A DNA stretch of 30,234 nt, taken from the IMG/VR virus record IMGVR_UViG_3300023181_000003, positions 64,001 through 94,234 of that record; one strand, 5' to 3'. The notes beneath the pieces were generated by a model. That model was not told where the DNA came from, made no database searches, and saw only the letters and a list, made by a program, of their open reading frames with translations. Source of the stretch: a virus. Positions 1 through 30,234 of this stretch are shown here, one piece after another (within the stretch, counting starts at the first letter, position 1; each line of letters starts with the position of its first letter). Position numbers and translations under genes: made by a program.

Positions 1-135
1 GAATCTGTAATTAAGGTAGATGGTGAATTTTATAAAATTACTTATTCATATTTCTCATATGACGGATTCGATTGGAGTTATGCTGAAGCATTCAAGGTAT
101 CGCCTAAAGAAAAAGTTGTAGTAGTCTACGAATAA
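1..135 (+). CDS. Partial gene, C-terminus only; tandem paralog of the next gene
   Basis: The window opens inside this gene; only its last 44 codons are present, so start and full length are unknown. The visible end (GEFYKITYSYFSYDGFDW) matches the C-terminus of the next gene (GEFYKTTYWYASHHGFDG) residue for residue at many positions, so the two are tandem duplicates. Its stop is followed by AAGGATAATAAA, which serves as ribosome site for the next gene. No function recognised. Confidence 0.8.
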   Translation, partial: ESVIKVDGEFYKITYSYFSYDGFDWSYAEAFKVSPKEKVVVVYE

Positions 136-145
136 GGATAATAAA

Positions 146-499
146 ATGGAAAAACTAAGTTATGAATTTGTGAAAGACCTATTTGATTCCGTCTATTCTC
201 CTTGGTACAAGAAAAAATATGGTGTATCTGAAGTTGATGAACCAGGGTTTGAAGAATATCTTAAGTGCGGCCCTTACCCTAAAGAAATTAAGTCTTTAAT
301 TGAGGAAGTAGGTCTTGAATTTGTTGATCAACAAGGAGGTTGGGAAAACGGCTCACGAGATTGTTTCACAATCATTAAATACAATGGTGAATTCTATAAA
401 ACTACATATTGGTATGCCTCACATCATGGTTTTGATGGTCTAGGTAATGATTTTGTCAAGGTGAAGCCTAAGACAATCGAGAAGATTGTTTATGAGTGA
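146..499 (+). CDS. Hypothetical protein, second copy of a tandem pair
   Basis: This is a 117-residue soluble, acidic, aromatic-rich protein with no family I recognise. The last 40 residues repeat the C-terminus of the preceding gene, which shows gene duplication and divergence. The ATG follows an AAGGATAAT ribosome site. Its stop lies inside the start of the phosphoesterase gene (8-nt overlap), so the two are probably co-translated. Confidence 0.85.
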   Translation: MEKLSYEFVKDLFDSVYSPWYKKKYGVSEVDEPGFEEYLKCGPYPKEIKSLIEEVGLEFVDQQGGWENGSRDCFTIIKYNGEFYKTTYWYASHHGFDGLGNDFVKVKPKTIEKIVYE

Positions 500-1031
500 A
501 ATGTTCGCTATTGCAGACATGCACATCGGACATAAACGTATCCTTGAATTTTGTGGTGATACACGTAGAGGTGATACATTAGAAGAACACGATGAGAATT
601 TAATTGATGCTTGGAATAGTGTTGTATCTCCACAAGACAATGTATATGTTTTAGGCGATGAGGTGTTAGGTGATCGTAAAGCAGGGTATAATAAGATGCG
701 TAGGCTAAAAGGCCATAAACATCTTATTAAAGGAAACCATACACAGATTAAATCTGAACACTTCGATATCTTCCAATCAATTCAAGATTATAAAGAAATC
801 AGGATTGAGGGTATTAAAGTTGTAATGTTTCACTTTCCAATTTATGAATGGCATGACGCTCACAAGGGAGCATTTCATTTATTTGGTCATGTCCACGCAT
901 CATATAAAACTGTTCGTGGTAAGATGTTAAATGTTGGCGTAGATCAACGTCCTAATAAAGATATGAAGCCTTGGAGTTGGGAAGAGATTAAAAAATATAT
1001 GGCTGATAAGCCAATTATTGAGCACCATTAA
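492..1031 (+). CDS. Calcineurin-like metallophosphoesterase
   Basis: The protein has the ordered metal-binding motifs of the calcineurin-like phosphoesterase superfamily: ADMHIGH near residue 10, VLGDEVLGD near 55, GNHT near 80, FHFPIYEWH near 115 and FGHVH near 133. Such enzymes hydrolyse phosphomono- or phosphodiesters with a two-metal centre. The usual GNHD or GNHE is GNHT here, a small deviation. About 179 residues fits the short phage and bacterial versions. I chose ATG 492 (MSEMFAIAD); a TTG three codons earlier is less likely. The substrate cannot be read from sequence. Confidence 0.88.
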   Translation: MSEMFAIADMHIGHKRILEFCGDTRRGDTLEEHDENLIDAWNSVVSPQDNVYVLGDEVLGDRKAGYNKMRRLKGHKHLIKGNHTQIKSEHFDIFQSIQDYKEIRIEGIKVVMFHFPIYEWHDAHKGAFHLFGHVHASYKTVRGKMLNVGVDQRPNKDMKPWSWEEIKKYMADKPIIEHH

Positions 1032-1040
1032 GGAAATTTA

Positions 1041-1283
1041 ATGAATAAAGTATTAGTTTGGAAAAGCTATGGGGAAACTGAAGTGTTTCAGTTTTCAAAT
1101 GGTATGGCTGATAAAGTAAAAGATAAGGTTCTACAGTGTGTTAATGGTTTATATGATAATTATTCTATTGTTTGCCTAGAAGACCAAACTACTATGTCTG
1201 GAATTGTTGAATGGGTGCAAGAACATACAGACGACGATGAAAACTTTGATCAATTTGAAATTGTGGAGTTGCAAGAACTATGA
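1041..1283 (+). CDS. Hypothetical protein, 80 aa
   Basis: This is a small acidic protein with an Asp/Glu-rich tail (residues 60-80). It has a clear AAGGAAATTTA ribosome site, and its TGA overlaps the ATG of the following kinase gene (ATGA), so the two are translationally coupled. No motif recognised. Confidence 0.8.
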   Translation: MNKVLVWKSYGETEVFQFSNGMADKVKDKVLQCVNGLYDNYSIVCLEDQTTMSGIVEWVQEHTDDDENFDQFEIVELQEL

Positions 1284-1714
1284 AAAATCTATACATTATT
1301 CGTGGCTGTAGTAATTCTGGTAAGACAACGTTTGCTGAATATTTAGCAATGCTGATTGATTCTTATGAAATGAGAATTGTCACCCATGTAGAAGCAGATG
1401 ATTACTTTACTACACAAAAAGGTTTCAATCAGCCTGAATATAATTTTGATGCTACAAAGATTCACCTAGCTCATAAGGATTGTATTTCTCGTGCACGAGA
1501 AGCTATGGAACATGGTGATATTGTAATTGTGTCTAACACTACTACGACAGAAAAAGATTTAAAGATTTATCTTGATCTAGCTAAAGAATTCGGTTATAAT
1601 GTCACAAGCATGATAATGGAACGTAGGCATGATAATTTAAACGATCATGGTGTTCCAGAGGAAACGATGAAAAAGCAAGAGAACAATCTTAGGAATAGTA
1701 TTAAATTAAGATAA
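1280..1714 (+). CDS. P-loop kinase of the polynucleotide kinase / N4BP2-like type
   Basis: A Walker A motif, GCSNSGKTTF, sits at residues 9-18. It is followed by EADDYF (about residue 39), a conserved AHKDC segment and VSNTTTT (about 85), the Walker B-like strand position of the zeta-toxin/polynucleotide kinase group. The C-terminal ERRHDNLNDHGVPEE resembles the lid region of N4BP2-like AAA kinases. It probably phosphorylates a nucleic-acid end or small molecule with ATP. It overlaps the upstream gene by 4 nt. The P-loop kinase call is firm, the substrate is not. A metallophosphoesterase and a kinase in one operon could act together on nucleic-acid ends, but that is inference. Confidence 0.85.
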   Translation: MKNLYIIRGCSNSGKTTFAEYLAMLIDSYEMRIVTHVEADDYFTTQKGFNQPEYNFDATKIHLAHKDCISRAREAMEHGDIVIVSNTTTTEKDLKIYLDLAKEFGYNVTSMIMERRHDNLNDHGVPEETMKKQENNLRNSIKLR

Positions 1715-1723
1715 GGAGAATAT

Positions 1724-1912
1724 ATGAAGAAAGTAGTCAGGCTTAGTGAATATGGTGGGAACTTGCGAGATGAGATTATTCGTCTAGCTTTACTATTATC
1801 TAAAAATCCTAAAGCAGCGGTTAATTTTAATAAGAATTTTGCAGGTTGTTGGTATGAATCAGATAGCCCAACTTATGAATTAGTTATTGATGGCTTTGAA
1901 AACGATGATTGA
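1724..1912 (+). CDS. Hypothetical protein, 62 aa
   Basis: This small protein has a good AAGGAGAATAT ribosome site and ends in an acidic tail (FENDD). Its stop overlaps the dUTPase start by 8 nt, which suggests coupled translation with dUTPase. No recognisable domain. Confidence 0.75.
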   Translation: MKKVVRLSEYGGNLRDEIIRLALLLSKNPKAAVNFNKNFAGCWYESDSPTYELVIDGFENDD

Positions 1913-2360
1913 GTTTGATTTAAAAATTCTGGACCATCGTCTTAACGAATATATGCCTTCTTATGGGAGTGTTGGTGCTGCTGGTATTGACCTACGGGCA
2001 TGTATTTGGGGTGAGATTGAATTAGCTCCAGGGGAGACTAAATTAATTCCTGCTGGATTTAGTTTCTATATGGCCGATCCTAAATATGCAGCAATGATTC
2101 TTCCACGTTCAGGGATGGGATTTAAAGAAGGACTAGTTATTGGTAATTTAGTAGGATTAATTGATAGTGATTATCAAGGTCCAATTAGCATTGGAGCATG
2201 GAACCGCAATCTAGAAGATTCTATTCGTATTCAGCCAATGCAAAGAATTGCCCAAATGGTGATTGTCCCTGTAATCCAAGCTAAGTTTAATATTGTAGAA
2301 GAGTTTGAATCTAAATCTGTTAGAGGTTTAGGTGCATACGGATCAACAGGAGTAAATTAA
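1905..2360 (+). CDS. dut: Deoxyuridine 5'-triphosphate nucleotidohydrolase (dUTPase)
   Basis: It hydrolyses dUTP to dUMP and pyrophosphate, keeping uracil out of phage DNA and supplying dUMP for thymidylate. All five motifs of trimeric dUTPases are present in order: GSVGAAGIDLRA (1), PRSGMG (2), GLIDSDYQGPISIGAWN (3), RIAQMVIVPV (4) and RGLGAYGSTG (5, the C-terminal Phe/Tyr arm). The length of about 151 residues from ATG 1905 equals the usual size. ATG 1890 would add five residues. No strong ribosome site is visible, but the start overlaps the upstream stop. It fits with the two deaminase genes further right in a dUMP/dTMP pathway. Confidence 0.95.
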   Translation: MIEFDLKILDHRLNEYMPSYGSVGAAGIDLRACIWGEIELAPGETKLIPAGFSFYMADPKYAAMILPRSGMGFKEGLVIGNLVGLIDSDYQGPISIGAWNRNLEDSIRIQPMQRIAQMVIVPVIQAKFNIVEEFESKSVRGLGAYGSTGVN

Positions 2361-3329
2361 ATGAAATATAAAAATGAGATTAAACAAATAACATCACGGA
2401 TTGATGACAATCTATTGGCCCTTCTAGAAGACAATCGTTGTATCATTGCCGGAGGTGCATTAACATCTGTGTTTACAAATAAAGAAATCAATGATATTGA
2501 TGTTTATTTTCGAGACTCTGAGAGTTTTTCAAATGTTGTACGTGAGATTATGAATAGCACATATGATTCAGAGTATGATGTAGGACATTCATCAGCACGG
2601 GTGTCACATTACACGAACAAGAGTATTCTTTTAAATAGTAATGGACAAGATGTTCAATTAATTGCTTATCAATTCTTTCCAACAGTGGAAGATATTTTTA
2701 AAGCTTTTGATTTTACAATCAACATGGCAGCTATTGAATTGGATAAAGATGAAAAATATGAGATTCATTTGTCTGAGGATTTTCTAAAGCATAATGCTCA
2801 ACGTTATCTAGGATTTAATCAAGGCACAACATATCCTTTAGTGTCTGCCCTACGTGTGAGCAAATATAAAGAACGTGGGTATGATATTTCCAAGGCTCAA
2901 ATGATTAAATTGCTCCTAGCAATCAATAATAAGAATATTAATTCATGGGAAGTGTTAGTAGATCAGCTTGGAAGTTTTTATGGCCTAAAGCCCGATGAAA
3001 TCTTTGACACAACAAAAGAGTTTAGTCTACAATTAGCAATGGAACAATTGGAAGCTGTTTACAGTATTCCAAATAAGATGTATAAGAATCTTCCTATCGA
3101 TTGGGAATCAATTTATAAATCATTTGATGGTAAATGGGATGACATTACTAAGGAATGGATGGAAAATCGTGTTACAATGGAGAAGTCTGAATGGAGTAGC
3201 CATACTTTTCAAATAACACAATCATTTAAGAAATATATTGAGAATAAAGAAACTAAGGAAGCTACAGCAAATGGGCTATACTCTGAACTGAAAGTACTTC
3301 CACCTGTAAGCGTAGCTTTCGATCTATAA
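2361..3329 (+). CDS. Putative nucleotidyltransferase-fold protein
   Basis: Near residue 28 the segment CIIAGGALTSVF is followed by NDIDVYFRD. This is the GG...DxD signature of the DNA polymerase beta-like nucleotidyltransferase superfamily. A later FKAFDFTINMAAIEL is typical of phage proteins of this kind. The first codon directly follows the dUTPase stop (TAAATG). The C-terminal half is helical and unrecognised. Known relatives transfer an NMP to RNA, protein or small molecules; which applies here is unknown. At 322 residues the protein looks complete. Confidence 0.7.
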   Translation: MKYKNEIKQITSRIDDNLLALLEDNRCIIAGGALTSVFTNKEINDIDVYFRDSESFSNVVREIMNSTYDSEYDVGHSSARVSHYTNKSILLNSNGQDVQLIAYQFFPTVEDIFKAFDFTINMAAIELDKDEKYEIHLSEDFLKHNAQRYLGFNQGTTYPLVSALRVSKYKERGYDISKAQMIKLLLAINNKNINSWEVLVDQLGSFYGLKPDEIFDTTKEFSLQLAMEQLEAVYSIPNKMYKNLPIDWESIYKSFDGKWDDITKEWMENRVTMEKSEWSSHTFQITQSFKKYIENKETKEATANGLYSELKVLPPVSVAFDL

Positions 3330-3351
3330 ATTTAAACAAAGGAAATAAAAT

Positions 3352-3861
3352 ATGACAAGTGTATATCAAGAAATTAGTGCATATGCGGAACATAAGCCAG
3401 AATATGTTTACCTCAATGTTGTGCAAACAACAGGGAAAGGCGCTAAAAAGAAAGAAAAGAATATTCGTATTGCAGCCGCTTACGATCTTCTATTAGTCAA
3501 TCGTGATACTAAAGCTGGTAAGATTGGTCAGGTGTTTTTAGAAATTGGCTATGCAGTGACAAATCCTGTAGATAATTTCTGTAAGAAAACAGGCCGAGAA
3601 ATTGCAGTGCTTAATTTAGAGGATGGTGGAATGGATCGTAAGAATTATCTTTCATTCTTCCTAGGTATTGGTTATGATGTAGAGGCTTTAGAATATGCAG
3701 TTGATGAGGGCTTTGATTACTCTGTCCCTAAGAGTGCTATTCCAATGCGCCTAGTAGGCGGTGAGAATGTACGTCCTTGGATTTGTGCACGAGACTATGA
3801 CCTTACAGCAAAAGTTAAAGAGGCTGTGATTGATCACTTCGAGAAAAATGACCTATATTAA
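3352..3861 (+). CDS. Hypothetical protein, 169 aa
   Basis: A soluble mixed alpha/beta protein with a clear AAGGAAATAAAAT ribosome site. It has a basic stretch (GKGAKKKEKN, residues 28-37) followed by hydrophobic segments, but no signal peptide or membrane helix. No family recognised. Its 3' end overlaps a short basic gene. Confidence 0.8.
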   Translation: MTSVYQEISAYAEHKPEYVYLNVVQTTGKGAKKKEKNIRIAAAYDLLLVNRDTKAGKIGQVFLEIGYAVTNPVDNFCKKTGREIAVLNLEDGGMDRKNYLSFFLGIGYDVEALEYAVDEGFDYSVPKSAIPMRLVGGENVRPWICARDYDLTAKVKEAVIDHFEKNDLY

Positions 3862-3964
3862 ATTCTCAGAAGATGAATATGAGGAAAATCCTGTAGAGCG
3901 TAAAAAGCAGGATAAGAGGAAGAATAAAGAGAGGCAACAGGACAGGGAGAGGAAACGAGGCTAA
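3848..3964 (+). CDS. Very basic/acidic 38-aa peptide
   Basis: The ORF starts at an ATG inside the end of the preceding gene (14-nt overlap) and ends before the terminator region. The N-terminal third is acidic (EDEYEEN) and the rest is a run of Lys/Arg/Glu (KKQDKRKNKERQQ), probably one charged helix that could bind nucleic acid. It fills the only space left before the terminator. A chance ORF is possible because no separate ribosome site is evident. Confidence 0.5.
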   Translation: MTYIKFSEDEYEENPVERKKQDKRKNKERQQDRERKRG

Positions 3965-4031
3965 TAGATTAGCTCTAAAACCTCTCAGAAAGCCCTACAA
4001 AGGTATTAAAATAAGAGGTATATACAATGGT

Positions 4032-4062
4032 AGCCTAAGCAATAATAATTGCTTTAAAGGCT
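4032..4062 (+). terminator. Nested hairpin upstream of the main terminator
   Basis: An inner stem AAGCAAT/ATTGCTT (4037-4054, loop AATA) sits inside an outer stem AGCCT/AGGCT. There is no good T tract, so it may be a processing or pausing structure rather than a terminator. It lies in the 236-bp gap after the first operon. Confidence 0.45.
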
Positions 4063-4069
4063 TTAGATT

Positions 4070-4107
4070 AAGCACCACATATTTAGGTATGTTGGTGCTT
4101 TTATTTT
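4070..4107 (+). terminator. Rho-independent terminator ending the first operon
   Basis: Stem AAGCACCA (4070-4077) pairs with TGGTGCTT (4093-4100). An inner CATA/TATG pair extends it with one bulged T, and TTTTATTTT follows. It separates the 1-3964 operon from the first promoter module at 4121. Confidence 0.85.
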
Positions 4108-4120
4108 GTCTAAGAATCTG

Positions 4121-4174
4121 TTACAAAGAGTTACACTTTAGAGTGTTGACGTGAGTGCAGAATGCAGCTACACT
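4121..4174 (+). promoter_or_regulatory. Phased-pentamer promoter module 1
   Basis: TTACA occurs at 4121-4125 and 4131-4135, exactly 10 bp apart. A sigma70-like promoter follows: TTGACG 4146-4151, 17-bp spacer, TACACT 4169-4174. The gap from the second pentamer to the -10 is 33 bp. The leader ends in ACAAGGAATCTAAATG. Confidence 0.8.
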
Positions 4175-4200
4175 AGCGACATACCAAACAAGGAATCTAA

Positions 4201-4554
4201 ATGTCTTTCACCCCACTTGAACAATTCCGCCTCAATGGCTCTATCGATAATCTTGTGCTGGAAAATCTTCTAGAGAGTAATCATTACCTTCAGATCGAAG
4301 TCGAAGAGATTGGCAGAGATATTCTAGGTGATGCTAAGTGTGGTGCTGTTGCAGAAGATTGTTTGCAAAATCAAATTGATGCTCTGCAAGATGTTATCTC
4401 TCGTATGGGAACATCTAAATTCAAGAAAGAATTACAAGAAATTGTAGAAAATCTCAATGACAAGCAAACAGAATTGGCTGGTGGAAGTGAATATGCAATG
4501 GAAGAATTGGATAAAGTGAATGAACGTTGGATGAATATTTATAGTAGGTTTTAA
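4201..4554 (+). CDS. Hypothetical helical protein, 117 aa
   Basis: First gene after promoter module 1, with ribosome site AAGGAATCTAA. The protein is mostly helical and Leu/Glu/Gln-rich (for example LENLLESNHYLQIEVEE), so it could form a coiled coil. No catalytic motif seen. Followed closely by two more genes in the same transcript. Confidence 0.8.
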   Translation: MSFTPLEQFRLNGSIDNLVLENLLESNHYLQIEVEEIGRDILGDAKCGAVAEDCLQNQIDALQDVISRMGTSKFKKELQEIVENLNDKQTELAGGSEYAMEELDKVNERWMNIYSRF

Positions 4555-4568
4555 ATTAAAGGAATTAT

Positions 4569-4784
4569 ATGCTGACAAAAGATCAACTTCTAATTAGTCT
4601 TGGTGCAGGATGGTTTGAGGAAGTTTATAAAGAGCTAGTCAGATATGGACAAATTACTCTGACAGATGATTACGTTGATGATGAAATGGTAATGAGATAC
4701 AGAACTGTAAACTATTATAATTTAAATTTCTCTATTGATATGTGTAATGGAGAGATTTTGGATATTCATGTCATGGGTTTTTAA
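4569..4784 (+). CDS. Hypothetical protein, 71 aa
   Basis: Small protein with ribosome site AAAGGAATTAT and no recognised motif. It lies between a helical protein gene and the HD hydrolase gene, 12-14 bp from each, so it is part of that operon. Confidence 0.75.
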   Translation: MLTKDQLLISLGAGWFEEVYKELVRYGQITLTDDYVDDEMVMRYRTVNYYNLNFSIDMCNGEILDIHVMGF

Positions 4785-4796
4785 AAAGGATTAAAT

Positions 4797-5240
4797 ATGC
4801 AAAAAGGTAAAATGCTATCAGCTATGATTATTCTAGCTGTACAAGGCCATGATGGGCAATTTGATAAGGGTGGCAATCCTTACATTCTTCATACAATGAA
4901 GGTAATGCATCAGTTGAGAACAGGTGATGAAGAATTGCAATGTATTGCTGTTGGACATGATCTGATTGAAGATACTAAGACAACGTATCAAGACCTTCGA
5001 GATGCTGGAATGTCTGAACGTGTCATTGAAGGTATTAAGGCTCTAACTAAAGTACCGGGCGAAACTTATGAAGAATATAAGAATAAGGTAAAGGCTAATT
5101 CTGATGCTATTCTAGTGAAGATGCAAGACCTTCGACATAATAGCGACATTCGGAGATTGAAAGGCGTTACAGAAAAGGATGTTGCTCGAATTACTAAATA
5201 TCATCAGTTTTATTTGGAGCTACAGGAGTTTATTAAATGA
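4797..5240 (+). CDS. HD-domain phosphohydrolase, RelA/SpoT (MESH1-like) type
   Basis: The signature of metal-dependent HD hydrolases of the SpoT/MESH1 class is clear: QFDKGGNPYILHTMKV (first His), GHDLIEDT (the HD pair, about residue 59), ALTKVPGETYEEY and KMQDLRHNSD (later Asp and helix). These enzymes remove a 3'-pyrophosphate from (p)ppGpp or related nucleotides. The length of 147 is that of a stand-alone hydrolase with no synthetase domain. A phage copy could lower host alarmone during infection; that role is inference. Confidence 0.85.
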   Translation: MQKGKMLSAMIILAVQGHDGQFDKGGNPYILHTMKVMHQLRTGDEELQCIAVGHDLIEDTKTTYQDLRDAGMSERVIEGIKALTKVPGETYEEYKNKVKANSDAILVKMQDLRHNSDIRRLKGVTEKDVARITKYHQFYLELQEFIK

Positions 5241-5413
5241 ACAATACTTCTAAATTAATCAGAGGACAGATACCTGCAAATGAGCCTTGTCCTTTCAAGG
5301 ATGCATGCCCTCAAGTGTCTACATGTGGCAGAGAGAATAACATTGAACTAAAATATTCATGTGGGTATGCTCGCTTGTTTGACATGTTTGGGGCACCAAA
5401 CGAGAATGTGTAA
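5237..5413 (+). CDS. Cysteine-rich 58-aa protein
   Basis: The ATG overlaps the HD gene stop (ATGA). Cysteines are spaced as CPFKDAC, then C and C (SCGYARLFD), which suggests a small zinc-binding or disulfide fold. The stop TAA is itself part of the TGTAA pentamer that opens promoter module 2. No family recognised with confidence. Confidence 0.75.
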   Translation: MNNTSKLIRGQIPANEPCPFKDACPQVSTCGRENNIELKYSCGYARLFDMFGAPNENV

Positions 5414-5457
5414 GAGTTTGTAACAGAGCTAGACACTCCCACTTTCTCTGATATAAT
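5409..5457 (+). promoter_or_regulatory. Phased-pentamer promoter module 2 (TGTAA orientation)
   Basis: TGTAA at 5409-5413 and 5419-5423, 10 bp apart; this is the reverse complement of the TTACA pentamer. It is followed by TAGACA 5430-5435, a 16-bp spacer and TATAAT 5452-5457 with an extended -10 TG at 5449-5450. Pentamer to -10 gap is 28 bp. Confidence 0.8.
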
Positions 5458-5487
5458 TCACACATCATAAACAAACAGGCAAACATC

Positions 5488-5758
5488 ATGCTTAAGACTG
5501 AAATTAAGACTGCTTCTGACCTTCGTGATTTTCATGAAGAGTACAACCCTGATAGCCAATACTTCACCCGTGAAACGATGAAGTTTTTTTGGTGACACCA
5601 TGAAGAATTATGGTGTTCGGAAGGTGAATGTACTGAATAGCACTGGTGAATCCGTTCAAGCATGGGAATTGTTTCGACGTATACCTGTAAAACATGGAAT
5701 TAAGAAGAGTTCTTTCTTTGATGTAGATACTTTCAAGATTATTCACACTTATGATTGA
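5488..5758 (+). pseudogene. Small phage protein interrupted by a +1 shift at a T7 run
   Basis: From ATG 5488 the frame reads 35 codons and stops at 5593 just after seven T (5584-5590). Removing one T joins it to an open frame ending at 5758 and gives a continuous 89-residue protein with the junction TRETMKFF-GDTMKNYGVR. I recall this FFGDTM-NYGVR region as a conserved stretch of a small phage protein family, which supports one original gene. It may be a real mutation, slippage during expression, or a homopolymer sequencing error. The downstream part could also start alone at ATG 5600 (52 aa). Transcribed from module 2. Confidence 0.75.
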
Positions 5759-5760
5759 AT

Positions 5761-5809
5761 TGTAAGTCTTTGTAACTTTCATAGACACACTAAAAATCTC
5801 TGTTATACT
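5761..5809 (+). promoter_or_regulatory. Phased-pentamer promoter module 3 (TGTAA orientation)
   Basis: TGTAA at 5761-5765 and 5771-5775, then TAGACA 5782-5787, 16-bp spacer and TATACT 5804-5809 with extended TG. Gap to the -10 is again 28 bp. Leader contains CACACTAACCAAAAAGGAAA. Confidence 0.82.
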
Positions 5810-5840
5810 CTAGTCTCACACTAACCAAAAAGGAAAATAT

Positions 5841-5993
5841 ATGCGAATCAATCTTAAGGAAGTGGCAGAACACATAGCCACATGTTCTAGCGAAGAAGAA
5901 ATTACTGAATTTGTCCGTGACATGATTAAGGAGTCTTTGGATAACCCTAATGTAGTTATGGCAATTCTCAAGGGCACTACTTCTGCCGAATAA
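5841..5993 (+). CDS. Hypothetical 50-aa protein
   Basis: First gene of module 3, with ribosome site AAGGAAAATAT. It encodes an acidic helical peptide (CSSEEEITEFVRDMIKESL). No family recognised. Two further small genes follow within 25 bp each. Confidence 0.7.
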   Translation: MRINLKEVAEHIATCSSEEEITEFVRDMIKESLDNPNVVMAILKGTTSAE

Positions 5994-6015
5994 TTTAGAA
6001 TCAATAGGAAAGAAA

Positions 6016-6195
6016 ATGAACAAGCAATATTATGCAATGATGGATGAAGACTATGATTCTCAAGAGGGCTCCTTTATCCGATCCTCTGTTACTAAGTCTT
6101 ACAATTCAGAAAATGAATATGGTAAGCGCAAGGAAAAGCGTGATACACTGGCACTCAATCGCCAACGTAACGCCAAGCGTAACACCTGGGAATAA
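6016..6195 (+). CDS. Hypothetical 59-aa protein, basic C-terminus
   Basis: Ribosome site AGGAAAGAAA precedes the ATG. The N-terminal half is acidic and the C-terminal half strongly basic (GKRKEKRDTLALNRQRNAKR), which could contact nucleic acid. No known family seen. The next gene starts 2 nt after the stop. Confidence 0.7.
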   Translation: MNKQYYAMMDEDYDSQEGSFIRSSVTKSYNSENEYGKRKEKRDTLALNRQRNAKRNTWE

Positions 6196-6197
6196 AA

Positions 6198-6371
6198 ATG
6201 TACAGAATTGAATGTCTAATTGATGAACAATGGAAACCAATGAGTGACAATGGCTTGATTGTGTATTATACTTATAAACTGGATGCTTACTCTCAGGCCG
6301 ATCATTTGGAATTGATGTGTAGTGAAAATGGAATGAGCAAGAGTTTTCGTGTAGTCAATCATACTTTTTAA
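6198..6371 (+). CDS. Hypothetical 57-aa protein
   Basis: The gene begins 2 nt after the preceding stop and is probably translated by re-initiation, since the only ribosome-site-like sequence lies within the upstream gene. The product is a compact mixed protein (MYRIECLIDEQWKPMSD...). The pattern resembles small phage proteins with a beta-strand start, but no family is assigned. Confidence 0.65.
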   Translation: MYRIECLIDEQWKPMSDNGLIVYYTYKLDAYSQADHLELMCSENGMSKSFRVVNHTF

Positions 6372-6396
6372 ATTTATTAATCTTTAAGGAAATAAA

Positions 6397-6453
6397 ATGT
6401 CTATCTCTTTCAATAACACTGACGATCTTATCAACACTTTTGCAAAGGCATAA
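6397..6453 (+). CDS. 18-aa leader peptide coupled to the next gene
   Basis: A strong TAAGGAAATAAA ribosome site drives the short ORF MSISFNNTDDLINTFAKA. Its stop TAA is one base before the next ATG (TAAaATG), so ribosomes ending here can restart on the following gene. It may be a translation-coupling leader or the remains of a longer gene. Confidence 0.5.
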   Translation: MSISFNNTDDLINTFAKA

Positions 6454-6454
6454 A

Positions 6455-6787
6455 ATGTTTATTCAATTTCTTAAGAATCTGTTTTTCAAACCTAAGAGTT
6501 TGGTTGTAATTGACAGAAAGAAACTTCAAGCTTTGATGCTTGATTGTCAAGAGACAATGGAAGTAACGTTTAAGAAAAAGAGTGGAGAGATTAGGACAAT
6601 TACAGGCCGTGTAGAATATGTTAAAGGCCATAATGATTTTAATCGTGCTGCCCATATGGGGAAGTATGTTACTCTGACCATGATTGTAAATACTCTGCCA
6701 CAATGGCGTAATATCAATCTAGAAACTGTCAGTGAAATTAAAATTGGCAATCGTCACTACACCATCACAGGTAATCTCTTTGACTAA
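6455..6787 (+). CDS. WYL_2/Sm-like family protein
   Basis: The central and C-terminal part matches the pattern of the WYL_2 (Sm-like) family found in phages: VTFKKKSGEIRTITGRVEYV, then GKYVTLTMIV and WRNINLETVSEIKI. Such proteins are small beta barrels that may bind nucleic acid or regulate transcription; the exact role is unknown. I chose ATG 6455 with AAAGG nearby; the frame also opens at TTG 6440. The N-terminal 15 residues are hydrophobic and basic. It follows the 18-aa leader ORF. Confidence 0.65.
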   Translation: MFIQFLKNLFFKPKSLVVIDRKKLQALMLDCQETMEVTFKKKSGEIRTITGRVEYVKGHNDFNRAAHMGKYVTLTMIVNTLPQWRNINLETVSEIKIGNRHYTITGNLFD

Positions 6788-6878
6788 AACTATCATTAAA
6801 ATCATTGCAATAGCCCTAGTGTGTGCATATTTTCCTTTCTTGATAATCGCTATGCTTGGCATGCACACGAAACACTAA
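6780..6878 (+). CDS. 32-aa membrane peptide, TTG start
   Basis: The TTG start overlaps the end of the preceding gene by 8 nt, with AGGT eight bases upstream. The product is a single hydrophobic helix (IIKIIAIALVCAYFPFLIIA) with a short positive start and a His/Lys tail. It ends just before promoter module 4. Small one-helix proteins are common among phage early genes. Confidence 0.55.
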   Translation: MTKTIIKIIAIALVCAYFPFLIIAMLGMHTKH

Positions 6879-6879
6879 G

Positions 6880-6928
6880 TGTAAAATTGTGTAACTCTGC
6901 TAGACATGTGCTCTAGCTCTGTTATACT
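6880..6928 (+). promoter_or_regulatory. Phased-pentamer promoter module 4 (TGTAA orientation)
   Basis: TGTAA at 6880-6884 and 6890-6894, TAGACA 6901-6906, 16-bp spacer, TATACT 6923-6928 with extended TG. Gap 28 bp. Leader GGCATACCACAACAGGAGAATT. Confidence 0.83.
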
Positions 6929-6957
6929 TTAGGCATACCACAACAGGAGAATTTAAA

Positions 6958-7044
6958 ATGTCACATGATAATCAAATGTATTTGCTATGTTTTGTTCTAG
7001 CCCTTATTGTTTGGGGTGTTCTAGTTTTTATTTCTAAGGACTAA
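6958..7044 (+). CDS. 28-aa membrane peptide
   Basis: First gene of module 4 with strong ribosome site CAGGAGAATTTAAA. The product has a polar start (MSHDNQ) and one membrane helix (YLLCFVLALIVWGVLVFI). The next ATG follows its stop by 2 nt. Confidence 0.7.
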   Translation: MSHDNQMYLLCFVLALIVWGVLVFISKD

Positions 7045-7046
7045 TC

Positions 7047-7208
7047 ATGACTATCTATGCTGTATGCAAATTTAATTCAGGGTCATGTAGTTACGTACCC
7101 CGGCATTTCTTTTTAAGTAGGTTTAAAGCAAATGACTATATGCGACAACAACAAGACGCTAACCCGTCGAATTACTATTCCATCAATGAAATTTATGTAG
7201 AGGATTAA
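7047..7208 (+). CDS. Hypothetical 53-aa protein
   Basis: Small soluble protein beginning MTIYAVCKFNSGSC. It starts 2 nt after the preceding stop, with TAAGGACTAATC as ribosome site. No motif recognised. Confidence 0.7.
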   Translation: MTIYAVCKFNSGSCSYVPRHFFLSRFKANDYMRQQQDANPSNYYSINEIYVED

Positions 7209-7212
7209 TGTC

Positions 7213-7395
7213 ATGATCATGCCTTATCAAAACCGTAAATATCAAGAAATGTTCAATCTGAAGCCTTGGCTTCCCGGCGAATTCATCACTGATGAAGAGT
7301 TTCCACGGATTAAGACGCCTTATAGCATGATTGAGGAAGCCACTATGCGAACCGCTCGCACTATCAATAAAATGATGGAACCTGATTATGTCTAG
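7213..7395 (+). CDS. Hypothetical protein, 60 aa
   Basis: Ribosome site AGAGG lies at 7198-7202. The product is a soluble Met/Pro-rich protein (MIMPYQNRKYQEMFNLKPW). ATG 7219 is an alternative start. It overlaps the following zinc-knuckle gene by 8 nt. No family recognised. Confidence 0.7.
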   Translation: MIMPYQNRKYQEMFNLKPWLPGEFITDEEFPRIKTPYSMIEEATMRTARTINKMMEPDYV

Positions 7396-7480
7396 TATGT
7401 GCACACTGTGTGGAGGTGAAGGACATTCAGCTAGATATTGTCCTTGGCTATCGTTACACATTGTTGCAAACAATCACTAG
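7388..7480 (+). CDS. 30-aa zinc-knuckle (CCHC) microprotein
   Basis: The ATG lies inside the end of the preceding gene. Residues 5-18, CTLCGGEGHSARYC, are an exact CX2CX4HX4C zinc knuckle, the fold that binds single-stranded nucleic acid in retroviral nucleocapsids and some phage proteins. A CPW follows, as in other bacterial knuckles. The rest is a 12-residue tail. The stop TAG coincides with the -35-like TAGACA of module 5, and the module's pentamers lie within this gene. Confidence 0.7.
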   Translation: MSSMCTLCGGEGHSARYCPWLSLHIVANNH

Positions 7481-7505
7481 ACACAGTAACAATCTTCTAT
7501 ATAAT
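7454..7505 (+). promoter_or_regulatory. Phased-pentamer promoter module 5
   Basis: TTACA 7454-7458 and TTGCA 7464-7468 are 10 bp apart (one mismatch). TAGACA 7478-7483, 16-bp spacer, TATAAT 7500-7505. Gap 31 bp. The module overlaps the 3' end of the zinc-knuckle gene. Confidence 0.78.
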
Positions 7506-7532
7506 AGAAACATACGAACAAAGGAACCTGAA

Positions 7533-7637
7533 ATGTTTTACACTATAATTATTAGCATTATCGCCATCATAGGCATTGCATGTTATTCTCTCATGAAGAT
7601 TGCTGGACAATGCTCCCGTGAAGAAGGGGATAATTAA
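7533..7637 (+). CDS. 34-aa membrane peptide
   Basis: First gene of module 5; ribosome site AAAGGAACCTGAA. One long hydrophobic helix (YTIIISIIAIIGIACYSLM) is followed by a polar acidic tail (SREEGDN). Confidence 0.7.
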   Translation: MFYTIIISIIAIIGIACYSLMKIAGQCSREEGDN

Positions 7638-7638
7638 A

Positions 7639-7785
7639 ATGCTAATTTTAAGCCTATCAATTCTAGTTGCATGGGTAGCAATTGGAGTTGCTAATCTTTG
7701 CACTGAAGTTAATAAAGGCTCTTATGCGGTTCTTTGGGTTTGCTTTATTGCTCAAATGATTGTTAATGTTCTCCGTCAAATTTAA
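7639..7785 (+). CDS. 48-aa two-helix membrane protein, paralog of 8091-8252
   Basis: Starts next to the preceding stop with AAGGGG nine bases upstream. Two hydrophobic helices flank a short polar turn (CTEVNKGS). The pattern VGxANL...E...SYxxxW...xxxIxN is shared with the protein at 8091-8252, so these are paralogs. The frame can be extended to 7600 inside the upstream gene, but the later start is better placed. Confidence 0.7.
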   Translation: MLILSLSILVAWVAIGVANLCTEVNKGSYAVLWVCFIAQMIVNVLRQI

Positions 7786-7803
7786 TTTATATTGGAAACT
7801 AAA

Positions 7804-8094
7804 ATGCGTAAGCTTCATGAATTGATGGAAATTGGATTAAAGATTTATAATCCTTTTTACAATTATAGCCCACAATATATGTGCTACTGTTTAGAAATTG
7901 CTAGACGAGAGATGACAATTTCTAATGATGAATGTAACACTATCCATAGTTATATTCGAGACATTGTAGATATTTCTTTGTGTTATAAACTATTCAATGA
8001 GGATGGACCGGAATGTTGTACAGAGCAACAACAAATTCAAATGGTGATGTTTTGGATTAACGAAATTGAAATTCTTAAGGAGAAAAACCTGTGA
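7804..8094 (+). CDS. Hypothetical helical protein, 96 aa
   Basis: ATG 7804 is preceded by GGAAACTAAA; a TTG four codons earlier is possible. The protein is helical with several Cys (MCYCLEIARR, ECC). No family recognised. It lies between two paralogous membrane proteins and overlaps the second one. Confidence 0.75.
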   Translation: MRKLHELMEIGLKIYNPFYNYSPQYMCYCLEIARREMTISNDECNTIHSYIRDIVDISLCYKLFNEDGPECCTEQQQIQMVMFWINEIEILKEKNL

Positions 8095-8252
8095 TTGGTG
8101 CTATTTGTCTATTTTCAGTGTGGGCTCTCGTTGGTATAGCTAATTTAACAGTTGAAGAGAAAATCCCAAAGTTTTCTTATGTTTGTGTTTGGCTTTCACT
8201 ATTGCTTGAACTAATTATTAACATTGCCGATAAGGCAAAGATTGGAGTATAA
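8091..8252 (+). CDS. 53-aa two-helix membrane protein, GTG start
   Basis: GTG overlaps the previous stop (GTGA) and has a strong AAGGAG eight bases upstream, which decides the start. Two hydrophobic helices with the middle ALVGIANLTVEEK match the paralog at 7639-7785. It is too short for simple ORF scans but well supported by spacing and similarity. Confidence 0.72.
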   Translation: MIGAICLFSVWALVGIANLTVEEKIPKFSYVCVWLSLLLELIINIADKAKIGV

Positions 8253-8253
8253 A

Positions 8254-8406
8254 ATGGAATTCGTAAAGACTTGGCATATCATGCATTTGATTATTTCTTT
8301 CCTAACTGGCGGGTGGTGGGTACCTGTTTGGATTGTTGTAGCCCTACGTAATAATCAAAAGAATAAGCAAATGGAATTCAATCATAACATGCGTAATAGG
8401 TATTAA
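8254..8406 (+). CDS. 50-aa small membrane protein
   Basis: Starts 1 nt after the previous stop, using GGAG in that gene's last codons. The hydrophobic centre MHLIISFLTGGWWVPVWIVV fits one long or two short membrane helices, with a polar Asn/Lys tail. The HxxH...S.LTGG.W..VW pattern recalls small membrane proteins of bacteria and phages of unknown function. Confidence 0.7.
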   Translation: MEFVKTWHIMHLIISFLTGGWWVPVWIVVALRNNQKNKQMEFNHNMRNRY

Positions 8407-8407
8407 T

Positions 8408-8617
8408 ATGAAAATCTATATTCCTCGTTTTATTGATTATGACTATCCATCCGATAGTCTAACCTTTGATGCCTATTTTTCACCAGAGAAAGCAACACAA
8501 AGAATGAGAGAAGAGTTAAAAAAGGCCAAGTGCCGTGATGTTAGCTACCCTTTTATGAATGATAAGAAAGAATATAACTATACAGTCGAAGAGTTGGAAA
8601 TTCTTGATAGTGAATAA
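8408..8617 (+). CDS. Hypothetical protein, 69 aa
   Basis: Small soluble charged protein (EKATQRMREELKKAKCRDVSY). It starts 1 nt after the preceding stop and overlaps the next gene by 8 nt. No recognised domain. Confidence 0.72.
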   Translation: MKIYIPRFIDYDYPSDSLTFDAYFSPEKATQRMREELKKAKCRDVSYPFMNDKKEYNYTVEELEILDSE

Positions 8618-8756
8618 TTATTTCGATCAAGGTTTTGTAGCCTATTCCAGATGTAATCATGTCAACCCTTATTCCAATGAGGAAGATATTGATATGTTTA
8701 TGGAATGGCAAAGAGGCTATGATTGTGCTAAGAAATTGAATAGGAATTTTAAATGA
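8610..8756 (+). CDS. 48-aa protein, possibly RMF-like
   Basis: GTG at 8610 overlaps the previous stop; the in-frame ATG at 8559 lies deep in the upstream gene and is unlikely. The pattern GFVAYSRCNHVNPY followed by W..GYDCAKKL recalls the ribosome modulation factor-like fold (Gxxa....NPY....W..GW..A). That would suggest ribosome binding, but the resemblance is weak. Other small phage proteins share it. Confidence 0.5.
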   Translation: MNNYFDQGFVAYSRCNHVNPYSNEEDIDMFMEWQRGYDCAKKLNRNFK

Positions 8757-8863
8757 GAGCAATTGAACGATTTACAGATGATTATGGAAATGTAGTCATC
8801 CCTGGACATATGAATCATGATGCTTACATGTCTAGATATTATTTCTATCGTGATAGTGTCTGA
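8753..8863 (+). CDS. Hypothetical 36-aa protein
   Basis: ATG overlaps the previous stop (ATGA). Reads MRAIERFTDDYGNVVIPGH and ends SRYYFYRDSV. No family recognised. It is the last gene before module 6. Confidence 0.6.
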   Translation: MRAIERFTDDYGNVVIPGHMNHDAYMSRYYFYRDSV

Positions 8864-8868
8864 TTCTG

Positions 8869-8921
8869 TTACAATGTCTTACACTTAAAAGCTAGACACC
8901 CTCACATTTTCATCTTACAAT
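8869..8921 (+). promoter_or_regulatory. Phased-pentamer promoter module 6
   Basis: TTACA 8869-8873 and 8879-8883, TAGACA 8893-8898, 17-bp spacer, TACAAT 8916-8921. Gap 32 bp. Leader CATTAACCAAATAGGAAGCATC. Confidence 0.78.
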
Positions 8922-8950
8922 CATTACACATTAACCAAATAGGAAGCATC

Positions 8951-9133
8951 ATGATTATCGAAGTTGGAAAGTCTTATCGGATGAGAAACGGACAGACGAC
9001 GAAGATTGTTAAACAATTCATGAGGGATTGTTTTCAGGCTGATACAGGATATGCCTATCATAATGGCGATGAAGGTACATTGACTTTCGGACCGAATTAT
9101 CCTAGTGGTTATGATCTAATGGAGGAAATCTAA
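8951..9133 (+). CDS. Hypothetical protein, 60 aa
   Basis: First gene of module 6, ribosome site TAGGAAGCATC. Beta-rich small protein beginning MIIEVGKSYRMRNGQTTKIV, a layout typical of small phage beta-barrel proteins. No assigned family. Confidence 0.75.
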   Translation: MIIEVGKSYRMRNGQTTKIVKQFMRDCFQADTGYAYHNGDEGTLTFGPNYPSGYDLMEEI

Positions 9134-9134
9134 A

Positions 9135-9341
9135 ATGAATATGTCTATTTCTGATGCATTGCTTATTGAAAGTGAATGGTGGTTTCTATTTGATGAGAAT
9201 CAAAATAATGATGCGGCTGAGCTTCCAAAAGTTTTTGATTTTGTATTTGATGTTCTTACGGAATATGAATTTGAAAAAACACAAGACACAGCAGAATCAT
9301 TCTTTTGTCTACTAGTACGTGAAGCAATCAAAGATGAATAA
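9135..9341 (+). CDS. Hypothetical acidic protein, 68 aa
   Basis: Follows the previous gene by 1 nt with GGAGG in that gene's end. It is strongly acidic and aromatic (FDFVFDVLTEYEFEKTQD). Acidic small phage proteins sometimes act as DNA mimics, but nothing specific supports that here. Confidence 0.72.
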   Translation: MNMSISDALLIESEWWFLFDENQNNDAAELPKVFDFVFDVLTEYEFEKTQDTAESFFCLLVREAIKDE

Positions 9342-9516
9342 CATCCCTAATTCCATTTCCCTTAAAGATGGAAAGCTAATTACTACACCAGAAGGAAAGC
9401 TAAACATGATTCGTCAGCTAGGCATTACAAAAGAACAAGCTGATGTATTGTTTCCTATGGAAGAGGATAAACGTTTGTGGCCTTTTCCTGAAGTCTATGG
9501 TAAAATCCCTGGTTAA
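9334..9516 (+). CDS. Hypothetical protein, 60 aa
   Basis: ATG 9334 overlaps the preceding stop by 8 nt. Contains a short helix-turn-helix-sized stretch (LNMIRQLGITKEQADVLFP) that could be a small helical motif. No known family. An earlier in-frame TTG at 9319 is less likely. Confidence 0.65.
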   Translation: MNNIPNSISLKDGKLITTPEGKLNMIRQLGITKEQADVLFPMEEDKRLWPFPEVYGKIPG

Positions 9517-9531
9517 TTTAAAGGAATAAAT

Positions 9532-9816
9532 ATGTCTAATGATCTACATCAATTCTTTATTGATTATTTGCAATGGTATGAAAGTGGAGCGCCGGATTCA
9601 CATTCTAGTTTTGATACAAATGTGGGTTTGTGTAGTTGTCTTCTATTATGGTCAGGCCATAATCAAGAATTGCAAGAGGAACTAAAAGACCTTTTTACTA
9701 TTGAAGGTATGGAACGGGATTACCCATTTGATTATGATTTAAATGAGTATTTCAGTGTAAAAGATAAGACGCTAAACCGTGCACGCATTGCTTTTGTAAG
9801 GAAACATGCAGCTTGA
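9532..9816 (+). CDS. Conserved phage hypothetical protein, 94 aa
   Basis: Ribosome site AAAGGAATAAAT. The segment FDTNVGLCSCLLLW and the end YPFDYDLNEYF look like a compact conserved phage protein that I recall from other phages without a function. It ends 3 nt before promoter module 7's first pentamer. Confidence 0.75.
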   Translation: MSNDLHQFFIDYLQWYESGAPDSHSSFDTNVGLCSCLLLWSGHNQELQEELKDLFTIEGMERDYPFDYDLNEYFSVKDKTLNRARIAFVRKHAA

Positions 9817-9819
9817 TCG

Positions 9820-9872
9820 TTACAAACATTTACAATTGCCTGCTTGATTGCAGGCATTTTTGTTTGTAGAAT
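9820..9872 (+). promoter_or_regulatory. Promoter module 7 fused to a terminator hairpin
   Basis: TTACA 9820-9824 and 9830-9834. A terminator TGCCTGC/GCAGGCA (9837-9856) with TTTTT (9857-9861) follows. Its 6-nt loop is TTGATT (9844-9849), which sits 17 bp before TAGAAT 9867-9872 and can serve as the -35. Gap to the -10 is 32 bp, as in plain modules. Confidence 0.75.
9837..9861 (+). terminator. Terminator inside promoter module 7
   Basis: 7-bp stem TGCCTGC/GCAGGCA, loop TTGATT, then five T. It ends the operon that began at module 6 while its loop and tail form the promoter of the next gene. Confidence 0.8.
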
Positions 9873-9897
9873 AGAGGCTTACTAACAAAGGATGATC

Positions 9898-10038
9898 ATG
9901 ACAATCATTGAACGTACTAAAATTGATAGTTTTATTAATGTCACTGGTGCAGACATGGAGACTGCCAGGGCTTACCTAGAATCTGAAGAATGGCTCCTTT
10001 CTGATGCTGTGCATTCTTACTTCGCAGACTTCCATTAA
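9898..10038 (+). CDS. 46-aa UBA-like protein
   Basis: Ribosome site AAAGGATGATC. Residues 11-44 read FINVTGADMETARAYLESEE and then WLLSDAVHSYFAD. This matches the UBA/TAP-C three-helix pattern: F..hTG...e.A..hLe...W.l..Av..ff. UBA-like domains bind ubiquitin in eukaryotes and, in bacteria and phages, other protein partners such as EF-Ts or ribosome-linked factors. The whole protein is the domain alone. The fold call is moderately firm; the partner is unknown. Confidence 0.65.
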   Translation: MTIIERTKIDSFINVTGADMETARAYLESEEWLLSDAVHSYFADFH

Positions 10039-10040
10039 AT

Positions 10041-10286
10041 ATGAACATCGAAACTATCAAACAATCTCTCTCCGAATATGGCTACACTCTCTCATATGAA
10101 AATGAGATTGTAAGCCCTAAAGGCAAGCTAAGCGGTGTCTCTATTACCATTCGTAAAGATCGCCTACAATGCCGCTCTAAAGCCCTTGGAAGCCTATTGT
10201 GGAGTGGTGCTAATGTGGGAGACTTTCTAGAATCCTTCTGGTACGCCGAGAAGCTTCAGAAGACGTTACACACTGTTATAATTTAG
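10041..10286 (+). CDS. Hypothetical protein, 81 aa
   Basis: Starts 2 nt after the preceding stop. Soluble protein with GKLSGVSITIRKDRLQC and SLLWSGANVGDFLESFW. No family assigned. Its last codons overlap the pentamers of module 8. Confidence 0.72.
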   Translation: MNIETIKQSLSEYGYTLSYENEIVSPKGKLSGVSITIRKDRLQCRSKALGSLLWSGANVGDFLESFWYAEKLQKTLHTVII

Positions 10287-10318
10287 TCCCACACAATCTC
10301 AAAATCTGATGTTATACT
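10266..10318 (+). promoter_or_regulatory. Phased-pentamer promoter module 8
   Basis: TTACA 10266-10270 and TTATA 10276-10280 (one mismatch), TATACT 10313-10318 with extended TG; the gap is 32 bp. The expected -35 position reads ACACAA and is poor. A second possible -10, TATAAT 10277-10282, lies over the second pentamer with TTCAGA 16 bp upstream. Confidence 0.6.
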
Positions 10319-10354
10319 ACAGGCTCTGAAACAAACTAAATCATAAGGTTTATC

Positions 10355-10651
10355 ATGATCACAGACACACAATTGGATGAGTTTCGCCTTAAGCTGGATA
10401 AGGTCAATCGTGAATATTATGAAAGTGAAATGACAATTCCTGATTACTTCGGTGGAATTGAAATGAAGAAGGGTAGTAAGAATGCTAAATATCTTATTAC
10501 CACTGGTGGTAGTAGGAGTGTACTTTTGTTTGTTGACCTGCAAACAGGTGATATCCTGAAGGCAGCAACCTTTACAGCGCCTGCTAAGGGCAGCAGAGGC
10601 AACATCGCCACCACTGTGCCAGAGCATCGCACACATTGGCTCTATCGTTGA
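10355..10651 (+). CDS. Conserved phage protein, 98 aa
   Basis: Ribosome site AAGGTTTATC. The stretch SRSVLLFVDLQTGDILKAAT followed by APAKGSRGNI is a conserved signature that I recall from many tailed phages. Its function is unknown to me. The gene is single and has its own promoter module on each side. Confidence 0.8.
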   Translation: MITDTQLDEFRLKLDKVNREYYESEMTIPDYFGGIEMKKGSKNAKYLITTGGSRSVLLFVDLQTGDILKAATFTAPAKGSRGNIATTVPEHRTHWLYR

Positions 10652-10653
10652 TG

Positions 10654-10705
10654 TTACAGACTCTTACACTTTAACACTTGCACATCCCTGATTCTTGTAT
10701 ATAAT
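10654..10705 (+). promoter_or_regulatory. Phased-pentamer promoter module 9
   Basis: TTACA 10654-10658 and 10664-10668, TTGCAC 10678-10683, 16-bp spacer, TATAAT 10700-10705. Gap 31 bp. Confidence 0.8.
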
Positions 10706-10730
10706 TGAGCCATAGCAACTAGGAAACATC

Positions 10731-10949
10731 ATGAACTTTAACCATCTTCAATTTCGTATTTCTGATTACGCTGGTCGTAAGGTTGAAAAGACGGTATGCC
10801 AATTTATGTATAAAGGTTATGAAATTAGCATGTCTCAAGTTTTTGATGTTCCTGAAATTGCTATTTATTATAATGATACACATAAATGTCATTCGGGCTC
10901 TGTTGAAGAAGCTATTGAAAAAATTGATAGCTTTTTAGCGTCTAAGTAA
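10731..10949 (+). CDS. Hypothetical protein, 72 aa
   Basis: First gene of module 9, ribosome site TAGGAAACATC. Beta-rich protein ending in a helix (SVEEAIEKIDSFLASK). No family recognised. Confidence 0.75.
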   Translation: MNFNHLQFRISDYAGRKVEKTVCQFMYKGYEISMSQVFDVPEIAIYYNDTHKCHSGSVEEAIEKIDSFLASK

Positions 10950-10954
10950 ACATC

Positions 10955-11089
10955 ATGTACAAAATCATTGACATTCAAACAGGCTTGCAAGTAGGTAAGG
11001 ATTACGCTTCACGTAAGCGTGCATCTACACGGGCTAATAAACTTGATTTGGAATATGGCGCTGTACGTTATTCTGTTCGTATGGCTTGA
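10955..11089 (+). CDS. 44-aa protein related to 25518-25724
   Basis: Short basic protein. Its core KRASTRANKLDLEYGAVRYSVR resembles the C-terminus of the minus-strand protein at 25518-25724 (QKAQEAADLEYGIGKYKIRS). The shared helix plus LEYG...YxxR suggests distant paralogs. No ribosome site other than TAAGTAAACATC is visible. Confidence 0.65.
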   Translation: MYKIIDIQTGLQVGKDYASRKRASTRANKLDLEYGAVRYSVRMA

Positions 11090-11109
11090 TTAATTTAAGG
11101 AGAAATATA

Positions 11110-11289
11110 ATGACATTTGTTCTAGTGCTTTATATCTATGCTGGCATGCTTGCCAAGGGTGACAGCGTTTCTATGGTCACTGTCCCCATGCAAAGCATGG
11201 AGGTATGTCAAAAGGCAGGGAAAGAAGCGGAGAAGCTAGTAGGAGGCTCTACTAAGGAATTTCGCTTTGTCTGTCTCAAGAATCAGTGA
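11110..11289 (+). CDS. 59-aa exported-type protein with two cysteines
   Basis: Ribosome site AAGGAGAAATATA decides ATG 11110. A hydrophobic N-terminus (FVLVLYIYAGML) looks like a signal peptide or anchor. The two cysteines (MEVCQKA and FVCLKN) match the protein at 13232-13420 in position, so these are paralogs that may form a periplasmic disulfide. A 6-bp hairpin with loop AAA (11186-11200) lies within the gene. Confidence 0.72.
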   Translation: MTFVLVLYIYAGMLAKGDSVSMVTVPMQSMEVCQKAGKEAEKLVGGSTKEFRFVCLKNQ

Positions 11290-11301
11290 AGGAATAAAAT
11301 C

Positions 11302-11505
11302 ATGAATACATTTGTAGAAATTGCTGAGATTGTGTTTAATGAAAAATGCCCATTTGCATGGGTAGAATCTAGTATTACACTCGATAGTCAATATGAACTT
11401 CTAAATGAATGTAAGAAATGGGAGGGGCCAGTTAATAAAAACGGAGATTTAGATACAACTGTATACGGAATCCTCCTATTTGCAGCAGAGAATGGAGAAC
11501 TGTAA
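11302..11505 (+). CDS. Hypothetical protein, 67 aa
   Basis: Ribosome site AAGGAATAAAATC. Acidic soluble protein (VEIAEIVFNEKCPFAWVESS). No motif recognised. The next gene starts 3 nt after its stop. Confidence 0.72.
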   Translation: MNTFVEIAEIVFNEKCPFAWVESSITLDSQYELLNECKKWEGPVNKNGDLDTTVYGILLFAAENGEL

Positions 11506-11508
11506 ATA

Positions 11509-11808
11509 ATGATTATCTCAGCAGCCATTAAAATTGGAGATGCTATTATCACCATGCCTGCACCAAATAGGCATCATAATATTCTTAGATCAATTAATAG
11601 GATGTATAATGGTGGGCAAAGAGATGAATGCACATATGAAATAGAAACACAAGGTTTTATCACAGATAGAGGTGAATTCCTAAATCGCAGAGAATCAATG
11701 CAGCATGCCCTACATTGTGGACAGGGCACGCCTCGAAGGAATGCACTAATTCAAGGTGGAAAAACTGTCTATGATGGCGATGAATTGTACAGTGAAGACC
11801 TTTGGTAA
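11509..11808 (+). CDS. Conserved phage protein ending LYSEDLW
   Basis: The layout SAAIKIGDAIITMPAPNRHH, then TQGFITDRGEFLNRRES and the exact C-terminal LYSEDLW is a conserved phage and prophage protein of about 100 residues. I recall the QGF...G.F..R and SEDLW signatures but not a function. The stop lies at the start of module 10's pentamer region. Confidence 0.8.
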   Translation: MIISAAIKIGDAIITMPAPNRHHNILRSINRMYNGGQRDECTYEIETQGFITDRGEFLNRRESMQHALHCGQGTPRRNALIQGGKTVYDGDELYSEDLW

Positions 11809-11812
11809 CAAT

Positions 11813-11862
11813 GTGTAAGATTTCTTCTAAGCCCACCATGTGTGGGTTTTTCTTGTTATACT
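11813..11862 (+). promoter_or_regulatory. Promoter module 10, degenerate, fused to a terminator
   Basis: One clear TGTAA (11813-11817), with only a partial copy (GGTAA 11804-11808) nine bases before. A terminator at 11832-11851 runs into TTGTTATACT, an extended -10 (TATACT 11857-11862). No good -35; the -35 position falls in the hairpin. Gap 39 bp, one turn longer than the other TGTAA modules. Confidence 0.6.
11832..11851 (+). terminator. Terminator inside promoter module 10
   Basis: CCCAC/GTGGG stem with loop CATGT and five T. It ends the 10731-11808 operon directly ahead of an extended -10. Confidence 0.75.
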
Positions 11863-11888
11863 AGAGGCACACAAACGAAGGAATGAAA

Positions 11889-12122
11889 ATGAAAGCACGT
11901 TTCCCCATTGGCACACAATATCAGCGCACTTACGGTAAGCGTAAAGACCTTTGCACTGTAGAGGATATCTATTACACATATAATTCAAAGAATGAATTGA
12001 TTCATATCCGTTATGTTGCATCACATTTGTTTTTGGGACAAAAGATTATGGAATATGATGTTGTTGATACAACAATTGCACGTAATCTAATTGCTCCAGA
12101 TTGTATTGCTAATTACATTTAA
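11889..12122 (+). CDS. Hypothetical protein, 77 aa
   Basis: ATG 11889 is chosen because GAAGGA ends six bases before it; ATG 11883 would be too close. Beta-rich protein (FPIGTQYQRTYGKRKDLCTV). No family recognised. Confidence 0.72.
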   Translation: MKARFPIGTQYQRTYGKRKDLCTVEDIYYTYNSKNELIHIRYVASHLFLGQKIMEYDVVDTTIARNLIAPDCIANYI

Positions 12123-12131
12123 GGAATTATC

Positions 12132-12323
12132 ATGAACAAGCGTTATATCAATATTTATTTCAATCATCATAAAAATGAGGCTTTCACTTGTGGCGACTTC
12201 TATAAAAAGGAAGAAAGTGCAATTAAAGTTATGTACGGTACATATAAGAAATTGAAAACTATCGAAGTGGAATTGACTGATGATCAATTGGAAAACGCTA
12301 TTCAAACAGGTAGCGCTACTTAA
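12132..12323 (+). CDS. Hypothetical protein, 63 aa
   Basis: Ribosome site AAGGAATTATC. Small mixed protein (INIYFNHHKNEAFTCGDFY). No motif recognised. Confidence 0.72.
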   Translation: MNKRYINIYFNHHKNEAFTCGDFYKKEESAIKVMYGTYKKLKTIEVELTDDQLENAIQTGSAT

Positions 12324-12332
12324 TAGATTATC

Positions 12333-12605
12333 ATGAATGAATTCACCCCTGAAATATGGAAACCAATTAATCTATTCTTCAATAATGATGGATATCCTCT
12401 CTATGAAGTGTCAAATATTGGTAGAGTAGTACGTATTGAACATGAATATACAAACTTCAGACATTGGACAATCAAAGAGAAAGAAAAGCTTATGCCTGTT
12501 CATAAGAACAGTGACGGTCTAAGATATGTTCTGCTCAGTAGTGCAGGGAGTGTTAAGAGTGTAGAATACTCTGTTGATGTGTTGATTGAAGAGGCTTTTA
12601 AGTAG
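12333..12605 (+). CDS. Solitary NUMOD4-type domain protein
   Basis: Residues 6-32 read EIWKPINLFF and YPLYEVSNIGRVVRI, the NUMOD4 signature (E.WK.I....YeVSN.GRV) found at the N-terminus of HNH homing endonucleases. The end (SVDVLIEEAFK) matches the usual end of this module. No HNH residues follow, so this is a NUMOD4 DNA-binding module alone, either a remnant of a homing endonuclease or a domesticated DNA-binding protein. Compare the complete endonuclease at 25714-26220. Confidence 0.75.
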   Translation: MNEFTPEIWKPINLFFNNDGYPLYEVSNIGRVVRIEHEYTNFRHWTIKEKEKLMPVHKNSDGLRYVLLSSAGSVKSVEYSVDVLIEEAFK

Positions 12606-12606
12606 A

Positions 12607-12658
12607 TTACACTCTGTTACAAAGATTCTCTAGACAATCACAGAATCTTTGTTATACT
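12607..12658 (+). promoter_or_regulatory. Phased-pentamer promoter module 11, with -35 in a hairpin loop
   Basis: TTACA 12607-12611 and 12617-12621, TAGACA 12631-12636, 16-bp spacer, TATACT 12653-12658 with extended TG. Gap 31 bp. AAAGATTC (12621-12628) and GAATCTTT (12643-12650) form a perfect 8-bp inverted repeat around the -35, a possible operator or hairpin. Confidence 0.82.
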
Positions 12659-12693
12659 AGACACATACCAAACGTAATCACTAGGAAAACATC

Positions 12694-13221
12694 ATGAAGA
12701 AGCTTTACATTCATGGCACTACGCAACAAGGCTTGACAAACATAATGCTTGGAGAGACTAAAGAGGCTGGTCCTTGGAATGTCTCAGAGCGTGATGGGTG
12801 TTCTTACCTTTGGGACGTAGAAGCAGTGATGACAGGTGAAGATCAAGATATTGATTTTGTTATCAGGAATGCTTTTGAATCAGCACAATTGCAAGCTGCA
12901 ATTAAGGGTGAAGACAATACTCTTTATGCTTTGGTATGTGAATTCGATAGTGAAGAAGTGGAAATTGATTTTTCCTGTGAAAACATGGATGCATATGCAA
13001 GATATGCTCCAGAATCGCAATTGAATAAGAGCGTTATCAAGAAGATTTATAAATCAGATTTTAATAAGTGGGACAGTCCTTTTATCCTGTCTGGTGTTAT
13101 TAACAATGAACATTTCTCTAAGTGCATGGTAGAAGATAGTTTGTTGACTATTGCTGAAACATTGGCTAATTCTGAAGTGTATAGAGAAATTGATATTGAG
13201 TGGACAGAAACTGAAGTTTAA
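12694..13221 (+). CDS. Possible ADP-ribosyltransferase-like protein
   Basis: Ribosome site AGGAAAACATC. The N-terminus reads LYIHGTTQQGLTNIMLGETK, then GPWNVSERDG and SYLWD. A strand ending in HGT, a following helix and a Tyr near residue 38 recall the H-Y-[EQ] ADP-ribosyltransferase/KptA fold, which would move ADP-ribose from NAD to a host target. The third catalytic residue is not obvious. The rest (FESAQLQAAI, DFSCENMDAYARY) is conserved-looking but unassigned. The function is a guess; the gene itself is firm. Confidence 0.8.
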   Translation: MKKLYIHGTTQQGLTNIMLGETKEAGPWNVSERDGCSYLWDVEAVMTGEDQDIDFVIRNAFESAQLQAAIKGEDNTLYALVCEFDSEEVEIDFSCENMDAYARYAPESQLNKSVIKKIYKSDFNKWDSPFILSGVINNEHFSKCMVEDSLLTIAETLANSEVYREIDIEWTETEV

Positions 13222-13231
13222 TTAAGGATTA

Positions 13232-13420
13232 ATGATGTTCTCTCTTGTAATCAGCCTTTGCATTAGTGGCTCATGCTATGTATCAGAGCCAATGGAATTT
13301 CATACAATGAAAGATTGTGGAAAAGCTTTGATTGAGCTAAGGGATACAAAGCAATTGAAGTATAATCGTATGTATTGTAAAGAGAATGACAGTGTAAAGC
13401 CTGTTAAGAAGAGTACGTAA
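13232..13420 (+). CDS. 62-aa exported-type protein, paralog of 11110-11289
   Basis: Ribosome site TAAGGATTA; ATG 13232 and 13235 both fit. Hydrophobic start MMFSLVISLCISGSC, then two Cys in the same positions as the 11110-11289 protein (MKDCGKAL and RMYCKEN), followed by a basic tail. Likely exported to membrane or periplasm. Confidence 0.72.
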   Translation: MMFSLVISLCISGSCYVSEPMEFHTMKDCGKALIELRDTKQLKYNRMYCKENDSVKPVKKST

Positions 13421-13444
13421 TTAATTTATTAAATAGGAAAATAT

Positions 13445-13630
13445 ATGACGAATAAGTTTAAAGGTTTTGAAGGAAAGACAATCTCTCATGTGGAAGATGA
13501 TTGTGTGAATGCTGTAACATTCTATTTTACAGATGGAACATTCATTGAGGTGTATGCAGAGTGTGGAACTGATCGTTTTAGCATTCCATACTTTGATGTA
13601 ATGAAAGAGGAACGTGTGAACGAGGATTGA
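13445..13630 (+). CDS. Hypothetical protein, 61 aa
   Basis: Ribosome site TAGGAAAATAT. The beta pattern GKTISHVEDDCVNAVTFYF and TDGTFIEVYAE fits a small phage beta-sheet protein. Function unknown. Last gene before module 12. Confidence 0.75.
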   Translation: MTNKFKGFEGKTISHVEDDCVNAVTFYFTDGTFIEVYAECGTDRFSIPYFDVMKEERVNED

Positions 13631-13635
13631 CCCTG

Positions 13636-13687
13636 TTACACATTATTACAATTGCCTCCGATATGGAGGCTTTTTCTTGTGTATAAT
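13636..13687 (+). promoter_or_regulatory. Promoter module 12 fused to a terminator hairpin
   Basis: TTACA 13636-13640 and 13646-13650, then terminator 13654-13675, then TATAAT 13682-13687. Gap 31 bp exactly as in plain modules. The -35 position reads GATATG inside the loop and is poor. Confidence 0.7.
13654..13675 (+). terminator. Terminator inside promoter module 12
   Basis: GCCTCC/GGAGGC stem, loop GATAT, five T. It ends the 12694-13630 operon. Confidence 0.8.
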
Positions 13688-13723
13688 CTAGCCATACCAT
13701 CAAATTCACTCTCTAGGCACATC

Positions 13724-13822
13724 ATGGATAATCAGCTTATGTTTCGTGTAGCATTCTGTACAATCCGTTATGCCGTGCTTATTTTGAGAGTGAAGAAGAA
13801 TGTTCGTTTGTCTGTTAAATAA
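13724..13822 (+). CDS. 32-aa basic peptide
   Basis: First ORF after module 12; ATG preceded by TAGGCACATC. A short amphipathic, basic peptide (VAFCTIRYAVLILRVKKNVR) that could sit in a membrane. The next gene starts about 10 nt later. Moderate support only. Confidence 0.55.
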   Translation: MDNQLMFRVAFCTIRYAVLILRVKKNVRLSVK

Positions 13823-13832
13823 AGGATATATG

Positions 13833-14114
13833 ATGAAAATCGCTCAAACCATCAAATCTCAATTAGGCGATAATAAGTTTGTCGCCATGACGGGAGCTAA
13901 GAATTTTGTTGACATTGGCAATGGTCTACAGTTTGATGTAGCAGGCAAGAAAATGATTATCTCGCTTAATCATGATGATACATACAGAGTGCAATATGGA
14001 AAGCTAAACAGGAAAACATTTGTGTTTGAATACATGAAGGATGTTCCAATGGTTTATGCTGATTGTTTGAAGGCTGTGTTTACGATGGTTACGGGCTTGG
14101 ATACGCATCTTTGA
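13833..14114 (+). CDS. Conserved phage protein, 93 aa
   Basis: AAGG lies seven bases before ATG 13833; ATG 13830 is also possible. The stretches TGAKNFVDIGNGLQFDV and MVYADCLKAVFTMVTGLDT look like a conserved small phage protein that I recall without a function. Confidence 0.78.
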   Translation: MKIAQTIKSQLGDNKFVAMTGAKNFVDIGNGLQFDVAGKKMIISLNHDDTYRVQYGKLNRKTFVFEYMKDVPMVYADCLKAVFTMVTGLDTHL

Positions 14115-14142
14115 TTGTTTGATTTAATAAAGAGGTTATATA

Positions 14143-14298
14143 ATGGAATTCCTAACTAAAAGCCGGTTTAGCATTGTTCAAGTTGCAACAGTGATTATTG
14201 GAGGTTGTCTATTTAGTCAAGGTTATTTTGGTCTTGGATTATTTGTTGTGGGGTTGAGTGCCCTAATGCATGCTATTGTTGAAGCGAGCAAGGGATAA
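14143..14298 (+). CDS. 51-aa membrane protein
   Basis: Ribosome site AGAGGTTATATA. A basic start (KSRF) is followed by about 35 hydrophobic residues in two blocks (VATVIIGGCLF and GLGLFVVGLSALMHAIV), a helical hairpin. Ends 8 nt before a terminator. Confidence 0.7.
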   Translation: MEFLTKSRFSIVQVATVIIGGCLFSQGYFGLGLFVVGLSALMHAIVEASKG

Positions 14299-14306
14299 AT
14301 ACTAAG

Positions 14307-14328
14307 GCCACTTTTGTGGCTTTTCTTT
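14307..14328 (+). terminator. Rho-independent terminator
   Basis: GCCAC/GTGGC (14307-14320), loop TTTT, followed by TTTTCTTTT. It ends the module 12 operon. Confidence 0.8.
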
Positions 14329-14338
14329 TAATTTAAAT

Positions 14339-14386
14339 TGTAACAGAAAGTAATAATGCTTGACATTCATTCTTTTGTTGTAGTTA
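14339..14386 (+). promoter_or_regulatory. Promoter module 13 (TGTAA orientation)
   Basis: TGTAA 14339-14343 and degenerate AGTAA 14349-14353 are 10 bp apart. A perfect TTGACA (14360-14365) lies 6 bp after the second pentamer, the same gap as in modules 2-4. The -10 is weak (TAGTTA 14381-14386, 15-bp spacer). It would transcribe the gene at 14462 with a leader of about 70 nt, longer than usual. Confidence 0.6.
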
Positions 14387-14461
14387 AAGATGTATCAAAA
14401 ATATTACACATTATTTTCATTTGTGGTGACGGAACAACGGATTTAATCGTAGAATCTATAC

Positions 14462-14746
14462 ATGGCAAAGACGCCATGTAAACGAAAGCCACTCATGCAA
14501 GCCTTTGACTCTATCTCTGAACTGATCGGTGCTCGTGACCTGAAGGGACCCGTTGACCTGTACTCTGCTTTGTTGACTATCAAGAATGGTTTCGTTAGTG
14601 GTGGAAAGTTGGGATGCTATGCAATCACAAAAGCCAATGCAAAGAAAGCAGGCATTGATTGGCAGTTTGTAGAAGACTCCTGCTCAATCCTTGGATTGAA
14701 ACTGACGAAGAATAATGGACCTACAGGCCACGTAATCACTAAGTAA
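14462..14746 (+). CDS. Hypothetical protein, 94 aa; last plus-strand gene
   Basis: Soluble basic protein (MAKTPCKRKPLMQAFDSISE). Its wording uses more GC-rich codons than its neighbours (GACCTGAAGGGACCC), which may mean later acquisition or high expression. No clear ribosome site precedes ATG 14462; ATG 14494 is an alternative. A strong terminator follows 3 nt after the stop. No family recognised. Confidence 0.75.
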   Translation: MAKTPCKRKPLMQAFDSISELIGARDLKGPVDLYSALLTIKNGFVSGGKLGCYAITKANAKKAGIDWQFVEDSCSILGLKLTKNNGPTGHVITK

Positions 14747-14749
14747 ATC

Positions 14750-14775
14750 AAGCCCCTAACGGGGCTTTCCTTTTG
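14750..14775 (+). terminator. Terminator ending the plus-strand block
   Basis: AAGCCCC/GGGGCTT perfect 7-bp stem (14750-14767), loop TAAC, then TCCTTTT. The A run on the other side is short, so it acts mainly on plus-strand transcription. Confidence 0.85.
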
Positions 14776-14840
14776 CCCACATGTAATCGGCACAGTCGAA
14801 ACTAATAGCGTGATGCAATGCATCACATAGAATACTAATT

Positions 14841-14862
14841 GCCTGCTCATTGCAGGCTTTTT
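14841..14862 (+). terminator. Second terminator after the plus-strand block
   Basis: GCCTGC/GCAGGC stem, loop TCATT, five T. The stem sequence is the same as that of the terminator in module 7 (9838-9855). Confidence 0.8.
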
Positions 14863-15360
14863 CATTTCTAGAGAGGTATTAATAAATTAATTAAAATAAA
14901 TGTAATTAATATTCAAATAGAGTGAGAAACGAGGCCGTAAGACGGCCATAGAGGCACGTAAACGAGTGCGAAGCACCTACCCTACTACCCTGAGCGAAAA
15001 TCGCTCTAAACGGCTCTAATCATGGCTCTATGCCATGTTGCGTAAACGATACGTTATATGTAATATTACCTTTTACGATACGTTGTAAAACAACGACATT
15101 AGTAGTCCCGACCGTTAGGTCGAATTAGTTACACACTCATGCTGTGCATGTAAGGCTTTCCTACGTGATGCAATGAGCATCACAATATAGGGTATATGCT
15201 AATGAATGAAGGCCATGGGGAGGGTACAGAGCGTATGCTTGGCATACAGGGAGTGATGGCGTCATGCTATGCATGACAATAGTAATAGTGTGATGGATAG
15301 ATTATTTGAAGATATATGATTTTTAATCAATGTGTTAAGCGAACTCCTTTCTTCCCTCAA

Positions 15361-15480
15361 ATTTTCTTAAAATGAAAAGAAAAATGATTGTCAATCAAAA
15401 TAATGTAACTAATTGTAGTTGAATAAAAGAATTGAATAATCTTCAATTGAATTAGGTTTGGTATTCAATTACATGAATTG
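15361..15480. other. AT-rich core with TTGAAT repeats
   Basis: TTGAAT occurs at 15419, 15432 and 15447, about 13-15 bp apart, and inverted (ATTCAA) at 15463. A 13-bp palindrome TGATTGTCAATCA is at 15385-15397. This low-GC, hairpin-poor core between two hairpin-rich flanks could be a DNA-unwinding or origin element. There is no gene here. Confidence 0.4.
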
Positions 15481-15791
15481 ATGAGAGGATAGCCTTATAG
15501 GGGTGAAGGATAGGCACATGCTCTGCATGTAGGTACAGCGTCCTGTGCATGCGTCAGCATGAGTAAGAGGTACGTCACACAATGCACCTTATGTTAAATG
15601 GGGGTTGATTTACTCCCACATCATGAAAATTACAAGCCATTCACACTCCATGATGCATAGCATCAGTCATTACTCCCCTCACCAATCAATATTTAATCTG
15701 ATTCAATCTAATTGGCAGAGCCCATCACCCTATTCTGTCTTTTATTTTATACCTCAGATATTTTGAAATCCTAATAGGGTGGCCGGGTGTA

Positions 15792-15822
15792 CTTTTAGGG
15801 CTTGCTAAGCACCAGTGCTAAA
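15792..15822. repeat. Larger branched inverted repeat
   Basis: Outer arms TTTTAG and CTAAAA enclose two small hairpins, GCTT/AAGC and AGCAC/GTGCT, which compete for the same bases. It looks like a small branched RNA or DNA structure within the hairpin array. Confidence 0.45.
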
Positions 15823-16168
15823 AATCTTAAATTTACATTCCTATATACCTTTCACACACTATTACTAATGTCATGCTATGCATGACGCTCTATACCACGT
15901 CAACGTAAACGTTGCTTCCTCTACACACTCCACAAATTATCTCTCATATTGCTTATATACATTAACGCAGCTTGCGTTAAATGGGACAGTCCTACGTGTG
16001 CTTGCACACAGATATTTCCCCTTCAGATTTATTACATTATTTATTAATTTATTCTTTAAAATTCCAGGGGTTTTAAAATCTCAATTTACAATTGAATTAA
16101 TTACATAGCTATTGCGTAGCAATAATGTTTTAGTCCCGATGTTATGATATTTTAGAAATGTACTGACG

Positions 16169-16191
16169 TAAAAATACCCGCATATAGCGGG
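16169..16191 (-). terminator. Terminator ending the minus-strand block
   Basis: Read on the minus strand, CCCGC, loop TATAT, GCGGG is followed by TATTTTTA. It lies about 7 bp beyond the stop of the last minus-strand gene at 16198. Confidence 0.75.
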
Positions 16192-16197
16192 GCTTAT

Positions 16198-16404
16198 TTA
16201 AAAATAATGATAGATAGTTTTATTAGGTCCAATCTTATCTTTGCTATCGGTAAATTTTACAAGCTGTAATTCTTCCCAAGCATCATTGAATGTCCCTGAA
16301 ATCTTCCTATCTTTCCATAACAAGAATGATCTACTCTGCACTTTAAATAACGTATGCCAATCCCCGAATATCTTACATTCGTATTCCTTAATCCTGTATT
16401 TCAT
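16198..16404 (-). CDS. Hypothetical protein, 68 aa
   Basis: Last gene of the long minus-strand block. Basic and aromatic (YECKIFGDWHTLFKVQSRSF). Its ATG shares a base with the previous stop (TAATG), so translation is coupled. No family recognised. Confidence 0.75.
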   Translation of the reverse strand: MKYRIKEYECKIFGDWHTLFKVQSRSFLLWKDRKISGTFNDAWEELQLVKFTDSKDKIGPNKTIYHYF

Positions 16405-16607
16405 TATATCCCTACCTCAGCTTTGAAGCCTACAATTGTAACATTGTTACGCCTATCCCCTACCTTCTGATAAGCATGGGGCTCTTTTAAATCATTCACT
16501 AATTCTAATCCATCCAATAAAGGATATTTCATTAGATAGCCTGCTCTCCAGCCTCCATCTAATTCTTTCTTAGTGGTAGGTCTTAGCAGGATATAATATT
16601 CACTCAT
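16404..16607 (-). CDS. Hypothetical protein, 67 aa
   Basis: Overlaps the toprim gene stop (ATGA) and the next gene (TAATG). Soluble protein (MSEYYILLRPTTKKELDGGW). No motif recognised. Probably translated only with its neighbours. Confidence 0.75.
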   Translation of the reverse strand: MSEYYILLRPTTKKELDGGWRAGYLMKYPLLDGLELVNDLKEPHAYQKVGDRRNNVTIVGFKAEVGI

Positions 16608-17122
16608 AAAAATATCTCCTTAAATTGTTCATCACTAATACTACCAACATCCTCACCTTCTGGCAAGAAGATGTTATACCCATGTGAGGAATATTGCATT
16701 AGTTGTTTTGAAGCAACGTCTCCTTGCACACAAGGGATAATATTAAATCCAATAAGCTTTAACCATTCTCTCAAGTGTTGTGGATTAGACGTAAGAACAC
16801 CAATAGCCTGTAAGCCATTATAATGGAGCCTACAGGCATCGAATATACCTTCACATAGGTATAGAGGCTTACGTCTGTCAATGAGGCTCTCAAGCCCGAA
16901 TACAGCCAATTGTCCTTTAGAGATGTGTGTAAAATATCTTCCCTCTTTTGGATGGTTATGTCTTAGCTTATCAGCTAATGGCCTGTAATGTTGATAGCCC
17001 ACTAATTGCCCTGACATATTCCATAGAGGGAATGTAATAATATTTTCATCATTGTCTATCCATGCTCTGCCAGATTTATCTGGAGAGAAATGTCTAGAGG
17101 TCAGATGTTGTTCTAGATTCAT
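16604..17122 (-). CDS. Toprim-domain primase-like protein
   Basis: The N-terminal part has ITFPLWNMSGQLVGYQHYRP, then GRYFTHISKG and AVFGLESL. The toprim core is LYLCEGIFDACRLHYNGLQA (catalytic Glu) and VLTSNP. This matches phage toprim primase-like proteins that handle primer synthesis or nicking with Mg2+. The second toprim motif, normally DxD, reads QGD here (PCVQGDVASKQ), so one acidic residue is missing. At 172 residues there is no zinc or helicase domain. No clear ribosome site precedes the ATG, which lies 12 nt after the homing endonuclease gene. Confidence 0.75.
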   Translation of the reverse strand: MNLEQHLTSRHFSPDKSGRAWIDNDENIITFPLWNMSGQLVGYQHYRPLADKLRHNHPKEGRYFTHISKGQLAVFGLESLIDRRKPLYLCEGIFDACRLHYNGLQAIGVLTSNPQHLREWLKLIGFNIIPCVQGDVASKQLMQYSSHGYNIFLPEGEDVGSISDEQFKEIFL

Positions 17123-17134
17123 ATTTAAGTGTTG

Positions 17135-17752
17135 TCATAAGGTTTCCGTGATTCTTTTATAATAGATATCATCTTGTAGTAGTTGCAAACGAAATTCTAA
17201 ACCAAGAGCTACCCTTTTGTCAAATGATTTTTCTAGTTTATATCTATCCATAACAGATTGAATTATTTTTCTTTTGTTTATTTGCCAAGCTAGGTGAGCA
17301 TCTTCTTTAGTTGAGAAGTAACCTAGATATCTTTTCTCTCCACCACTCCCTTGTGCTATATATGGTTTAGTTAAATTAAAACCATTATTGCAATATGCTA
17401 CCCCTAAAGGGTAGTCACCCTTTAAATTGCTACGGGTTACACAAGATATATTCACATACCTAGGAATGAAAGAGCAGAATTCCTCAGAGTAAAACTTATT
17501 CCCCATCTTTATAACGTCTTTATCTAAATCTAGATTTAGATATTCTTGTTGCCTACACCAAGACTCAAAATTAGAAAATAATATCCAATCTTTAGAAATT
17601 TCGCACCCTATATAAGACTTATTCTTTTCTTGACATTTCTTATTATAACATCTTTTTAGTATTCCCGTCCATACGGAATAAATTGAAGATTTCTTTGTCT
17701 CAATATCCGTATCATTTATCCCAACACCCTCAACTAATTTCTTACCGCCCAT
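17135..17752 (-). CDS. Putative homing endonuclease with AP2 domain
   Basis: The N-terminal half has YSVWTGILKRCYNKKC, SYIGCEISKDW and FSNFESWC, a pattern of phage homing endonuclease-like proteins. The C-terminal half has GVAYCNNGF, then KRYLGYFSTKEDAHLAWQ, an AP2-type DNA-binding domain. Such genes are free-standing mobile elements. It sits between 17756-17998 and the toprim gene with 3-nt and 12-nt gaps and has ribosome site AAGGAATAATAA. The catalytic residues are not certain. Confidence 0.75.
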   Translation of the reverse strand: MGGKKLVEGVGINDTDIETKKSSIYSVWTGILKRCYNKKCQEKNKSYIGCEISKDWILFSNFESWCRQQEYLNLDLDKDVIKMGNKFYSEEFCSFIPRYVNISCVTRSNLKGDYPLGVAYCNNGFNLTKPYIAQGSGGEKRYLGYFSTKEDAHLAWQINKRKIIQSVMDRYKLEKSFDKRVALGLEFRLQLLQDDIYYKRITETL

Positions 17753-17755
17753 TTA

Positions 17756-17998
17756 TTATTCCTTAAAAATAGCTGTACGCAGCACCTTGTCAATAGTCTT
17801 CATAACTTCTTTACTATTCATAGGTGCAATATTCTTTGCATCTGGTGTGATTACATCAGCATACATTTCCCATAGTTTACCATAACTCTCTGAAATAGCG
17901 TCCTCTTCAGGAGAGCCAGTAAACTCAGTCATTTGTTCTGCTCCAGCTAGAAGCAACAGCTTCACCCAAATCTCTTGTTCATCATTAAATGTAATCAT
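17756..17998 (-). CDS. Hypothetical protein, 80 aa
   Basis: ATG 17998 is preceded by GGAG; a TTG five codons upstream is less likely. Acidic helical protein (LLLLAGAEQMTEFTGSPEED). No family recognised. Its last codons supply the ribosome site of the homing endonuclease. Confidence 0.75.
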   Translation of the reverse strand: MITFNDEQEIWVKLLLLAGAEQMTEFTGSPEEDAISESYGKLWEMYADVITPDAKNIAPMNSKEVMKTIDKVLRTAIFKE

Positions 17999-18143
17999 GT
18001 CGCACTTCTCCAATTAGTTTATTTAAAATAGAAAGTAAAAGGTCGTCCTTATTTAAACCATCTGAATGATCCCAACTAAATTTAAGTTTATGTTTTAGAC
18101 ATTCAAATTCATCTTCTAACATTTCCATATCTCTCAGATTCAT
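17985..18143 (-). CDS. Hypothetical 52-aa helical protein
   Basis: ATG preceded by AAGGAGTGAAT. Helical charged peptide (MNLRDMEMLEDEFECLKHK). It overlaps the next gene by 14 nt. It fills a gap between two larger genes and has a strong ribosome site. Confidence 0.7.
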   Translation of the reverse strand: MNLRDMEMLEDEFECLKHKLKFSWDHSDGLNKDDLLLSILNKLIGEVRHDYI

Positions 18144-18152
18144 ATTCACTCC

Positions 18153-18233
18153 TTAAATAACTAATACAACGCAAGCAACAAAAGCCACTATAACACATAA
18201 TGGCCCGAAAAAAGTAACAAATAAAATTCTCAA
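18153..18233 (-). CDS. 26-aa membrane peptide, TTG start
   Basis: The TTG start overlaps the preceding stop (TTGA) with GGAAG just upstream. The product is almost wholly hydrophobic (ILFVTFFGPLCVIVAFVACV), one membrane helix with a basic start. The other open frame over these bases (Cys/Phe-rich, 18109-18241) is less convincing. Confidence 0.5.
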   Translation of the reverse strand: MRILFVTFFGPLCVIVAFVACVVLVI

Positions 18234-18445
18234 ACGCTTCCATTATTTTCCTCTCTGAAAGAACAATCTTGACAACGTTCTTGCACAGTCTTGTGGCAAC
18301 AACCATCTGACATTTTATCATAGATAATTGTTGCTGATTGAGAGTTCATATATTTTCTCCACATCTCGTTGTTAGCTAATGCTTCAGGATCATCTAAGCA
18401 TGCCTCCTGATAACCTTTATCATCAATCCAATTTAGTATATTCAT
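18230..18445 (-). CDS. Hypothetical Cys-rich protein, 71 aa
   Basis: Starts MNILNWIDDKGYQEACLDD and ends with GCCHKTVQERCQDCSF, a cluster of four Cys and one His that could bind zinc. Ribosome site AAGGAATAAAT. No family recognised. Confidence 0.72.
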   Translation of the reverse strand: MNILNWIDDKGYQEACLDDPEALANNEMWRKYMNSQSATIIYDKMSDGCCHKTVQERCQDCSFREENNGSV

Positions 18446-18447
18446 AT

Positions 18448-18588
18448 TTATTCCTTTTCATATTCTATCACAACATTAAGAATTCCAGCATAGCCATCAG
18501 GAACACCTTGAACAGAATTCATAAATGAAATAATTCCTGCTGTAAGACAATCACATCCAGCTTGTCTGAGGGCTTGATAGCGTGTCAT
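18448..18588 (-). CDS. Hypothetical 46-aa protein
   Basis: ATG overlaps the previous stop (ATGA), with GGAAACAGA upstream. Small soluble protein (MTRYQALRQAGCDCLTAG). No motif recognised. Confidence 0.68.
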   Translation of the reverse strand: MTRYQALRQAGCDCLTAGIISFMNSVQGVPDGYAGILNVVIEYEKE

Positions 18589-18932
18589 TCTGTTTCCTTT
18601 GGCTTCCACATCTTAGCATACTTCAGAACGTTTGGGTATTCTTCTCGTGGGCATACAACAACACATGAAGGCTTTCCGTCCACAGTTTTATTCTCATGTC
18701 CTAAGTGAATGTACTCCATTTGACTAATCTTGTCAAATTCTTTCTGATTAACACGTACAACAACTTTCTTAAAAGAATGAGTTAGCCAGTTTAAATAAAG
18801 ATTTCCAATATCAATTATGCTATACCAGTTCATGTGCGCTGCTAATACACTATGAGCGACAAGAGTAGGAACCATATAATCAGGAAAAGCATCATGTACA
18901 GCAATGTAGAGTTTTAAATCTGAATTGTTCAT
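18585..18932 (-). CDS. Conserved phage protein, possibly PTH2-like
   Basis: ATG 18932 overlaps the preceding stop and has GGAGG upstream. The sequence LKLYIAVHDAFPDYMVPTLV, AHSVLAAHM, NWLTHSFKKVVVRVNQKEF and YPNVLKYAKMWKP forms a conserved phage pattern. The order of AHxxLAA helix and KVVVxV strand recalls peptidyl-tRNA hydrolase 2, which frees tRNA from stalled peptides. The resemblance is partial and the function remains open. Confidence 0.75.
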   Translation of the reverse strand: MNNSDLKLYIAVHDAFPDYMVPTLVAHSVLAAHMNWYSIIDIGNLYLNWLTHSFKKVVVRVNQKEFDKISQMEYIHLGHENKTVDGKPSCVVVCPREEYPNVLKYAKMWKPKETE

Positions 18933-19249
18933 TCCATTTCCTCCCACTTGATTAGCTCTTTCATTAATACTCCGTCATACCCGCCATCATCATAATATAC
19001 AAAAATACCTTCACAATCTAGCTCTGTGTATTCTACATCAAACACATAACCTAGAACATTCTGTCTTTCAACTAAAATTGCGATTGCCTTATTTTCCCAC
19101 TCTTCCTTAATATCGTCAAGAGTCTTATTAAAAACTTCACAAGCAGCTTGCATCTTCTTCTTTGCAATCACTTCTTCACGAATGTAATCAATCTGAGCAG
19201 AAGCAATACCTGTCTGAGCATCCATGATTTGCATGAATTTAGTAGTCAT
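18929..19249 (-). CDS. Hypothetical protein, 106 aa
   Basis: ATG 19249 follows GGAGGGATTACAGAAG. N-terminal half is helical (TGIASAQIDYIREEV); the C-terminal half is acidic and beta-like (GIFVYYDDGGYDGVLM). Its last 4 nt overlap the next gene. No family recognised. Confidence 0.75.
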   Translation of the reverse strand: MTTKFMQIMDAQTGIASAQIDYIREEVIAKKKMQAACEVFNKTLDDIKEEWENKAIAILVERQNVLGYVFDVEYTELDCEGIFVYYDDGGYDGVLMKELIKWEEME

Positions 19250-19592
19250 CTTCTGTAATCCCTCCAATTAATTTAATTACATCTTTTCTCGATTGTTCGT
19301 AACCCTTATCAAAATACATCTTTTCCATTATACGCTCATGGTCAGACTTTGAGTAGTTTTGGCTACGAGCATATTGAAAAGCATACTCAATAATTTGATT
19401 TACTAGACCCTCAGAAAATCCAAATTTATCATTAGCTTTAAAAGTATAAATACCCTCATATTTATCACATAGTGCATCACAAATAATAGTCTTAAACCAA
19501 ATTGCGTCTTGAGAGACTTCTAAAGGCTTTTCTACACTCTTTGAAGTTTCTTTTACACGTTTCATAAATTTTTCATACCAATCTTCGCTCAT
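19239..19592 (-). CDS. Hypothetical protein, 117 aa
   Basis: ATG 19592 follows GAGGAATAAT, which decides the start over an upstream one. Helical soluble protein (MSEDWYEKFMKRVKETSKS). No recognised domain. Overlaps the next gene by 11 nt. Confidence 0.75.
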   Translation of the reverse strand: MSEDWYEKFMKRVKETSKSVEKPLEVSQDAIWFKTIICDALCDKYEGIYTFKANDKFGFSEGLVNQIIEYAFQYARSQNYSKSDHERIMEKMYFDKGYEQSRKDVIKLIGGITEDDY

Positions 19593-19593
19593 A

Positions 19594-19848
19594 TTATTCC
19601 TCAAATACTTTTCTAGCTTTATTTGTTTTACTGAGAATATAAGGAATCTCATCCCTTACAGATTTAAAGAAAGATAGTAAGCCTGCCTCATGAGGCTTTA
19701 GATATGTTGTTCCCATGTTCTTGTAAAACCACTCAAGGAAAGATTTATCTGAATATCCTGTAAGAGCCTCTAGTGCTCTCATTTCTTTTTCATTGAGAGT
19801 GATTGTAGCAGAGCATTCAATCTTTGGGGTAGTGATAAATTTAGTCAT
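19594..19848 (-). CDS. Hypothetical protein, 84 aa
   Basis: Contains CSATITLNEKEMRALEALTG, a strand-helix pattern seen in many small phage proteins. Start overlaps the previous gene by 4 nt. No function known to me. Confidence 0.75.
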   Translation of the reverse strand: MTKFITTPKIECSATITLNEKEMRALEALTGYSDKSFLEWFYKNMGTTYLKPHEAGLLSFFKSVRDEIPYILSKTNKARKVFEE

Positions 19849-20120
19849 ACGCTTCCATTCTCTAATTCTTTAACATCTTCATAAGGTGCCACCATCTTCC
19901 GATACACTTCTAGCTTGCAACTTTCAAGTAATCCTATAACCTCATTATAATCATGATATGTTGCATCAGGATATAAATCTTTGATTAGCTTTGTAATCGT
20001 GTAGTTTAGTAGGCCGTCTCTGTGTTGTCCCCAGATAAATAGACCATCAATCTTATCTGCAAGGTTTTCTATTTGATTATCAAGTTTATCTCTATGTTCT
20101 TGTTTAATATATGGCATCAT
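19845..20120 (-). CDS. Conserved phage protein, 91 aa
   Basis: Starts MMPYIKQEHRDKLDNQI and contains DGLLNYTITKLIKDLY and VIGLLESCKLEVYRKM with YEDVKELENGSV at the end. I recall this layout (MPYI...R..L...LNY.IT...GVLE..K.E.YRR...YED.K...NGD) from many phages; the function is unknown. Confidence 0.82.
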   Translation of the reverse strand: MMPYIKQEHRDKLDNQIENLADKIDGLFIWGQHRDGLLNYTITKLIKDLYPDATYHDYNEVIGLLESCKLEVYRKMVAPYEDVKELENGSV

Positions 20121-20335
20121 TCCACCTTTGAATCAGAAACTATACCATCTTTGTCTACACATTTTACTCTCCAAATGCCACGACTTTCTCCATTATGTCT
20201 GTCAACCATTTCCGTGACCAAAACACGCATCTCTTTAGACTTACAGTAATTTGACCTCATCTGGTACTCTTCAATAGACATACCGCAACCTGCCAACATA
20301 ATTACTGACAGCAAAATAAGTAGATTCATCTTCAT
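20117..20335 (-). CDS. Small lipoprotein, 72 aa
   Basis: The N-terminus MKMNLLILLSVIMLAGC is a lipoprotein signal peptide with lipobox LAGC, so the mature protein would be lipid-anchored at Cys17. About 55 residues follow, with two more Cys. Phage lipoproteins often act in lysis (spanin) or superinfection exclusion. It starts right after a two-helix membrane protein gene. Which role applies is not clear. Confidence 0.82.
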   Translation of the reverse strand: MKMNLLILLSVIMLAGCGMSIEEYQMRSNYCKSKEMRVLVTEMVDRHNGESRGIWRVKCVDKDGIVSDSKVE

Positions 20336-20691
20336 TATTCCACCTGCACTTTAATACAAGTCTTATTCTTCCATGCCTTGAATGATTCAAACATAGGATG
20401 ACTATAATTACTTGAATAGTTTTCTGCAATTAGCCAAAGACCCATTCCATAGAAGAACACCCCAATAAATAATAAAGGTAAGGATAAGGTCCACCCGAAG
20501 AATATCACACCAATTGTGCCTACAATCGGATAGAGGACAGTAATAACCATGCAAACAAACATAAATAGGAACAAAGGTAGAAGAACAATATTCCTTAGTG
20601 TTAACCAAACGATTTTACAACTATCTAATTCGTGAACATCATCCATCATATTCAAAAACTTATAAAATAAACTATTACGTGAAATCTTCAT
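20335..20691 (-). CDS. Membrane protein, 118 aa
   Basis: ATG 20691 follows GGAAGAGAT. At least two membrane helices (LLPLFLFMFVCMVITVLYPI and LSLPLLFIGVFFYGMGLWL) are joined by a Gly-rich stretch. Its stop abuts the lipoprotein start. A link between the two is possible. Confidence 0.8.
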   Translation of the reverse strand: MKISRNSLFYKFLNMMDDVHELDSCKIVWLTLRNIVLLPLFLFMFVCMVITVLYPIVGTIGVIFFGWTLSLPLLFIGVFFYGMGLWLIAENYSSNYSHPMFESFKAWKNKTCIKVQVE

Positions 20692-20702
20692 ATCTCTTCC
20701 TT

Positions 20703-20894
20703 TCAATACCAACTCTTTGTTTTAAAATCCATGCCAAATGTAGCACGTCGAATATCTTTCTTATCAATCACTACCATTTCAGAATAATTAGTCTCTACAG
20801 CAATCCAATCCTTATCTACATATTGGTCTGTAACATTCTTTAGAACATCTTCCCTACCATCTTTGTATGAAACATATAGCTGAACATTTGACAT
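20703..20894 (-). CDS. Hypothetical protein, 63 aa
   Basis: Ribosome site AAAGGAGAAATCT. Soluble beta protein (QLYVSYKDGREDVLKNV). No motif recognised. Confidence 0.78.
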   Translation of the reverse strand: MSNVQLYVSYKDGREDVLKNVTDQYVDKDWIAVETNYSEMVVIDKKDIRRATFGMDFKTKSWY

Positions 20895-20922
20895 AGATTT
20901 CTCCTTTAGTTAATTGACAAAC

Positions 20923-21093
20923 TTATACATCTTTTACTTCACAACAGTTAGAGCATCTACGAAACCCTATAGGGTGCCAATAATATCTGTTTAGTCTTCT
21001 TAATTCATCCCCCGACAATATATCTTTTTCTACTAAAGAAGATACTAAATCTGCTTTTAAATTTTCTCCTGTGGGAGCATAATATATTACCAT
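20923..21093 (-). CDS. Hypothetical 56-aa protein with C-terminal CxxCC
   Basis: ATG with only a weak AGGTG upstream. Ends HPIGFRRCSNCCEVKDV, a possible partial metal site. The frame is uninterrupted and fills the gap between well-supported neighbours. Moderate confidence. Confidence 0.6.
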   Translation of the reverse strand: MVIYYAPTGENLKADLVSSLVEKDILSGDELRRLNRYYWHPIGFRRCSNCCEVKDV

Positions 21094-21126
21094 CCTAAAA
21101 ATTTACACCTGTATAGTACTTCACAA

Positions 21127-21315
21127 TTAACCAATCGTAGCTGAAACAACTACATCATCTTCAATCTTAAGGTTCACTCGTGACATTTGATAGTCCATTG
21201 TAATAACAAAATAATCTCCATTACGCTTTGTCACTCGTGGAGTGTATCCAGAATCATTAATGATAGTCTTTGCTTGATGTTCTGTCAAGCCTAGGAGGTC
21301 TTTTAGTGTGATCAT
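21127..21315 (-). CDS. Possible I78-type peptidase inhibitor-like protein, 62 aa
   Basis: The C-terminal MDYQMSRVNLKIEDDVVVSA resembles the I78/potato-inhibitor pattern (TxDYxxxRxNxxxDxxxxIxxxxG), which blocks serine proteases. The N-terminal helix (EHQAKTIINDSG) and the TPRV strand also fit. A phage inhibitor of host proteases would make sense, but the match is only by pattern. Confidence 0.6.
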   Translation of the reverse strand: MITLKDLLGLTEHQAKTIINDSGYTPRVTKRNGDYFVITMDYQMSRVNLKIEDDVVVSATIG

Positions 21316-21440
21316 TTTTTATTCCTTAATACTTTATATAAATAGTAAGCACAGAAAATCATGAAGATAAAGGATGCGCCTAGTAATACCCATCCTTCCA
21401 TGCTAAGAATTAGCCACATTGCAAAATCATTTCCGTGCAT
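21312..21440 (-). CDS. 42-aa membrane peptide
   Basis: Overlaps the next gene by ATGA. One long hydrophobic helix (GWVLLGASFIFMIFCAYYLY) and a basic tail (KVLRNKK). Its start lies inside the end of the upstream membrane protein gene. Confidence 0.65.
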   Translation of the reverse strand: MHGNDFAMWLILSMEGWVLLGASFIFMIFCAYYLYKVLRNKK

Positions 21441-21798
21441 TTGTAGTCTCCTTAGAGATAGCTTCATCAAGCATTGTATCAGCCTTCTGGCGTAGCAGTG
21501 TCATAACTTTAGCAGCTTCAGGGCTCTCAGCTACTTTAAGGGCATAGTGAGCACCCACTAGAATGGCTGTGTCTTGTTTTGATGGGATAAGATTTCCTGT
21601 TGAAAACAGTAATGGAATTAGAACCAAGAAAACCTTAATCTTTGTATTCCAATATTTTTTCTTATCTAGTGTATCAGAATAATCTGAAAAACGGATTGCG
21701 CTAAAAATTAAAGCAATTACCGAAGAACAACCAGCAAAGATGAAAAACCCAATAATAGTGTCAATCTTCAACCAAAGATATAAAATAAATAATTCCAT
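21427..21798 (-). CDS. Phage membrane protein, 123 aa
   Basis: Two membrane helices (about residues 14-33 and 56-70) precede a cytoplasmic or periplasmic helix domain. The part LIPSKQDTAILVGAHYALKV and the following coiled region follow a layout I recall in many tailed phages. Function unknown. Ribosome site AAGGAGAATTAT. Confidence 0.78.
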   Translation of the reverse strand: MELFILYLWLKIDTIIGFFIFAGCSSVIALIFSAIRFSDYSDTLDKKKYWNTKIKVFLVLIPLLFSTGNLIPSKQDTAILVGAHYALKVAESPEAAKVMTLLRQKADTMLDEAISKETTNARK

Positions 21799-21809
21799 AT
21801 AATTCTCCT

Positions 21810-22037
21810 TTAAAGTTTATCTCGCCATTGCCACTCAAAACGACAAGCATTTAGAAAACCTAATTGATGATCATTCCCTACTTCTTGTCCATCCATCATT
21901 TCAAGATGAATACGTAGTGCTTCTGTAGGAATATCTCGGCAAGGAGATTTTTCCTCTCTGCAATATCTCCAATAAGATTTTGTGATGTGCTTAAACACCC
22001 AAAAATTAAGTAGGCACTTATTAATAAAAACTTTCAT
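21810..22037 (-). CDS. Hypothetical protein, 75 aa
   Basis: Basic, Cys/Trp-rich protein (NFWVFKHITKSYWRYC). Ribosome site AAGGTAAAA. No family recognised. Confidence 0.72.
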   Translation of the reverse strand: MKVFINKCLLNFWVFKHITKSYWRYCREEKSPCRDIPTEALRIHLEMMDGQEVGNDHQLGFLNACRFEWQWRDKL

Positions 22038-22134
22038 TTTTACCTTTCAAGTGAATAATAAAATCTGACAAGATAAATGTACTATACCACTGAAACGGAC
22101 TCATGGTAAACAAAATTGTAACTAATTCTAACAT
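22021..22134 (-). CDS. 37-aa peptide
   Basis: GAGGAATGAT precedes the ATG, and the preceding gene stops just before it. Hydrophobic start (LELVTILFTM) and aromatic tail. Possibly membrane-bound. It overlaps the next gene by 17 nt. Confidence 0.6.
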   Translation of the reverse strand: MLELVTILFTMSPFQWYSTFILSDFIIHLKGKNESFY

Positions 22135-22135
22135 A

Positions 22136-22741
22136 TCATTCCTCCACTACAATCATCTCTTCACCATTACGATCAAATGGGGCGCCTTCATTTTCAAAAA
22201 TATCTTTTTTCATTTTAATAATATACTCAGAATCAGAAGGTGATACTAGTTGGAGAATATTACTCTGACGTTCTTTCTTTGGTTTAAATTTAGGCAAGAG
22301 AACTTCATGAGGATAAGCCCAACCAACATCATTGTAGACATTTTCTAGCTGAGCATGTAGAGGGTTACTTTCGCTTACATATGTTGCAGTTAGTCTACCT
22401 TCTAAACCTACAAGGCGAGCTACACGCTTGAATTCACCACCATGTTTTTGGTCAATCCCTACAGCAATATGAATAATCTCGTGAAGCAGCACTTGAAGGA
22501 GATTTACTTTGTCTTGATTTCCAAGAACAGGGGAGATAAACAAAGAATATGTTTTCTTATCATCACAAGACTCTTTATCCCAAGCTTGTCCAATTGCTTT
22601 AGGACTTCCAGCAGGAAAACCAACACTCACTGTCCAATTTTCTGGAAGTTTAATATTGTGCTTACTTAAAATTTGTTTTTCAATGAGCAATGTTGCCTCT
22701 TTAAGCCAAACTTCTCTTGTTACATCTTTACGATCATCCAT
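22136..22741 (-). CDS. SprT-like zinc metallopeptidase-fold protein
   Basis: The segment LLQVLLHEIIHIAVGIDQKH holds a zinc HEXXH motif, and HGGEFKRVARLVGLEG is the usual follow-up. This is the SprT-like/zincin layout (HExxH...HG..F...a...GL). About 201 residues; the C-terminal 70 are unassigned and acidic. Relatives act on DNA-protein crosslinks or as structural zincins; the phage role is unknown. ATG 22741 follows GGAGAAATAAT. Confidence 0.8.
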   Translation of the reverse strand: MDDRKDVTREVWLKEATLLIEKQILSKHNIKLPENWTVSVGFPAGSPKAIGQAWDKESCDDKKTYSLFISPVLGNQDKVNLLQVLLHEIIHIAVGIDQKHGGEFKRVARLVGLEGRLTATYVSESNPLHAQLENVYNDVGWAYPHEVLLPKFKPKKERQSNILQLVSPSDSEYIIKMKKDIFENEGAPFDRNGEEMIVVEE

Positions 22742-22742
22742 A

Positions 22743-23054
22743 TTATTTCTCCAATCCTTTGTACATAAATTCATACTGTTCTAAGCGTGCAATCTCTTCA
22801 GCAGCTTCTTCTAAGAGGTCTGCAATTCTATCTGGCTTACCCTCTTGAACAGATTTACGGCTATCAATCTGTCTACGGATTCTGGCACGTTCTTTTAGAC
22901 GGAAAACTAAATCTTCGTCTTCTACATATCTATCAACTTTAATGTGACAATTCATGCAATGAAGCACACCATTTATATCATCCATCACAGATGTTTCCTT
23001 GTACCAACCTAGGGCACAAGATTTACAAACTTCTCCTAGTAAATCTTTCTTCAT
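22743..23054 (-). CDS. Zinc-ribbon protein with coiled C-terminus
   Basis: CKSC (about residues 10-13) and CMNC (about 33-36) form a likely zinc ribbon. The C-terminal PDRIADLLEEAAEEIARLEQ is a short coiled coil found in several phage small proteins. No enzymatic function evident. Next to the SprT-like gene. Confidence 0.75.
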   Translation of the reverse strand: MKKDLLGEVCKSCALGWYKETSVMDDINGVLHCMNCHIKVDRYVEDEDLVFRLKERARIRRQIDSRKSVQEGKPDRIADLLEEAAEEIARLEQYEFMYKGLEK

Positions 23055-23063
23055 TATCGTTCC

Positions 23064-23255
23064 TTAATTTGAATCTTCCATTGATTTTTCAAACTCTATG
23101 TTAAAAATTTCTTTCAATAAATCGTAAGACTTTTCTGACAATTCTCTTCCTGTAGACGAATACTTTTCTTTTAAATCTAAATAATCATTCTTGTAACTAA
23201 AACCAGAGGCCACACAATACATTTCTAGTGAACTCCAAATACTATCATTCTCCAT
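23064..23255 (-). CDS. Hypothetical protein, 63 aa
   Basis: ATG 23255 follows AGGAGTTTAT; an upstream start is less likely. Helical acidic protein (MENDSIWSSLEMYCVASGF). No motif recognised. Confidence 0.72.
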   Translation of the reverse strand: MENDSIWSSLEMYCVASGFSYKNDYLDLKEKYSSTGRELSEKSYDLLKEIFNIEFEKSMEDSN

Positions 23256-23263
23256 ATAAACTC

Positions 23264-23797
23264 CTAGCAATATTGATCTTGACACTTATAAAACACATGA
23301 TTGCCAATAGATACTACTTTATTCTTATCCTTAGCGAACACAGGCTTCTTCTTTAAATATTTAGCATGATAGAACATTACATCATCTCGTCCTAAATACT
23401 TTCCATCTTGAAAATCATATGCTACAACAGCAATACGATTCCAGTCTTTCCAATTAACCTTTTTCTTTTTAGATTTATCGCATTGATATGAAAATTCACA
23501 TCTTTGTGTAAGCACACCTCTGATTGTAGCAGGAAATCTCTTACTTGTGTGCATTGTTCTGTTGTTAATAACAGACATAATTGCAATCATTCCCTCTATA
23601 GGCTCATGCTGTGCTTCATAGTATACGCTCTCTGTCAAGAGTCTACAATCTTCTTGTAACATACATTTTTCTACCTTTTGAGTGGCAGTAATCTCGATAA
23701 CTTGAATAGAATTACTGGTTACATGTTTTGGTGGATTAACAACAAGTATAAATGTTGAGATTATTACAGAAATTAAAATTAGTAAATATGTTTTCAT
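23264..23797 (-). CDS. SleB-type cell wall hydrolase (Hydrolase_2)
   Basis: The N-terminus (TYLLILISVIISTFILVV) is a signal peptide or anchor. Then come ESVYYEAQHEPIEGMIAIMS, VINNRTM, RFPATIRGVLTQ, CEFSYQ, VMFYHAKYLKK and IGNHVFYK, the ordered motifs of the Hydrolase_2/SleB family that cuts peptidoglycan glycan strands. It is likely the phage endolysin or an accessory wall enzyme. ATG 23797 follows GGAAGGAACA. No holin is obvious next to it. Confidence 0.85.
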   Translation of the reverse strand: MKTYLLILISVIISTFILVVNPPKHVTSNSIQVIEITATQKVEKCMLQEDCRLLTESVYYEAQHEPIEGMIAIMSVINNRTMHTSKRFPATIRGVLTQRCEFSYQCDKSKKKKVNWKDWNRIAVVAYDFQDGKYLGRDDVMFYHAKYLKKKPVFAKDKNKVVSIGNHVFYKCQDQYC

Positions 23798-24207
23798 TGT
23801 TCCTTCCATTGTTCTACTTCAACACCACATTCTAACAGATGTTTCAATCCAGTGTCATCTCTATAGTGATCTTTAAATATAAATTTCTTGATACCTGCGT
23901 CTACAATATCAATACTACACAAGTAGCAGCAACTATGTGTGGTAAACATTGTAGCGCCTACGCTAGTCTCGTTAGACTTTGTAAGGCCGATTAAGGCCGA
24001 TTTCTCAGCATGACGTGTCTCAGCTTTTGTCACTCCGTTTGAGTCTTCTAGCGGGCCGTCTAGGTGCTCTGGTAAAGCATTGTAGCCACAAGAAATTATA
24101 CGATTGTTTTTTACAATTACAGCACCAACATTTAATCGTGTGCTCACAGAGCATTCAGCAAAAGCTTCTGCACATTTCATATATGCTTTTTTATGTTTAT
24201 ATTTCAT
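23794..24207 (-). CDS. Deoxycytidylate deaminase-type zinc enzyme
   Basis: The zinc site is HAEKSAL and CCYLC (THSCCYLC, where most have TxxPCxxC). The N-terminal CAEAFAECSVSTRLNVGAVI and the GYNALPEHLDG segment are typical of dCMP deaminase, which makes dUMP for dTMP synthesis. Length 137 is a little short. It starts with ATGA overlap after the endonuclease gene and would work with dUTPase. Confidence 0.85.
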   Translation of the reverse strand: MKYKHKKAYMKCAEAFAECSVSTRLNVGAVIVKNNRIISCGYNALPEHLDGPLEDSNGVTKAETRHAEKSALIGLTKSNETSVGATMFTTHSCCYLCSIDIVDAGIKKFIFKDHYRDDTGLKHLLECGVEVEQWKEQ

Positions 24208-24869
24208 TTCTTGTTAAATCCATAATATTCTAGTTCTGCGCGCTCTCTTGATATTACGGCTTCTTCAAATGTAAGAAACGTTCCTAAATATATAAACTGC
24301 TTTTTAAAACTTATATATGCAATCCAACCCTTTCCATTTTTTGACTCTTTAACTCCTGTCCTACCAGACTTATTGTTTGATTTTATATTTATGTTATAAG
24401 CTTGATTTGTGGCTGTATCCCATTTACAATTTTCTTTTGAGTAACTAATGTTTACATCGGTACGCTCTAATGTCATCCCTTCTGGACACTCTCCCATATC
24501 TTCTATAAAACCCTCTAATTTTATCCAATTTTCTGGATAGGTTATACCTCTTCCCCCATATTTATCATATCTTTTGTTGTTTGGGTTATCACAACGTTCC
24601 TTCATTCCCCTCCAACTATTCCGCGTCTTACTTGATTTATATCCTACCGCGTGGCCGTGAGTTTTGTTCATCTCTCTAATTCTATCTTTATTATAACACC
24701 CGCAGGATTTTGACTCACCAGTCTTTAGGGATGGCCCTGTAGGTGTCGTATAATTACCACAATCACATAGGCAAAGCCACCTCGCCTGTCCATTTGGGGT
24801 ACTTTCTGACCTACTCAATACTAATAATCTCTCAAATCTTTTCCCGACTAAATCTAACACTTTTATCAT
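24204..24869 (-). CDS. HNH-type homing endonuclease with AP2 domain
   Basis: A Cys-rich start (WLCLCDCGN, SCGC) is followed by TRNSWRGMKERCDNP, YGGRGI and TLERTDVNISYSKENCKW. These are the signature blocks of a widespread phage endonuclease-like family. The C-terminal YLGTFLTFEEAVISRERAEL is an AP2-type DNA-binding domain. It is likely a free-standing mobile gene. A terminator (24889-24912) stands directly upstream of ATG 24869, and the 3' end overlaps the deaminase start by 4 nt. Confidence 0.82.
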   Translation of the reverse strand: MIKVLDLVGKRFERLLVLSRSESTPNGQARWLCLCDCGNYTTPTGPSLKTGESKSCGCYNKDRIREMNKTHGHAVGYKSSKTRNSWRGMKERCDNPNNKRYDKYGGRGITYPENWIKLEGFIEDMGECPEGMTLERTDVNISYSKENCKWDTATNQAYNINIKSNNKSGRTGVKESKNGKGWIAYISFKKQFIYLGTFLTFEEAVISRERAELEYYGFNKK

Positions 24870-24888
24870 TACATTTCTCCAAAAATAA

Positions 24889-24912
24889 AAGCCCAACATT
24901 TCTGAAGGGCTT
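24889..24912 (-). terminator. Terminator directly before the endonuclease gene
   Basis: On the minus strand AAGCCC, a 12-nt loop and GGGCTT are followed by TTATTTTT. It lies between the stop at 24916 and the endonuclease start, so readthrough or a separate promoter must supply the downstream genes. Confidence 0.7.
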
Positions 24913-24915
24913 CGT

Positions 24916-25116
24916 TCATAGTTCTACATCATAAGGAATAGAAAGTAATTGATCCACTGCCCTATCCAGACAAGCATTACCTTCTAAATATCGTGGCACA
25001 TTTGAATCATAAAATCTTTTAGCTCTTTGTAAGAGGAAGATAGCTTCATCTATAGGCTCAGTATACATGGATACATCTGGTAATTCTTCTGGTTCTAAAC
25101 TTGCTGATGTGATCAC
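24916..25116 (-). CDS. Hypothetical protein, 66 aa
   Basis: Acidic helical protein (DEAIFLLQRAKRFYDSNVPR). Its start overlaps the previous gene by ATGA. No motif recognised. Confidence 0.75.
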   Translation of the reverse strand: MITSASLEPEELPDVSMYTEPIDEAIFLLQRAKRFYDSNVPRYLEGNACLDRAVDQLLSIPYDVEL

Positions 25117-25508
25117 TCTATAATCTCCTTAACACCAGACCACCTACTATAACCTTCCAATACACCCACGTCAAGATATCCATTACCAATGTTGTAAAAA
25201 TCTTTCTCTTCTACTAAAGTAGGAATTGTAAATTTCTTTCCTGTCTCAGTGCATTGAAACACTCTTCCTACCCAATCACATTTAAATTTATATTCATTTT
25301 TCCATGTGTGGTAGTCAGGGTTCTGAGTAAATCCCCACAGCTTTTGTAAATGAAACTCTGATTCTTCAATATCATTGTAAATATCTTGATTAAAAGGTTT
25401 TGTACAATTCTCAGTAATGCATTCATTAAGCTTTTCATGAATGAAGTCAATATCTTCAATTTCCTCTTCGGAGAGTCCCTGTCTAAGGGCTAGTGATTTG
25501 TTTACCAT
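25113..25508 (-). CDS. Hypothetical protein, 131 aa
   Basis: Ribosome site AAAGGAACAAT. N-terminal acidic helices (LSEEEIEDIDFIHEKL), C-terminal beta part with CDWVGRVFQCTETGKKF. No family recognised. Confidence 0.78.
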   Translation of the reverse strand: MVNKSLALRQGLSEEEIEDIDFIHEKLNECITENCTKPFNQDIYNDIEESEFHLQKLWGFTQNPDYHTWKNEYKFKCDWVGRVFQCTETGKKFTIPTLVEEKDFYNIGNGYLDVGVLEGYSRWSGVKEIIE

Positions 25509-25517
25509 ATTGTTCCT

Positions 25518-25724
25518 TTAATGAATTACAACACTTCGGATTTTATATTTTCCGATTCCATATTCTAAATCAGCAGCTTCTTGAGCTTTCTGTTTAGAAC
25601 GTGTCTTGAAGTATACACCATCTCCATTACAATCAACCAAAAAATATGACGTTGGATCGGTGAATGATAGATCGTGAAGACGTTCTTCACATGGGACAAT
25701 AATAGTTTCGATTTTAGTTTTCAT
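25518..25724 (-). CDS. Hypothetical protein, 68 aa, related to 10955-11089
   Basis: The C-terminus QKAQEAADLEYGIGKYKIRS resembles the small plus-strand protein at 10955-11089. The N-terminal part (CEERLHDLSFTD, VDCNGDGVYFKT) adds a beta section. It overlaps the endonuclease gene end by 11 nt. Confidence 0.75.
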   Translation of the reverse strand: MKTKIETIIVPCEERLHDLSFTDPTSYFLVDCNGDGVYFKTRSKQKAQEAADLEYGIGKYKIRSVVIH

Positions 25725-26220
25725 TATAATTCTTGTAGTGTGTTTTCTTTAGAATCCTGTATATCAAATTATGAGTTACGTTAAACTTCCTAGCTAAAGC
25801 CATTGTACCATTTATTTTACACCCACTTACAAAATTTTCTTTTATATAAGAAACTTGATCTGCATTTAGTTTTTGTGCTTTTAAATTAAAAATGTGCATT
25901 GTTCCCGTCTCATGTCTGTGTAAACTATTCTCCTGTGGTGTTACCCACTCTAGATTTTCTAATCTATTATCCCATCTTATTGCATTTATATGGTTAACTT
26001 GTATCTTACCTTCTGGATTTTCAATGAAAGCTTTGGCGACCTCTCTATGAATTTTTAAAGTCTTACCTTTACCTCTACCGTTTGGTTTTATATTTATTAC
26101 TTCATAACCAGATTTATGTCTGACTGTTTTTAATACATTACCTGTCCTATTGTTTTTAATTCTTGCAAAACTAGAAATAGAGTAATTTTCATACCCTTCA
26201 ATTACTTTCCACTGTTCCAT
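25714..26220 (-). CDS. HNH homing endonuclease with NUMOD4 and C-terminal HTH
   Basis: The N-terminal EQWKVIEGYENYSISSFARI is a NUMOD4 module. IQVNHINAIRWDNRLENLEW is the HNH_3 core (N-H-N). The C-terminal region ARKFNVTHNLIYRILK is a helix-turn-helix of the intron-endonuclease repeat type. Complete and of usual length (168). It begins 18 nt after the tRNA-Arg 3' end, so it may have entered next to the tRNA. ATG 26220 is chosen; ribosome site AAAGAGAAAAT is weak. Confidence 0.87.
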   Translation of the reverse strand: MEQWKVIEGYENYSISSFARIKNNRTGNVLKTVRHKSGYEVINIKPNGRGKGKTLKIHREVAKAFIENPEGKIQVNHINAIRWDNRLENLEWVTPQENSLHRHETGTMHIFNLKAQKLNADQVSYIKENFVSGCKINGTMALARKFNVTHNLIYRILKKTHYKNYNEN

Positions 26221-26237
26221 ATTTTCTCTTTTTAAAC

Positions 26238-26313
26238 TGGTGAGCCATGAGAGATTCAAACTCCCGACCTATCGTGTAGAAGACGACTGTTCTATTCGCT
26301 GAACTAATGGCTC
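26238..26313 (-). tRNA. tRNA-Arg(UCU)
   Basis: Acceptor GAGCCAT/ATGGCTC closes the cloverleaf, and ACCA follows so CCA is encoded. Anticodon stem GTCGT/ACGAT holds loop CTTCTAC, anticodon UCU. It reads AGA/AGG, which are common in this AT-rich sequence. 76 nt. Confidence 0.9.
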
Positions 26314-26325
26314 AAAATACTTTTG

Positions 26326-26400
26326 AGTACGCAACCAGATTTGAACTGGTGATTGTGAGGATTTGCAATCCCCTGCCTTTGACCACTCAGCCATGCGTAC
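26326..26400 (-). tRNA. tRNA-Cys(GCA)
   Basis: Acceptor GTACGCA/TGCGTAC; anticodon loop TTGCAAA gives GCA; T arm ACCAG/CTGGT. Discriminator is U, the usual one for Cys. CCA is not encoded (TCAAAAG follows), so host CCA addition is needed. Confidence 0.9.
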
Positions 26401-26406
26401 TATAAA

Positions 26407-26694
26407 TTATAGATAAGTTGTTTCTAGTTTCTCATCATCTTTAAATACTACTGCCTCATGACCATAATATCCGTTGTGTCCATTATATGCTGTAAATTGA
26501 AACATACCATTATCTGTATAGATATTAACAAACATAATACCACCTTCATAAATGTCTGGAACATCATAAGTTCCTAGCTTTTCATCTACAACTTCATATG
26601 TAACAAACTCTTTCCCAACAAATTCTTCTAGATCGTCCTGTGAAGTTAAATAACCCCAATTTTCACAACAATTTTGTTCATTACTAATCCCCAT
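26407..26694 (-). CDS. DUF7448-like phage protein
   Basis: CCENWGYLTSQDDLEEFVG, FVNIYTDNG and YNGHNGYYGHEAVVF are the conserved blocks of a phage family with a CC..WGY start and a YN.HNGYYGH end (called DUF7448 in databases as I recall). Function unknown. ATG 26694 lacks a strong ribosome site and may depend on a 12-codon upstream ORF. TTG 26700 is the other start. Confidence 0.8.
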   Translation of the reverse strand: MGISNEQNCCENWGYLTSQDDLEEFVGKEFVTYEVVDEKLGTYDVPDIYEGGIMFVNIYTDNGMFQFTAYNGHNGYYGHEAVVFKDDEKLETTYL

Positions 26695-26722
26695 CTTCAA
26701 TGTGAATTTTTTTATTCATCAT
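26684..26722 (-). CDS. 12-aa leader peptide upstream of the DUF7448-like gene
   Basis: AAAAGGAAAT precedes ATG ATG; the frame reads MMNKKIHIEDGD and stops 11 nt inside the next gene. The strong ribosome site here and the weak one at the main start suggest coupled translation. It may also be the true 5' end after an indel. Confidence 0.4.
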   Translation of the reverse strand: MMNKKIHIEDGD

Positions 26723-26737
26723 ATTTCCTTTTATGTT

Positions 26738-26814
<77 letters not shown>

Positions 26815-26818
26815 TGGT

Positions 26819-26911
26819 TTATGACTGTCCGTGCAAATAGGTACATATGGTACAGCTTATGCCAATACCGAACACTTTGGTTCTGGGGTCAGGCTCTCCC
26901 CACTTCATCAT
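26819..26911 (-). CDS. 30-aa peptide with CxxC
   Basis: Reads MMKWGEPDPRTKVFGIGIS then CTICTYLHGQS. It fits between the tRNA and the next gene with no overlap. The ribosome site is poor (AAGGTG 14 bases upstream). The sequence looks like a folded small protein rather than chance, but support is limited. Confidence 0.5.
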   Translation of the reverse strand: MMKWGEPDPRTKVFGIGISCTICTYLHGQS

Positions 26912-26916
26912 AATTT

Positions 26917-27276
26917 TTAAATATTCACCTTATCCGTAAATACACTGTGCACTTCTTTAACAAGTTCTGCACCTGAATAGCTTTGTTCACGGATAAAATC
27001 ATCAGCTTCATCTTCTTTATGAAAACCTTGTGCTTGAATCGGCACGCCATTAATTTTACCATTTACAATATAAATATTTTTTTCTTCTTGTGGTTCAGTT
27101 TTTAGAACTTTAAGATTATTACTGTAACTACTGCTAGCAACAATACGAATACTCTCATTAGCTGCTGAGATAATCACAGCTTCTACATTACCATCAACTA
27201 CTTGAAATTGTACCACACTTTTTAATGATTCTGGTAGTTCAAGCACTGAGGCTACTTTAATAAATCGTTCTGTCAT
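26917..27276 (-). CDS. Hypothetical protein, 119 aa
   Basis: Ribosome site AAGGAATAAT. Beta-rich N-terminal half (VVQFQVVDGNVEAVIISAAN) and a C-terminal NGKINGVPIQAQGFHKED. No family recognised. Confidence 0.78.
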   Translation of the reverse strand: MTERFIKVASVLELPESLKSVVQFQVVDGNVEAVIISAANESIRIVASSSYSNNLKVLKTEPQEEKNIYIVNGKINGVPIQAQGFHKEDEADDFIREQSYSGAELVKEVHSVFTDKVNI

Positions 27277-27277
27277 A

Positions 27278-27493
27278 TTATTCCTTCAGTTTTGGTACTT
27301 CTAAATATACTAACTTACCTTCATCAAGGTACTTTGTAATAAGACGAATGTAATCTTTTACATGAAAATCTTTAGCTTCTTTATGCTCTGTAATAATTTC
27401 GTTTTTAATTAATTTAATACATGTCTCTAACATGTTAACGATTGTAGAATCCATCTGCTCACCAACTAATTCTACTTCTTTAAAGTCAATCAT
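27278..27493 (-). CDS. Hypothetical protein, 71 aa
   Basis: ATG 27493 follows GGAG by nine bases. Helical protein (MLETCIKLIKNEIITEHKEA). No motif recognised. It supplies the ribosome site of the next gene. Confidence 0.75.
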   Translation of the reverse strand: MIDFKEVELVGEQMDSTIVNMLETCIKLIKNEIITEHKEAKDFHVKDYIRLITKYLDEGKLVYLEVPKLKE

Positions 27494-27498
27494 ATAAT

Positions 27499-27858
27499 TT
27501 ACTCCGTCCAAACAATCTTCTTAATGCCTGCTTCTTTAATAGCACACTCGCAAGCCTTACATGGCTTACTAAGTAGCGGCTGTCCAAAATTATTTGTACG
27601 TGCCACATAAAGTTTAGCGCCCTTTAGTTCACCTTGAATCTTCTTAATAGCAGCTACCTCGGCATGGATGCCCGCTTCAGTAGGCGCGTGGGTACAAATG
27701 CGTGGATGATTTCGGCGAGAGTTAATCCCCCAAGAAAGAATCTTACTACCCTTAGTAATGATACAACCATGCTTATGGTGCTCCTGACTAGTCATAGCTA
27801 CGCCCATTGCCTTGTGCAAGAAGTAAACATCTTTCATACTAACCGATTTCATTTCCAT
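27499..27858 (-). CDS. Second CMP/dCMP-type zinc deaminase
   Basis: The zinc site is HAEVAAI plus KPCKACECAI; YVARTNNFGQPLLSKPC is the conserved approach to the PCxxC motif. It belongs to the cytidine/deoxycytidylate deaminase superfamily but to a different branch from the 23794-24207 gene. It may act on a nucleotide or on another substrate. Ribosome site AAAGGTAACAA. A tRNA-Leu lies directly upstream. Confidence 0.82.
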   Translation of the reverse strand: MEMKSVSMKDVYFLHKAMGVAMTSQEHHKHGCIITKGSKILSWGINSRRNHPRICTHAPTEAGIHAEVAAIKKIQGELKGAKLYVARTNNFGQPLLSKPCKACECAIKEAGIKKIVWTE

Positions 27859-27877
27859 TTGTTACCTTTAAATTTAT

Positions 27878-27961
27878 TGGTACCGACGACGAGATTTGAA
27901 CTCGTAAGCCTTTCGGCGCTGGATTTTGAATCCAGAGTGTAGACCGTTCCACCACGTCGGC
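27878..27961 (-). tRNA. tRNA-Leu(CAA)
   Basis: Acceptor GCCGACG/CGTCGGT, CCA encoded. Anticodon stem CTGGA/TCCAG with loop TTCAAAA gives CAA, which reads UUG. A long variable arm GCC-GAAA-GGC marks a class II tRNA, as expected for Leu. 84 nt. Confidence 0.9.
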
Positions 27962-27973
27962 ACTTTAGTAAAA

Positions 27974-28177
27974 CTATTCTACCATAATCGGCACAGTTAT
28001 TTTCATACCTTTGTTTAGTTTCTTAATTAAGTTTTCTGTAAACTTAAAACAACTCACTTGTTGATCTAGCGTCAGAATAAATTGCGTCAGACGTTTATTT
28101 ACTTTTTCAGGATCAACTTCTTCTGTGATCCTATCAAATAAATTTAGTGCTTCAACTTCAATATCTTCTTTAGTCAT
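27974..28177 (-). CDS. Hypothetical protein, 67 aa, paralog of the frameshifted gene
   Basis: Helical protein (KEDIEVEALNLFDRITEEV...LIKKLNKGMK). It matches the gene at 28337-28557 along its length (KR..Q....LD..V, T..LI.KLNK), so it guides the reading of that frameshift. Function unknown. Confidence 0.75.
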   Translation of the reverse strand: MTKEDIEVEALNLFDRITEEVDPEKVNKRLTQFILTLDQQVSCFKFTENLIKKLNKGMKITVPIMVE

Positions 28178-28178
28178 A

Positions 28179-28340
28179 TCAATCTTCCATCACAACTAGT
28201 TTAACACGTTTCACAGCTTCTGTGGGTTTATGTTGTTCTTTACGTGCATTTTCTCGTGAATGAAATACTGTTGTTACGCTGAAGTCACCTGTCTTTTTAT
28301 CTACAAGAGCCCAACCTAGTTTTACATTTAAAATACTCAT
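28179..28340 (-). CDS. Hypothetical protein, 53 aa
   Basis: ATG overlaps the stop of the corrected upstream frame (ATGA) and has no ribosome site of its own, so it depends on translation of that gene. Contains GWALVDKKTGDFSVTTVF and a basic tail. No motif recognised. Confidence 0.7.
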   Translation of the reverse strand: MSILNVKLGWALVDKKTGDFSVTTVFHSRENARKEQHKPTEAVKRVKLVVMED

Positions 28341-28557
28341 AGGAGATTCTTTTCAACTAATTCATATTCTGCAAGCTCATGTACAAGAGTTTTATTCAGT
28401 TTACGAATAAGCTTTTTGTCCAATCAACATCGCAAACATGGCTATCAAGTTCCATAACGGCTTGCATGATTCGTTTATCACCCTTACCAAAACTGCTACT
28501 ATCATAAATCTCACATGCAAGATCGTATGCCTTCATTTCAACTTCTGATTTCTTCAT
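28337..28557 (-). pseudogene. Gene interrupted by a one-base shift at an A5 run
   Basis: From ATG 28557 (ribosome site GGAAGTGTT) the frame reads ...DVDWTK then stops at 28396. Adding one A to the minus-strand A5 run (28413-28417), or a -1 slip there, restores WTKKLIRKLNKTLVHELAEY and runs to 28337. This restored end matches the paralog at 27974-28177 (TENLIKKLNKG) and gives the usual ATGA overlap with the next gene. So one gene of 73 aa was probably present. Cause: mutation, slippage, or sequencing error in the run. Confidence 0.75.
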
Positions 28558-28586
28558 AACACTTCCTTTCGTTTGTTCCAATGTGT

Positions 28587-29309
28587 TTATTGTACTACAG
28601 ATTTTGCTTTCTTGCGTGGAGTTTTCTTAGTTTGTTGTTTTTCTACAACTTCTGGTAAAACTTCCTGCATTTTCTCTTCTAGCTCTTTTTGTTGCTTTTC
28701 AAACGTTTCTTTCTGCTTAAGATACTTAGCCTCTAGTCTAGCACCAATATCTTCTGCGTCAAGCCACATTTCAGTGCCTGTGAGAACATTTTTAATCTCA
28801 TCAGGTGTAAGAAAATCCTCATAGATTTCTTTAATAAGTTTATTTAAATACTTGCGGCTAAAATCTACATGATCGTACACTGTATTGGAAGCCCCTGCAA
28901 CACCAAAGCTTGCTTGATGGATCATCATAGATGCTGCGGGCTTCACTTCTACATAATTGCAAGCCAGAGCAATCATAGACCCTGCCGAATGTGTCTTACC
29001 ATGAAGTTCAGCAATAACATCAGCTTGTGATTCTAGAATACTCTGGCGAAGAATACTAGCAGAGTCTACATAACCACCATTTGTATTAATAATCAATCTT
29101 ACAATATCTTCTTCGTTGGCAGAGGAAATAGCTTCACAAGCGTCACGATAATAACGGGGTTCCTCAATATCTTCATCTAAATAAACAGTGTACATGTTTT
29201 TAGTGATAGTTTTTTTTGTCACTTGACATTGTTTAGATGAAAAATTAGGGAATTCAAAAGACTCAACTTCTTCAACTCCACGTTGACGTGGTTTTACAAT
29301 TTTATTCAT
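28587..29309 (-). CDS. ClpP-fold serine protease
   Basis: LIINTNGGYVDSASILRQSI is the ClpP substrate-groove region, HSAGSMIALACN holds the catalytic Ser, MMIHQASFGVAG the catalytic His, and MWLDAEDIGARLEA the Asp region. The triad is complete. The C-terminal 60 residues are a charged coiled coil with a basic tail (QTKKTPRKKAKSV), which ordinary ClpP lacks. It might form a phage protease ring or process phage proteins; no capsid gene is next to it. ATG 29309 follows AAAGGGAATTAT. Confidence 0.85.
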   Translation of the reverse strand: MNKIVKPRQRGVEEVESFEFPNFSSKQCQVTKKTITKNMYTVYLDEDIEEPRYYRDACEAISSANEEDIVRLIINTNGGYVDSASILRQSILESQADVIAELHGKTHSAGSMIALACNYVEVKPAASMMIHQASFGVAGASNTVYDHVDFSRKYLNKLIKEIYEDFLTPDEIKNVLTGTEMWLDAEDIGARLEAKYLKQKETFEKQQKELEEKMQEVLPEVVEKQQTKKTPRKKAKSVVQ

Positions 29310-29320
29310 ATAATTCCCTT

Positions 29321-30088
29321 TCATTTTGTTTTCTTACGATCTTTCATCATGCCAATTGCAATCTCTTTAACAAGACCACCACGTACAATATCTTCAGGGT
29401 CATCAAAATTGATAATTCCTACACCTTTGAGGTTATGACGTTGTGCAAAAGACAGAAACCATGCCAATCCTGATTGACCTTCAATATCTTTTTGTAGCTC
29501 ATCACCACAAAGCACAAGCTTACAATTATCACTCACCCGTGTAACAATACTCTGCATTTCTTCTGCTGTAGTTTGTTGTGCCTCATCAATAATAAGAAAT
29601 GAGGGAAGATCAAATGAACGTCCACGGATTGATTCCACCTCTTGAACTTCAATAGCACCATTATTACCATCTTTCAGAGCAATCTCATAAGCTGCTACAC
29701 CAAGGCGTGATTTAACAGTGTCTAGAACGTTACGTACATATGGCATAAGTTTTTCAAGACTACTACCGGGCTTAAAGCCTGATGTTTTACCAGTTTGTAC
29801 ATATGCACGAGCTACGACGATTTTCTCAATTTCATTCTTACGAAACTTATCTGCTGCAACCACTGCTGCACAGAATGTCTTACCTGTGCCGTGATAGCCT
29901 AAACAAACAATAGCTTGGATGTTAGGGTCGGCCAACATACGGAAATATTCTTTTTGTTTTGCTGTCTTGGCAATAATTGGTTCAGGATTATTACGTTCTT
30001 CTACAAACTTCTCTTTAACAACACGTCCTACTTCTTGCTTGCGTGTTTTACGTGAATTAATTACTGTATCTTGATTTCTCTTAGTCAT
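29321..30088 (-). CDS. phoH: PhoH-like P-loop ATPase
   Basis: LGYHGTGKTFCAAVVAADKF is Walker A, FLIIDEAQQ Walker B, and CGDELQKD a sensor-like motif, the PhoH layout. The N-terminal 40 residues are charged (KRNQDTVINSRKTRK) and absent in short PhoH. PhoH-like proteins are common in phages and are linked to RNA metabolism or NTP use, but the role is not settled. ATG 30088 follows AAAGGGAGAGC. It and ClpP-like gene are adjacent with a 12-nt gap. Confidence 0.9.
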   Translation of the reverse strand: MTKRNQDTVINSRKTRKQEVGRVVKEKFVEERNNPEPIIAKTAKQKEYFRMLADPNIQAIVCLGYHGTGKTFCAAVVAADKFRKNEIEKIVVARAYVQTGKTSGFKPGSSLEKLMPYVRNVLDTVKSRLGVAAYEIALKDGNNGAIEVQEVESIRGRSFDLPSFLIIDEAQQTTAEEMQSIVTRVSDNCKLVLCGDELQKDIEGQSGLAWFLSFAQRHNLKGVGIINFDDPEDIVRGGLVKEIAIGMMKDRKKTK

Positions 30089-30105
30089 GCTCTCCCTTTA
30101 TTAAA

Positions 30106-30234
30106 TTAGCAAATCGGTGTATTGAATGGGTCTAGCTTTACTTCCTGTGCCCAAATTTGGGGAAATGGTTGTGTTGGAATATAGTACCTATCATCAGGCC
30201 ATGTACCTTTCTTTCTCATTTCATCGATATACTC
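30106..30234 (-). CDS. Partial gene, C-terminal 42 residues
   Basis: The gene enters from the right edge, so its start is missing. The visible end reads WPDDRYYIPTQPFPQIWAQE and stops at 30106, 17 nt before the PhoH start. Too short to assign a family. Confidence 0.7.
   Translation of the reverse strand, partial: EYIDEMRKKGTWPDDRYYIPTQPFPQIWAQEVKLDPFNTPIC

What the first reader, a model, noticed from the sequence alone, without database searches (positions are those of the whole stretch)
14810..16124. A 1.3-kb gene-free array of different short hairpins with three-base loops
Between two converging gene blocks there are at least fifteen perfect stems of 6-8 bp with loops of 2-5 nt, plus several 5-bp ones. 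With random bases I would expect about one such stem per 1.4 kb. Stem sequences differ, so it is not one repeat copied, yet loop size (mostly 3 nt) and spacing are alike. Conservation of structure over sequence suggests a folded RNA, a protein-binding array, or a replication or packaging region.
Basis: partly seen in the sequence, partly recalled or inferred. Interest (0 to 1): 0.88.

Follow-up and report, generated by a model that had tools for sequence, protein, structure and literature searches.

The report
Hairpin array at phage genome ends
A 1.3-kb gene-free stretch of a Pseudomonas-phage-like virus is packed with about twenty tiny DNA hairpins; related phages keep the same kind of array, with different letters, around their mapped genome ends, so it is probably the end, packaging and replication region of the viral chromosome, built from self-pairing DNA.

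Summary
In detail: 20 perfect stems (6 bp or more, loop 2-5) lie in 14810-16124, against 1.8 expected (maximum 8 in 1000 dinucleotide shuffles). It is the densest hairpin cluster of the 94-kb virus.

The stretch lies between terminators of two converging gene blocks. No Rfam family matches and promoters are not above chance. The nearest relatives (DNA polymerase 67-69% identical) have an array in the same gap, with unalignable sequence.

In phages with mapped ends the array surrounds and fills the direct terminal repeat (DTR): PaP1's 1190-bp DTR holds 15 stems (1.1 expected), and the nankokuvirus 771-bp DTR holds 6 (0.9 expected). In PAK_P3 the array follows the DTR, not the convergent gap 10 kb away.

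Across ten Pakpunavirus copies stems vary 3.5-fold less than loops, with compensatory changes, loop-length changes and loop inversions. Pooled arrays favour 3-nt loops (14-fold), C-G closing pairs (49 to 12) and cGNAg triloops (11-fold).

Best reading: the genome-end region of this virus, whose DNA folds into mini-hairpins when single-stranded. That this virus's end lies here is inferred, and the biochemical role is inferred. Two unrelated DTRs (LIT1, phiKMV) lack arrays. I found no earlier report in the papers I could search.

The parts
14771..16172 (.). gene-free hairpin-array region between the terminators of two converging gene blocks; proposed genome-end (DTR/packaging/replication) region
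   Evidence: 20 stems against 1.9 expected; no genes, no Rfam match, promoters not above chance
14750..14767 (+). intrinsic terminator of the rightward gene block (left edge)
   Evidence: AAGCCCCTAACGGGGCTT + TCCTTTT
14810..14826 (.). hairpin gtgatgc[AAT]gcatcac
14841..14857 (+). hairpin gcctgc[TCATT]gcaggc followed by TTTTT; also a second terminator
14878..14891 (.). hairpin attaat[AA]attaat
14933..14947 (.). hairpin ggccgt[AAG]acggcc
14992..15006 (.). hairpin gagcga[AAA]tcgctc
15021..15037 (.). hairpin catggc[TCTAT]gccatg
15081..15095 (.). hairpin cgttgt[AAA]acaacg
15165..15183 (.). hairpin gtgatgc[AATGA]gcatcac (same stem as 14810, longer loop)
15233..15247 (.). hairpin gtatgc[TTG]gcatac
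15261..15277 (.). hairpin gtcatgc[TAT]gcatgac, first copy; part of a 34-nt inverted repeat with 15855-15888
15430..15448 (.). hairpin aattgaa[TAATC]ttcaatt
15465..15481 (.). hairpin tcaatt[ACATG]aattga
15516..15530 (.). hairpin acatgc[TCT]gcatgt
15651..15665 (.). hairpin tgatgc[ATA]gcatca
15870..15886 (.). hairpin gtcatgc[TAT]gcatgac, second copy
15901..15914 (.). hairpin caacgt[AA]acgttg
15962..15980 (.). hairpin ttaacgca[GCT]tgcgttaa
15996..16009 (.). hairpin gtgtgc[TT]gcacac
16081..16095 (.). hairpin tcaatt[TAC]aattga
16110..16124 (.). hairpin tattgc[GTA]gcaata, a c(GNA)g DNA triloop
   Evidence: motif enrichment
16177..16191 (-). intrinsic terminator of the leftward gene block (right edge)
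   Evidence: CCCGCTATATGCGGG + TATTTTT
16604..17122 (-). TOPRIM primase-like gene next to the array
   Evidence: phrog_849, E 3.9e-38
17135..17752 (-). HNH endonuclease about 1 kb from the array; homologues abut or lie inside the arrays of SYP, L036 and PaP1
   Evidence: phrog_953; tblastn

Best explanation
The array is the genome-end region of this phage: the part of the concatemer that holds the direct terminal repeat, where packaging cuts and where the ends are replicated. It is built as a string of short DNA mini-hairpins (6-8 bp stem, 2-5 nt loop). When the end DNA is single-stranded (3' overhang after incomplete lagging-strand synthesis, or the strand displaced while the DTR is duplicated), the hairpins fold. 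They then shield or compact the strand, or give priming or docking sites for end replication and terminase. Shown: the array, its location, the same architecture in close relatives, its overlap with mapped DTRs in two related genera, conservation and covariation of stems in one genus, and loop and closing-pair preferences typical of stable DNA hairpins. Inferred: that this phage's own end lies here, that single-stranded DNA is the folded form, and what the hairpins do.
For: Enrichment and genome-wide maximum. Nearest relatives G007 and G008 keep an array in the convergent gap with unalignable sequence; M1 has 6 stems there. PaP1's mapped 1190-bp DTR (PMC3652863) holds 15 stems against 1.1. The nankokuvirus 771-bp DTR (PMC4482731) holds 6 against 0.9, and the next 771 bp hold none. 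In PAK_P3 the array follows the DTR, not the convergent gap 10 kb away. SYP opens in its array with 351-bp identical ends. Felixounavirus E9, called DTR by PhageTerm (PMC11737134), begins in the equivalent gap, at the same base as several other records. In ten Pakpunaviruses, stem variability outside the HNH gene is 0.030, loops 0.109, rest 0.105, with both-side changes, loop-length changes and four different perfect stems at one site inside a coding gene. Loop inversions with unchanged stems. Spacer 3 enriched 14-fold; C-G closing 49 to 12, p=2e-6; cGNAg 8/51 against 7/507, p=1e-5.
Against: No read data for this virus, so its terminus and redundancy are not shown. In PaP1 and PAK_P3 the array extends several hundred bp upstream of the DTR, so the two are not co-extensive. 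The Felix O1 gap is weak in hairpins (6 against 2.9). DTRs of unrelated LIT1 and phiKMV have none, so hairpins are not a general need of DTRs. PAK_P4 has an RNA-seq antisense transcript across its DTR, so an RNA role is not excluded. Predicted folding of 200-nt windows is only moderately better than shuffled. The apex and loop statistics were chosen after looking at the data.
Confidence: 0.6

Rival explanations
1. The arrays are a by-product: polymerase template switching in a stalled or single-stranded genome-end region repeatedly creates and perfects short inverted repeats and flips loops, with no function.
For: Loop inversions with intact stems, both-side stem changes, stems reused with different loops, and rapid turnover of whole arrays between relatives are what template switching would leave.
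Against: Stems outside the HNH gene are about 3.5-fold less variable than loops and spacers. Hairpin numbers stay at 17-21 in all ten Pakpunaviruses. The bias to C-G closing pairs and cGNAg triloops points to selection for stability, although stable hairpins might also promote switching.
Confidence: 0.2
2. A structured non-coding RNA is transcribed across the array and folds into many short stem-loops, for example to bind or titrate a host factor.
For: Stems and covariation fit RNA as well as DNA. In PAK_P4 an RNA-seq antisense transcript (67500-68700) covers the DTR.
Against: No Rfam match; promoter-like sites not above chance and terminators at both edges; no GNRA or UNCG enrichment while the DNA triloop cGNAg is enriched; G-T and A-C outer mismatches show no one-strand RNA signal; modest RNA folding z-scores.
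Confidence: 0.1
3. An array of double-stranded dyad sites for DNA-binding proteins (host regulators or a phage packaging protein), perhaps a decoy or partition array.
For: Perfect parS-like sites (TGTTCCACGTGGAACA) in the arrays of SYP, L036 and L115. Perfect palindromes with spacer 0-1 are also enriched 2.6- to 3.3-fold.
Against: No parS-like site in this window's array. Spacer length varies for one stem (GTGATGC with 3 or 5 nt; GAAAGC with 4 or 3), stem sequences differ, and the spacer optimum of 3 fits hairpin loops better than operator geometry.
Confidence: 0.07

Closest known systems
Direct terminal repeat region of Pakpunavirus (PaP1, 1190 bp) and Nankokuvirus (Ab03/PAK_P3, 771 bp)
   Same: Hairpin array of the same size class (6-8 bp stems, 2-5 nt loops), related phage group, densest hairpin cluster; PaP1's DTR is also at the junction of converging gene blocks
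   Different: Sequence unalignable with this window; terminal redundancy of this virus not shown; PAK_P3's DTR is 10 kb from its convergent gap
Convergent gene-free gap of Felix O1-like phages (Ounavirinae)
   Same: Same position between converging blocks, 1.62 kb, holds a PhageTerm-called end in E9
   Different: Few hairpins; instead GTTARG/GTTAGA direct repeats spaced near multiples of the helical turn
N4 virion RNA polymerase promoter hairpins
   Same: 5-7 bp stems with 3-nt loops near genome ends (own knowledge; N4 ends also show stems)
   Different: No giant virion RNA polymerase here: the largest ORF of the 94-kb record is 699 aa, the DNA polymerase
d(GCGNAGC)-type DNA mini-hairpins and complementary-strand initiation hairpins of single-stranded phages (own knowledge)
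   Same: C-G closing pair, GNA triloops, single-stranded DNA form
   Different: Here an array of up to 20 in a double-stranded DNA tailed phage; use as initiators not shown

Membership tests
Direct terminal repeat / genome-end region of Vandenendeviridae-like phages | physical genome ends with a repeated sequence at both ends | not testable with these tools
   No reads; the contig has no end repeats. Mapped only in relatives
Direct terminal repeat / genome-end region of Vandenendeviridae-like phages | host virus related to phages with such DTRs | tested here: met
   DNA polymerase 68.5% identical to M1; capsid 47% SYP, 34% PAK_P3, 34% PaP1
Direct terminal repeat / genome-end region of Vandenendeviridae-like phages | hairpin array in the candidate region, as in the mapped DTRs | tested here: met
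   20 against 1.9 expected; PaP1 DTR 15 against 1.1; Ab03 DTR 6 against 0.9
N4-type vRNAP promoters | giant virion RNA polymerase gene | tested here: not met
   largest ORF 699 aa
Known structured RNA family | Rfam covariance match | tested here: not met
   only tRNAs in the window
REP/MITE-type repeat copied in an array | copies of one sequence | tested here: not met
   only short partial families, at most 4 copies of 17 nt
parS partition array | TGTTYCACGTGRAACA sites | tested here: not met
   none with up to 2 mismatches in the window; present in arrays of SYP, L036, L115

The most novel reading that the evidence does not exclude
A previously undescribed class of chromosome end: in this phage group the genome termini are strings of single-stranded-DNA-folding mini-hairpins kept by selection for pairing, not sequence, even through a coding gene. 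They act as structural elements in copying, protecting or packaging linear viral ends.
Probability: 0.4. Interest if true: 0.85.

Novelty: new variant of a known kind. Interest (0 to 1): 0.72.

Why it matters
Terminal repeats of large phages are usually treated as plain repeated sequence. If their ends are hairpin strings under selection for base pairing, this gives a direct handle on how such phages copy and cut their ends, a way to find genome ends in metagenomic contigs by hairpin density, and a test set in widely used laboratory and therapy phages (PaP1- and PAK_P3-like).

Tried and rejected
Direct nucleotide relatives: none for the array or for 24 kb of the window in the phage collection. 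A relative of the last gene before the array: none found. Rfam: only tRNAs. N4-type promoters: no giant RNA polymerase. parS partition array: no good site in this window. Transcript 3' ends of the flanking blocks: terminators lie at both edges. General property of DTRs: rejected by LIT1 and phiKMV, whose DTRs have no stems. Property of convergent gaps: rejected by PAK_P3, whose array is at the DTR and not at the convergent gap. RNA folding of 200-nt windows gave only moderate z-scores, so local hairpins rather than a global fold. The phiPsa374 record with a PhageTerm DTR was not held. Literature searches for hairpins in such DTRs returned no report; only open-licence papers are held.

Full report
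Check of the observation. In 14810-16124 there are 20 perfect stems of at least 6 bp with loops of 2-5 nt; 1000 dinucleotide-preserving shuffles give 1.8 +/- 1.3, maximum 8. Twelve loops are 3 nt. Across the whole 94,234-bp virus record this is the densest hairpin cluster, 15 per kb against 9 for the next and a median of 2. Spacing is irregular, and about nine stems share an ATGC..GCAT core, so 'all different, evenly spaced' is too strong.

Anatomy. The array lies between two converging gene blocks. An intrinsic terminator closes each block at the edge: 14750-14767 on +, 16191-16177 on -; the 14841 hairpin is a second terminator. So the array is not simply the 3' end of the flanking transcripts. 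Promoter-like sites are not above chance, Rfam finds nothing but tRNAs in the window, and GC skew changes sign in the middle, where the genome's cumulative skew peaks. A primase-like gene and an HNH endonuclease gene follow on the right.

Which phage. The DNA polymerase is 68.5% identical to Pseudomonas phage vB_PsaM_M1, while the capsid protein is closest to vB_PpS_SYP (47%), then PAK_P3 and PaP1 (34% each). It is a mosaic relative of the Ounavirinae and Vandenendeviridae groups.

Relatives keep the architecture, not the sequence. The two nearest IMG/VR relatives (DNA polymerase 67-69%) have, in the convergent gap, arrays with 13 (G007, L192 4930-6047) and 8 (G008, L193 6369-7496) stems in the best kilobase; M1 has 6 in its gap against 0.9 expected. 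SYP, phiPto-bp6g and IMG/VR contigs L036, L115 and L167 also have arrays. This window's array aligns with none of the others.

Arrays sit at mapped genome ends. PaP1's DTR was determined by restriction digestion and run-off sequencing as 1190 bp (PMC3652863), which is taken here as 90526-91715 of its record. It holds 15 stems against 1.1 expected, and its record opens at the junction of converging blocks. The 771-bp nankokuvirus DTR (PMC4482731; Ab03 1-771 and 85476-86246) holds 6 against 0.9, and the next 771 bp hold none. In PAK_P3 the DTR lies about 10 kb from the convergent gap, and the array is at the DTR: hairpins follow the genome end, not the convergence. In both genera the array extends some hundreds of bp upstream of the DTR start. 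SYP is deposited with 351-bp identical ends inside its array, though this could be an assembly overlap. In Felixounaviruses several independent records begin or end at the same base of the equivalent gap, and the E9 genome was called DTR by PhageTerm, although that gap has few hairpins.

Selection on pairing. In ten Pakpunavirus end regions (the nine others 79-94% identical to PaP1) each has 17-21 stems. Outside the HNH gene, stem columns vary 0.030, loops 0.109 and the rest 0.105. CTTAGC..GCTAAG becomes ATTGGC..GCCAAT in phage EM; one stem keeps its letters while its loop changes from GACA to GGA; at 91290, inside the HNH coding gene, four different perfect hairpins occur in different phages. 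In nankokuviruses GCCTC..GAGGC becomes GCTTC..GAAGC, and several loops are reverse-complemented while the stem is unchanged (GTA/TAC, AC/GT, GTC/GAC twice). Two of these four, the GTC/GAC cases, need only a single base change. Loop inversion points to hairpins or template switching at the DNA level. These covariation tests were made in related genera; close enough relatives of this window's own array were not found.

Physical signature. Pooled over 11 arrays, spacer 3 is enriched 14-fold, spacers 2, 4 and 5 by 6- to 8-fold, and spacers of 7 or more by 0.9- to 3.6-fold. The closing pair is C-G 49 times and G-C 12 times (p=2e-6; shuffles about equal), and cGNAg triloops make 8 of 51 three-base loops against 7 of 507 in shuffles (p=1e-5). 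These features make DNA mini-hairpins very stable (own knowledge); GNRA and UNCG RNA tetraloops are not enriched. These statistics were explored after the fact, and some arrays are related to each other.

Mechanism proposed. During replication the linear ends, or the DTR being duplicated at packaging, pass through single-stranded DNA. The mini-hairpins fold there and protect, compact, or give start or docking sites for end replication and terminase. No step of this was tested. HNH homologues abut the SYP and L036 arrays, lie inside the PaP1 DTR, and lie 1 kb from the array here, which may be functional or mere homing. The main rival is that template switching in end DNA makes and perfects such repeats without function; low stem divergence and stable numbers speak against it, but not conclusively.

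Limits. The end of this virus was not mapped; podovirus DTRs (LIT1, phiKMV) show no array; and only open-licence papers could be searched.

Noticed in passing
L013 294-309 and 963-978, L036 14600-14615, L115 17039-17054 and 17541-17556: Perfect parS-like sites (TGTTYCACGTGRAACA, the binding site of chromosome-partition protein ParB) inside the end arrays of several phages; Fur-box-like palindromes (AATGATTCTCATT) also occur there. None in this window.
   Followed up: partly
L019 12306-13927 (Felix O1): The equivalent gap carries 19 GTTARG/GTTAGA repeats (2.9 expected) on one strand, often spaced 11, 20-22 or 31-33 bp, close to multiples of the DNA helical turn.
   Followed up: partly
L018 12400-13560 and relatives (nankokuvirus end region): Hairpin loops are reverse-complemented between close relatives while the stems are unchanged.
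   Followed up: partly
window 17135-17752: HNH endonuclease with homologues directly next to or inside the arrays of SYP, L036 and PaP1.
   Followed up: partly
L189 2048-3248 (PAK_P4 67500-68700): An RNA-seq-based antisense RNA annotation covers the Pakpunavirus terminal repeat.
   Followed up: no
L194 1-2000 (phage N4): N4's first 2 kb is also rich in hairpins (3 in the first 400 bp, 8 in the next 1600), at least partly its known promoter hairpins.
   Followed up: no
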